64,000 bases of DNA from Tetmemena sp. SeJ-2015. Taxonomy: Eukaryota > Ciliophora > Spirotrichea > Sporadotrichida > Oxytrichidae. The stretch covers positions 124,001 to 188,000 of the forward strand of contig JAJKFJ010020979.1 in NCBI GenBank assembly GCA_027382625.1, written 5' to 3'. Positions 1 to 64,000 of this stretch are shown here, piece after piece. Every line of letters starts with the position of its first letter. Position 1 is the first letter of the stretch. The notes under the pieces are model-generated. The model was given only the letters and a program-made list of their open reading frames with translations. It did not search any database and was not told the DNA's origin. A program made the translations under genes and the position numbers.

Positions 1-167
1 GTTGGATTCTCTCTTCTTATCGATCTAACATCAATATAAGGTACTCATTTAGCTGAGGCCACAGCCATTGGCTTTTAGTTCATTTGCTGCGACAAGAATT
101 ATGCCGCGCTGCCTGGAAGTTTAAAATGTAATTCCTTTTCAGCTTAAGAATTGAATAAAGTTGAGAG

Positions 168-410
168 ATGTTAGTTAAAGGTAAACTACTACTCGAGCTA
201 AGGAGGGGAGCGTTTGCGAGAGTGCTAGAGTTGGAAGAAGGAGGAGAGTTCTATGCTGCCTAAGAGCTTGTACCAGAGTGTACATTGGTTGATGATGAGG
301 ACGCACAAGAAGTGGATCCATTATTCAAACCTGTCAGACCCATAAGCAAATTGTTATCACAAAATATGCACTCAAATTAAATGGATTTTCTTACAATTTT
401 GCAATTTTGA
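168..410 (+). CDS. Short acidic open frame, hypothetical or gene fragment
   Basis: ATG at 168 follows an in-frame TGA at 162 and reads 80 codons to TGA at 408, with one TAA and one TAG read as Gln. The product is acidic in its middle, with a run of Asp/Glu near residue 45, and contains 'DPLFKPVRPISK'. Codon choice (CTC, GAG, GTG, TGC) is richer in GC than the flanks, which suggests real coding. No family was recognised. It could equally be one macronuclear-destined segment of a longer gene, since coding-like patches on both strands surround it. Confidence 0.35.
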
Positions 411-1142
411 TGTATCAAAAAGTACTTACTAGAAATAAATAATGTTTATCTCTCTTCAATTTAATTGCAGAAAATAAATTCAACAGCTCTATCATAAGTC
501 TATTTTATAGTATAAATTTAAAAGAAGCTAAATTACGTTTTTAAATAATTTTAGTGAATAGCTGACGTCAAAGACTTGTTTGAAAGCGTCGACGCATTCT
601 GAAGAGCAGAGTTCTGGCTTCCCGCCAAGAATAATTACGCAGCCTTGATCTATTAATCTAGCATTGATTGCTAGTTCATTTAAAAGGATAATGAAATTAA
701 ACATACTCATTTGCTGAGTGAGATGAGAGATTTGTAGGTTGGTTAGATTTGGTAGTGAGTTGTTATTTGTTAGAGCGCTATGATTTAAAATCTAATTTAT
801 AGTGGATCCATTACCACTTGCTCCACTCTCAAATTATTAAGCATAACCTAAAGTATTCGTTGATAATATATATTGGAAAAAATTGATTATTAGGAGGAGA
901 TTTTCTATTTTAAGATTAAACTCTGACCAGAAAGCATTGATTGCGCCAAGATGGTGCCTTAAAGCTCGTTCAACAAAGAAGAGAGCGACCCAGATGCAGA
1001 GAAGGACCCTCCCTGAGGTGTGCTGTAATTTTGAGTTATTCACCATCATCAAATTATAAATAAACCATATATAGTTTAAGAGTTTGGTTAGTAGTATTAG
1101 AGGTGACACCGTTGTTGCCTTATTAACCAAGAACCTAACTTT

Positions 1143-1322
1143 ACAGGATTTGCTGCGCCATTAAGTTTCCCAAAATATTATTGGGGGACCCTGTCATCCC
1201 GCCAACTTAGGAGTTTGATGGCAAAGAGCCAAGGGGGTGACTAAAACTTTGAACCGAACAATTCAAGGGATATCCAATGCTAATACACATATATGGATTA
1301 TGGATTAGTTGAGCTGGATTGA
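1143..1322 (+). CDS. Coding-like segment ending in TGA
   Basis: An open stretch starting ACA GGA TTT GCT reads about 59 codons to TGA at 1320-1322, using TAA as Gln. It includes 'FAAPLSFPKYYWG' and 'SRDIQCQYTYMDYGLVELD'. Composition is clearly less AT-rich than the neighbouring sequence. No start codon can be assigned, so it is best read as the 3' end of a gene or a single germline coding segment. No homology recognised. Confidence 0.35.
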
Positions 1323-1891
1323 GTATTTTGAGGAGGGATTGATATAAAGAGAAATAAGTGAAGTGAATCGTGGGTTATAAGAATAAGAATTTATTTGTCT
1401 TTAAAAGGTTGAGTCATGAGAATGTTTATTTTGGAGATATATTATTATTAATAGGAAGATTAGGTTTTAATTAATTAGACACCATTGGTTAATACTGATC
1501 TCTAAGGGAAATCCATTAACATTAAGTTAATTATAGATATGATTATTATATTAAAACAATCAAATTAGAATTAATCTTTCCAATATATTGTAATATAGAA
1601 CATCTTATAGATGTGCTTCATCTTATTTTACACGATTCACTCTATTCTTCTCTATTATTAAAGTTTGATCTGACGCAATAAAAATTTTAAAATACTCTTT
1701 AAAATAAGCGTGAATGATGAGCGTTTGTTGGAGTTGCAAATCGGCATACTTTCTATTGAGACTGGAGTTCTCTTCACTCTTGCATGAGAGTAAGGCATTC
1801 ATACCACTTATCTAATAAAGAGATTAGTTGAGAATCGAAAACCATAATGCGCACGTCATCACTCCAACCTCATAGGCTGGCACTTTAAGGT

Positions 1892-2739
1892 TCACAGAAC
1901 CCCAAAATGATATCCCTCAACTGGAATGATAAAACACGTCTCGCCCTTCTAGGGTGGATATATCGAGGAACAATTTTCGCTAATTATTTCACCCATTCTT
2001 TAAGAAGGTTCAGCGATTTGTCCTTGGCAAAATAGTTTCTTTGAAGTCTCAAATTTAAAACAATTTGCATTCATTCTCTTTGTTCAAATAATATTTGAAG
2101 TCTCACTTACTTTTTCTTTGAGTTCTCTATTCTCAAGGGATAGCTTGTCCACCTGTTTTTTCATTTTGTCAAGCTCTTGTTACTTCTTTAGTCGGCACTT
2201 CAAAGCACTTTTTCTGTTCTATAGCAAGCGTCGCTCTCTCTTGGTCAAGTCAGCCTGTTGAATTTTCTTCTCAATCATAAAAATGCATTTTCCTATACTC
2301 TTAATAATAGTGGGAGCACTTATGAACATAGAGTATGTAAATGAGGAAGAGCTGGTTGTTGGTTGAGTCATCGTCAGAGAGTCCTTCAAAATCGTCAAAG
2401 TCTTCGTTATACTCGCGCTCTTTGAAATTTGAGGACTCCTCTTCAAAGTTTTAGTTGTCATCAGGTCCTGCGAGTGCCTCTTAAGAGACGTGGCTGCCCT
2501 CCTATTTGGAGGAAGTGCGCTTTCTACCTACTAGCTTGGAGGTAGGTTTGCCCTCTTGCTTGGGCCTAAATGAGGGGTTTAGCATTTGATTTGGATAGGA
2601 GAATATCGTAGAAAATAAGATAGAAAAAACTATCCCTCACTTACTTAGATTAAATAATTTTAAATGATTGAATATCATCATAATTTTTAGAAGTCTTTTT
2701 AGGTTGAGACTTGGTAGATAGGGACGTAGGTTCTAGCAT
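1892..2739 (-). CDS. bZIP transcription factor
   Basis: The protein has an N-terminal basic/Ser-rich part, then an acidic stretch ('EDFDDFEGLSDDD'), then a bZIP domain. The basic region reads 'RLLQNRKSALKCRLKKQ', matching the N-x7-R/K pattern of bZIP DNA-contact regions, and is followed by heptads with Leu ('LDKMKKQVDKLSLENREL'). Two Gln residues in the bZIP come from TAG/TAA. Start ATG is at 2739, stop TGA at 1892-1894. At least three interruptions break the frame. One is near 2590-2645. One lies between the acidic stretch and the bZIP, where an ATT repeat joins frames. The third is the 54-bp IES at 2040-2105 with a 12-bp pointer. Minus-strand coding character continues to about 1560, so the C-terminus may extend past the TGA used here. 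A nuclear DNA-binding role follows from the family. Confidence 0.8.
2040..2105 (-). repeat. IES with 12-bp pointer in the bZIP gene
   Basis: TTTGAAGTCTCA occurs at 2040-2051 and again at 2094-2105. Removing 54 bp (one copy plus the AT-rich interior, which holds an in-frame TGA) joins the leucine-zipper frame to the C-terminal frame, which then stays open to the TGA at 1892. A direct repeat of this length at a frame-restoring junction fits a pointer-flanked IES better than a GT-AG intron. Confidence 0.8.
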
Positions 2740-3551
2740 ATTTTGGGAAGTTTGGTTAGTCAACCGAAGGGCTGGAACAATTAATAGTGAGTAGTATAAG
2801 AATCAATTATTATTCCCATAATCAATTAAAATTTTGTGATCTCAATTAAATCATCAACTTTTTAATTAAGATTTATATTTTTTTTGAAAGGATCTCATAA
2901 TTTATGAAGTTTACATTTTGATAACAGAAATTTTTTTAACTAACTTTTTTGTAAGAATTCTGAGGATAATGAAGTGATGATAAGGAATTTATAATGGACT
3001 TAAGTGATTACGTCACAAGTTAAGGACTGCTATCAGGATCAAAAGTGCAAAACCACCTACACTCCTCTAATATTATTCCTACCTCATAATTTAATACAAA
3101 ATATAATTTTCAAATATTTTTTAAAAAAATTAAATTGAAAAATGTTACCAAAATATAATACTTGCCAATATTAAAAGGTAAAAATTTGAAACAAATTTCA
3201 CAAATTTCCGTTTCAGTTTTAATTGAGTTGTATTAAGAACAATTATCGCAGATGGAGTGGAATAATTATAATAATTATTCTGTTCTTTGTGATTGATTCA
3301 AAAGGATACACTCAAAGCCGCACTCAAATAAATCATTATATGCTTATATTTAACACAAGCTTATAATTATTGCGATATTAAAGATGGCGCTCAGGGCAGA
3401 GACTAAGGCCCCAGTTTAAGTGAAAATTAAAGTAAATTAAAGTAGATAGTCAAAATATCTAAATCATAGTAAACTCTTCAATAAAGTGATTGACAATAAA
3501 TATAAGATTACAAAAATATTCCTAAATTGATTGAAGAATGATTTTCCCATT
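2740..3551. other. Intergenic, AT-rich
   Basis: No convincing gene. A weak plus-strand start near 3385 (ATG GCG CTC AGG GCA) stays open for about 45 codons but turns into AT-rich sequence after 12 codons, so it is not called. Confidence 0.5.
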
Positions 3552-4759
3552 TCAGTAAATGCCAGCCTATGCAGTCTTGACTGCTTGCTCTTCCTCTGAT
3601 TTGATTAGATTCATTCCTGATGAAATAAATCTAATAAGGTATATCAGAGTGGTATAGTAATTTAATGAGGTTCCAATTCTTGAAGCTCCTGATTGAATGT
3701 ATTTTATTGCTGCTTCTCTATCTCTGACTCCTCCAGCTGCTTTGATTTGTAGTCTGCTTGAGTTTGCTCTGAATATCTCCACATCCCTAAGGGAAGCTCC
3801 TCTAGGTCCAAATCCAGTGGAGGTCTTTATGAAATCTGCACCTGCATGGTCCACGATCACAGTAACTTTTGCGATCTCTGCCTCAGTTAGGAGTCCTGTT
3901 TCAACTATAACCTTCAACAATTTACTGCCGCATGCCTTCAATTTTATAATAGATTGAAAGTAGCATATACTTCTTGATGTCGGCAATTTCTTAGCCAACA
4001 AGTTCTAAGTTTCCTTCTTTGAGCCAGCCGATGTTGATGACCATGTCGATTTCGTCTGCCCCATTTTCTACTGCCTGCCTTGTCTCGAACACCTTTACTT
4101 CTGGAGTAGTATTTCCGAAGGGGAAACCAATCACTGTAGCAATCTACACATATGGACGAGAAGATAAAAAATACATATATAATTAAGGCTTTAAACTTAA
4201 AGAGCTGGATAGGTAATCCTTAGCTTGTTTCACAAAGGCAGGAGGAATACATACTGCTATGAAATCGTGCAAAATAGCCTCATCGAATACCTTTTGTACA
4301 TCAGCCCAGGTGGTGCCTGCTTTGAGAACAGTTTAGTCGATATGCCTGTTGACCTTAATCTCTTTCTTTTTATCTCCGCCATTATTATTGGTAGTGGCTG
4401 CAGCTGAATTATCTCCAGATCCCTTAGGGCCGTTGTTACTGCCATGAGGTTAGTTGCCGTGGCCTCCTGAGCTTCCACCTTGACCGCTTCCTTGAGCGTA
4501 AAGGATACTGTTGTCTCCTCCAATGAAGCTGCTGCTGAATTAATTAAAGATCAATTATTCACTTAGAGTAGTTGAATGTGTTATAAGCAGTGCTGAGGAG
4601 AAGAGCTCCAGTGGCTAAGGTAAGATTTCTCTGGTGGTGGAATACTCTTGCTCTTGCTGAGTTTAGTGAGACTGCCTGATTGGAGAATACTCTCTTCGTC
4701 TGTTGGCTTGTGAGTGCCTGCTTGAGTTGAGGAATAACTTTTGTTTGTAGTGATTTCAT
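3552..4759 (-). CDS. Deoxyribose-phosphate aldolase (DERA)
   Basis: The enzyme interconverts 2-deoxyribose-5-phosphate with glyceraldehyde-3-phosphate and acetaldehyde. Visible family motifs in order: '[18 protein letters not shown]', '[19 protein letters not shown]', '[18 protein letters not shown]', '[16 protein letters not shown]', '[16 protein letters not shown]' (Schiff-base Lys in K-T-S-T-G) and '[17 protein letters not shown]' with 'GASRIGTS'. The catalytic core is complete. Upstream lies an N-terminal extension of about 110 residues: a basic, hydroxylated leader that could target mitochondria, then a Gly/Asn/Ser-rich linker. Start ATG is at 4759, stop TGA at 3552-3554. Four IESs are inferred by frame, with pointers ATTCA (4536-4540/4573-4577), AG, AAG (3936-3938/3970-3972) and TCA. 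Canonical GT-AG splicing does not keep frame at the AG site, while the pointer model does. Confidence 0.9.
3936..3972 (-). repeat. IES in DERA gene, AAG pointer
   Basis: On the gene strand, AAG precedes and ends a 34-bp AT-rich segment. Deleting it joins '...EIADIKK' to '[14 protein letters not shown]', exactly the spacing of DERA enzymes. Read through, the frame loses the domain. Confidence 0.65.
4536..4577 (-). repeat. IES in DERA N-terminal extension, ATTCA pointer
   Basis: ATTCA (gene strand) occurs at 4573-4577 and 4536-4540. Removing 37 bp eliminates a TGA and joins the leader ('STAYNTF') to the Ser/Gly linker ('[10 protein letters not shown]') in frame. This supports the leader and the aldolase being one gene. 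Confidence 0.6.
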
Positions 4760-5060
4760 GTGCTGAAAGATTTGATTGGGTGCAAAGAAGTGGAAAGATT
4801 CGCAATTAAAGTAATAATATAAACTGAATAGCTTGCTCAAATCTTAATAGATATACAGAATCATATAAGCCATTCAATTAATCATATCTATCAGCCCATT
4901 TCCACCACTCACACTGAACAAATATTTACAAATACGCCTTCATATTTGAACACACACACATTCCACCAGATAATTTAAGATGAGATTAATTAAACGCAGC
5001 CAGATTGAATAATACGAAGTTAATCAGAAATTATATCATATTGAAATATTTAACTAAGAG
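4760..5060. other. Divergent intergenic region
   Basis: AT-rich spacer between the DERA start (-) and the next plus-strand start. It should hold the promoters of both genes. No motif is clear enough to call. Confidence 0.5.
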
Positions 5061-6504
5061 ATGGTGGACGGCTAGAGAAATATGCAGATTGACTTGAATA
5101 TCAAGTCAGTGTCACTCAAGGTATCGGAGAATACCGCAGTCTGTGTCTACTGGCAAAGAGGTAAACTATCAATTAAAAAGCTCAGCCTCTTTATGAAAAG
5201 AGGTCTTATGCCTTGATTTTAAATAAGCAAATATTAATAATCTTATAGGTGCTAAGAAGGCAAGCACAAAGAGCGCCTTCTAAATGAGAATTTAAATTTA
5301 TAAATCACACATGTCAATATATAATTGAATGTTAGTGTAGCTATCTTGGATGAGAAGTTCTAAATCACAACTATGATGGACGTAAATGAAGATGGCATCC
5401 CTGTCAAGGATAAAATGGTAAGCCAATTAATTCAAAATACCCTTTTCTATAAAACTGACTCGATAAAAAATGAAGATGGTATCTTTTATGGTATTCGTTC
5501 AACTATTTTAATAAGCTTTGAAATTCACAAAATTGATATAGTCTAAGCTGACTGTATACGCTGTGACCAAGGAGAAAACTAAAATCCCTCTTGGAGAAGC
5601 AGATCTCAACCTCAGTGAATATGGAGAAAATGAGTACAAGACTATGAAGCTCAGCTTAAGAAAGTGTGACGACCCAAACGGATAAATCGAAGTCGCCCTT
5701 AGAGGAACCTAAGTTCAGGAAAAGACTCCCAGGGCAAGAGAGTCATAAGATGGAAACAACCAAAGCTCTCAACTAGGAATGGCATTCTAAAAATAGTTTC
5801 TATAATAGCTCTATCTTAAATTTATGAATTTGTGATTGTAAGAGAACTTCTTTGCCTCTTTATATCATTCATTAAATAAGCTATATAGGGAGGACTTAGA
5901 GAAAGAGAAGAAGGCCACTAAGAAATTGAAGCAAGACAAGGAGGAATAGATTAAGGGTCTAAATGAAAAGATCAACAATCTCTAAACAAACCTGGAAAAT
6001 ACAAAGACAGAAGTCTCACACTTGCACAAACAAAAGAGAGGACTCACTGAGGATAAAGAGCGCTTTGAAAAGGAAGGAGAGGCTCTCCGTAAGAAGATTG
6101 AATTGAGAGAACTTAGCATCGCCGACAAGGATCACGAGATACAGACTATGAGAGATAAATATGCAGAGATTGAGGCCAAGCTCTAAGATCTCAACAACCA
6201 GATGTAAGAGATAGAAATTTGACACATCATTTATCTATAGTGAATTGATGAAGCAGCAGAAAATCACAGATGTCCAGAATGCTCACAAAATGGTGGAGCA
6301 GGAAATGCTTAAGATGAGAAAGTTCTATGACTACGAAAGATTTGATATCGATTATTTGGGAGATGCAGTTTTAAAAACTCTATAAATTTGATTTTTAGGG
6401 ATTAAATAAAAGTTTTATTCTCAAAGGCGGAGCAGCCACCTCAGTAAAATCAAGTCGTCATCTCTACTCCAGGATCAAGATAATCAATTCATCAAAGGAA
6501 ATGA
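5061..6504 (+). CDS. N-terminal C2-like, coiled-coil protein
   Basis: The N-terminus ('KSVSLKVSENTAVCVYWQRG', later 'VAILDEKFQITTMMDVN' and 'IPLGEADLNLSEYGENEY') resembles the NT-type C2 domain of EEIG1/EHBP-like proteins: strands with a 'W-x-R-G' turn and a 'G-x-A-x-x-x-L-x-x-Y' strand. After a polar linker comes a long charged coiled coil ('EDLEKEKKATKKLKQDKEE' onward). Introns are likely at 5161-5248 and 5418-5541 (GTAAGC...ATAG, in frame). An IES with pointer CTATA precedes the coiled coil, and one with GAA sits inside it. After 'DYLGDAV' three frames are open. The tail ending at TGA 6502-6504 is the most protein-like but is uncertain. C2 assignment is inferred from pattern only. Confidence 0.6.
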
Positions 6505-6627
6505 AATTTTTAAGTAGAGACTGTTAATTATTTAAACTTAATTATTAAGTTAATTTGTAATGCAGAGACATTTCTTTCTTCTAATTATGAAATTAAGATT
6601 TGAGTATGACTCTCTAAATGATGCCAA

Positions 6628-9600
6628 TCAAATATCTCTTTGAGATTTAAATTGCTCGATAGATTTTATAATTAGCTCCGTAAGCTCCTCCCGCACTTCA
6701 TCTGAGAGTCCATTCTAGTAGCAAAATAAATCAGCAGTTCTACTAGGATTGCAACCCTTCGTAATCTTAACACTGTATTATTTTTTATTGCTCAGTGTAA
6801 CACTGAGGGCGAAAAGGTCTTTTTGTTTTTCAATTTCTCGATTGAGCATAGCAGGAGGTTTGATGGGTTGTCCGAGTAAATTTAAATTCTTCAAAGAGCC
6901 CGAACTAATGACAGAACTAATCCTATACTTATAACTATGCATTGATTAGTTTTATAAAATGTTTTATTGTGGTAAATACTTTAACTCTACTATTTATTCT
7001 CTTCTCTTTGATTATTATCTTTATCTCTGTATCCATAGCAATTTGAAGGTGCAGAATAATCTTATCCATCCATCATGGTTTTTACCTATGAAACTTAGTT
7101 CTCAGTTGAGTTTTAAGATGAATCCAATCTCTGTCTTTGATTTGTGTAGTCTTTGTTGATTTTAGGCTTAAATGTAAGATCCTCGTTCTTCTTTTGCATA
7201 TACTCCTTCATTCCCTCTGAGATTCTTTTCTCGCTGCTACTTCTTTGAAAGCTTTAATTCTTTATCTATAAGTCCTATTTAAATACTAATGCTTATCTTA
7301 CACTATAGTCCGAGTTTGAGGCTAGTTTCCTTGACTTATTAGTAATTTATGGCTTGAAAGTTAGTGAGTTGATTTCTTGTTCTTCCTTCATAGCTTTCTT
7401 CATCTGAATCTTCTCCTAAACAATTTTCCCATACATCTGCAGGATATCCTCTCTTTTGAGAATGTTGCTTTAAAAATCCAACTTTTGTCCATTCTCGTCT
7501 TTATAATCTTGAGATGATGACTCACCTCTTCTTGATTAGGACTTTATAATTGTGCGCCTGTGATCCAACTCTATCGATCGCATGTTTATATTAGGAGTGA
7601 AGGTGCAATTAACCTCATCATCCTACTCTTTTTGTGACTTTTAATGAATTGGAGACGCTTGATGCTGCTTTAGTCTAAACTCCACTATTTTTCCAAATTA
7701 GCCTGAGTTCAATCTTTCGAAGTCATTTATAATTTACTTGCTCTCAAACAAGATGCTCTTTGTGTCCAACGAAATGCCTTCAGAGAAGGAATCATAAGAT
7801 TCACTGCAACTCCCACTAGAGGACTGATTGAAATTTATTCTAATCTCAGGAACCAGTAACAATAAATTTTCTAGCGCGAGATTCTTATCAGGACTCACAT
7901 AAAATATCTTCAAAAGCTTTGTTGCATAAGTTTCACTCAGGATAAATCTAGCTTAAGCTTCATTGCTGAGCAAATTCCATAATCTATCAACAAATTGAGT
8001 ATCCTTAACTTCTCTATTCTGCTATATAATTTCGTAGAAGCCAAAAGGCTAGCAGAGTGTACCCAAGAAATAAAGTGCATCATGAAGATGGTATTTCGAA
8101 AAGCCTTTGAAATATAATTGCTTACTTTTTATGGTGTCTTTGATAAAAGCTAATGTCTTCTTTATTTTTCTTTTAACTAATTTCCTTACTAGCTTTTCAT
8201 TATGCTACTTTTGAGTGCTTTTGATTGCCTACTGTCGAGAATCTTATGCTGCCTTTTTGTTTGAACTCAATCTTCTCTCAGCCTCTTAGCTCTTTCTCAA
8301 CTGATGAATATAAAATTATTAAAGCTCTTAAAGCAAATTTATTATTTGACTATAATTCAAATATATGATGATGAGACTATAGTTCTGGTTCAGTATTTTT
8401 TGTATCGAATCCCACTCTGCTTCTACTTCTTCTCCTCTCTAGGATTGTATCAGTCTTTTTATTTATTTGAGGCTGGAATGAGCACTCTCGATCTAGTCTT
8501 CCTCTAGATTAACTTCTCTATCTCATCATCAAGAGTCCGTTTTAGTAGAGTCTGTTTTTCGCCTCTTCAATCAGAGATAAAGAATAACTTTAAATTCTTA
8601 TTATAAAAATTGATAGAAAGAGGCTGAATCTTTTCACTTCGAAGTAGTCCAATAGATTCTTCTTATTAATACTACGGATAAGAGAATTGATTTGTTGTCC
8701 TTATCTTTAAGGAGATTAGTTGATAAGCAATAAATCAGGCTAAGGCTCTTCCTCGAATTCAAAGCCCTAAAATTATAGCGGATTTGGTTTTCTGCTTGAA
8801 AAGATTGCGACTAATTTGTATTCTAATAATCTTTAGGATTGTTTTGAATTGACTTGAACGTCTAGAAATTAACATTTTCAATCCTCTCAGGATAACCAAA
8901 GCTTTAGAGAGCCAGAGTTGGATTCTATAAAAATTCTTATTCATTGTTGCTTGAAAGCTAAGCATTCATATCTTTCTGTTAGAGATCATACGCTTTTATG
9001 AACTTTGATTACTAGCTATAATCAGTAAGGGAAGGAATTGGCTTCACCTAAAATGAGCAGACTTCGTTTTCTCTAGGAAATATTTCTGAGAACTCCTCCC
9101 AATCTTAAGATTACTCAGCCTAAGTAGTTGCTTATTGAAATTGAATTATTCTGGAGGCTTAGTTTAGCTTTTCTTGCTCAAAATCCTATGAACTCTAATT
9201 GTGTTGATTCTATCTCAGTCTTAGAAGAGTTTGATTATCGCTTGCTTAACTATGTGGAGTTTCAAATATCATGTGACTCCTAAAACTCACCTCAGGAAAA
9301 TCCTTTCCGTTTTTTACCTGCCTTATAGATGTTTGAGGCGCACTATCAAGCTTGAGATGTAGCTGTGGACTTTTATTAATGTGCAAAATCTCTGAGTTCT
9401 TAGCAGTTTCTTCGCATCAAAGAATCTGATCTATGATTTTATTAAGGAGAGGTGTTTATGGATTTTTCAGGCCGATAATTAAACGAGGTTCTCAAGTTTA
9501 TTGAAGAATCTACTGCATATTTTTAGACTAAGGCACTTTAGTCACAGTCTTGCACTGACACATCAATTTCGCTTTCAGTTATATAATAAAGTGATTAAAT

Positions 9601-9629
9601 AGTTTCGGTGGGTATGTTTGCTTCATCAT
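6628..9629 (-). CDS. Large protein with repeated F-x-P-x-I motifs
   Basis: A multi-segment minus-strand gene ends at TGA 6628-6630. The likely start is ATG ATG at 9624-9629. The product is polar and Ser/Gln-rich, with recurrent 'F-x-P-x-I-N'-type motifs: 'CSFQPQINKKTD', 'CTFTPNIN', 'LTFKPQI', 'LTFKPKINKDY'. In many ciliate proteins such motifs recur at helical linkers. A middle part ('FIKDTIKSKQLYFKGFSKYH', 'LHDALYFLGTLCQPFGFYE') looks globular and helical. The C-terminus contains 'PAMLNREIEKQKDLFALS'. IESs are visible, for example pointer ACAT (removes 22 bp near 9360) and GACT near 7290, and several other frame changes are unresolved. No known function recognised. Confidence 0.6.
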
Positions 9630-9660
9630 ATTCTGCGCAATTTATATTAGAAACATTAAA

Positions 9661-11130
9661 CAGTCTGCTGCTTTAATTATTATCTGGTTTGTAAGGGCTT
9701 TGGTGAGATTATGGAAGCTCAGAAAATTAGTAAAAAAGCTATGGGCTTACTCTTTTATATGCTACTACTGCTTTTTAATAAGGAACTTGATAAGAATTAT
9801 GAAGATTCTCTGTATTCTATGAATGATTGTTTATGGGGATTTAATTTTCAAGAAGATTATTATGGCCAGAAATACTCTTTAGAGCTCTCTTTTTGTCTAT
9901 TTCTGATTATGATTTTTAAACAGTTTAAGAATTACTCTGTCTTGATACTTTTGAATTGAGATGAGAAGTGGGTTTTTAATTTACTGCTCCTTTTGAAGGT
10001 AACTGCTTACAAATATATAAATAAGGATCATTAGCTTAGCGCCTATTGCAGTTTTATTTTAGGTTATGAAATTGAGCTTTGAAGAGCTAGATGACTTTGG
10101 AGGTCTCTGACTAGATTTTTTTCTCTTTTAGCTGATAATATAGTTGACTTCGTTTTCAAAGTTTTCATAGAAAATCTCAACACTAGATTAGATAAGGTTA
10201 AAAACAAACACTTCTAAATATATTTGGGACAAATGAATGACTTTGACTATTGGTTGTTATCATTTTCTCTCTCCCTAGTCAAATTACTGTTTGAGGGCTA
10301 TCTTGCAATAATTTTATTTGGACTTGGTTTGAGATGCTTAGAATGATCAGAAATAACCATGCTCTCCCTTCTAAATTCTTAACGATTTTAAAGTGGTGAA
10401 ATATTAGAGTTAGTTTATATTTCTGAGAGAACTGAGATATGTTTTTAATGAGAAAGATTATCAACCTCTTCGAATCTATTCAAATTTTCATTATAAGATT
10501 AAGTTTGCTTCAAGAACTAAATAATGTCGCTGTTTTATAAATTGATGAAATGAATGATAAGAATGCATATCTGTTTGTCTTTTAGTGGTTACTTTGTAAG
10601 TGATAGGGTACAATCATTTTCTGAGGATCTGATTCTTTTCTCAAGTGATACTAGCTTACTTTATTATTCTAATCTCGATAAGGATCTGTAAATTATATTC
10701 CTCTGGTTTGATTTTGTGTCTATAATAAAAATAATTAAATTCTTTGAAGTCAATGTGCTAAATTGAATAGAAGCAGAGGACGAATTTTATTTATGAGAGG
10801 GAGCTCCTGAACTGTAAGCAGTTTAGTTTTTAGATCCACTTTCTGAAGTCTAATTTATTGAGCAAGATTAAGAATTTATAAATTTTATTAAATGAAAAAT
10901 GTAATTTAATGAATGCATTGGATTTCTGTAAAATTTATCACTTTATGTTGCAGAGCCTTGGTACATTTACAAAATTATATATTTTTAGATTTAACAGACA
11001 ACTCAATTATAAAAGCAAATGCAGTTCTTGTGTATTTTATATAAGCTTATTAAGATTATTGGCTGCTAGAAATTTAATTAAAACTATTTATCACAAATAA
11101 ATGACATCTCATTGGAACAAATTATTTTAA
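9661..11130 (+). pseudogene. T-rich region with weak plus-strand coding, function unknown
   Basis: From 9711 one plus frame stays open to about 10350 except for isolated TGAs at 9957, 10077 and 10089. After that, other frames are open for 50-100 codons (for example 10800-11130). Translated pieces are rich in Leu/Phe/Ile/Lys, loosely like the leucine-rich repeat proteins common in ciliates. The frame is broken too often, without matching pointers I could find, to call a gene. It may be a decayed copy, or a gene with many IESs. Confidence 0.25.
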
Positions 11131-11685
11131 GTTTAAATTATTTTCCCCAAATAGTTCTTTATGTTTTGAATCTAAATTCTTCTTTATAAAGAAAATATAA
11201 ATTATCTTTTCGATAAAAATTGGAAGCTTCATTATATTTATATTAATTTTATTAGTTTACTTTAGCTGGTTTGTATTTTTTTAAAAAAAATTAAATGTCT
11301 GTGTTTTTCTTTGTTTTTAAATAGTTTGTTTATAAGCTTCCTCTCTTATGGATTAAATAATGGATATTTTAAGTAGATTCTTCTGAGTAATGGATTTAAG
11401 AATTAAAAAATTGAAAAATCTTAGTTTATTTCATATTATGTATGGTAATTTGTTTTAATAAGTATAGTAGGGTGTCATAGTTTTAGTTCCTCTTGTCTAA
11501 GAATGGTTAACTGTGACCTGAAAAGTATATTTTAAGATTAGCTCAAAAGACTTTAGTACTCGTTGTCTTTTGTTCTTATAAATTATGAGTTGCACAATTC
11601 AATTTATTATATTTTTAAATCAAAGTTATAAATTCAGAGGGTCTTTGTCTCAAGAGCGCATTCTAACTGAAGCAGTCACTTTCTC

Positions 11686-13275
11686 TCATAAGTGAGCGCA
11701 CAGAAGTCGATAGTTCGTCCTTGAACTCGTGAGTGTTCCCTCTATCTCCATAGTCTTCTTCGCAACAATAAAAACACTTTCAACAACATTATACACAATA
11801 GATAGATTTCTTGTTTAGCAGTTTAGTGGTCTTGCACTCGATCTCTCTCGAGAAGTAGTAAAAGTAAACTATCTTTATTCTAATTTAAATTAAGAATAAA
11901 ATATAATGGTTTAGTAAAACACCATAAGGATGGCAAGGAAATCCAAAATGACAAGCACCAGACTAGGCATTCCTCTGAAGTAGCTTAGTAAACTTATAAT
12001 AAGTTACTGTAAATTTGGCTTCGAAAATAGATTGGTTTAGAAATTCGTAACTGAATACGCCATCCCAAAAATAAACTCAGAAATATCTCTTTTATTCATC
12101 TATTTGAATTTAAACAGGTCTATTTCTGAGCATGAAGAAGATATTAAAGATATTCATTCTCAAAATTCTTATTTTATAATGTGATATTTTTAGTGATGAC
12201 CCTCTCCAAACTTAATCTAATCATTTTAATAAAAATTTAGTGTAACTTATGAGCACCACATAAGTCAAGGTGACGACTATCTAGTTTAAAAAAATATTGT
12301 CAAAGAGAAAATATGCTTACCATGCATAGATGTAATTTCTCCTTGGTAAACTATTATATTGCTCGATACTTTTATATATGATCAAATTAAACTTTAGAGG
12401 CTTGCGACCAGATCTTTTGCTTTGCTTCTTTTAGAGATTTCTTGCTTCTAGTTCTTGATTATTAGCTTTGCAAAAGCAAATTTTATCTTTGATTGGTTAT
12501 AGTTGTGGCTGAGAAGGCTTATATTTATGGCTCTCCCTCATTCTCCTGTGGATTAGCTGTAGAAGAACTTTCACTCAAGGCAGTTTGTTGTGCTTGATCT
12601 ATTTCAACCCAGTCTTTGTTGCATTAAATGGATCAATTGTTCTGAAGGACTCTTGTCTAAATCATTTTGAGTTTACTATTTAATATACTTGGGAGGATTA
12701 GGATTTCTTTTTCAAGCTAATGCTCTGTGCAATTTTACTTAGGCCTCTCTTTATACTCTCCTGCAATCGAACTAATTTAATTTTTTTTTACAAAAATTAG
12801 AAGTTTATGGAGCTTGGAGAAAAGATAAAGAAAGCAGGAAACAAAGGTCAGGTCTAAAAATATTTTGAAAATTTCAAGTGTCCTAAATAGAAAATAAGAG
12901 CATAAAGTGTGTATTACAAGGCAAGTGCATCCAAGAAATATGATGCGTCACACCTATCAAATAATGTCATCTATGTAAAAAAATTTACTTTGAGTAATCA
13001 CAGAGCACATCTTTAGTCTCTGGATTTACGAGGTTGCAAGCGCAAGAGAACATGATGAAGTAATAGCCAGAAATCAGAGTTAAGAAGAAAGGATAAAAAG
13101 CGATGTAGATCAGCAAGTTCCTCCTAATTGACTTATTCAGCCTTGGCAAATCTTCAGGATCTACCAGCAAACTCAGCTTGTAAGAGTGGTATCTATAATA
13201 TATTCAGCACTATTCTTACTAAAGTTTGCAAAGAAGGACTTACATTTTGAAAGTAAAAAGATAAAAAATAATCAT
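11686..13275 (-). CDS. Multi-pass membrane protein, unassigned
   Basis: Minus-strand coding is clear in four blocks. Near 13200-12985 there is a helix with 'LLIYIAFYPFFLTLISGYYF' preceded by 'LVDPEDLPRLNK'. Near 12780-12370 there is a hydrophilic Gln/Ser/Lys-rich part. Near 12310 there is a membrane strand 'VVTLTYVVLISLE'. From 12060 to the TGA at 11686-11688 comes 'MPSLVLVILDFLAILMVFY' plus a tail. A GT-AG intron (GTAAGTCC...TTATAG) joins the probable start at 13275 to the first block. Another GTAAGC...TAG intron and an IES with pointer AGTT flank the middle helix. The first block could be a separate short gene ending at TGA 12967. Its interval overlaps the plus-strand gene described next. 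Confidence 0.5.
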
Positions 13276-13949
13276 CACAGTAAATCATAATAAATAAATA
13301 TTTTTAAGATGAAGGATTGAGATCACAACTGAAGGATGAAAGAAAGCATCGGAAAATATTATAGCACAATTTAATAAAATTACCTATCTCAAAAGTTATT
13401 ATAGCGTCAAAATCTAGGATTGTTTAGGTATCCATCGAATCCTCATTTCTCACAGTGTAAAAGGCCAAACTAGAAGCAAGAAGCTTGGCTAAATTTATCA
13501 ATAAATTAATAGCAAGAAAAGTATTGAAAAAGGACTATAAAAAAGCCATTCACTTACAGAGGCAGGCTAAAATGCAAACGAAGATAATGAGAATGAAGTA
13601 TTTCTCTCTTAGCGTCTTGTATTTCAAAAGCAACCCACATCCTAGGAAAGTAATAACTGCAGTTATAGTGCTCATTATAACCACTTATGCAGTTTGGGTG
13701 GTTTTTTCCATAGTCATAATGCCTCTCTTATTTACTAAAACTGATATAGATGAGAATTATATTAAAATTGAATGGTTCGTAGAATAATGTGAACTCTAAC
13801 ATAGGAACCATTTGAATTTTATGCAACTTAAATTCCTTGTATTGTATTTTATTTGGCGCTTTAATTTGAAGTTAAATCCCTAAAATTTAAAGAATAAAAA
13901 TAGCAAAATCTTAATGGTCGAAAATTAACTATACATAAATCTATTATGA
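12807..13949 (+). CDS. Lys-rich protein with C-terminal membrane helix, interrupted
   Basis: A first segment starts at ATG 12807 ('MELGEKIKKAGNKGQ...') and is basic and well-behaved in codon use. The repeat ACCTATC at 12952-12958 recurs at 13382-13388. Joining there gives 'KKYDASHLSQKLLQRQNLGL' and 'YPSNPHFSQCK', after which a one-base shift at an A run (13459-13462) leads into a long frame: 'KLEARSLAKFINKLIARK', then a strong membrane helix 'VITAVIVLIITTYAVWVVF'. The next in-frame TGA is at 13947-13949, but composition changes after about 13790, so the true end may be earlier. No family recognised. The removed 430 bp contains minus-strand coding sequence. Confidence 0.4.
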
Positions 13950-14193
13950 ATTAATCATTGGTTTTACAAATAGATATTTAGCTGTAATAAAATAACCCTT
14001 CCTTAAATTTATCTCAAGAAGATAATTTATTGATTCCATTAGATCTAATTATAACAGAGTTGCTAGTCTCACAATTTTCTTTCACATTGATACTCTATTA
14101 TTTCTTAGAGTGTTAAAATGAAACGATATGAGAGTAAAATTGTTAAATTTATGACTATAAAATATCAAGATTTGAGCAAAATATTGAAGATTC

Positions 14194-15360
14194 TCAGTAG
14201 TCGAAGTCTTCATCATTGTAGCCTCCGTGAGCGTGGTGGTTGTGAGATCTAGTATATCTAGGCTGATGAGCATCATCTCTGTAGGACTCAACTTGAATGT
14301 TGTTCTGAGTTGCACCGTAAATATCAGCGCCTCCCTGAATGACATCACCAGCGTGATGACCCAAGAAGTGGCCGAAATGGCCGAAACCTCTCTCAACCTG
14401 AGGATAGTTGTTGTTCTGGGCTGCGTTGTAAATATCAGCGCCTCCTTGAATAACATCACCGGCGTGGTGGCCAATGAAGTGGCCGAATCCTCTTTCGACT
14501 TGAGGATAGTTGTTGTTTTGAGTGGCACTGTAAATATCAGCTCCTCCCTGAATCACATCACCAGCGTGGTGACCGATGAAGTGGCCAAAGCCTCTCTCAA
14601 CCTCAGGATACTCGCTCTCAACCTGAAGGTTGTTGTTGTTGTGGACAGCCTGGTAGATGTTAAGGCCAGTTTGACCGAGCTGAGCAGCTCCTGAGAGGAT
14701 ATCTCCGCCGTGATGGGTGATGATATGACTGAAACCACCTCTCTCGACTTGAGGGTACTCGCTCTCAACTTGGAGGTTGTTTTGAGTGGCACCGTAAATA
14801 TCAGCGCCGCCTTGAATGATATCACCAGCGTGGTGACCAATGAAGTGGCCGAAACCTCTCTCAACCTCGGGATATTCACCCTCAACTTGAAGGTTTTGAC
14901 CCTTTTTGTGGTGGTGGAAAAGATGTCCGATTCCGTGGCCAATCTCCTTTCCAATCTTGATGCCGCCCTTTATGATAGTTGGGCCGTATCTTATTCCATC
15001 CTCAATGAGTGGGACGACTTACTAAACCTCGGGCTCCTCTTCATCATCGGAGTCATATGGCTCTGACATCACGTTGTTGTTGTGAACAGCATTGTAGATG
15101 TTGACTCCAGTGTTTCCGAGTTGAGCAACTCCGGAGAGGATATCTCCACCGTGGTGAGTGATAATATGGCCGAAACCACCTCTTTGGACTGAGATATCAT
15201 CCTCAGCTTGGCGGGATTGGGAGAGCTCGTCCATGATAATCTCTCTGTCGAGGTTAAGGTGAGCGAGTTTCTCCTTGAGGAGGGAAGTTCTTTGTCTGGG
15301 TTCGAGGGCGACTACAGATCCGAGCAAGACAGCTCCAGTGATGTTAATGACTTTTTGCAT
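14194..15360 (-). CDS. Secreted His/Gly-rich tandem-repeat protein
   Basis: One uninterrupted frame of 388 codons runs from ATG at 15358-15360 to TGA at 14194-14196, with no IES or intron. The first ~18 residues ('MQKVINITGAVLLGSVVA') look like a signal peptide. The body consists of degenerate tandem units of about 30-35 residues. Two unit types occur: 'RGFGHFIGHHAGDVIQGGAD' followed by 'IYSATQNN', and 'GGFGHIITHHGGDILSG' followed by 'AVHNNN'. Units are linked by 'YPQVE' or 'YPEVE'. A basic 'HLFHHHKKG' element and a His/Tyr/Asp-rich tail complete it. GC content is well above the surroundings and codon use is strongly biased, as in highly expressed ciliate genes. Possible roles are cargo of secretory granules, surface coat, or metal binding through His clusters. 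These are inferences; no family was recognised. Confidence 0.85.
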
Positions 15361-16316
15361 TGTTGGGAGGATATTTAAACTTGAAAGATTTATTAATTAT
15401 AACTTAAATTAGATTGTTCGGCCCTTCTTTAAATAAGCACGGCCTTATAATACAGCATAAAGTTTATCATAAATATAGATTAGTTAAAATATCATGTAAA
15501 GGTTTAGTAGAATAGAGCTGATAATTATCCTAATTAGCCCTAAATATCTATAATTAGCTATTTTTCCAAATGAAAATATGAATTTTTAACTTATAGTTCA
15601 ACTTATCTCTGCTAAAGTCGAGATATTGAGTGATCTCTTTTTTAAGGACCCAATTTAGTAAATTCTTAATCTTTTCACTTGAGAATCTAGCTAGTACTAC
15701 CTACAATAAAAGCTTCAAGGCTCAATTATGACGCATCTACTGTAAGTAATTTAATAACTTTTTCTTAAATATATTAAGCAACTTTGATTATTAAATGAAT
15801 ACTGAGCCATAATATCTTTATATTGTTATAAAATTTAAGATATAATAAATGTCTATAATAACCCATCTTATGGATCAGAATAATTAATCTGTTTCATTAT
15901 TCTATTCATAATCGTCTCAAATAATTTCAAGATATACCTCTATTAAATATTGTTTCAATTGTAATTTAAAAAATATGCTTAAATAATTTAATTTTTTACT
16001 TAAAATCAGGTAATATTTATAGAATGGTGAGACTTTTTAATAAAAGTAAATAAGGGCTTAAATATTATTCCTTTTGAAAAAGATACTATAAAATTTTGGC
16101 ATAATGAAGGCTTTAATCGAATTCTCTTTAGTTAATATTCTTTATAGGAGAGAAAATTAGAGACTAATCAAGTAAAATTGAAGTAAAAGTTTTAAATATT
16201 CTGAAAGGTAATCATCATTAAATTCATCATTATAGATAGTAAATATTATCGAAGAATTCTCCTTAAATCTTGGCTCATAATTACGATAATTATTCATAGT
16301 GGTTCAATTAAATTTC
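15361..16316. other. AT-rich intergenic region
   Basis: Upstream region of the repeat-protein gene, with only short chance frames. No element recognised. Confidence 0.55.
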
Positions 16317-19068
16317 TCAAAGTGCATTTTGTTAGTTACTTGCAGCAATCTCCCTTCTTTTGTTTTACTGCAGCTTCTTACCCACATCCAAATTATAGGT
16401 CTGGCTTGTGGTAGGAACTGGTGATTGATTGCTGTGATTACTGATAAACTGCTTCATCTTTTGGATGCTTACGCTTTGCTAAGCTGAAGAATTGGCTGGC
16501 CTTGGCATTCCTATTTAAGTTGCATCTTGGCCAATCATGAATGAGCTATCATTGATAGCACTGTTATTTACTATGCTGCTTTGGTTGATCTAGTTCTTTG
16601 AAATGTTCTGCAACTGCTTCTAAGCTGACCCGAATTTTATCATACCTCCAGGATTCACTACCATTCTCAATAAATAAGGAAAGAGAGAAAAAAGTGGAAT
16701 TCTCTAAGGAATTTTGACAAGCTTATCTTTAGATTGAGTATTTGCGTCTCCCTTTGTCATACTTTTAAGCGCTGAACTTTCATTTCCCTAAGAGGAGCTA
16801 AACCAAGTTCACTAGAAAATTAATGATGAAAGATGATAGCCAATTTAATAGGATTAGGATTAGAATGATAGTTCTGAACAATGCTGGAACTTGTAGCTTG
16901 CGAATTTTAAGTTACTGCAGCTGAAACTCCGGAGTTCTGCGCATCTTTCTACTACTTTTTAATCTTCTCAATGATCTACTAATTCACGAAGATAAGATAT
17001 TTAAGTTAACACGATTATATTTAATGAAGGCACCATTGCCAAGAGCTAAGGATATATTCTTAGGTTGGCCAATAGAGTTGTAGTTGACAATACTCTGATT
17101 CTATGCAACTTTAGAAACCGAGCTTTAGTTGAGGATGCTAAGGTTAAGCTGAGAATTGTTATTGTTCACATTCATTAGGGAGTGATTTATCCCGAATCCA
17201 GCGTTGACTGAGTTATTGATATTCGATATGTTCAGAATATTGCTTGGGTAACTCATAAAATGCAAAAATAAAAGCAGCACATTAAATTGTAAGGGTTAAT
17301 CTTAGAAATTTGTGACTTCTTTCTCAGCCCCTTTATAATGTTGCTACCTTTGGAAAGCACACTTCCTCCGATGGCTGGTTAAATAACGGATATGTCGTTT
17401 ATCATGATAGAGTTATCAGCGGGATTTAAAATTCCACCAACAAAAGTTTCATTCTAATCTCCCAATCTATGCTTTATTATAAAGATGAGATATATTTAAG
17501 AAGATTCATAGTTATGCTAGATAATAAGTTGAGACTGGTCTATTGAGGTGTCGACAGCCGATATATTTTGCTACACCTTTTTGTTGATGATCTTTCTCTG
17601 GAGTGTGATCTTCTTTAGTGGTAATGACTATCGCACTAAACTCATGCTGCTTGTATCATTCACATTATTGGGCCCATCATTAATAAATATCTTGAAGTTT
17701 AATCAGGGTTGGTGTCCATTTAAGAGATGTTAGTTTGGTTATTGCTGCCTGACTTGAGAATTTTAATCTTATTGCCTATTTTAATAGACTGATTGTTGAC
17801 GATAATAACATCTCTCTTCTTGGGAGTGTGTGACTGAGACTGACGCTTTGCATCGGGAGAGAGATCTACAAACTTGCTATCATCCTTATTAGTGAGAGCG
17901 CTTTCGCAGCCTTCCCAATTCTAGACCACAAAATTGCTTTAGTCCCCTTGCAAGAGTCCGCTTTATTCTGCATTGCCCAGTGAAGACTTCTTGCGTCTGA
18001 GGAAGTTCTTGTCCACTCCTCCTAATTCTTGACTCTGCAGGTGCTCCTTCATCTCAAGCATCATTTAAGAGTCTCGCATGTTACTTAAGGGAATTTTCCT
18101 ATGAAGAAGAGCCTCATCATCAAGATTAGGATCAGAGAGGACCTTCACTTGCTGCCTCTGGATGATGTTTTGCAATAATTTATGAGAATCAGTTGCATTC
18201 GAATCAGAGGCCTCCGATTTTAGTTCCTCTTGATGAGAGTGGTGTTGTGTAGACTAAGCTGAATTTCTTTGAAAACTGGTTCTCTTAGGATTGAATAGCT
18301 TGTTGATTGAGGATTTCGAGATTGCTTTAGCCTGATTCGAACTTTCATCTCCATTCATAGTTGCAGCTCCTTTCATATAGTTCCTAATAAGCTGTGACTG
18401 TTTCTTTGAGGAGGCTTGCTCTGAATTATCAGCTGCAGACTCTCCATTCTCTGAGGTTTTGTTTGAATTTGCAGATGAGGCCCTGATTATACCTTTTCTA
18501 GTGAGTTGACTTCTGATATTTGAGGTCTGAGAACTCTGGAATGTAAAATAATGACAAAAGTAATTAAAAATGAAGGGTTCTTAGTTGTATCCTATCCAGT
18601 AACTTCAAAGCTATCTTTTTATCCAAGCTGCGAGGGGTTCATTTAAGAAGATTGGTCATCTTTTATGGAGTTTAAGTAATAATTTTATAATCTTGGCTGT
18701 TTCTTTGGTTTCCAATGCTCTTCCTCAAGTTAAATAAATGAAACAATAGTTTGCTTGAAACTATCCCAGTGACTTTCTAACTTGCTAGTGAGCTACTGTT
18801 TTGCCTTCAGTATTCTTAGTCTCCTCCTCTTGAGAATCTTGATTTTATAATGCAGAGGGTCTCTCGTTGCTGCTCGATATCTGCTTTTATAGGTTAAAGC
18901 CTCCTCTGGCACCAGCTAGCTTTATGAGCTTCCCCTAAGGTTGATTTACTTATATCTTATTGCCAGTGATTGAAGATACTACTTCTTGATTTCAGCTTTA
19001 TAATTTAAATCGTTATCTTTTGATTATAAGAAATACAAACAACAAGGTTGTAGCATTTATCAAAAGAA
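16317..19068 (-). CDS. Asn/Ser/Gln-rich hypothetical protein
   Basis: Minus-strand coding blocks run from about 19020 to TGA 16317-16319. The N-terminal part is basic and helical ('HYKIKILKRRRLRILKAKQ', 'ESHWDSFKQTIVSF'). It is followed by Ser/Asn/Gln-rich disordered sequence with 'KVLSDPNLDDEALLHRKIP', 'DKNFLRRKKSS', and Asn-rich blocks ('NSVNAGFGINHSLMNVNNNN'). Several IESs break it, for example pointer TTC between 'TTKNPS' and 'QTSNIRSQL' near 18540-18580. The start is uncertain: ATG 19068 opens an AT-rich leader, and the gene may instead join the coding blocks at 19420-21802. 'SDPNL' also occurs in that upstream block, which favours one very large gene. Confidence 0.55.
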
Positions 19069-19241
19069 TCATTTTAGGAAAAAAGGAATTATTTTGTCTC
19101 TAAATTGAATTTCTTACCGATAACAAACAAGAAAGCAATACCTTATAATTTGGTAAAAATTGCTAGCCTTGTAAGTTTCCTCTGTTTAATTGAGATTTTA
19201 TAACTTAACAAAACTAAATACTTATCCTTTAAATTAAATCA

Positions 19242-21802
19242 TGGAAATTTACTAAAACAAAAAGCTTAAAAGTTTTATAAGCACTTTCTATACTTAATGA
19301 AGACTAAAATACTGAACTAAATACCTATAAAGATTAAGACTGAGTGATCTAAGGGTTGAAATAACAGAGAATAACAAAAGAATCTCTATAAAATTTTCAT
19401 AAAGTTATTAAATTGATTTCCATTTAAATTTGAGGAATGCTAAGAAGACATAGTGATTTGCTGTTCTGCCAAATGATTGGTTTAACTTGCAATAACTGAT
19501 GCAGGAAACTTAAATTTGCCACTTTTCAAAGTTCCTCCTTATGGAGTTTTAAGCTTTTACTATACAACGGGTGGCACTAAGTCTGAGCTCTATTTCCTAG
19601 GTGCCAAATTTGTTTGCTCTTTAACTTAAAATACCACAAATATAATTTACATATATAATGACTTGCAAAGACTCTTTAACCTCTTCTTCTTTTTCAGAGT
19701 CGACATCGTTAAACATTAAGTTAGGATCTGAGAGAGACCTTTTGAATTTGCTTACATTAGCTGAAAGTTTAAAGAAATATTTCCTTCTCTTTTTAATTAA
19801 AGAAAGGTCGTCTGACTTGTCCTGATCTTAACTTTTATCTTGAAGATTAAAATTCATGACATCCTTTTGATTCTTTCTGAAGTCTCTCGGGTTATTAATT
19901 TGTCCCTGAATGAAGTTCAAATTAAGATCCCTTTCTATCGACTCGTCATCTCCCTCTAAGTTGAACAGCATTTTATCCTACTTGGCTATTGAACTGATAT
20001 TGATGTTGTTATCAAAAGTAGTACCATTAACTTTCTTCAGACTATCTAGCATCCCTAACTCTTACTTAAACGAGTCAACTCAATTAAAATTGCAAGAAAT
20101 TCTATATTTTCAACAAGTCAAACATATTCTGATTGTTAGAATTGCTATTACCTGCTCCCATTCCACCTAGTTGAGACTGCTAGAAACCCTTGCTATTTGC
20201 ACTGTTGCGGTGATTATAACTTTTCTTGGTAAGAGTGAAATTAGATTTACTGTTCTAGCTGCTCTCGTTGTGATATACTGCCTAGTCAAGTAAGTTGCAA
20301 TTTGAGCCTTGACCTTCATTATCATTTTTCTGGAGATGAGCATCGAATTCTTGGTTGCTGAACATGAAATCATTAAGCTGTGGATCATCAGCGTCTGGTT
20401 CAGTGTTAATTTAAAGCTGGCTCGGAGCATTTTTATTGGCAAAGGCAGAGCTATTATGAGTGTGATCAATCTAACTAGATTGGTATTGCTTAGAAATTGA
20501 TTCATTCTGGAAGCTGGTTATGTTCTAGGGATCAGTCGGCTGGTTTTAATTATTCCTCAACTAAGATTGGAGAGTAGGCTTTAAAAAAATAAAGTTGGCT
20601 GAATCTCACTCTAGGAAAGAGAAGACTCAGTTTGAGTCACTTCATCAGTTATATTTTGTTCAAACATCTCCACTCGCTCTCTTCTGTGAATAGCGTGCAT
20701 ATTCAGTCTGGGGATAGGAATCTTTCTGTCCATCACTTTCACTATTATCACATCATTTTAGTTGACTCTTATTCGATTAGAGTTTGGAAGAGCCTAAATC
20801 ATGGATAGTTGACTGCTGCCACCAGAGTAAAGATTTTGATTGCCAATAAGTTTATTCCTACTGTGATCTATTGAAGATCCTAGGATTGGCTCACCATTGA
20901 AATTTTCAAAAACCATGATGTTCTAGCCAGTGGCATTGAATCCATCATCATGAGTCTTTTTAAACTCCTCATTCATTAGGAATCCTGAAAACTCGTTTGA
21001 AAAGTTAATCTCATTAGCTTCTTTAGATTCCTTTTCTAGATTCTAGTTTAAGTTTCCTAGCATTTCAAGGTCTGCATCAATTGAGTTATTACTGAAGTCT
21101 AATACTGGATTATTATGATTTTCGTGCTCTTGATTTTACTGAGTGTTTTTAATTTTATCAATTTCAGCCAAGTTTATCTTCTTAGAAAGAGGCTTGATGT
21201 TGTCAATTCTTTGGAGACCGGAGTTCTTGAGCATTTTTTCTCTTTCAAATATAATTTGCTCCCTATCGTTAATTAGCAAGATTTAAGTTTAATATATCGC
21301 TAGGGGAACCACCATAGTCTCTATTAGCATGGCCTTTTAAGTCCTGGGGTGAGATCCTATCTTGAATCTCTAGTAGATTTCTAAGGCTCTATTTTGAGCC
21401 CTCTGTGAGCTGCGCCTCCTCTAGAGAATTCATTCCCTGTCCTAGTTCTAAGCCATTCTTGAGTAAATTAAGAGCATTGCTATTTTTCTTGCCATCCATG
21501 ACTAGCACCTAGTTTTAATCGAATTCGTAGTCTACTGACTCTTCAGTGATGTCTATCATACGATCGCAAGGCTTAGAGCTCTGTTTGCAGCTTGATGAAG
21601 ATGAATCTTGGTGATCGTTGGAATCTGCGTTATTTATAAAAGCTCTATCCATCTCCTATTCATCATCGTTTTCTATTTAAACAAATATTAGCTCTTATAT
21701 TTCACAAACCTCTTCATCTTCTCTATCAGGTATGAACTGAGACTGCTTTCAAAATTTAAATAAGCTTAAAAGAAATCTTTCTTTTTATTAAATTTTTTCC
21801 AT
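19242..21802 (-). CDS. Asn/Ser/Glu-rich hypothetical protein, possibly 5' part of the preceding gene
   Basis: Likely start is ATG 21802, followed by an IES with a TGA. Then come acidic blocks ('SQFIPDREDEEVCEIQELI', 'RMIDITEESVDYEFD'), a long Asn-rich part with 'VLDFSNNSIDADLEMLGN' and 'NIMVFENFNGEPILGSSID', a basic strand 'VKVMDRKIPIPRLNMHAIHR', and 'KRSLSDPNLMFNDVDSEKEE'. Reliable coding ends near 19420 and the next in-frame TGA is at about 19242. No domain recognised. It is probably intrinsically disordered. The near-repeat of 'LSDPNL' with the downstream block suggests both belong to one transcript. Confidence 0.5.
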
Positions 21803-21922
21803 AAATTTATATAAAATGATAAACCCACTCTTTAGCTTGATAAATACGGACGATTGTTCCAGAAGAAAGGAAAATGATTATATATTAATTTTCACTTAAT
21901 CAACAAGCATATTTTAAGCATC

Positions 21923-24900
21923 TCATATTGGTAATCCTTGGCTTAATTAAATTTTTTGCTGGTTTTCCAAATCATAAGGGCCTCCGTTTAAGATCTATGA
22001 AGATTGATAATGAGATCCTACTTCTTGCATCTGATGCTACTTTATCTTTCTCAGATAGCTTTTATTATATTGACGCTGTTGCTTCACGATTGCTTGGACC
22101 TTTATTAGATAGCCTCTTAACTCTCTGTTATCTATTTTGTGAGGTTGATTAGAAAGTATGATAATTTTAATTTTAAAATCAAATTATATGCTCTCATTCT
22201 CTTTGTCATCAACAGATTGTTATTGTTGCATCTCTCCAATGGATTACAACCTAGCGAGGTTATTATGGATTCTTTTCTTGGAAATTGGTTAAATAAGCAT
22301 AGATCTCTCTGCTGATCCAACACAAAACGAGTTGTTAGTTTTGTTATTTCCGTTCACTCCCTCTTATTTACCAAGGTTGCTAATGACGGCCATTATCATC
22401 TTATCCACATCCTTCAGCTTCTTTCTCATTTTTCTTAGCCAGTGAATCTTTTTCAAATCTAAGTTACTCGCACTTGTTGGCGAGCTTATTAATTTCATCA
22501 CTTTATCGATCTAGCCTTTCCTTCTAACTACTAAATCTTCTCACCAGTCTTCGTATTCATTGATTTGGTACTTAAACTTCCAATTTTCAGTCTAGCGATA
22601 CTGCTTCTTGCACATCTCTTTGAACTTCCTTACTTGCCCGTGCACTTGTACTTTCAGTTTTTCTCTTTGCTTCCTTAAGGATATAGCTCTCATGCGCTCA
22701 CTGTCTGCGAGAACTTTGCCCATGGCTTGAATGATTCTGACTTTTTCAACTGCGGAACTCACCAATATCTCAAAGGACTTTAATTCATCGAGAGTTACTC
22801 CTGATAGCTAGCTGGCGTTAGGACCAGTTTATCGCTGCTGCTTTTGAAGCTTTTCCTTAAACTTTGAGTTTACTTTGGTCAAGATCTACTTCACATCATC
22901 ACATTCAAAAGCGAAGTTCTACTCGACCTCATGTGGGTTTCTTAGTACTTGGAGCTGTGCCTAATTTGGCAACTTCAAATCCTCAAAAACTTATTGCTGC
23001 TAGAGTAAAAAGAGAGAGTCATCGGACACAGACTTATCTAGGATACGCATAATAGAAGCGTCATCAAATATTCCCGAGTTATAAATGGTCATTGTTGACT
23101 GAACGTCCTCTGACTACTGTAGTTACTCTGAACTTAGGATAATTTGATTCAAATGGAGATTAGAGTGGGAGCTTGGATAAGCAGCTAAGATCATTTTGTG
23201 GCTTGGATGCCTCTGCTACTGATGATGACCTAGCACACTCTTGCTGTTTACGTTTTAATTTTGAAAGCCTTAAAAATTGGAGTTAGATTGCTTTTAAGAC
23301 TTGAACTCATAGATATTATTATTCTGGTGGCTTCTCTATTAGCTAGGGTTGATGTTGTAGTTGCTCTAACTCTGTTAGTTGTTGTTAGCATTTCTTCCAT
23401 TGTGATTATTCATCATTTACTCTCGCTAAGTATTGAGCTCGTTATCATTGAGATTATTAAGGATCATACTATCTAAGAGTTCATCATTGTTGTGATGCAT
23501 CTTGACTTTGGTGTTAGGTCTATTTTTCTCTTAATAATAATGCAACTTATTTGAGTGTTGAGGAGCACTTTCAGGCCTTGAGATCTCAGCTGGATCGTTA
23601 GGTTGAGATTGCTGGTGGCCATTCAAAGCGTTACCCAGACCTAGGTTGTTAGTCAGACTTGAGTGTTTCGCAATGCCCTTATGGTTTAATTGGTATTGTT
23701 ACTGTTACTCATAGGTGGAACTGATTTGAGAAAAGGTGTCCCCTGCAAAGTTCTGATGAATTTTATGGATATCATCTCCACCAATAATCATCATTTGAGA
23801 GCCGAAATGGTCAGATAAGTTCCCCAAAATATCGTTTTCAATATCTTCCATTCCTCCCTCTTGCCCATCTTGGCCATCGAAATTCCCAAAAAAGTCCATT
23901 TGAGAAAAATTTTAACCTTCATGGCCGTTTCTGTCACCCTCCTCCTCTTCAATACCTTCAAAAAAATTATTGAAGTGCTGCTGATGATTACTATTGTAGC
24001 GATTATAAAAATCACTCTCAAAGATGATACCTTGACTGCCATAAGTATTCTTGTTAGAGTTAAATTGATGTTGCATTAATGATGAGGATTTATGGTTCTA
24101 GCCTTAAAAGGATTCTTTTTAAAATGGATCATCTTGCTGATTCTACAATTCACTTTAATATAATAAACTCATATGATCACGCTGCTTTTGTTTACTAGAT
24201 TTTTGAACTCTATTATTTTAGTTATTATCATTTGCTTTAGATTTTGGATTGAATTAAGCCTCTTCAACTTAACTGTTTGCTCCACCTAAATCATAATTAT
24301 TGAATTTTCTACTATCAACACCTTTAATTTTAGGATTCTCTTGCGCAATTGATTGCTGATTGTAAAAGTCTAATATCTCTTTGTTTAAAAATAAAAAATT
24401 ATAAAAAAATGAGATTTCTTAAATCTAAATCTCTCATAAATTTTCAAATTTGTTTGCATTTATTTATATCTATTGTTCTAAGAGGAACCAGAAGGATTAT
24501 TACTTTAATGATTTTGAATAGGTTAAGCTTCTAAAATGGATGCACCCATCCCTGAAGAGCTGCTGTGCTTCTTTGAAAGAGCCATGTTAGACTAAGATGC
24601 ATTTTCAACAAAGCGAGAAGCTTATTGCTCGCCCCGAGAGTTTAAACTCTTTCCTTAGCCTTGTGCGACGGAAGGCTTTTCGAATTAGATTTGATTAGCC
24701 TGTTTTTATAATGAGGAGCGGTGTCTTGCCCTTTCATTCTGCTCCTGAAACTGCAAGTCTTAGAAATTAAATTAGACTTAAAAACTTATAATATAAATTT
24801 TGGTTTTAAAAGATGATGGGTGCATTAGAGTTTTTAATTTTGGCTTTAGCTGCACTGCCCCCAGTGGTATTAGTTTGCATGACTTGGTATTATTGCTACC

Positions 24901-25084
24901 TCTGTAGCTGCATGGGAACTTGCTATTGGTACATAATCTATTTTTAATTTTGAGGAGGAGCAACTCCATTTGATTAGGTCAGTGGCTGCTAGATCATTTA
25001 AGCGTTTGGATTGTGAAGAAGTCTGTGATGAATTTGCTATTGATTCATCTGATGCTGCAATTGCTTTGAATTCTTCATCATCAT
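21923..25084 (-). CDS. Gln-rich protein with C-terminal coiled coil
   Basis: Start ATG ATG ATG at 25076-25084 leads into a Gln-rich N-terminus in which about half the Gln residues come from TAA/TAG. The middle is Asn/Asp/Gly-rich ('MDFFGNFDGQDGQEGG', 'IIGGDDIHKIHQNFAGD'). The C-terminal third is helical and charged: 'CDDVKQILTKVNSKFKEKLQ', 'GVTLDELKSFEILVSSAVEK', 'RKQREKLKVQVHGQVRKF', ending in a Gln-rich tail with TGA at 21923-21925. An in-frame TGA at about 22541-22546 is removed if a 12-bp unit between two GAAGA copies is eliminated. No family recognised. The plus-strand frames in this interval are antisense shadows. Confidence 0.6.
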
Positions 25085-25215
25085 TATTAATAATTAAATT
25101 CAAATATCTGAGCTTTCGAATGTACAAAATAAATTAAAGGGTAGATAGATTAAAACTTAGGACCCACTCTAAGTGATGTAAGGATTATTTATAATTATTT
25201 ATTAAACTTATCACT

Positions 25216-25749
25216 ATGGAAGCAGAACTTCAGAAGAAAATCTCCCAAATGTAAGTAAAAGCTGCCGAATATATCTAAACTTTTGTAAAATGCAAGCAAT
25301 TTGTCTAAGAGGTCAATTTGCAAGGCACTTTGATCAATTAGAAAGATAGTTTTAGGAGTGAGTAATAAGTTTTATATAGTAAAGATGAACAGCCAGGCGC
25401 CACTGGAGTGCTACTTGTAAATAACTTCGGTCAAGTCATTGATAGACAAGGCAACTTTGACTAAGATCATTCTGGCATTATCTCATCAATAATGAAATTT
25501 AATCTTTCATAAGTAAAAAAGTAGAGTTAAAAAGAGAAGATGATTTCTGCTCTAATTACAAGGTAAGCGTAGATAAATATTTTAAATCCTCCTATTATAA
25601 CCTTGTTAATTGGGAATATGGAGATGCCAAAGTAGTATTATAATTAAGAGAAGATTTTATAATAAAAACAGCAAGGCAACTAATCAACAACCTCATTTTC
25701 AAACACAAGAGTAAATCAACTCAAGCATAATTAAAAGCAAGTCTCATGT
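25216..25749 (+). CDS. LAMTOR5/HBXIP-like roadblock protein
   Basis: Start ATG at 25216. After a short basic/Gln-containing leader comes 'ATGVLLVNNFGQVIDRQGNF' then 'DQDHSGIISSIMK', which follows the pattern of LAMTOR5 (the family has G-V-L-C-x-D-x-x-G then L-x-x-x-H-A-G-x-I-S). A later strand pair ('WEYGDAKVVLQLREDFIIK') would complete the small alpha/beta roadblock fold. In animals LAMTOR5 is a Ragulator subunit at lysosomes that anchors Rag GTPases. An intron or IES lies near 25562-25620. The TGA at about 25747-25749 is in a different frame from the last strand, so the stop is uncertain and the frame runs on into the PP2C gene. Confidence 0.45.
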
Positions 25750-28562
25750 TGAAAAAATCATAAATAGATACATCCACGGGAGGTGGATTCGCTCATGCTA
25801 ACCACATGTAAGAACTAGTCTTTTTAAACTTACTTAGGCACGTAACGAGTGGATCAAATCAATCGAACGGTTAGGCAAGAGCTTAGTCAAGAAACTAAGC
25901 GAATGGAAGCGGATTAGGTGGAGCTGGATTTATTAGCTTCACAAATTAGATGGGTGGTCAGAGCATCCTCAACTAAGGTGGAAGCCTGAGCAATACACTT
26001 ACAGGTCCAATTCACTTTGATTCAAATGGCTAACCTAACTTCAGCTTTACTTTAGATTCTTTTACTACCTTTTATAAATTGAGCTTAGATATGATGATGC
26101 AGGGAGGGAGTCCAAATATCCACAATAAGAAAGCTGCACTCACTACCAACAGTAGGAACAAATCCAATGCTCACAGTACAGCCAACAATAAGCAGTACTT
26201 CACACAAAACCTAACAGGAATAAAGGAACTAGCTAAGGGTGCAGAAATGCAGGGGCAGCATATATAGCTCTAACAGCAGATGCACAATAATGCAATTGGT
26301 GGAGGTGGGGCAAGTGCACTGATTGCAAATAGGTAAAACAGCAATCGCAGAGTTAATAACAGCAATAATTTAAATTCCACCAAACATAACTCTAACAGCG
26401 GTTAGAACTCAATTCAAGTTCAAAATCTCACATAGCTGCTCAAAGAATAGTAAATAATTAATGGCCATAACTCTGGTGCTAACATGGTGAGCCACTCAAA
26501 TGTGTTCCCTCCAATGACTACCACAAATAAGCAACAGCAAAATATGCAATCTCGGAACTAAGCTTACAAACAGAGCCTATCAGAGAATATTCAAGGAAGA
26601 GTAGTCAAAGGAATAAGTCCAAAGGCAACCACAACTACTGGCTTCGCCTCTAACCATCCTCTTGACAATCAATAGACAGGGTACGCTGGGAGCCCAAATA
26701 AAAACATGAGGGCTAATTCTCAAGTTTAGGGAGGCTCAGCCAACAAAGCGTAACTACTTTCTTAGATAAATGAGTAAGCTAACACCTCATTAGAATAGCA
26801 ATTACAAAACTAACTATCATGATTATTTGTATAACTATCTTTACTTTATCGAACGCAAGTCAGGCAAAGAATAGCAAAGCCATGGGACAAAACAGCGGCT
26901 CTTTCCAAAACTAAGGAATCTTGGGGAGGACTAGAAATGCTGCTCAATCTTTAGGAAGATAGGATTTGCTGGGAGGAGGAGGCCCAAATAAGCCTCAATT
27001 TTACACTATGAAGAATTAATCTACAGGTAATGGAAGCATTTCTTCTTAAAACGCAAGTACAGCTAACAATAGTTCTCAATCACCGCATCATTATTCTAAC
27101 AGAGCCAATTCCTAAGCTCTTAGAGGTCTTAATAATTCTCAGCAACAGCAGTAATAAGGCGGCACAAAGCCAAAATGCAGGAAACTTTGGCCTAGATTTC
27201 GATCCTACTATAGGATTCGTATAGACTTATGATCCTGCAAAGTTTGCTACTAAAAGAAACGGAGTGGTTGTTTCCTATGCTGCCAATACTCACCAAGGAA
27301 TCATTAGAAATTATAACGAAGACCGAGTTAGCATAATCCTCAACATCATTCAGCCTAAGTTTAAGGAGGTGAAAAATTGGCCTCGATGTTCATTTTTCGG
27401 AGTTTATGACGGACATGGAGGAGCAGCATTGCGCAGACTATTTGAGAGATCAGCTTCATCAAATGATAGTGAAAGATCCAAATTTTCCTCAAAACCCAAA
27501 GAAGGCGATCGAAAACGCTTTTGCTGATGCAGAAAAGCAATTTATTGAGTATGAAATGGGCTTTTATCTTCACTCTTTTTGTATTGTTTTTGAGTATGCT
27601 GATGTTTAGGCTGTGATGGAAACTGGTCAAATAGATAGAAGTGGATCTTGTGCAATCATAGTGTTAATAGTAGGAGATATCTGCTACGTTGCAAATGTAG
27701 GCGACTCTCGTGCTATTATGTCAGTTGACGGAGGAGAAAAAATATTGCTCCTCTCAAAAGATCACAAGCCTGAGAGTGATGATGAGACTCAAAGAATCGA
27801 GGAAAACGGTGAAATCAATTTCTCAAATATTTTCATTTTATAAATAAAGGTGGAAGAATTTATCAAAATACAAATTATATTCCAGATATGTCTCCTAGTG
27901 GAAAAGGACAAATGTAAATGATAGTTGGCCCTCATAGAGTTTTCCCAGGTAGACTTTCAGTTTCAAGGACTATTGGAGATATAGAAGCCAAAGAACCAAA
28001 ATATGGAGGAAATCCGAAAGTGGTTATTCCTACCCCTGATATCAAATGCTTTAAGATTAGAAATAACTACGACTTTTAATAAATTAAAATTTAATTTTGT
28101 AGACTTCATCGTGATAGCTTGCGATGGAGTTTTCGAAAAATTGAATAATCAAGATGTAGTGCAGGCAGTATGGTAAGCTTCCGAGAGCTTATCCAAATCA
28201 AGTCGGAGCCTAAGGATCAGCCTCAGCAAGAAGACGGAAGAACGATCCACGAGAGATGTGGACACAGCATAGATAGGATTCTCCATACTTCTGCATTCAG
28301 ACGCACCTTCGACAATATTACAGCTGCTGAATTTGTTTTTAAAAGTAATTTTGCAGCTGTGATGATAGCCTTTGAGAATTTTGAGAACATTGCTAGTTAG
28401 CCCCTTTCTTAGCCACCCATGAAATCAGTTGGTGGGCTTTAGATGAATCCGTAGATTTTGCATTTGGACTCAAGTGACAAGTCTCATGGCCAGCATCAAT
28501 AACTTGAAACTGTAATTGAAGAAGAGTACATTTAAAATGAGGACCTGGATTCGATTCACTGA
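25747..28562 (+). CDS. PP2C-family Ser/Thr phosphatase with Asn/Gln-rich N-terminus
   Basis: The catalytic domain carries the full PP2C motif set: 'NYNEDR', 'FFGVYDGHGG', 'HCADYLRDQLHQ', 'DRSGSCAIIV', 'CYVANVGDSRAIMS', 'LSKDHKP', 'RLSVSRTIGD', 'VIACDGVFEKLNNQDVV' and 'IHERCGHSIDRILH...DNIT'. The metal-binding Asp residues are present. About 500 residues of Asn/Gln/Ser-rich, probably disordered sequence precede it. Four pointer-flanked IESs fall inside the domain: TTGAGTATG (27545/27590), GGTG (27808/27849), GACTT (28071/28102) and CAGCTG (28321/28354). A one-base excess near 27418-27424 breaks 'GHGG' from 'HCADYL', and one junction near 28150-28170 remains unresolved. A 30-nt GT-AG intron sits at 25808-25837. 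The stop is TGA 28560-28562. The start is uncertain; ATG 25747 is the first candidate. Confidence 0.85.
27545..27598 (+). repeat. IES in PP2C gene, 9-bp pointer
   Basis: TTGAGTATG at 27545-27553 repeats at 27590-27598. Removing 45 bp joins 'KQFIEY' to 'ADVQAVMETG' without frame change. The removed sequence would otherwise insert 15 hydrophobic residues into the conserved domain. Confidence 0.75.
27808..27852 (+). repeat. IES in PP2C gene, GGTG pointer
   Basis: GGTG at 27808-27811 and 27849-27852. Deleting 41 bp restores the frame ('EENG' to 'GRIYQNTNYIPDMS'). Confidence 0.7.
28071..28106 (+). repeat. IES in PP2C gene, GACTT pointer
   Basis: GACTT at 28071-28075 and 28102-28106. Deleting 31 bp joins 'RNNYD' to 'FIVIACDGVF' in frame, recreating the conserved A-C-D-G strand. 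Confidence 0.75.
28321..28359 (+). repeat. IES in PP2C gene, CAGCTG pointer
   Basis: CAGCTG at 28321-28326 and 28354-28359. Deleting 33 bp joins 'DNIT' to 'AVMIAFENF', the usual last strand of PP2C domains. Confidence 0.75.
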
Positions 28563-28783
28563 GGTGGATGAGTTTCGTTTTAAGTAATAAAAATCATTTT
28601 TTTACTCTATATTAGAGTAGAACTCATCAGGAAAGAAAGACAAAGATAAAATTGAAAATATGTAATTGCTATATTTTGTAAAAGCGAACTAAGGGAAACA
28701 AGATAGGTCCTAAAGTAAACCCTAGCAACAATAAATTCCCTCTTATCAATCTTAAATCCTTTAATTAAATTTTTTAGCATTAA

Positions 28784-30480
28784 ATGTAATCTCTCAACAA
28801 CAAAAACAGCACTGATCTCAGAGAAGACAAAATAAAATTGATATAAATTTAGAATTAGACTATCAGTTCGATATCACTAAAGTGTGAATAATTGAAGTTT
28901 AATTTTAAGTATATTTAAACTAAGAAGGATGGAGACATCAACAATAGCTCATTCATATAGCATAAAAAACAAACTCCAACTGCTGTATAAACAAACTAGG
29001 CTCAGTCTTAAAATACAAACTTAATACCCCACGGACAGCAGCGCAGATAATCTGCTTCTTCTCCAGCTAATTATAATAGAATTTTATTTCAAATTTGCCA
29101 TTTCAAATTTATTAAACATAACCATAGCGAACTAAGACTCCTAATGGCTATAGCTCCTCTGGCTTGCAGCAGTCGCAATAGTACTAGAGTAACACGCTTT
29201 CCCAAGTACTAAATCAGAACAATGCAAATGCCAGTAAATTTATTTATGATAATGAAATAAAGTTTATAATATTTTACAAAGTAGCTTTTAAGGCGTTCCA
29301 AATGCTACAAGTGGACCAGGTAGGCCAAAATCCAAGACTCAGCTTTTAAGCAAACTCAAGGCTTTCTAATTCGAACTTAGGGTAAGGAGTGTAGAAAGTG
29401 AACAACTTCAGCCTTGAGGAGTAGCAAAATATGGTCAAGAAAGATAAACAAGGAGCGGAAAGAGAGCGAAGCAGTGACCAGGTATTTGGCAGTAGAAGCA
29501 ATCCAACCACTGCCAATGGAGCAGGAGGCAGATCGGTTGTTTCAGCTGCTCTTAAAAGCAACAGCCTTGGCAGAAGAGATGCAGCTAATCCTTAGAATGT
29601 GAGGGGAGTGACAGCCACTGGAAATATCTTGGGAGCAATTGGCAATGCAAGAGGAGAGAGTGGCAGTAGAGCATCTGGAATAATTGCTAATGGCCAAGGC
29701 ATCATGATGGATAGACCTGCAGCTACCATCAATCATACTTCTACTAGCAGGAACGAAGGAAGGAATCGTTATTATTTCTAATTTACACTCTGATTTAAAT
29801 GATCTTAAGCTGGCCCAGTAGATGTCCATGACATAGAGTCTAGTGGGAGGACTCGCACCTTTGTCCATGAATAATGAATAGTTAGTTGGAGCGCCGATTC
29901 TCAGCAACAAATTCATCACAGGCAACTCAGGGGCCCCTCATCAGCCTTTAACCACAACTGGAAATAGGAGCTCTCATTCAAGGAACTCCCAGATTAAGCA
30001 ATACTCTTCACTTGGTGCACCAGGCTAAATGACAGGCCATGGAATAAACACACTTATTGGAAGCAACATGTTCCAAAACGCAAACAACTCTGGCTTTGGA
30101 GTGGCACCTCACAATTTACAAGTGCACAATCAAATCCCTCTCCACTAAGACTTAGATGCTTTCAGCAAGACATAGCTTCTAAACAAGAAATAGCAGAACA
30201 TAGTGTCCACTTACAGCTCTGTAGGCCAATAATTTAAATTGTAAGTTTGCCATCCAAATTAAGTATTGAGAAAGCAGCAGTCTTAGAACAATAATCACGT
30301 CCAAGAACTGGATGTCCAACACTCAATAGTTGACCGGTATTAGTCCAGATAGCCTCTGGCTAAAAGAACAACGAGAGAAAGAACTCAAGAGGTAAACACT
30401 CCCTTCTATGAAAGAAGGTGTGAAGAGAAGTTTGCTCTTAAATTTTAAGACAAAAAGACCGAATTTTATATAAAAACATT
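28784..30480 (+). CDS. Asn/Gln/Ser-rich hypothetical protein
   Basis: Start ATG at 28784 (MQSLNNKNSTDLRED). Coding then resumes through blocks near 29120-29240, 29300-29780 and 29790-30400. These are dominated by Ser, Asn, Gln and Gly, with 'RSNPTTANGAGGRSVVSAAL', 'TGNILGAIGNARGESGSRA' and 'HSRNSQIKQYSSLGAPGQM'. The C-terminal part is basic ('RYQSRQPLAKRTTRERTQE'). IESs lie around 29085, 29250 and 29780. No TGA in the last coding frame occurs before about 30580, and composition turns AT-rich near 30450, so the end is approximate. No domain seen. It follows the PP2C gene in the same orientation. Confidence 0.55.
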
Positions 30481-30846
30481 AACTGATTTAATATTTTATG
30501 TTATCTAAAAGTTAAATTCATAGCGTCTTTTCTCTGATGAATTTATCATTTAATTATTTTTTCTTTAAGAAATAAATACTTGAAATATGTTTTAGACACA
30601 CAAATAAATCTCAAAGAAACAAATTACTTAAGAAATTATTAATTTTTTCCAAATGAAATCTCTCTTGAAACTTGTTAAAATTGTTATTTAGTTAAACAGT
30701 TTAGCAGAAAAATACAAGCTTTATATTTGTATAAAGGTTAAATTAATCTCAAAATATTTTTTGTATTATTTGTAATGTAAGTTTCTGAATATGCTATCCG
30801 AGTAAATGGTTATAATCGCACATATTTGTATCCGATTGAGTTAGGC
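30481..30846. other. AT-rich convergent intergenic region
   Basis: Spacer between converging genes. Nothing recognisable beyond AT-rich sequence. Confidence 0.5.
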
Positions 30847-32114
30847 TCATTCTCTTTGTTTGATTGCAAGAGTGAGGTCTTGCTTGTGTCTGATCAGCAG
30901 ATTTTCCCTTTCGAAATGGATTTTAGCAGTCACATCAGCCTTAGGAGACCCACTGGTACCAGTCTCGCTCTGCTCCAAGATTTACCCTAGCTTAGCTAAA
31001 TTCATAAACGTCTTTAAGATATTAAATATTAATGTATTTAATGGGTAGCTGCGTTTTTCATTATTGATGGATATATTTGTCTAGAGAATGACTGCGATGA
31101 TAATTGCGATGATGATGGAAAATAAGGAAAATTGTAAAATTCAAAGAGCTCCCATCTTATTGAGGAATTGCTTAATTTTGAAGCTCTCACCCAGTTTTCC
31201 ACTCTACTCTAGTCTCACACTCTCCTCCAAGTACTTGAGCTCGAAATGATTATCGTACTCTTTTATCTTCAGCATGTCTCTTCTAGCTAATTCAACTAGC
31301 CCTAGCGCCTCATAAACTTTTAATTAGCTATCAAAGTCAAGGAAAAATGTTTTAAGACTTGACTCCTGTGCATATAGTAGAGAGCAAGATGTTCTCCACC
31401 CACATCTCTTGTGAGTCCGACAGTTTGCTCACTCAACTCAATTGCTTTGCTGAAATAAACAAGTGCCTCTGTCAAGTACCCTAACTCGCCTAAGAGTTGA
31501 GCAAGCTCAAAAGATATCTAAGGGCTCTACTGTTGCTCTAGTGCTCTCTTGAAGAGCAGCAAAGCCCTATCTTTATTGCCCTGGGTTTTATAGAGATAGC
31601 CTAGGGAGGAGTAGGTAAAGGGAGAGTGGAATTCAAAAGCCAAGGCTTTGAGCAGCAATTACTCTGCCAGCACTAAGTTTCCAATTCTTCTATTTGCCTC
31701 TCCCGACAGGTAGTAGACATCTGCATGTTGAATATTCTCAAAGTTAATTGCATGTCCTAATAGATCTGCAACCTTCCTGTATTGACTAGAGTTCATGTAA
31801 GACTTGGCCTTTATTATAAGGCAATCTACCTCCTGGAAGAGATTCTTCTCATACTAAATATTGAAGTTGGTTGGCTTCACTTCTGCCTCGTAAAATTTGT
31901 AAGGGTTTCTTTCCTCTTGATTCAACAAAAAATAAGAAAAATATGATCAAATTAAATGCAGAAAGTGAGTTAATTATAAGGGATATTTCAAAACTTTGTG
32001 GAAAGGTACTTAATCGATTGCTGCTTATTCTATGTTAGCTCTTTTGAGCAAGATGATGGATTTATTCTTCCTTTTCTTTTTCTCAACTTCCTGTAGTATC
32101 TTATGGTAGATCAT
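30847..32114 (-). CDS. Tetratricopeptide-repeat protein, possibly tail-anchored
   Basis: Clear TPR helices: 'HADVYYLSGEANRRIGNLVL' with 'AEQLLLKALAF', 'PFTYSSLGYLYKTQGNKDRA' with 'LLLFKRALEQ', and 'ISFELAQLLGELGYLTEAL' with 'VYFSKAIEL'. A helical C-terminal part follows ('VYEALGLVELARRDMLKI'). The frame meets TGA at 31141-31143, but directly beyond it in the same frame is a strong membrane helix ('LFSIIIAIIIAVIL') and later a polar block ending at TGA 30847-30849. Two readings are possible: a soluble protein ending at 31141, or a TPR protein with a membrane segment if a very small segment around the TGA is eliminated. A two-base irregularity at 31371-31377 also breaks the TPR frame. Start is near ATG 32114. 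Partners unknown. Confidence 0.65.
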
Positions 32115-32273
32115 GTAACTGTCTTACTTCCTAAGTTAGTTGTCTCTATATATTTAAACAATAAATACATGTATCCTGTCTGTTAGTGTCTGCCCTTGAA
32201 CTTTACAAATAAAAATATTGTATTAGAGTTAAAACTTAGTAGTTATTCAAAAGCCTCAGTTTGCTTGGTTGCT

Positions 32274-35200
32274 TCATTTAGTCATCAAATTAATTTGAAG
32301 TGTTGAATGATTTAAATTATTAAAATCAAAAGTATTGAGATACTAAGACTTTTAATTGGAGAGACTATTGGGTCTTAGTGGTTGAGAGGCAGATTATGGA
32401 TTTCTAGAGCTAAAAAATCCACCTGCAGTTGAGTATTATGCTGGCGAATAGGCACTCATAAAGTTTTATTTACCCTAGAGAAGATAATGAGCAGCTGCAT
32501 CTTAATCCTTAGTTTCAGAAAATGCTCCCTTTGTTGGTTTTATTTCCTTCCTGAAGTCGACTTTTCTTTTTTAAAAAGGGGCTGAAAAATGAACCACGTT
32601 AAGTTTCTTATCATCGCTAGGTTTAAAGGGCTTTTCTACTTCTTTATCACTTGGAGAAATTATCTTATCCGATTTAATTGGCTTCTAACTCTTATAGGTT
32701 TTATTTATCATGAGGGGTGAGCTAAACATCCTTATCTATTATAGGCTTCATCAAAATAATAAAATACTGCTTTCTCTCGTTAAACTCTAGAAATCATTAA
32801 TTTTTATCCCTCTAGACTTAGGAGATGCCGTTGCTACAAGATCTAATTTTAGAGTATGATCAACTTAAACATATAAAATATCTAAGTTAAAAATAGAAAT
32901 GATGAGTTCTGTTAGTCAAATAACTTTAAGAATAATCTTAAAGACGTTTAAGTAATTTAAATTATTTTTCCTCAAGGTTTATTAAAATGGATGGCTCTCT
33001 TTTTCTAATTTTTAGTTGTCATTCTATAAAAACTCCTATCTTTACTTTTGCTAAGAAATTAAAAGCCTAACTTTACTTTCCCTTTCCTGCAGAAATTCTC
33101 TGAAAGACTTCCCATCATATGCGTTAGTAGCTTATAGTTGAGTCTCGTCCTTGGTACTTTACTCTTTTACTATGTTTTTGGTGGCTAGATCTACGCTTTA
33201 TTAAGTTTCAACTATTTCAGGTACCTAATTTGAGCTATATAAAGTATGAGGTTTTTCTTGCAAGTTTATCTAATCTTCATTTTAGGAGTTAAATTTTTGC
33301 CTTGTGTTCAGTTGGATTCTAATTAATTTTAAATTTTAAACATGATTTTATTGGATTCCCCTCTATTTAGTAGTACTATTCTCGTCTTCTTCCCCTTAAT
33401 TTATTTCAGGTTTAAGTTGAGTAATTGATTCAAGAGGATTAATAATATTTTGCTCTTGTTTTTGAATGTTTGCACTCTGGATGCTGGCTCTTCTGTTTCT
33501 GCTATTATTTTGAAGTACTTCTAAGTTAGAATTTATAACTTTACTTATTCTTTGAGAATTTCTCCTTGTCCCTTCGGGATATTGCTTGCTCCCAGTTGTG
33601 GGGATCTTAAGGATTGCTTCCTACTCTAAAATACATTATTTATACAAATCTCATAGTAATTAAACTACTCTTCATACGCTCTCTCTGGCTGCTCATTATT
33701 TCCATAAAATTTAGTTTTAATTTTCAGGTCTTTTGGAAACCTTTAATTTTTTTAAATGTACAATAACTGTGTTGAGTGTTTTTTGAAGATGAAACTGGGT
33801 TTGTTGCTGCTGCTAATACAAAATGTATTAGGAAAACCCTCCACGATTCACCATATTTGGTGCTCCATAAAATTAAGAGGCCTGCTTCTAATTTTAGAAA
33901 CCCTAGGGTCTATTCCTTCTGGATCCGAAATTAGTGGCTCCACCCATACTACTATCTTTAAACTAATTCCTGAAGAAAATATTATGAAAAACTCTTAGCT
34001 GGATCTGCTTCTAACAGATCGGGGCTCAATTAAGCCTCTTTTCAACTTGGGCAAGTTGCTTCTCCTATCATCTTGACTTGCATCCTCGCCATCTAAAATT
34101 AAAAAATTTTCATTTCCTAAAAAATGCATCTTTGTGCTCCTTCTTATGAGGGAAATGAAAAGGAAGAGTCTGATTATTTCTTTTGGCCATGAAGTTTTTA
34201 GCGATCTCTAGGTGAAATCGGAAATTGCTATAAGGAGAAACTATGGCCTTAGCTAGCTTGGTCCATGGATCTCTGCAGTCTTCCAGGTAAAAGTTCAAGG
34301 GAGCTTCCTCAAATATAGGAAGCTGCTCGAACAAATCATTTGAGTTGTACTTCAAAAGTCCGAAGTTATAAAATCTAAGCTTATAAATTCAAGTTGACTT
34401 TTCCATTCTCATCAATCAGTAGCTCAAAAATTTGGAGGATTTTAAATGATGATTAGCTTAGATGGAGATCAGTGCAGAGAAGCAACCGATCGAGATCTTA
34501 AATTTGAACTAAAGCATTGGAATAAATACTAGGCTTGTGGAATCAAATCATATCTTACCTTAATGGCTCTTCCTTTACTATACCGGCCCTTCTCGTTGTA
34601 GCTTTTTTAAATCTTTATTTTTAAAATAGCATTAGAATACTGTTTACTATTTTTGCCTGAATAGGACTTTCCGCTTTCCTCCCTAAACTATTAATTGGGT
34701 TGTCTGTTATGTGAATCACTGCTGCTTTCATCGCTTGGTTCCTCAAAAATCATCTGCCGATTCCCATTTTCATCAAGGTATGATCGCAACTCTGTATTTA
34801 CATACTTGCGCTGAGAAATAGATCTTTACTCATTCCCATTAATGTAGGACCCTAATTCAGAACTAACTTTGAGAAATCAAAAATTAAAAAGTCCTATAAA
34901 CCTTAATTAAACTTTAGAGAATCTTTTGAAATAGAGAGGTCGTTTCTTAGACTTTGTCTAAATATCGATATGATAAATCTTTCGCTGAGAGCCTTGTCCT
35001 GTTTAGCTGAGTCTCTCAGTTTTGCTATTAAGCCTTCGTAAGGGAATCAAACACATTAAAATTGATAGCATCTATAATGAGTATGAATGATTGTTGTAGT
35101 TTGTAAAGACATTTCTTTTGAGCTCGTTTATTATAATTAAATGAGGTCGAAGTTTAATTCAAAACTTCCTCTAATTAAATTTGGAGTATCTCTGAGCGCC

Positions 35201-35807
35201 CACTCTCCGTGTTATCCCTACAAATTTAAAAACTACTAGCATTTTAATATTATTTAGGCAATATCTCTTAAAATCAAGAACAGTGTTGCAATTTATATAA
35301 ATTTTACTTGATTCAAAGCCAGATGCGCTTCTTTGCAATTTGCGTGCCTCTATGACTATTTCTTTTTAGCAGACATAGAAGAAGACATAGACCTCATGGA
35401 CTGAGAAACACTTTAGGAAAATTTCTCAGATCCCAGGAATATAGGCTTGTTCGCATCATGTCTCTGAAAATTAGTAGCGTGGTTGTATAAACTTAACTCA
35501 TAATAAATTGAGAATGCTTTATTCTCTGACAATTTTTAATTTAACTGCTTGGCTCCTGAAAGAGTTCTTAATGTTCCTCCATTTAGAGTTTAATGGTTAT
35601 TAAATCCCTAAGATTGCTTTAAGTTATTAAGGTCAGAATTCATAAACGCTTATTGATAACCCGAAGGCTAGTAAGACATTTAAAAGTTTCATGACCAGTT
35701 GGGATTTCTACTGTCTTGTCCACAAAATTATTTAGCCTCACATTTCTTTAACTTTGAATTGAATTATTGAATCTTGGAGCACTTTATTGCAAATTGGCAG
35801 CTGACAT
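32274..35807 (-). CDS. Large Ser/Gln-rich protein, unassigned
   Basis: The first ATG of the main frame is at 35807 ('MSAANLQQSAPRFNN'), with a polar N-terminus. Middle blocks include 'ELRSYLDENGNRQMIFEEP', a helical part 'SFKILQIFELLIDENGKVN' and 'DLFEQLPIFEEAPLNFYLED'. Gln-rich repeats follow ('NRGGFSQYILYQQQQQ'), and the C-terminal 'HYLLQGKQNFMSAYSPAQ' ends at TGA 32274-32276. A 30-nt GT-AG intron lies at 34529-34558, and an IES with pointer AGATG (gene strand) at 34090-34131 joins 'KKEHK' to 'DGEDASQDDRRSN'. The join near 35050-35250 is unresolved, so two genes (one starting near 35071) cannot be excluded. The 'L-I-D-E-N-G-x-V' and 'L-D-E-N-G-N' elements look like short structural motifs. 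Function unknown. Confidence 0.5.
34090..34131 (-). repeat. IES, AGATG pointer
   Basis: CATCT (AGATG on the gene strand) at 34090-34094 and 34127-34131. Eliminating 37 bp removes an in-frame TGA and keeps a charged polar frame open. Confidence 0.65.
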
Positions 35808-35829
35808 GGTTTGATTTATACTTAAGCAA

Positions 35830-36409
35830 TAAAAGATAAAGTAAATGTGTGAGTGATTGAATGTGAGATCTCTCTGATTCAATGAATCCTATAACCGCTA
35901 CTCTATTAAATCTCTATAAAATAAGTTCTTAATACTGTTGATCCCATTAATTCCTATCCCTATTTTAAATCTATTGCTGCTAATAATATTTGGCTTGAGC
36001 TATTCTCTGCTGTTTCTCTTGCTCTTTTTATCTTTCTCTCTATACCTACAATCTTTGCTTTTCTCTTTGCTCCAGGACCTATCTTTTGTATTAGGTATCT
36101 CTTTTCTATTACTCAACCTCGTTTTCAAGTTATTTCCTTTATTAAACTTTTTGCCCCTGCCTGTTGGAGTACTTGAGCTATTCTCGGATCCATATTGCTC
36201 ATTGAGCCCCCTCCTTGATATACCTTGGCAAAATTATTTAAATGCTTCTTTATAAAACATAGAACATTTTAAGTTTAGCTAGATTGAGAACTCCTGCTTT
36301 AAAGTATAACTTTCAGATACATATTAAATTGAGTGCTTGAAGAAATTATTGAGTTAGGGATTAGTCCATCTATCAATTTAAACTTAGTCAAGTCTACGCT
36401 GCTACTCAT
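35830..36409 (-). CDS. Basic, Ser/Lys/Arg-rich protein or N-terminus of the following gene
   Basis: Start ATG at 36409 ('MSSSVDLTKFKLIDGLIPNS'). After AT-rich interruptions comes a highly charged block ('GSENSSSTPTGRGKKFN', 'KDRSWSKEKSKDCRYREKD', 'KKSKRNSREQLKPN'). No TGA closes this frame before 35807, where another plausible start lies, so this may be the 5' end of the larger gene. The strongly hydrophobic plus-strand frame here is its antisense shadow. No family recognised. Confidence 0.4.
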
Positions 36410-36748
36410 CTTCTATCTTTTACGTTCTAACTCCACTTAGACCTGCCTATATACTATAAAGTTAATTAAGAGATATCACTCGAACATTCTAACTTACTGT
36501 TGAGTTTTTGATTGAGTCATAATAGGATGCCATTTCACAAATAAAACTTCGTAGTTTCGAAACAAGGTTAATATAATTTATTTTCACTCTTAAATTAAGA
36601 TGAGAATTTATATGAGTTGATGTAAGCATATTAGAATTAAATCTCTAAAGAAATGTAGTGATACTTATTAGTAGAATTTATGTTGCAATTCGAGAAAGAG
36701 AATACTATATTATACTTTAATGGAAGCTACAACTCTCAAGAAACCAAC

Positions 36749-37458
36749 ATGTCAGTAACACTATCACTCATTTCCTCAAAGCTGACTTCAGCATAAATTA
36801 AGAAGACAATTCAAGCATTCTTAACCCTCATTATAGACGTCACAGTCAAGCTTATTGAGCCTGAAAGCAGAGTCTTCACCCATCTCAAGGTATGCACCTA
36901 ATTTGAGGAATAACTTTTGAAAATTAGGTGATCTCAGTGAACGTCTTGAACGAGAAGAAGAAGTTTGACGGAAGCGTGAATTCCCTCGCTGAGGCTAAAG
37001 CTGGAGACAGCACCGGTGTAGTCACTCTTATCATCAGAAACGGTAAGTGTATATCTCCAGAGCTTACTCAAACCAAATCAGCATTTTCTGAAATGTTCCC
37101 AAACTTCTAAAAATGGACAAGGCTCATACTTGATATAGAGCAACTCGATATTGTGAAGGAAGGAGCTACCATTTAGATTCTGAATGCCTTAGCCAAGGTC
37201 ACAAACAGCTACCTCAAGCTTGATGTTGACAAGTGGGCCAGAGTTACCCCCTCAGACGCAGTCATTGACTCAATCAAGGAGGATAACGATATTTCAAATG
37301 TTGAGTACGAGCTAGTTGAAAACACTCAGGGCCAATCCAAGCAAGGAGGCAAGAGCGGCAAAGGAAAAGGCAAGGGTGATAAGAGAAGAGGTGACAAGCC
37401 TAAGAAGGAAACTCAAGCAACTGCTCAACCCGAAGAGGAGGTAAAGCAGGCAGAATGA
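36749..37458 (+). CDS. OB-fold nucleic-acid-binding protein (At4g28440-like)
   Basis: ATG 36749 to TGA 37456-37458. Two GT-AG introns, 36890-36927 and 37043-37138, splice in frame. The spliced product contains 'VISVNVLNEKKKFDGSVN', 'AKAGDSTGVVTLIIRNEQ', 'LDIVKEGATIQILNALAK', 'SYLKLDVDKWARVTPSD' and 'IKEDNDISNVEYELVEN'. This is the strand order and ending of the plant At4g28440-type OB-fold family ('VDKWGR', 'VKEDNNLSLVEYELVN'), related to SOSS-B/RPA-like single-strand binders. The C-terminus is a Lys/Gly-rich tail ('GGKSGKGKGKGDKRRGDK') suited to nucleic-acid contact. The N-terminus precedes the OB fold by about 45 residues. Binding RNA or ssDNA is inferred from the family. Confidence 0.85.
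36890..36927 (+). other. Spliceosomal intron (GT-AG)
   Basis: GTATGC...TTAG, 38 nt. Removing it joins the N-terminal part directly to the first OB strand in frame. Confidence 0.75.
37043..37138 (+). other. Spliceosomal intron (GT-AG)
   Basis: GTAAGT...ATAG, 96 nt. Removing it joins 'LIIRN' to 'EQLDIVKEGA', matching the gap-free family pattern. The intron is unusually protein-like when read through. Confidence 0.8.
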
Positions 37459-37526
37459 TAAAGCATTTTCTGATAGCTGATTGTAAAGATATCGATGCAA
37501 ATCAAGAAGAGCATATTATTATTCGA

Positions 37527-40500
37527 ATGATAAATTTATCAGTCAACTATCACCCGCCAATATAGAATAATCGCATTACTTTCTACCAATACGATTTGTC
37601 TATATTTTGCACAACATTTTTAGCTAAGTTTCAATCTTCTACAAGAGGAGATTCCAGTAGGAATAGAGGAGAGGGCTTGCAGTCATCAACATTGAAAAAC
37701 AGGACTATGGGATCAACACCAAGCGGAGGTACTTCAGCAAGATCCACTCGTCCAGCAGAGGATAGAGGCAACTCTTCCACTGCAAGAAGTGCAATCGGCG
37801 CAGGTAGTAAAATAGGAGCAGGATCGAGAGCCTCAAGTAGATAAGGCAGAGAGAGTTCATAAAATAATTCAACAATTAAGAGAGCAGCTTTAGGCGGTGG
37901 AAGAGGTAATCCCGATACCAGCTTCTCAGCAAGGCAGAGTGATGCAGGTCTAAACTAAAGCTAGATTCAAGATAAGGATGGTAAGTTTAATTAAGAATCA
38001 CGCAAGCATGAGAATACAAAAGATATGGCATATCTAGAGCAAAAAATATCTTAACTTGGTGCTAACAGTTGTATATAGTTTAACTCCTGCAAGTTGGAAA
38101 AGTTTAATGTATGCTGTATCCACCTGAAAATAAGCCTTAGAGAACAGATCCTACAATTAAGCCTTAAAAAGATCTTTAGCTAGCATATGTCCCAACTTAT
38201 AATGGAAAAGGAGGAAGGAACAACATTCATTTCGTAGACAGAGACAGAATCGCATTTTACGTAAGTATCTATCTTTTTAACTTAACTTCAGTCCTCTACT
38301 GTTGTAGTGATAATGAATATCAACACTCACGAGCAGACTATTCTCACTGGTCACACTGATGAAATTGTATGCTTGGGCTACTAGCCGCAAAAGAAACTGC
38401 TTGTTTCAGCACAGAAGTCATCTTCAAAGGATAAAGATCCCTATTTCATAGTTTGGGACTTAAAGAGCTCAAATATATGCTTTAAATTTATATGAAGCCA
38501 ACAAAGAGTAGTGATAGGGGCCTGCTATTAAAAGGCTATCCAATAGATTCAGATGATGAGACAGGGCAGTATTTAATTAAGTTAGATAGATTGTATTTGG
38601 TTACTATTGGAGGAATTGATAAGACATCAGTAGCTCTATGGAGTCTCTAGGACTTTGTTGAGGAGAGTAAAAGAGATAAGTAATAGCAGATTGCTAGAGG
38701 AGTGTAGCCTAAAGCAGAGATCTAGATAACTAAGTTTAATGTAAATCAAATGCGAATCGATCCTATCTCCTCTCATGGAAACCTGATCTCTGTTTACTGT
38801 GGCACAGATTCAGGAGTATAATAAAATGAGTGACCTTTAAACATGCTTTTAATTTGTAAGGCACTTTATCCTAAATGCAGACACTAGAATAGTAGAGGAG
38901 CAGCAAGTTCCTGACCAGTTAACTTATCTGAAAAATGTTAATGATATTCAATTCGTGGACGAGGAAGTTTATTTCGGAAGTGAACAGGGAACTATTACTT
39001 ACCTCATGCTGAACAGATAAACACTCGATTAATTTGAAGTAGATGGTGGATCTGCAGTTCAATCCCTAGGCATGATCGGAAGAAGTGGTGGAAATTATTA
39101 TATAAGCTACAATACATTAACATTTTAAATTAGAAATGTGCTGATAGTTCTTAGTGAAGATTCATCTAAGTTACTTATCTATGGGTACAAAATCTTGAAC
39201 GAGTAGTTTGAGTTGATTGATTAGGAGATTCTAACAAAGTTAGGTTCAGAAAATCTGAAGCTTAAGCCCAAAGCCTGCTGCGCATATGACAACATAGTCA
39301 TTGTTGGCTTCGAATAGAACACTATAATCAAGTATTTAATTTCAAATTCTGAAGATAAAATTGTTGAAGTACAACCTTGATACAAACAAGAGAGAGGTAC
39401 TAATTGCAGGACCCTCTCAACAGCCTTAGTTCTTAGCTATTCATCCAAAGCATCAAGTCTTCGCAGTCGTTGGATTTGATAAGTTCCTTCAACTTTCAAC
39501 TTTATTAAAGCTTATTCTTGTAATTCCTAAGACTCTACTCGTACGGAGCTGTGCTTGGAAGTCAAGGGGGTCAGCGAAGTGTGTTAATAAATTCTATTGA
39601 ATTGCAGATGGAGGCTAGGAGCTGCGATTTTTCACCTAACGGAAAATACTTCTGTCTTGGTTATCAGAATGGAGTGTTTGAGGTTTTCTAGCTTTACGAT
39701 AATGATGGAGAGTATTTCCAAATTGAGTGTCTCAAGCTCTTTGATCTTAATCGCAAGCACCCTGTACAATTTAAAATCTAACCCCAAAAAAATCAATGAT
39801 TTCTTTCTTAAAATATAGTTAATGCGTTAAGTTTTCTCCAGATGGAAGATACTTAACTATATCTTGCCACAAGGACTTGGTCGTGTTTAGTGCTCTAACC
39901 GAAGATTTCGACCAAGAAGGACTTCTCAAAGGAAACACTTAGCAGGTAATTCAGCTTCAATATGACACCACTTCAAACTTCGCTATGACAAATGCAGTTG
40001 ATGGAACTGTCCTAGTTTGGGAACTCAAACCTGGCGCATTTGTAATTTAAATTTAAACTTGTGAAAGTTGACCCAAGTGTTGTCAGAGACCATGAATGGG
40101 ACCGCAAGAGCTGCGTCTATGGCTGGGATGTTTAAGGAGCATGGAGTAAGCTTAGATTTAGTGTAAATAAGAGTTTTAGATCCTGATATGAAAGAGACAG
40201 ATATGAACTAGGTATCTATATCTGGAGACAAGCTCAAATAAATAACTTCCATTTTAAAAGCAGATTGTGGCTGTTGCTGAAAATCTCGGAAGAGTGAAGC
40301 TCTACAGCTATCCTGCTTATCTTCCAAGGCAGAGCCACCTTACTCGATCTAAATTATTTTACTCTTGAGAGTGGACACGTTAACCATGTAGTGGGAGCTC
40401 AATTTACTGTTGATGATCAGTTCCTAGTGACTGTTGGAGAAAATGACTGCTCAATTATGCTGTGGGCATATAAGGCATCCAATTTTAACTCAAGTAAGGA

Positions 40501-40548
40501 AGAATTCCAATTAACTATAACTTTATTTTAGAGTATCTTGGTTAATGA
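37527..40548 (+). CDS. EML/EMAP-like WD40 protein
   Basis: The N-terminus is a Ser/Gly/Arg-rich basic region, as in microtubule-binding EML proteins. It is followed by a HELP-like segment: 'LYPPENKPQRTDPTI', 'LQLAYVPTYNGKGGRNNIHF'. The spliced continuation 'IAFYSSTVVVIMNINTHEQT' then 'ILTGHTDEIVCLGYQP' mirrors EML 'VYFIASVVVLYN...TGHNDDVKCLAVHP'. WD repeats follow to 'VGAQFTVDDQFLVTVGENDC' with 'SIMLWAYKAS', about 10-13 blades in two propellers if complete. Introns at 38261-38291 (31 nt) and 40494-40531 keep frame, and the latter places the stop at TGA 40546-40548. Several IESs lie in between. EML proteins bind and stabilise microtubules, and in ciliates they are candidates for ciliary or cortical microtubules. 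Confidence 0.85.
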
Positions 40549-40751
40549 GTTAAACACCAATAGATAACGCCAATAGTTCCTTACCTAGCTATGTTTGATT
40601 AGATATAATTTAAGAGATATTTTAGTCACTTTATCTTTAATAGTAACTAAGAAAAATATTTTATCAGAGTTGTTCATGAATCACTCATTCTTAAGGTTAA
40701 ACTTAGTTTTAAATAAAACTGACGTATCTAAAAGCTAACTCAGCTGGGAAA

Positions 40752-42613
40752 TCATTCCTTAATCGGAGAATCCAAAAATTATTCCAGTACATCCTCAGCA
40801 TATCTTTTATTTGCTTTGGTAGAACTCTTTGGACTCTTTCTTTCCTCATTTTATTGATAGTCTTCATCCTACCCATACCTTAGATTCCTTTGAGCTCTAA
40901 GAGTTTTTTATTCTCCAAATTTTTAGTACTCTTTTGCTGGAAGAGGACTAATGAAATTCTCAACCTATATAATTTAGCTGCCCTCTCTTAATTATGAACC
41001 ATAATACTCTTGATTTAGGTCCTCTTATTGATCCAATTATTTCTCTTTGTTTTCGTAGGATTCTGCATTGAAATCTTAAATCTACTGATGAGATCCTCCT
41101 TATGCTTCCTCTGAGTTTTTTCTGCTTAGCTCAACATACTGCTCTTATTCCATATCCTTATATTCGTCATCAACATTGAATTTAAATAGCTACTCTATTT
41201 ATTGATATGTGTAGAATTATCCATCGTTGAGTTGAGATGAGGGGTCTTATTAAAGGTTACTATGATACAAATGGCTTTCGAAATCATTATCCACTCTACT
41301 CAATACTGATGCGCGCACACTTCCATTCAAGTTAAACTGAAAGCCTGAAATAATTAATCTTTCCAATAAATGTCTTTAGTTTACTCTGAAGTTTTGCATT
41401 ATTTAGCATCCTTTTTGCTCCATACATAGAATCAATGCATTTGAACATGAATCCTGTATTTGTGCTTAAAATACTTTACCTCCCACTGATGATGCTCCCT
41501 ATCACAGATTAATCTGAAGCTATGGTCTTGCACCCAGTTACTTTCTATATAGCTGTCGTCTTGGCAGTATTCAAGTTGGGATCAATAAATTCATGAAAAA
41601 TAAATTTGAAAAGGATTTTTTGATGTCGAGAGATTATAAGTAGACTAAGAAGCTAGTTTATATTCTGAGAATGTTCGACCTATAATAGGAAGGCTGCTGA
41701 GTATAGTGTTAAGATTCATTTTTGGGGGTTTCAAGAAAGAGCCATTGAGCTTTTAGCTTGAAAAGCCACCCCATCCAAATTTATATGGCTAAGATTGAGT
41801 TTCATTCTCCTTATTCAAAGTAGCTTCGGTCTATTATTCAGAAGTTCTCTAAGCCTATTCAGTGCTAGAAAGAAGACCTGGGTCAACATTCCTTGAATTT
41901 ATCTTTTGCTGTTAGTTATAGCTATTCCCAAAATAAGCAGGATCTGTTTCCTCAAAACCCTTGTTTTTATCTCCTTGCAGAGTCTTCTCAGTGCTTTCTT
42001 AATTAGCTGCATATAATTTCCCATTATTTTTTGCCTTTGTCTGATTCATAGAGCTTTGACTAGAGATCATCATAGATTTAAGCTTTCTCCTATTAACAGC
42101 ATAAATAAGTTAGGGATTAATTATTCTCAGTTCTTCAAAAGCGTCTTAAATTATTTGCAGTCAGAGGAACTATTTGAGGCTCACTGATCTTCTCACTTTG
42201 CATCACTTTCAAATTCTTTCTCGCATGTTGCCTAGGGTTCTCATGAATCACTGAGAGCTCATTCCCACCACCAATTCCAAACATTCCTGCCCCAAATTTG
42301 TGGTTGAATGAGTTGTGTCCAGTGTTTAAAGCAGTCTTCTATTTTGAGTATGGACTGTTGTAGTTCATCGATTTCTGAACTTATACAATTTTTTGTTGTG
42401 GTATCAGCGAGGATATTTTCTGCTCACTTGCATCTATAAAGTAAATTATTAGTAATTATCATTACTCTAGTAGAGGGATTAGTTCCTCCTCATATCCCCA
42501 AGTAAATTGTTACTATTTAAGCTTGACTAAGCTCTCTCATCTGATAGTTCATCTTTCATTTTAATTGAAGGAATCTGGAGACTCTATCTTGCCTCAGCAT
42601 TGAAATTTTTCAT
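40752..42613 (-). CDS. Glu/Gln/Ser-rich hypothetical protein
   Basis: ATG 42613 ('MKNFNAEARQSLQIPS') to TGA 40752-40754, convergent with the EML gene. Blocks: Ser/Asn-rich N-terminus; 'FNHKFGAGMFGIGGGNELSV'; a Gln/Ser middle ('KLYAANQESTEKTLQGDKN'); 'AIQKVTGCKTIASDQSVIG'; then a C-terminus very rich in Gln and Glu in which most Gln codons are TAA/TAG. An intron near 41490-41520 (GTAAAGT...ACAG) and IESs near 42450, 42130 and 41350 break the frame. No domain recognised. Possibly a disordered scaffold. Confidence 0.55.
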
Positions 42614-42652
42614 TTTTCATAATAAATTTATTACATATATTAAATTGCGAAG

Positions 42653-43930
42653 TCAATAATTATTTTTTAAATTGTTGCTCATGCGCAGATTTTGGATACT
42701 ATAAGAGTGCGACATAGATGATCTCATTCTCATCATCTGCTACCTTAAACCAATTAATTCATCCTCAATCTTTTCAATCTTGTTAATGACGACATTCTTT
42801 TTCATATTCAGCTTCAAGAATTCTCTGTAACTCTATAATGAATTATCACGAAATAAATCGTCTTACCTTCCCAATATCCCAATTAAAAGATAAGTTGTAT
42901 CTTTGCTTTGATTTTGGACTTATTAGCTCCAAATTGAGAACTGAATTGGTGGCGAAGAAATTTTTGTAATCTTTCAACAAGTTTGGAATTAAAAACTCGT
43001 CTAATAGAATCTCCGTTTTCTGTTCTTACTTTTAAATTGAAAAGAAAAAAACTTATCAGGATCTATAATCCATTGATTCTTAAAATCGGTTACTTTGAGA
43101 GCCTTAGTTTGAAGATTTTCTGCTAGTTGCCTTTTTCTTAACTGCAAATATCTAGACCAAGAATTTCTGATCACAATCTTAAATGGTAAACTTAGAAGGA
43201 TCATTTCTCCAGCAAGGTCTCTCTTAAATTGTGCATTTAGATTTACTGATTTGCTCTTTCGTCTCATTGATTTCGCAGGACATAGAGAGAACTTTGAAAA
43301 AATGAGATTCTATATCTTTGCCTTTTAAGATGTCAGTTCTCTCAATAGTGAATTTTACTTCTTCTGTTTTACTATAAAGTTGATCTTAAATGTATCTTAC
43401 ATGAGATTCTTTCCAATTTCTGATTGATCCTACTCTTTTTATGGGCTAGAAATTTTTGTTTTCTCGTCCTCAGGCCTCACTGACGAAGTAGTAGATTGTT
43501 ATGAGTCTGTAATTTAACTTGACTTTTCCTTATTTTCTTCTTTGATTTGAGATGTGTCAGATTGCTCATTGGCTTTTTATAAAATTGGTTGAGAAGAAGA
43601 GGATTTAATAGTCTGATTTAAACTTTGAGGATTAAGTTTTTCAATTTATTCAGATATCTTTTGAAGCTCTGTGTTAAGTTTTTCAAGTTCATCCTCCTTT
43701 TGAGCAATTTGATTCTAACTACATTTTCACTCAAAAATGATATTTATCATATAACTTCAAGAATACTCATCCTTCATTAAAAAGGGAAACCTTAAATTCG
43801 TAATCCTTTGCTTGCAAGATTTAATATGAGAAAGAGAATTTGGTTTTACTTACACTAAAGAGTTAGAATTTTCTTGGGCAGATACCACTCGCTTGGATGG
43901 AGTGAACTAAAGATTAACCATTGACAACAT
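42653..43930 (-). CDS. Coiled-coil protein with globular C-terminus, unassigned
   Basis: Start ATG at 43930 ('MLSMVNLQFTPSKRVVSAQE'). After an interruption comes a heptad-like part ('DELEKLNTELQKISEQIEKL') and a Ser/Gln/Glu linker. A long basic part follows ('SRYLQLRKRQLAENLQTKAL'), then 'EILLDEFLIPNLLKDYKNFF' and 'NLELISPKSKQRYNLSFNWD'. A GT-AG intron (GTAAGACG...TTATAG) joins 'NWDIGK' to 'SYREFLKLNMKKNVVINKIE'. The protein ends with a short coiled coil and TGA 42653-42655. The C-terminal half has an alpha/beta pattern but no family was recognised. Confidence 0.55.
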
Positions 43931-44051
43931 TTCTATCAGTCTCTCAATAATTTAAATAAATTATCAATAACTTCTCTATTTCATCCTTCTCATTCGTAGA
44001 GTACTTATTTTATGATATATTGAATTGTTTAATTATCTTAGCAACTTTGAA

Positions 44052-46250
44052 ATGTCCACATAGCTACATATAACATCGGGGGCCGCAGTTCCTTAGACGA
44101 ATCTATCTTTCAACGATCAAAATAAAAATCTACCTCTCTAGTAGTAAAATAGGAACTAGTACTCCTCTCAACAGTAAGAAGATTCGTAGATACAAGAAGT
44201 CCAATTCCTGGGATATGTTTCAGGCAATCAAATGAATTCCAATTCAAACCATTTGCAGGCTTAGTATTAGAGACTTGCTGTTAAGGGACTCTATAATCCA
44301 TCTCGTAAGAATTTAGAAATTTCTCCAAATATTGATAAGACTAATGCAAATTGTTAATCTTAAAATAGCCCCAAAGAGTAGAAGCGGCAAAAGTCCTAGA
44401 AATGACAAGAGTGGAAATAGAAGCACCTTGTAAACTGAGAAGTCCAAGTAAGATTTGCAGAACCATTAAAACAATCCCAATCTTCATAATGGTGTCACTG
44501 TTACCTAAGTTAGAAACAGTTACAATTATTTATCAACTATCATCATTATTGATACAATCACTTTCCTCTGTCACCATCTCCTGCGAATGCAAACTCCAAT
44601 GCTAACTATCCTCCGTTGCATCCCTCAAGACAACACTAACAATCCTTCGATAATTCCAGAGATAACAATCCTAATAATCGTTCCCTGAACTTCGGCTAAC
44701 CTTACCATCCTCCTCCAGGCTCAGGATCACCGATGAACAATACTCGCAACAGAGGGATTTCAGGATTTGGGTCTGCTATGCCTTACAGAATGAGTTAAGA
44801 GTAAATGGAAAAATACTGTGCTTGAGTTAGAGGCTGAAAGAGAGAACCAGTCGAGGAAAATAAATGAGTTGGAATCCTGGATAACTTGCCTCTCTCAGAG
44901 TACACTTGTCGCAGCAGGCAACGTCAAAGAAGCTTCGAGCCTCCAAGATCAAATTAACTTTGTAAGTTCCATATAGAAGTATAATACTGAAATAGTGCCT
45001 CAAGAGACTAGACTAGATTTTCAAGGAAAATTTCTCTCTAAAACGAGAACTAGCATTTGAGAAGAAGAGGTTTCTTGATTTACTTTCGGCATTCAATCAG
45101 CTTCAAGTGCAAGTGAAATAACAAGAGTAGGATAAAAAGGACCTCACTGAATAAGATCTCAAACTTTATAATGTAGTATTTTGATTCATGATCAGCTAAT
45201 TAGAGAAAGGAATTAGCTTTAGAATACTTTGTAAAATCTGACTGCTGAGGTTGAATTCTTGAGTAATAAGAACGAAATGTTTTTGAAGGAACTAAAAACT
45301 AAGGATTTCTATTAAACTTACAAAGATAGTGTTGAAGAATTGACGAAGTTGAGGGAAGCGCATACCATTTTGATAGGTATGATCCAAAATCATCACCTGG
45401 ACATTGGTCTCAATGCAAAAGCAATTAATCCAGACTGTGGCTATTAAGCTCTTGAGGATGCGGAATCAGAACATTTCTAAGGCGGCAGCAGTCGTAATAA
45501 TAATCCACTCGAGAAGAATTAGCATAATAAGTTTGAGTCTTAAAATCAGCAGAGAGACTCAATAGTACTAAGTGATCATTAAAATAGGAATATTGTCACA
45601 CCTGGTGGGATTTAAAACTAAAAATATAAACAAACTTAGAGTTTAAGCAGAGCTGGTATGAGCTCAAGGCCAGTCAACGCAAGAATGCCTTATCCGCATT
45701 CTACATCGACCTTTACTGGAAGCAGGAGAGGAAGTTATATATTTCTATAATTTTAAGTCGATTTATTCAGAATGAGCCGATCAATTAATCTGGAATAGTG
45801 ACAAATCAGCAAAGAGGAGGAGGAATTTCATCATTTATAACTTGCGGGACTGCAGGAGCAGATACTAAAAACCCTCAAAAAGATAAATAAGCTTAAGAGG
45901 AATAAGAAAATCAAAGAATTTTCAGAGAAGCAGTTATGAAAAACGAGTATCTTAAAATTCTCAAAGATCCCAAATTTATTCAAGAGCAAAATGTAAATTT
46001 CCTAGCACGAAGATGAAGATCATTTAATCACATTCAAAATAGATGCTACTTTAAAAAGAAGAATATAATTCTGCGGAGAATATTGACTATTTGAAAAGAA
46101 CGTTTGATAAAATTTCTAAGATAGTGAATCTCTGCTATTTCTATTTTAAATACATTTAAAGGGAGACAGAGAGTGGAATAACTAGCAACGTCATCACTCT
46201 CCGTGCTTCCGAAATCATTCTTTCTTAAAAAGATATTTATATGATAGGAT
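44052..46250 (+). CDS. Coiled-coil protein with Asn/Gln/Pro-rich N-terminus
   Basis: ATG 44052 opens a Gln/Asn/Ser-rich N-terminus. Then comes a Pro/Asn/Gly part ('NFGQPYHPPPGSGSPMNN', 'GFGSAMPYRMSQEQME') and coiled-coil blocks ('LELEAERENQSRKINELES', 'LKRELAFEKKRFLDLLSAF', 'NLTAEVEFLSNKNEMFLKEL'). A Ser/Arg/Gly part follows ('SSRPVNARMPYPHSTSTF'). Near the end a GT-AG intron at 45993-46042 leads to 'MLLQKEEYNSAENIDYLKRT'. An A-run at 44809-44813 shifts frame by one between 'SQEQME' and 'NTVLELE'. The true stop was not identified; the last coding block fades near 46240, next to the convergent carrier gene. Family unknown. Confidence 0.55.
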
Positions 46251-46266
46251 ATTCAATCAGCATTTA

Positions 46267-47359
46267 CTAAAATAGTTTAGGTGCGGGGAAGACTACTCCC
46301 TTGATTTGCTCATATGACATGAACATAACGATATTCCAGCTGCAAATTCTCATAGCGTTAGCACTGAAGCCTTTGTAGAAGGCAAGAGGGCCCTCCTCTC
46401 TCACAGTTCTAGTGACACAGTCTGCAACACCCTTGTAAGGGACAGCAGCGCTCATCATTCTTGTCTTTATCACATCGAAAGGTGATCCGAAGCAGGTTGC
46501 GGTGAATCCAGCCATAAAGGCGCAGATGAAATGGAGAGCGAGCTTGTCTGGAATTCCAGTATACTTGAGCAGCATCTCCTTGTATTGATCATATGAGGCG
46601 ATTTCAGCAGCGTTTATGACTGAGTTACGGAGAATGTTAGGAATAATTCCTACCCATAGACCTGCAAGACCTGCTTCCGCGTATACCTTCTGATAACAGT
46701 CAATCTAAATAATTTATAGATAAAAGGACATAACCTAAATATGCTTGAATAGAGCTCTTATACTTCTTCAATGCTGGGTCATTTGATCTTGCTTGAGACT
46801 GCATCTTCACTTTGACTACGTCAGTGGGGTTAGCTACTGAAATACCAATATTTATATATCAAATTAAAGGATCTTAGCTTCAATTATAATTATCGATTAA
46901 ATAGTTCCAGTACACATGGCAGCAAGAATTTTAGTTCTAAGAGATGGGGTTTCACCTGGCTTCAATTCTCCTGCAATGGCAGTTCTAACTGGATAAAATA
47001 AGAGTAAATAGATTTGAAATGGAACATATAGACCTATTCTGAGTCCTGCGAATACAATCTGTCTCTGGAGACCGGCTCCAAGGCCATTATACAATGCTCT
47101 GGGACCTTCTTCTCCTGCAATAGTCTTCATTGTTCCTAAGAAGCCATTATACTTGGGTAGAACTCCTGGAGTTGTGCTCTTGCCCTGAACTTGGAGTCTG
47201 ACTTTAGCGGTATCGATTGGGATGGTGGCTATCTCTGCGATTTAATATAAAAGCAAAATAATATTCAATATTTACGATACAAGCAGCAGTGCCTGCGGCT
47301 GCTACATTCTTGAGGAAGAACTTGACTGCTGATTCTCCTTCTGCTCTCTGTACGTTCAT
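46267..47359 (-). CDS. Mitochondrial carrier (SLC25/UCP-like)
   Basis: Three tandem carrier modules, each with the signature P-x-D/E-x-x-K/R-x-K/R: '[13 protein letters not shown]', '[13 protein letters not shown]', '[13 protein letters not shown]'. Matching second-helix motifs are '[18 protein letters not shown]', '[19 protein letters not shown]' and '[20 protein letters not shown]'. The latter, with '[10 protein letters not shown]', resembles uncoupling-protein-type carriers (UCP/DIC branch). Substrate cannot be told by eye. Start ATG is at 47359. IESs: ATCG pointer (47238-47241/47275-47278), TATT pointer (46841-46844/46899-46902), and one near 46700-46735. GT-AG splicing fails to keep frame at the first. 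The frame passes TAG TAA at 46262-46267 (Gln), so the genuine TGA may lie further on or after another IES. Confidence 0.9.
47238..47278 (-). repeat. IES in carrier gene, ATCG pointer
   Basis: CGAT (ATCG on the gene strand) at 47238-47241 and 47275-47278. Removing 37 bp joins 'AACI' to '[12 protein letters not shown]'. The apparent GTAAAT...GCAG edges are a decoy, because splicing there shifts frame. Confidence 0.75.
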
Positions 47360-47873
47360 TTTCTACTTAAAATCTTGTTTTAGAGTGTATGATTCTTTAA
47401 AATTAGTAATTATTTACCAACAATTATTGCTCAATCAAAGAACTTTTTATAAAAGCCCATTTTATTTTTTTGTATATTTTTTCTTATTTATAAATTTAGC
47501 TTTCTAAAATCTAAACTAGGTAACAACTTATGAATAAGGTTTAGTCAAAATAAAAGTACGTAGGAGGTGTTCCTTGATTTATCTAATATCTTTAAAAGTC
47601 GTGACGAATATACTCAAAGATATCTCATCACTATAAGACTACTGCTCTATATTACTTATCCCTTCACTTAAATTTTCCTTTAGAAGTAAGGAAAAGTAAG
47701 TAAAAGAGTAAATCATTTTAAATCGTCAAATTAAGTTAAGAAACCTTATCATAATTGGATAGGATTAAAGTCTTTAAAATATTCACAAATTCAGTGTTGG
47801 ATCTTAAATATTGCTAAAACAATCTCAATTTAGAATAAAATTTCATTTAAAATTGCAAAATATTAATTTCAAA
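47360..47873. other. Intergenic, AT-rich
   Basis: Upstream of the carrier start and downstream of the kinase stop. No gene or RNA recognised. Confidence 0.5.
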
Positions 47874-49819
47874 TCACTCATAAGCGGTATTAAGGAGTCT
47901 TAAATCATTAAGATATGTGCATTTATAATTGAAGTTATCTCTACTATAACTAAATAAGACTGCTGAGGCGTATTAGAGTTTGTGGCTAAAGATATTTTAT
48001 GAGCTGTACTTTTCCCTCAAAGATATTTACAATCTCGCTTTCTTAGCAATTAAAAAAATAAAATTAAAGCAAAACTTGAGTTATTAGATATGCGAGAATC
48101 TTCTCAGTGAATCATCTTATTAGACTATTGCCTCTTTAATAAGCCTGAGCAGTAATTTTAGAGCTAGAGATATCATATATCATAAGCATTAGTGCGAGTT
48201 TCATTCAAATGCGAAATAATTTTGGAGGATTGTTCTATCTGAAGTAAGATTTGCGAACTTTAGGTCCCTAGCTATTAAGAACTAGCTAGCTTCCATTATC
48301 TAACCCTCTTAGAGAACGAAATTCTCAACCTTAGTTGAAATGTGATCAGTTCTAGGAGATGAAGTAGTCTGTAAAATGCACTTTATGGAGTTACCTTCAG
48401 ATCCATTTGTGGAGGGAGTTTGGAAATTACTCGCCCCAAGTCTATTAGCCTTTTCAAATTACTGATCTTGAAACTCGGGATTGATGAAGAAACCCGACTT
48501 AGACTCTTCTCTTTTCTTTATTGAATAGGCCTCGCTTAGCCTTAGTCTGTTTGAAGGAGATCCTGCCCCTGTCTTGAGGCTCATTTAAAGCCTTCTTACA
48601 AGCCAAGGATCCTTGGAGTTTAGAGTTAACTTATATCTACCTAGGTTGGAGGGATTCATGGCGAAGGTATTCAAATCATGGGTGCTATTTCTATTCGTGT
48701 TTGAGCCTTTTCTCGTAGTGAAAAAGCTGCTAGGTAGGTCTTTGGGCTCATAATCGTCTTATAAATACTCCATATTCGAAATATCGGTGATAGAAGAGCG
48801 CTCATCCTCATTGTACTGTAGGCATGAAGCTATAAGTTGAATTCAGCTAAATGGAGGGTTTATATCCCAAGTCGAGATAGTAGGACCCCACATTCAAATT
48901 TTTTCCCAGTTACTCCAGGTTTCTTCCATTAAAGGGATGCATTCCTGTAAGCAATTCGAAGAAAACTACTCCCAGAGACCAAATATCAGCCTTGTATGTG
49001 TATCTGATATCTTCTACTAACTAGGGTGCCATGTATAGAGGAGTACCACACATAGTCTCAGAGCGCTCAGTTTTGGAGTCTAAAAATTTGGAGAAACCAA
49101 AATCGGCAATCTTGATCTGGAAGTCGATTTGAGTTAGGTCGATTTTTTTAAGCAGGTCAAACTTAGCTTTAGAATCCATAGAAATGAGATCCATTTCAGA
49201 GTATTCTTGATCTCTAAGTTTAACTATTCTCTACTCATTTGCAGGGAAATGAAGAAGAATGTTGGCAAGTTTGAGATCTCTGTGCACTAAGTCGCTCTCA
49301 AATAAGTCTTTTAAACCAGCTACCAACTTGCTTAAGATCAATCTACATTCCTCTTCACTAAGCCTTCCTCTTGCTTGCTTAAGCATAAGGAGATCACCTC
49401 CATTACAGAGCTCAGTAAAGATGTAATAGCGAGAGTGGGTCTTATAAGACTGAGACATAAAGATGATATGGTCACCCTTAAGTTGGGAGAGATTCTCTAC
49501 TTCATTCTACACTTATTTTTTAGCAGTATAACTTTCATTCATAAGTAAAATTGGAATGAATTGTTATAGAGCTTAGTTTTTCTCTATCAATGATCTTGCA
49601 GGCAAGGGGCTTATCTAGATTAAGTTTACCTTCTTGCTCTTTGGAATACTCATAAGCGAGAAAGACCTTTCCATAGTGGCCACTACCTAGGGGCTTATTC
49701 ATGAGAATGAGATGGTTGCCGATCTTTTTGACGCTTTGAAGTGTGGCTTGACTGGCTTGAGCTCCCTCTGTAGAGTCTTGTTGAGTTTATTCTGCAGGTT
49801 ACTGCTGTTGTTCTTTCAT
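47874..49819 (-). CDS. ULK/ATG1-like protein kinase (copy 1)
   Basis: ATG 49819 after a Gln-rich leader. Kinase motifs in order: glycine loop '[16 protein letters not shown]', lysine strand '[10 protein letters not shown]', hinge '[16 protein letters not shown]', catalytic loop '[13 protein letters not shown]', '[12 protein letters not shown]', activation segment '[10 protein letters not shown]', '[18 protein letters not shown]' and 'HPFNGRN'. The loop after 'HRDLKLAN' carries an insertion of about 35 charged residues before the DFG motif. The usual A-P-E reads A-P-Q, the Q from TAG. The C-terminal tail is Ser/Arg-rich and then helical ('[17 protein letters not shown]'), ending at TGA 47874-47876. 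In eukaryotes ATG1/ULK kinases start autophagy; the family is greatly expanded in ciliates. IESs occur near 49500-49570, and one or two more lie after 48880. Confidence 0.85.
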
Positions 49820-50621
49820 TCACACAAACAAATAGAAAGTTAGAAAATAAAAATATATTAAGGATAAATGATTAGGGATGATTGAATTTAGAGTGAGACT
49901 TAATTTAATATTTAATATTGATATAACACTGTGATTATTATAGGCGAATTCAAATAGAAGGTATAAATAAGAAGCAGTAATATAGCTGAATTTAAATACC
50001 TTTTTCTATAATCGATTTAGATCTTTTTCAAGGCAATTAAATTTTATTATGGGATTCATCTTTAAATATCTTCTATAATAGTGATATGATGTAATTTTAA
50101 ATTAAGAATTAGAAAAATGCTTAGCAAAAATTATTGCAAACTTTTTTACCTAATAATTTTTTTTAACTTTAATGCTGTAATAATTGTTAAAAGTCATACA
50201 ACATATTTTTGACTGTCGCATATTTAATCCTATTCATTTTATGCTTATAAATTAATTTATATTCTTATAAAATGAATTAGATAATTATCAAAAGGCGAGT
50301 TGCGCGTTAGAGGCGGTTGCTCCTTGACAGCAAACCGCAGGCAAATAATTAATTAAAAATAAGGGATACTACAAAAGGACATACGTTCAAATTTATAATA
50401 AATTAAGCTTATATATCGCTTAATTATAAATAAAGCAAAATTAATTAAAATTTCTATCTAGTTTATGCTTTTAAAGAAGATGCAAATTATAGATGATTTA
50501 TTTAGTAGTTTTTAGCATAAAATAAGCCTGCTAATTTGAAATATAGCAATATCTTTTTAAGTTATTAGAGATTGAGTCAAAATTTATAAATTGTCCTTAT
50601 TCGATTTCAAATACTCAATTC
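49820..50621. other. Intergenic region between two kinase genes
   Basis: Strongly AT-rich apart from one compact GC-rich hairpin at about 50295-50342. No open frame of interest. Confidence 0.5.
50295..50342 (+). ncRNA. GC-rich hairpin, possible structured RNA
   Basis: In an AT-rich spacer, the stretch around GCGGTTGCTCCTTGACAGCA followed by AACCGC can fold as a stem. GCGGTTGCT pairs with AGCAAACCGC with one bulge, leaving a 7-base loop CCTTGAC. The preceding GGCGAGTTGCGCG is also GC-rich. A part resembles a tRNA anticodon arm, but no T arm or acceptor pairing follows, so it is not called tRNA. Strand is arbitrary. Confidence 0.25.
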
Positions 50622-53202
50622 TCAAGATGATAGTGATTAATTTAATCCCAGGTTAATTAAAGTTACATTAGATCTCAGAAGTAATCTTAAATAACGAATC
50701 TAAGTAGTGTGCCTAGTTCTTATTGCTTTTCGATGAGATACTATAATAAAATAGTTATATATTTTGCTCTAAAGAATGAGGTGAGAGTCATCAGAAATAA
50801 CCTCCTCACCTTTAGTGTTACACTTTAAAACTCCAAACTTGCTCTCCCTCTTAAGTGCAAACTTTTGGAAAAATTTTTTCTTCTAAGAAGCAGCCTCCTT
50901 CTTCTCGCTATTAGTTTTTAATTCACTCTTTACGCTATTCAAGAAAGTTAATTTTTATCCCTTAGGTAGATTTGGAGTGCTTTTGCAAGAAATATTATCT
51001 GCGTCCATGCCTAAATCTGAGGCCTAGTTTTATAGAATCAGCTGAGTTTGATCTAAACCCTACTTTTTTGTCAGACCTCTCATTTTGACCTATTGCACGC
51101 TTTATCTAAATAATATGAAACGCAATATATCTATTGTTGCCATTTACCAGTCGGAGGTTATTGTTCTACAGACTTGAAGGTATAATGCTTTGCTATTTGA
51201 AATTTAGTTCTTCGAGATCAAAAGACTGATTTTACTTGAAAATAATCGTGCTGTTATAATGATCTAAGGAGGTATTTTAATTTCTTTCCTTATTTACCGG
51301 GGGAGCTATCTAGACTCTCTTGAACATTTTTGCCGTAATTTAAATTAGAAATGTTTAATGATAAAATTTCCTCTTGTGTATACTAAGCTTTGCAAGCTCA
51401 AGACTAGTTCTTGTCTCGTAAATATTGTAGTTACTGTCGCTGCTTTGGTAGTTTTAATAGGTGTTTCAACCTTCTGCTGATTTGCTCTGTTCAGATACTT
51501 CAAAATTATAAGAATAAGTAAGAAAATGCTTTAAAAGCTAAATGACTGGGTTTTCAATCAAGTGTTTGGAAACTTTGGTTTAACCAGAGACTCTATTCTT
51601 ATTGCTTAACAAGTTATTAGCCGAGCCGTAGCCTTGTCTCAATGACTTTGAGGTGAAGCCAGTGACAACTGTAGATTCCTCATTATCAAAAGTGGAAAGA
51701 CTCTGTTCATTTGGTTTGAAAGAAGTCTTTGTCTCCTCACTATCGAAAGCAAATTGCGACAATTAAGTCTTTTTCTTGTCGGCAGTGTGAGGAAGAAGTT
51801 AAGAGTGAACACTCATTCGTTCATTAGCTGTGTCTTTTGTTGCTTAAGAAATCTAAGAAGTTTCCAAGGGATCTTAGAAATGCTGAAGCCTCTACTCGAC
51901 ATTGAAGGAACTTTTCAAATATGGGTGGTAGAGGAGGTCCTCTGCAGAGCTTCTATTTACCTCCTCAGTTTGCAGACACGCCTAAATTAAATGAACAGCC
52001 TCTGGAGTGATCATTAATGTTTGTCTGAAATCGTATTTCCCAGTTATCATATTCGCTTTAAATTAATCAACCCTCTTGGCATAAAATGGTGAAAATCCCA
52101 CCATGAGCTCATAAAAGATAGTACCTAAAGCCCAAATGTCAAATTTTATTGAATAATTCGAATCGCTGTTTAAGTACTGATTGGGTGCCATATATGCTGG
52201 TGTGCCGCAAATAGTTTTCTTTCGAGTAAAGTCTTAGTTACCGAGCAGTCTAGCGAACCCGAAATCAGAAATTTTTATTTCAAAGTCACCCTTAGTGAAA
52301 TCAAACTCTTTCAAAAAGGTCGATCTCTTTTCTTTTGAACAATCCAAGAGCCATTATTCAGCTGGAAAGTGCAGTAATATATAAGAGACTATTATATCGA
52401 ATTTAAAATTGAAATATGTTGGCAAGTTTAAGATCTCTGTGAACGACTTATTGTCTGTGGATGTCGTAAACTCCAACTATCAACTGCTTTAATATTGCTC
52501 TAGCTTGTGGCTCAGGCAGTGACCTTCTTAAATTAAGCAAATTTTGCAAGTCACCTCCATTACAAAGTTCCGTGATGAGATAATGACACTATTTGCCTTT
52601 CATGGCTTTGAGCATCTTAATTGTGTATTAAGATTTCACGAGTTAAAGGCAAATTTACTATAAATTATAGAGAGTAAAAAATAAAGACACTCCAGGCTCT
52701 TGTATAAATTTGGATTTCATATAGTTGAAGACTCTCCTTTATTTAATGAGCTCTCCTTCTTCCAGGATAGCTCTATTTTCATTTTCATCTTCTTCCGTGT
52801 CGTTTCTTCTCGTATTTCTTGCATCATAGTCCAATTTATATAAATATATATTAATTCATCCAACTTTAATTTCTTGGTTGCGGGAGATGGTGAAAGATCT
52901 CTTGTCTTTTTCCTCTAAAGTGGGTGTTAGTTTTTTTCCTTGTTGACTTATTTATTACTATCTGGATCTTGCAAGTCTAAGATTTTACAAGCATACCTTG
53001 TCTGATCCAATTGATTTACTTAGAATGCTGGGTAGACAAAATAAAATTTTATCAGCTATATACTCTCTATAATTAGCTAATAGACTTGCCCATACTTTCC
53101 TTTTCCGAGGAACTTAGTGAAATCAATGGTGTATTGACCAATTGTTCTGTAATTTTTGTCGGCATTTATTTGCTGTTTCAATTGCTTCTCTTAATTTTTC
53201 AT
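50622..53202 (-). CDS. ULK/ATG1-like protein kinase (copy 2)
   Basis: ATG 53202 ('MKNQEKQLKQQINADKN'). Kinase motifs: 'FLGKGKYGQVYQ', 'TRYACKILDLQ', '[17 protein letters not shown]', '[11 protein letters not shown]', 'EIKISDFGFARLLGN', 'ICGTPAYMAPNQYLNS', 'IKFDIWALGTIFYELMVGF'. An insertion separates the catalytic loop from DFG, as in copy 1, and a similar leader precedes it, so the two are paralogues in tandem. Here A-P-E reads A-P-N. The tail is Ser/Thr-rich ('EETKTSFKPNEQSLSTFD') and ends in a Lys-rich part. IESs or introns lie near 53050, 52950, 52650 and 52390. The TGA at 50622-50624 closes the last open frame, but composition weakens after about 50760, so the true stop may be earlier. 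Confidence 0.8.
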
Positions 53203-53336
53203 TTGAAAACTCCCTCTTGGAAATAAAAACAGACATAATAAGTTTGATTCATTTGTCTTTTATTGGAGACAGGGTAATATGTTTGATGATTTTGAAGTAT
53301 TTTATATTATAATGTAGCCCATGATATTTTATAAAA

Positions 53337-53561
53337 TCACTTAGTACAAAGCCACATATTTATTATTAATTTGGGTAAAAGAAAGTGAATATCGGAGATT
53401 TTCGTGAGGCTTGCTGACCTCAGCAGAGGATCAGAAGCTAAACAACGTTCAAGTAAAAAATATACATTTTGATCAGTTATTTCCTCTCTCAATAGTTTCT
53501 TAGTAAGCAAGCATTTAGAAAATAGGAGGAGATAATAAGAAGGATAAACCAGTATATGCAT
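53337..53561 (-). CDS. Short open frame with kinase-tail-like motif
   Basis: 75 codons ending in TGA at 53337. It contains 'VYFLLERCLASDPLLRSAS', reminiscent of the last helix of protein kinases (L-x-x-x-C-L-x-x-D-P-x-x-R), just upstream of kinase copy 2. It could be a remnant or a displaced coding segment of a kinase gene, or chance. Confidence 0.25.
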   Translation of the reverse strand: MHILVYPSYYLLLFSKCLLTKKLLREEITDQNVYFLLERCLASDPLLRSASLTKISDIHFLLPKLIINMWLCTK

Positions 53562-53758
53562 TAAGATTTTGAATTATGAGGCTATATGTATGACTTGTCA
53601 TCATGTGATTATTAATATTCCAATTTGACTTAATCTTCGCAAATTCTCTTGAGGGAAGGGCCGGCTTTTAATTGCATATCCTATAATGTTTATAATAATA
53701 ACTTATAATCTCCACTACTTCATATCTTCGATTCGAAAGTGAATAAGTAAACTTTATT

Positions 53759-55560
53759 ATGGACAAGTCTTATAAGATTTAGTCTGTTAAAATTTAGCAG
53801 CACTATCTCAACTTGGGAAAGGCAACCCATTGCTCTATGGGATTTCTTATTCTCTCGATTGCAACCAACTCTGTGCAGAATGCTCAGTCTCAAGCCATGT
53901 CTAATGACGATTTCGATCAACTGGGCAATTACTCATTGGCTCTTCTTTACCTTACTCTTGGTTTTGGCTGTTTAATTGCTACCGCCATTATGGGAAAGAT
54001 AGGAGTCAAAAAGAGTTTATGAAACAATTAGAATTTAAAGTTTAATGTTGGGAAGCTTTTGCGACACTCTTTGGATTCTCTGCTCACTCCCACCAGCCTT
54101 CAAGTCCTAAAATCCAGACTCAGATCTCTTTGTTTACTCTAATGGATTCATTTATTTCACTTAGCTTTTTGCTTCAGTACTTGATGGGTTTGGTGACGCG
54201 GTTCAATGGGTCGCTCAAGGAAAATACATCTCCGACTGTGCAACTGAGAAAACTAAGGGATTTTATTTCAGTTACTTCTGGACTTACTATATGTCATCTC
54301 AAGTCTTCATTATTGGATGAGAGAAAATTTCTAACATTCCAGTAATTATGGCTGCTGTATCTTCTTCATCGATACTGATATTTGCCATCTTATGATATTC
54401 TCTAACCTAGAATTAGATCTGAAGATATCATGCCACTTAAATTTAATGCTGAGAGCGCAGTTTAATAAGATTCTAATTCTAATCAATTTGTTGATGACGG
54501 AGATAATTATGACTCTCTACCCTTCTGGGAAGAGGTTAAAGCTATACTTCAACTCCTCACCACGAAGAAAATGATGCTGCTTCTTCCTCAAGTGTTTTGG
54601 ACTGGAATTTCTAAAAGTTAAAATTCCCATCATTACAGATACGATTCCTGGAAACGATGATTAGGACAAGTTTATGAAGTCCATGTTTGCGATGGTAGCT
54701 TTAGGAGTTGGCGAAATGGTGGGAGGTCTATTTATCGGTTATATTATCGATAATTTTGGAAATCGGATGGCTGCCGTGACTAACATTATCCTAATTTTAA
54801 TACAAACAGCAATAGTTATAACCTACATAGTAATTTACGAGTATTCTTGGCTTGCTTTTCTGATGACGTTTGTGTGGGGATTCTAAGATAGTGCGAATTG
54901 CACGCATACCTCTGAGATGCTCGGCTTTGAGTTTTAAAATCACTAAATATAGACAACCTCGGGCAAGCTGTGGGAACCTTCGCTTTCGAAATTATTGAAG
55001 CGTATATAGATAGGAGACAGCGTTACCTAGTTTTCAATATAGTGGTCGGAGTTTTAGGAGTGGCCTTTAACGTCACCACAATCTTCTTCAAATTTAAACC
55101 CATGTATCATGAAGTCGCAGGATCTGAAGGCCAGGAAGGATAAGAAGTCAAGAGATCCTTGATAAGAGGAGATATTAATATACTTATTACTAGAAGAATA
55201 TGATGCAAGTCTATGAAAGGTGAGGACGATAGCTAAAAGGCAGATCCGAATGCAGACGAACAACTCGCTAATTTAATTTTTTCTTCCGAATTTGATAATT
55301 TATTTCTTTTATTGAAGATATTCTCAAGTCTTTGGCAACTTGATAGCAGCTTTCCTTTTAAAGTACTTCGATCAGTCTACCTTTTTCCTAATTATGGCTT
55401 ATTTTTTTAAAAACTTTTGCAACTTTAAGAAAGCCTGTTCTCTATGTATTCAATAAATAACTGATGATCCTAGAGGCCATGCTGAGAGAGAGAAAATTAT
55501 TATAATTTAGTTTTGACTGGAATAAGCTTGGCTGTTTACACAGGATTACTTGTTCCCATC
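53759..55560 (+). CDS. UNC93-like MFS transporter, copy 1, scrambled germline gene
   Basis: ATG 53759 starts a 12-helix UNC93-type protein: 'GKATHCSMGFLILSIATNS', 'TLGFGCLIATAIMGKIGVKK', 'VAQGKYISDCATEKTKGFYF', 'PQVFWTGIS', 'MFAMVALGVGEMVGGLFIGY', 'FLMTFVWGFQDSANC', 'AVGTFAFEIIEAYIDRRQ', 'VVGVLGVAFNVTTIFFKFKP'. An IES with pointer AGTTTA (54014-54019/54039-54044) removes a TGA. Three family segments are missing from their place: the 'SQVFGNLIAA' helix, the 'LRKP' loop and the 'GISLAVYTGLLVP' strand. They are found at 55322-55560, and each is flanked by pointers matching the gap edges. An 8-bp irregularity at 54937-54948 also needs removal. The C-terminal tail ends near 55203-55270. UNC93 proteins are MFS relatives; transport substrate unknown. 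Confidence 0.85.
54014..54044 (+). repeat. IES in UNC93 copy 1, AGTTTA pointer
   Basis: AGTTTA at 54014-54019 and 54039-54044. Deleting 25 bp removes TGA and joins 'GVKKSL' to 'MLGSFCDTLWILCS', as in the paralogues. Confidence 0.8.
55322..55399 (+). other. Displaced coding segment (MDS) A of UNC93 copy 1
   Basis: Begins with TCTCAAGTCTT, which is identical to 54297-54307, and ends with TAATTATGGCT, which is identical to 54343-54353. Between them it encodes the conserved 'GNLIAAFLLKYFDQSTFFLI' helix. Replacing the 35-bp gap 54308-54342 with this segment gives a continuous frame aligned with the three paralogues. Confidence 0.9.
55416..55444 (+). other. Displaced coding segment (MDS) B of UNC93 copy 1
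   Basis: Pointers TTTGC (54381-54385 and 55416-55420) and TTCTCTA (54398-54404 and 55438-55444). It inserts the 'ATLRKPV' loop in frame between 'SILIF' and 'LQPRIRSEDI'. The gap it fills (54386-54397) is only 12 bp. Confidence 0.85.
55515..55560 (+). other. Displaced coding segment (MDS) C of UNC93 copy 1
   Basis: Pointers GACTGGAAT (54600-54608 and 55515-55523) and TTCCCATC (54624-54631 and 55553-55560). It supplies 'ISLAVYTGLLVP' between 'FWTG' and 'IITDTIPGND', as in copies 2-4. Confidence 0.9.
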
Positions 55561-55664
55561 GCATTTTGTGCATATCCCTAAAATTAACACTAAATATGGA
55601 ATTAGTAATAGCTGTTTGAGTTTGACAAATTTATTTTTAAAAAAAAAAGAGTAAATATATAATT

Positions 55665-55960
55665 TGAATTAAATAACAACAATTCTTAGCCGTATTCCAT
55701 AGACAAGTAATCTTAGAATAATTATTAAAGGAGATATAAGACTCAGGAAGCAATCTTCTTTATTTAATAGCACGAAACAATCCTTCCTAAAAGGTCAGGC
55801 AGGAGGCAAGTACTTAAATAAGCATATATCGATTTGTATAACTCGCTAAGTTCATAGACTGAGAACGTCATCAGCTAAGTTCATAGCTACAATTCTAATG
55901 AAAGTAACACAATAAAGATCAAACTATAACAATAAACCATCAAATATTATTATTTTCATA
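55665..55960 (+). CDS. Coding-like stretch of unknown assignment
   Basis: An open frame of about 95 codons rich in Asn, Gln and Ser with a basic middle ('SQNNYQRRYKTQEAIFF', 'ILPKRSGRRQVLKQAYIDL'). Gln is largely encoded by TAA/TAG, which is typical of real coding here. It has no clear start or TGA. It may be another displaced segment, or the tail of the UNC93 copy 1 gene. Confidence 0.35.
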
Positions 55961-56172
55961 CAGTGGCATTTATTAATATGAATCTTATGCTCAGTAAAGT
56001 TTTGAGGTTTGAGAAGCCATTATATAAACCATGTCTGGCTAATTCATTTGGATATAAGAGTATCAAATTACTTGCTTCCTCTCTTGGTCTTATTTTATTT
56101 CATCAATTTATTAAATTCAAAAAAGTCATCTGCAACTTTAAGAAAATTTAAAGCATAATATTCTTATAAAAA

Positions 56173-57937
56173 ATGTTAATTAACCAATTACGAAATTTTC
56201 AAAATCTGAGTAAACTGACTCACTTGTCAGGAGGTATTTTACTAATGTATATTGCCTTTAACTCTGCTTCAAACCTTGAGTCACTTATTATGGATACTGA
56301 TGGCTTTGGAAAATTAGGCTATTATATTCTAGCAGTTCTCTATCTTTTTATGGGCTTTGGAAGTATACTTTCCACAGCTATTTAAATTGAATAAGAGAAA
56401 ATAAATTTTATGCTATGATAAACAAGTATGGATCAAGAAATTGCTTGATTGCTGGAGGGTTGGGTAATGTTCAGTGGATTCTAGCTAGCATATTTGCAAC
56501 AGAGTAAGAGAGGAGAGTAAATGAAGATCTTTAGTCTGATCCACTGCTTTGGGTCACCGTTCTCTTATTTATCTCTACAATGATAAATGGACTTACTGTT
56601 GGCATTTTATGGTCCTGTGCAAATAATTTCGTGGCTAGATGCGCTAGTGTAGAGTACAAGGGTTTTGCATTTAGCTTTTTTTGGACGTTCTATATGACCA
56701 GCTAAATTTTGGGAAATTTCATAGCCTCTCATGCTTTAAATAATTTGAGCTAAACTTCTTTCTTCCTTATTATGGGTGCAATCGCAGCAGCTGGTACATC
56801 AATTTTCTATAAACTAGACGAGCCTAATTTTGCAAGTATAAAGAATCATTTGGAGGAGTCAGAAGCCAAGCATTTTGTAAGAGAAAATATTAAGTAATTA
56901 GAAGAAGACCAACGGGAAGCAAGATAGAATAATTTAAACGATCAAAATCCGAAATAGTGTTTAGAAGAAAACTCCTAAAATACAAAGTAAGGAGAGAATG
57001 ATAAGAATCAAGAGCAGAACTACGAAATTGAAATCGAACTTCCAAGAAGTCAGTAAGACCGTGATGATATAGATACGATGGATACGAGCAGATGTCACGA
57101 GCAAAATTAGTGTAGGGATAAAAGCGAGATATAAGAAACATTCAAGTAGGATGTTAAGCTTGTCTTTCAATACTTAGTAGACCCTAGAATGAGATATCTT
57201 ATTCCTTAAATTTGCTGGACTGGCATTTCTATTGCAGTCTATACTGGTTTGTTAGTTCCTACCATGGTTTCTACTCTTCCAGACATGTCAGAGCAAGAAT
57301 AGTTCAAATACAGCATGTCTGCTATGGTAGCTTTAGGCTTTGGAGAAATATTTGGAGCTCTAGTTCAAGGCCGTATCGTAGATAAGTACGGGTCTAAGTA
57401 AACCTGCCTTTTTAATGTTGGTCTAATATTGGTGGCAACGATGATAGTTTTGAATTATATCTATCTCGACACCTTTTCGTTATTTGCTTATGTAATGACT
57501 TTCATGTGGGGTTTTTAAGATAGTGCAATAAGTGTGCACTTGAATTCGGTGCTTGGGTTTGAGTTCGATGATGGACCAGGTCCCTTTTCTCTTGATTCCT
57601 TACTTGAAGCTGCTTTTGTTTTCTCTTTCTAACTTATTCAGTCTTTTGTTGTGAGTTGGGAAGCTCACTTCCTTTACATTTCAGCCATCGGAGTTTACTA
57701 TAAAATAGATATAATACAATATAATGAGTGATAGGGATGGGAATGTGCTTGGTCTCATTCTACTTTGAGTATAGACATTGCATGAGATCTCCAAAGCATG
57801 GAACTGAGAGTATATAGAATGAAGGATTAGCTCTTAATAAATAAGGGAGGTCCGATTCTTCCCAGACAATTTTAGATAAGAAGAAGCCCTAGAAATAAAT
57901 ATATCACGAGGAAGATGGAATCAAGCTTGACGACTGA
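56173..57937 (+). CDS. UNC93-like MFS transporter, copy 2
   Basis: ATG 56173 to TGA 57935-57937. Collinear with the family: 'SGGILLMYIAFNSASNLESL', 'VLYLFMGFGSILSTA', 'INKYGSRNCLIAGGLGN', 'FWTFYMTSQILGNFIAS', 'FFLIMGAIAAAGTSIFYKL', a long charged cytoplasmic loop (about 110 residues, Glu/Gln/Asn-rich), 'PQICWTGISIAVYTGLLVPT', 'MSAMVALGFGEIFGALVQGR', 'YVMTFMWGFQDSAISVHLN', 'LGFEFDDGPGPFSLDSLLEA'. Only two IESs were found: GCTAT (56377-56381/56412-56416) and GAGT (57691-57694/57726-57729). The C-terminal tail is polar and ends 'EEDGIKLDD'. Gln in 'SQILGN' and 'WGFQDSA' comes from TAA. Confidence 0.9.
56377..56416 (+). repeat. IES in UNC93 copy 2, GCTAT pointer
   Basis: GCTAT at 56377-56381 and 56412-56416. 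Removing 35 bp joins 'SILSTA' to 'MINKYGSRN' in frame. Confidence 0.75.
57691..57729 (+). repeat. IES in UNC93 copy 2, GAGT pointer
   Basis: GAGT at 57691-57694 and 57726-57729. Removing 35 bp (with a TGA) joins 'YISAIGV' to 'IGMGMCLVSFYFEY'. Confidence 0.75.
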
Positions 57938-58170
57938 TTATAATGAGATTTACTATTTTATTTTAATACTCTTTGAAATTGCTTTTATTACTTTTTGCAA
58001 AGATAGAAGATGAAAAGATAATTTTATAAATATATTTAGGATATATTATTCTTGGGATCATATGATAGGAGCTTTGTAAATTTTATCTATCATTTAATTG
58101 AGCTAGTTATATTTGAGAGTTATCAATTAAATAAATCAGACTATTTATTATAAAAAGCATCCAGTAATTA
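57938..58170. other. AT-rich intergenic spacer
   Basis: Short spacer between UNC93 copies 2 and 3. No feature. Confidence 0.5.
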
Positions 58171-60565
58171 ATGAAAGAGGAGAAACTTTCAAACATTCTC
58201 ATTCCCAAAGATGAGAGTTTAAGCACCACCTACAATACGCATTCTAGAATAGAGAAGAAAAATGATGGCAAGAAAGAGATTAATGATTATCTCAACTTTA
58301 AGAATGCTTTAAAAATATAGACATAAACAAAAAATTATTTAATTATCTTAATTTTAATTTTTAAATACCGAGAGGGTTATTATAATAAGGAAGTTACAAA
58401 AAGCTTAAAATTATATTAGTTTAAGTGAAGTAAACATGGTCTAGATAAATCTATATTTGTCATCATTATTTAAAGTTGGAGGAAAAATATTAATATTTTG
58501 ATATTGAATAAATTTTGAAATTTTCAAATCAATTCTAACCTTGAATAGCCAAAAACTGGCTTGAAGCTATATTTCCAATTTTAGTTTTTTAATAAAAAAC
58601 ATAGATAATTACTTTAAATATTTTTTGCTTTCATGTGTTCTCTAGCATTCTTGGGGTTGTATACAGCAATTTACAGTGCCTAGAATATATAGTCTGTTGT
58701 GTTTGAGAAAGATCAGTATGGTGAGTTGGGTTTCTATTCAAATGCGGTAGCCTACCTCTTCTAAGGAATAGGAAGTGTGTTTTGCGTATTTATCTAAGAC
58801 AGAATAGGTGACATTAGGACAATGAGATATATTTTTATTATAAATGGCATGGGGATCGGTGTTAAACATCCCTTTCATGCTGATTTTGATTTTCCCAGCT
58901 CTAAAATCCGAGGATCTTACCAGCTAAAACTTTTTCCTTTCAAAAGGCTTTGTATATACTGTGATTAATAATATGCAAAGTAAATTTTATGATTCTCCTT
59001 GGTTCGGTGTCAAATGGATTTGGGCAAGGAATATCTTAACCGAGTTCGGGAACTTATATCTCTGAATGCGCCACAGAGAGAACTAAGGAATTCTTATATT
59101 TAATCTCCTAAGATTTATTTTTATTTAATTCTATTTCGCTTTTTATTGGGCGTTTTATATGGGATCCTAAGTATTTGGAAACTTGATCGCAGCCTTCGTA
59201 CTTGGTGAACTTGACTAAAAGTATTTCGTACTAGTAAAATTAATTAGTTTATATTATAATAACTAGTAATGGCAATTATTGGAATCGCATCCTCCATCCT
59301 TCTCTTCTTTTTAAAAAAGCCTAAAATCCAGCATCTAAATAACAATGTGCCCCATTTTAGTAAATTTATCTTCATGATCATCACTTTCATAAGCCAGAGG
59401 ATGAATCTGCAAAGCTAGAAAACATATTAGCATATTTTTTTATAATTTAACATTCCTGAAGACCTAAACGAGCATGAAGTTGATTCTAATCTTTTGCACG
59501 TAGTAATAAATCTTAAAATTGTCCATTCTTTGACAATAAAATATTTGTAAGGAAGAGTTATGGAGATGTGAGGAAAAGTCAGGGAGAATCAAGAAGGTCA
59601 AACAGGCATTCAATGCCTCCTGTTAAGTAGTCAATGCGATCTTAAAATCCAGAAACAAACAACAAGCTTACAGTTAAGGAAGCAGTAGTTTCAATGTGGC
59701 GCTTCTTTGCCAATAAAAGATTCTTGATGCTTGCTCCTCAGTTGTTTTGGACGGGCATGAGTATTGCATACTATAGTGGAAACTTAGTAGAAATGATGTC
59801 AGATGCCCTAGCACAAGAAGGGAAAGACGATCATGAAAAAATAATACCAAATTATTTTATAATGAATAGTTCAAGCTCTCTATGTTAGCAGAAATAAATT
59901 TAAATATATATTTTTAAGAGTTAGCTATGGTTTTATTTGGAGTGGGAGAAATTTTTGGGTGCTTCTTTATTGGCTATATAGTAGATCACTTTGGAAGTAA
60001 AGTGGCAACAATTTTCAATTTAGGAATCATAGCACTAATGGGAGGTACTACTATGGCCTTTATATTCATTTATGATTTCAACTGGCTTGCTTTCTTTATG
60101 TGCTTCATGTGGGGCTTCTAGGACAGTGCAATTAACACTCACTCTTAAGAAATTCTAGGGTTTGAATTCGACAATAACGCAGAGCCATTCTCAGTCTATA
60201 ACATCCTTCAGTGCGTAGCATGCTTTGGATTCTAATTGATTGAGGCCGCAGTTAATGACAGAGAGGGCTATAAGTGGTACACTCTATAATTAATGTCATG
60301 GTTTTTATTTCAAAACTAAATTATATCTATTACAATAATTGGACTGATATTCTGTGGATTACCATACTTCTTTGATTTTAGAGAAGAAGTAGTATCAGAG
60401 AGTAAAAGAGTCTCTGTTGTTCTCTCGGACTCTGAGTAGTAGACAAACTAATTCCAAAAGTCTCAAGTTGAGTCAGAACCAAATCAAAGATTTTAGGCGG
60501 GAATTGGATCAGTGGCTTCCTCACTAGATAACTCCAAGATGTTCTTTAAGAAGGTTGCCGTCTGA
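58171..60565 (+). CDS. UNC93-like MFS transporter, copy 3
   Basis: ATG 58171 opens a polar N-terminus, interrupted from about 58310 to 58610 by AT-rich sequence. Then follow 'FLGLYTAIYSAQNIQSVVFE', 'YGELGFYSNAVAYLFQGIGS', 'GTYISECATERTKEF', 'FYWAFYMGSQVFGNLIAAFV', 'LGELDQKYF', 'LLFFLKKPKIQ', 'LAPQLFWTGMSIAYYSGNLV', 'MVLFGVGEIFGCFFIGYIVD', 'FFMCFMWGFQDSAINTHS' and 'PYFFDFREEVVSESK', ending at TGA 60563-60565. IES pointers: AATTCT (59089/59127), ACTAGTAA (59230/59262), TTAGC near 59890-59920. A G run at 58851-58854 is one base too long for the frame. The segment around 59000-59040 replaces the usual 'LWVAQG' with unrelated residues, so a further rearrangement or decay there is possible. Confidence 0.85.
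59089..59132 (+). repeat. IES in UNC93 copy 3, AATTCT pointer
   Basis: AATTCT at 59089-59094 and 59127-59132. Removing 38 bp joins 'ATERTKEF' to 'YFAFYWAFYMGSQ', matching 'KGFYFSYFW' of the paralogues. Confidence 0.8.
59230..59269 (+). repeat. IES in UNC93 copy 3, ACTAGTAA pointer
   Basis: ACTAGTAA at 59230-59237 and 59262-59269. Removing 32 bp joins 'DQKYFVLV' to 'MAIIGIASSILLFF' in frame. Confidence 0.8.
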
Positions 60566-60915
60566 AGATATGTCCCCTTAAAAGACGTTCAAATAATGAG
60601 TGGAGTGAGTAAAAGTCATTCTCTATATTCGATCTATTCATCTAATTTATTTGAATAAAGAGCTGTAGCTCTAAACCTGCATATAACTATCACGAATCGA
60701 AATTCGACTCAAACTATCAAAGTAAAGTAAAGTAAAATTTTAGGAATGGAATTAATAATCAATTTAAAAACCAGCACTTATTACAGTACTAGTTAGTAAA
60801 TCGTACTATTATCCTATGTAAGACTCAAACTATCAAATTTAACTTCCTTACACTAATTAATGAATTGTCTGCATCATCATACTTAAATGATAGATGACTT
60901 AAATTAATACGGAAA
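60566..60915. other. AT-rich intergenic spacer
   Basis: Between UNC93 copies 3 and 4. Contains a short imperfect direct repeat: 'actatcaaagtaaag' near 60713 and 'actatcaaattt' near 60829, each preceded by 'ctcaa'. No gene. Confidence 0.45.
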
Positions 60916-62443
60916 ATGAAAGCCCCTTTAAATCAGGACGACTATTTATAAGTGTCGCAATCTGATTCATATAAGATCAAAAGGAAGAGGAAGTATACAA
61001 ATATTTGTCAAGTTACTTAGATCTCTCTTGGATTCTTGTTCCTCTACATTTCCTTTAATTCTACCTAAAATTTAACCTCAATCCTCCTAGACTAAGATGG
61101 GTATGGAAAACTAGGATTTTACTCATTAGGGGTCCAAGCCATTTTTCAAGGTATAGGCTCTCTTTTATCCTCTGGAATTGTCAATAAACTAGGACTTCTC
61201 AATCATTATTTTAATTTAGACTTCGTACAAGTATGGTTGTGGGTGCTCTCTTCAATTCATCATGGGTCCTTTAAAGTCTGATACCTGCAGAGAAGTTTTA
61301 CAATCCAGATTCAGATTTTTGGGCTTATAGTGAAACATTTTACTATGTCATTAACATCATAACTTCTGCAGCAAGTGGCTTCATGGGTTCCATTCTTTGG
61401 GTAGCAGAGGGAAAATACATATCTGAGTGCGCTACAGATGAGACAAAAGGCTTCTACTTTAGCTACTTCTGGATGTTTTACATGCAGAGTCAAGTATTTG
61501 GAAACTTAATAGCAGCTTTGGTGTTAGGTGAGATGGACTAGATAAGTTTTTTCATTATCATGTCTGTTATCGCGTTTGCTGCCTCAATAAGTTTCGCTTT
61601 CTTAAGAAATCCAAAACCATAAACTGAGGTCGAAGCATCGAATTAAATAACTTTAAAGTTTGTTTAAATTTGGTACCTCAATATGTAGAAGACGAAAATT
61701 AAATCAATGTATCACAAAACAGAAGATCAGAATTGACAAATACTGGGCTTGAGGAAAGCAAGTAGCTGAGAGAAAAAGGCTTTTGGAAAGATGTAAATAG
61801 AGTTTGGCTTTTGCTAATTTCTAAACGAATGCTGCTATTCTTACCTCAATTACTCTGGATCGGAGTCAGTATAGCCATATTTTCAGGTCTATTGGTTAAC
61901 ATCATTCAAGTTTCCTTGACTGATGTTGAAGACATAAATAAGAGAAATGAGAAGTCTATGCTTGCTTTAGTGGCCTTTGGGGTGGGAGAAATTTTCGGGG
62001 CTATGATCATTGGTTAAATTGTAGATAGAATGAATAGCCGAATAGCCTCTCTTTTCAACGTTCTTTTTGTTTTTCTAGCAGCAATTTTGACAATAGGATT
62101 CTTATACTGGGAGTAATACAATTGGTTCACTTTTGTGATGGCTTTTTTCTGGGGACTCGAGGATGGTTCAGTGAACACTCATGCGCTTGAAATGCTCGGC
62201 TTTGAATTTGATGATAATACAGATCCTTTTGCAATTTTCAGCATGTTTGAGGCTTTTGCTGTATTCATTTTTCAACTAATTCAAAGCAGAGTAGATGACC
62301 GCGATAAATACTTTATTTATATCGGAGTGACAGGAGCTCTTGGATGTTTTATGTGCGGAGCAACTTACTTCTTTGATTTCAAAGAAAAGAGAGCTCTAAG
62401 AGCTAATAAAGAAGGGGAGAACTCGAAGTTTGTGTTAGAATGA
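60916..62443 (+). CDS. UNC93-like MFS transporter, copy 4
   Basis: ATG 60916 to TGA 62441-62443. Collinear: 'QISLGFLFLYISFNSTQNLT', 'DGYGKLGFYSLGVQAIFQGI', 'ILWVAEGKYISECATDETKG', 'FYMQSQVFGNLIAALVLGEM', 'FAFLRNPKPQTEVEASN', 'LLFLPQLLWIGVSIAIFSGL', 'SMLALVAFGVGEIFGAMIIG', 'VMAFFWGLEDGSVNTHALEM', 'LGFEFDDNTDPFAIFSMFEA', 'ATYFFDFKEKRALRANK'. IES with pointer GACTTC (61193-61198/61219-61224) and one after 'EASN' near 61650-61680. Here 'W-G-L-E-D-G' replaces 'W-G-F-Q-D-S' of copies 1-3, so it is the most divergent copy. The N-terminus is basic ('SYKIKRKRKYTN'). Confidence 0.9.
61193..61224 (+). repeat. IES in UNC93 copy 4, GACTTC pointer
   Basis: GACTTC at 61193-61198 and 61219-61224. Removing 26 bp restores 'VNKLGLRTSMVVGALFNSS'. 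Confidence 0.8.
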
Positions 62444-62594
62444 GAATACATTTGAAAACATCAGAATTTTATGATTTGACTTTAAATTTTCTTGCAAAAG
62501 TACCCTCTCTCTGAATGAGATATCCGTTTCAATATAATTTAAATTAGTTCATAAGGAAATATAAAATAGAAGAAAGTATTAAGGCGATTCTGAA

Positions 62595-64000
62595 ATGGGA
62601 GGAAACCTTTCAAACAACAGCGATTTTTACAACAATAGTTCAAACTTTAAGTCCAACAATTCTCACACACCAGATAGATACTCAAAGCCAAATTTTAACT
62701 CTCAACTTAATGGGTAAATTCAAGGATAGATATAATCAAAAATGCGATTCATACCTCATTAAGTGCTTAAAATTTGCATATATAACCAAACAAATAACAA
62801 GAAAGCAACTAAACTAGATAAAATATAGCCAATATCTCTAGTAATTCAAATGGGATAAATAATCTGGCTTCAAGGCATTATCAATAAGAAAATGGCTATT
62901 CAAATTTACCTCCCACACACCCGTAGACTCATAGGATGAATTAGAGTAAATCATAAATGTCTATCAGAGAGCACCATAATAAGTCAAGACACGATCCCCA
63001 ACCATCATTAAGTAGTTATGCTACTAATTTGAACGAGGAAGAAGAGCATAAAGTACCTGTCAATAAAACCAACTACCTTACAAAGAATACAATGAGCAAG
63101 CGATAGTCTAATGCAATCCCTCAGTTAACTAAAAGAGTAATGCAAAAGTAAAGTGTAGTCCTCTGCAAGTCACCTGCTATCATGAGCTCCAGTGGATTCG
63201 CCAATTAATCAGCTTCTTCTGTATAACGACTTAGGGAAAGTGAAACTACTAGTCATTATTTATTATAAACATTCTCTGTTTAAATAATTAATAGTTAGTA
63301 CGGCTAGAGCAGTTACCAGAAAGGTTATGGAATAGGAAGTATTCCATTTTAATTGGATTAAAGCAGTGAGTTTCGTATTCATGAAAACTCAAGCCATTCT
63401 GCACTCTCATTAAATTAAAATCATCAAAACTAGAACTTAAATAACTTGTCTTAGTTTCTAAGAAAGGGAAGTACAGGCTTTGAAAACACATCTACCTCAC
63501 TGTCTCAATATGGGAAGATCGGCTTGAATTAAAGTTCTTCTCATTCCTAAAGCTAGAGCTATTTGCAAAGCTATTAAGCATTTTCCGCAAAGAGCTCAAC
63601 AAATAATCCTCAAATATTCTAGCTGCATTCATAAAATATCGATAACTGTTCGTAAGCTTCTCCACTTTAAATGAGAAATCCTCACCTTTAGATGAGCGTC
63701 CTATCAACGGGCGAGACTAAGCAAGTTTAAGAATCTTACCAGAAAATCTTCAAAGTTACAATTTTTTAGTTATTGTTTCAGGTTTAATAAAAATTGATTG
63801 TTGGTTAAATAATATAGATAATTGATAAAATTTAATGTTCTTTATATCCTGTCAACTTTTATAGACCAGTCAAATCAGAAGGATTTTACTCAAAAACTAA
63901 TAATAAGAAAAAATATGAGGAAAAAATATGAATTTACCTTTGTTACTAACCAGAAATTAAATTACTCAAAATAAAAACTAAATTTATTTAAATTTTTTCG
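62595..64000 (+). CDS. Ser/Asn/Gln-rich protein with N-myristoylation-like start, partial
   Basis: ATG 62595 begins 'MGGNLSNNSDFYNNSSN': Gly2 with Ser6 fits an N-myristoylation signal. After an interruption near 62710-62830 one frame stays open for about 320 codons. It is dominated by Ser, Asn, Gln and His, with basic patches ('KNTMSKRQSNAIPQLTKR') and 'GYGIGSIPFQLDQSSEFRIH'. Another interruption follows near 63775-63860. Lys/Asn-rich coding ('FTQKLIIRKNMRKKYEFTF') then runs to the window end, so the gene continues beyond 64000. No domain recognised. Possibly a membrane-tethered disordered protein, or the N-terminus of a larger signalling protein. Confidence 0.55.

Follow-up and report, generated by a model that had tools for sequence, protein, structure and literature searches.

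In the consulted part of PMC5940158, the discovery of scrambled genes is dated to 1992; in the consulted part of PMC9797194, 13.6% of the genes of Tetmemena and 15.6% of those of Oxytricha are reported to be scrambled. In the odd-even genes of Oxytricha trifallax and Tetmemena, as they appear in the available sections of these two papers, segments alternate between two clusters, share identical short pointers, are separated by spacers that are discarded, lie in co-oriented clusters (M1M3M5 M2M4 type), and have local paralogues. In the portion of PMC5940158 consulted, this layout is termed a 'repeat word' and is one of two pattern types that, in combination, account for 96% of scrambled Oxytricha chromosomes. 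The duplication-and-decay model (Gao et al. 2015, as described in the relevant part of PMC9797194) predicts that the lengths of spacers and MDSs are correlated; in the same account, sequence similarity between spacers and MDSs is reported for young Euplotes loci and is unclear in older hypotrich loci.

The window analyzed here, a stretch of 64,000 nucleotides, derives from an assembly that comprises 146 Mb in 5,213 contigs and contains an array of four UNC93-like copies. We are nearly certain that copy 1 is the germline (micronuclear) form, with odd-even scrambling, of a gene for an UNC93-like transporter in a spirotrich ciliate. It shares the features listed above for the Oxytricha trifallax and Tetmemena genes and, as far as the consulted parts of the two papers describe them, does not differ from them in kind, except that its somatic order was deduced from the germline sequence and a foreign relative and that here one of four tandem sisters is scrambled. 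The locus is a further example of the canonical pattern already known from spirotrich micronuclear genes, and one more is to be expected from the shares of scrambled genes reported in PMC9797194. Copy 1 was resolved into 13 segments, all on the + strand, in the germline order 1-2-4-6-8-10-12 / 3-5-7-9-11-13. The 11 joins from 2/3 to 12/13 are scrambled, whereas join 1/2 is an ordinary IES. The parts of the locus are as follows.

53759..54019, + strand: MDS 1, with start codon ATG at 53759 and right pointer AGTTTA (54014-54019)
54020..54038, + strand: ordinary nonscrambled IES between MDS 1 and MDS 2, 19 bp between the pointers
54039..54307, + strand: MDS 2, pointers AGTTTA (54039-54044, left) and TCTCAAGTCTT (54297-54307, right)
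54308..54342, + strand: IES of 35 bp, exchanged for MDS 3
54343..54385, + strand: MDS 4, pointers TAATTATGGCT (54343-54353) and TTTGC (54381-54385)
54386..54397, + strand: IES of 12 bp, exchanged for MDS 5
54398..54608, + strand: MDS 6, pointers TTCTCTA (54398-54404) and GACTGGAAT (54600-54608)
54609..54623, + strand: IES of 15 bp, exchanged for MDS 7
54624..54930, + strand: MDS 8, pointers TTCCCATC (54624-54631) and TTTGA (ambiguous; the alternative AAAT puts the end at 54940)
54931..54948, + strand: IES of about 18 bp (8 bp with AAAT), exchanged for MDS 9, missed in the preliminary description
54949..55175, + strand: MDS 10, pointers ATAGACAA and AGGAGATAT
55176..55204, + strand: IES of 29 bp, exchanged for MDS 11, containing TGA at 55201-55203
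55205..55271, + strand: MDS 12, pointers GCAAGT and AACTCGCTAA
55272..55321, + strand: spacer of 50 bp between the even and odd clusters
55322..55399, + strand: MDS 3, displaced (first piece of the preliminary description), pointers TCTCAAGTCTT (55322-55332) and TAATTATGGCT (55389-55399)
55416..55444, + strand: MDS 5, displaced (second piece), pointers TTTGC (55416-55420) and TTCTCTA (55438-55444)
55515..55560, + strand: MDS 7, displaced (third piece), pointers GACTGGAAT (55515-55523) and TTCCCATC (55553-55560)
55663..55706, + strand: MDS 9, displaced, newly traced, encoding NNNNSQPYSID, right pointer ATAGACAA (55699-55706)
55663-55667 or 55671-55674, + strand: left pointer of MDS 9, TTTGA or AAAT, respectively
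55729..55811, + strand: MDS 11, displaced, newly traced, pointers AGGAGATAT and GCAAGT
55840..55862, + strand: MDS 13, displaced, newly traced, pointer AACTCGCTAA, with stop codon TGA at 55860-55862

The preliminary description had reported the three displaced pieces MDS 3, MDS 5, and MDS 7, bounded by six repeat pairs that match the edges of gaps of 35, 12, and 15 bp. All six pairs (joins 2/3 to 7/8) were exact at the positions it gave, the same gap lengths were measured between the repeats, and insertion of the three pieces with one repeat copy per join produced a single open frame through the stretch, as it had stated; the frame was broken in the sole construct in which the spacers were simply deleted. 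Its account of the extent of scrambling held for these three pieces and their six junctions but fell short of the full count, which is six pieces and eleven scrambled junctions, and it had also overlooked the body piece at 55205-55271 and the stop codon at 55860-55862.

When the 13 segments were placed in numerical order, a single frame of 530 residues was obtained with TAA and TAG read as Q and TGA at 55860-55862 as the stop. In spirotrich ciliates TAA and TAG encode glutamine and TGA is the stop codon; both TAA and TAG occur in frame in copy 1, and its terminator is TGA, as in spirotrichs. The frame remained open with either candidate pointer at join 8/9, and its length was 531 residues when AAAT was used. 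Of the 720 possible orders of the six displaced pieces, 8 kept the frame open, the numerical order among them. The G+C content was 21% in the 12 spacers (416 bp) compared to 39.5% in the segments. The 3′ end of the predicted somatic molecule lies to the right of MDS 13. By eye, GCTAAGTTCATAG was seen twice around the stop codon (55845-55857 and 55874-55886); this pair could have arisen by chance, be a repeat of the 3′ UTR, or represent a further pair of pointers.

The order of the segments was judged against a contiguous relative. A first reconstruction of 483 residues served as the query in a homologue search in which the 8,000 candidates sharing the most words with it were scored. Twenty proteins matched, 7 of which are named 'major facilitator superfamily protein [Stylonychia lemnae]', and the best match was P0001, a protein of 466 residues with 80% identity over 87% of the query. 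P0001 was drawn from a protein collection and belongs to another organism; from its number range we take it to be an Oxytricha trifallax protein, and it is presumably encoded by a macronuclear gene. The same query matched the Pfam UNC-93 family (PF05978) with E 1.8e-26 and 93.6 bits against a cut-off of 22.9. P0001 passes uninterrupted through the first three displaced pieces in their predicted order, and, measured against this contiguous protein of another organism, the segment order of copy 1 departs from the gene order.

P0001 also exposed the faults of the first reconstruction, in which the 8 bp after GFEF had been cut out as an ordinary IES and the protein ended at the TGA at 55201-55203. 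The alignment contained a six-column gap after GFEF, most of DNNSQPYS was missing, and the C-terminus was different; because of the gap and the different C-terminus, this reconstruction was abandoned in favor of the 13-segment map. When both strands of the window were searched for the missing residues, the top score, 44, was obtained at 55675, where NNNSQPYSI is encoded (context FELNNNNSQPYSID), followed by the sister copies 3 and 4 (38 and 29) and then by noise at 25. A tblastn search with P0001 returned a weak match at 55718-55828 (39% identity, E 0.03), from which MDS 11, MDS 12, and MDS 13 were delimited by eye. Among the 40 matches listed per strand in a k-mer search for a fourth displaced piece, those on the + strand came from the region itself and those on the opposite strand were noise, and two candidates for such a piece chosen by eye, 55286-55300 and 55615-55640, were dropped, as neither encodes the missing residues. 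The TGA at 55201-55203, which lies within the IES exchanged for MDS 11, mimics a stop codon when the scrambling is overlooked. An annotation of the germline sequence would thus err at copy 1, with a false stop at this position and a wrong C-terminus.

The product of the final map aligned with all 466 residues of P0001 over its residues 47 to 530, with 76% identity and 22 gap positions. The join 8/9 pointer is ambiguous in this comparison: TTTGA yields GFEL and one extra residue, whereas AAAT yields GFEF and two extra residues. Identical residues numbered 60 of 77 aligned (82 in total) in the displaced pieces and 268 of 346 aligned (361 in total) in the even body pieces, and we conclude that the two sets are equally conserved relative to P0001. 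MDS 1, which was excluded from the body count, had 39 identities in 41 aligned residues (of 87). The C-terminal pieces aligned less well (12 of 20 residues for MDS 11, 7 of 17 for MDS 12, and 1 of 3 for MDS 13); the reconstructed protein terminates in DEQLAKFID before the stop, and P0001 terminates in DQGAKLIE. The odd-even reading offered in the preliminary description is thus supported by the presence of the displaced segments at their predicted places in P0001, by the three further segments traced through that protein, each with its own repeats, by the low G+C content of the spacers, and by the same architecture in the sections of PMC9797194 and PMC5940158 consulted.

The repeats at the scrambled joins measured 11, 11, 5, 7, 9, 8, 5 (or 4), 8, 9, 6, and 10 bp from 2/3 to 12/13, those at 9/10, 10/11, 11/12, and 12/13 being ATAGACAA, AGGAGATAT, GCAAGT, and AACTCGCTAA. 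The chance level for each join was estimated at 20,000 random places in the window, along three in-frame diagonals. The individual chance probabilities ranged from 0.0001 to 0.14, and the combined Fisher probability for the 11 scrambled joins was 2e-16. Three joins depend on short repeats of 5, 5, and 6 bp: the two 5-bp repeats, at 4/5 and 8/9, were not significant singly (p 0.13 and 0.14), and the 6-bp repeat at 11/12 had p 0.03. When the whole displaced block was slid to 5,000 random offsets, the repeat total averaged 37.6 with a maximum of 76, compared to the observed 89. Jointly, the pointer repeats of copy 1 are well beyond chance.

The assembly was searched for a re-sorted copy of the gene. 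A 33-base sequence across the 2/3 join had no match in the 146 Mb with up to 2 mismatches, a 34-base query across the 6/7 join hit nothing but the displaced germline piece, at one mismatch, and a DNA search in which 1,801 bases of the locus were the query recovered the locus itself only; no re-sorted copy-1 gene was present among the matches. For this reason descrambling in this species is something that we infer rather than something seen. In the proposed scheme, the germline layout comprises segment 1 with the start codon, the even segments in order, and, directly downstream in the same order and orientation, the odd segments 3 to 13, the last of which carries the stop codon. As the somatic nucleus forms, the end of each segment would pair with the identical pointer on its numerical neighbor, the spacers would be discarded, and one pointer copy would be retained per junction to give a contiguous gene encoding the 530-residue protein. 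That the cell performs this joining is expected from established knowledge of spirotrichs, including the roles of template RNA and transposase as presented in the consulted part of PMC9797194.

The other members of the array were fitted to relatives under a model that allows deletions in germline order only, so that a fit shows the sufficiency of such a reading and not the reality of each gap. Their matched parts are listed here.

56179..57916, + strand: copy 2, fits the germline order
58633..60529, + strand: copy 3, fits the germline order, with many IES-like gaps
60952..62428, + strand: copy 4, fits the germline order, with two IES-like gaps

Since copies 2, 3, and 4 all fit the plain germline order with IES-like gaps, one of the four tandem sisters appears to be scrambled. 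Several of the gaps in copy 3 depend on short repeats of 3 bp. The linker gap of copy 2 is probably a length variation because it was placed differently with two relatives. One IES-like gap of copy 3 (59230-59269, with the 8-bp repeat ACTAGTAA at 59230 and 59262) overlaps the position of the 3/4 scrambled join of copy 1, and by eye an IES-like gap lies near the 1/2 join of copy 1 in both copies 3 and 4. We do not claim an overlap of IESs with scrambled joins because a single overlap is about the chance expectation by rough, uncomputed estimate.

The lengths of the spacers bear on how the arrangement arose. Ten spacers share their flanking pointers with the segment that they replace, and in this comparison, devised after the map was made, spacer length followed the length of the exchanged segment (rho 0.85, permutation p 0.0013, n = 10; rho 0.84 with the other 8/9 pointer). 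When the set was split, the correlation was 0.9 (p 0.04) for the five body gaps and 0.7 (p 0.19) for the five gaps of the displaced cluster. Sequence similarity within the ten pairs gave p 0.04 for the total local score and p 0.48 for the total global score, with single-pair values from 0.008 (D4, global) to 1.0 (G7, local). The length correlation and the tandem paralogues are shared with the duplication-and-decay model as set out in the consulted part of PMC9797194, whereas the spacer-MDS similarity of young Euplotes loci is unclear here, as in older hypotrichs.

We judge it as likely as not that the locus arose when one member of the UNC93 array was duplicated head to tail, the two copies having decayed reciprocally, segment by segment, into the 13-piece odd-even gene while the three neighboring sisters with ordinary IESs stayed ordered. 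If this is correct, the array would provide a compact before-and-after set for the onset of scrambling. An origin by the alternative 2005 model cited in the consulted part of PMC9797194 is possible, but we lean against it: the unclear residual similarity between spacers and segments (the divergent global and local values for the ten pairs) would suit it, while the correlation of spacer length with that of the exchanged segment is what the duplication model predicts. The same length relation would also suit two tandem copies decaying reciprocally without remaining in use, that is, a decayed gene with deletions in its body next to the fragments of a decayed second copy, and duplicates and relics are to be expected given the four array copies and the many UNC93-like matches in the genome. 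Such a broken duplicate is nevertheless very improbable here, as each body gap is filled edge to edge, identical repeats stand at 11 junctions, the 530-residue frame is intact, and the two sets of pieces are equally identical to P0001, which is unexpected for a dead pair. Still harder to credit is an assembly artefact in which reads of two alleles or paralogues were misjoined, since a single locus of such identity was found in the assembly and misjoining would not be expected to equip six separate pieces with identical short terminal repeats and keep them in order.

The locus is useful in three respects: its 13-segment map can be derived from the germline sequence and one foreign relative, it lies in a tandem array of which the other three members fit the germline order, and its spacer lengths are relevant to the duplication-and-decay model. 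A literature search, with subscription journals largely outside its coverage, found no paper joining UNC93, scrambled, and ciliate; the locus itself may thus be undescribed. A phage search with the region gave no match, as expected.

Across the genome, at least 78 UNC93-like matches with E up to 0.001 were found on several contigs, counted per matched stretch and with the array included, and among the matches listed the identity to P0001 was at most 54% outside this contig. The matches L004-L006 and L009-L013 lie on contigs C3300, C854, C3260, and C1937. Apparent tandem arrays of UNC93-like matches occur on C1937, C854, and C3260, and the sets on C854 and C3260 are nearly parallel; these two contigs perhaps represent two haplotypes or a duplicated array. 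Among ten long frames elsewhere in the window, 2 had a Pfam match, 1 of them above the cut-off. A frame at 51469-52479 on the − strand of the window encodes a protein kinase domain, PF00069 in Pfam (E 3e-24).
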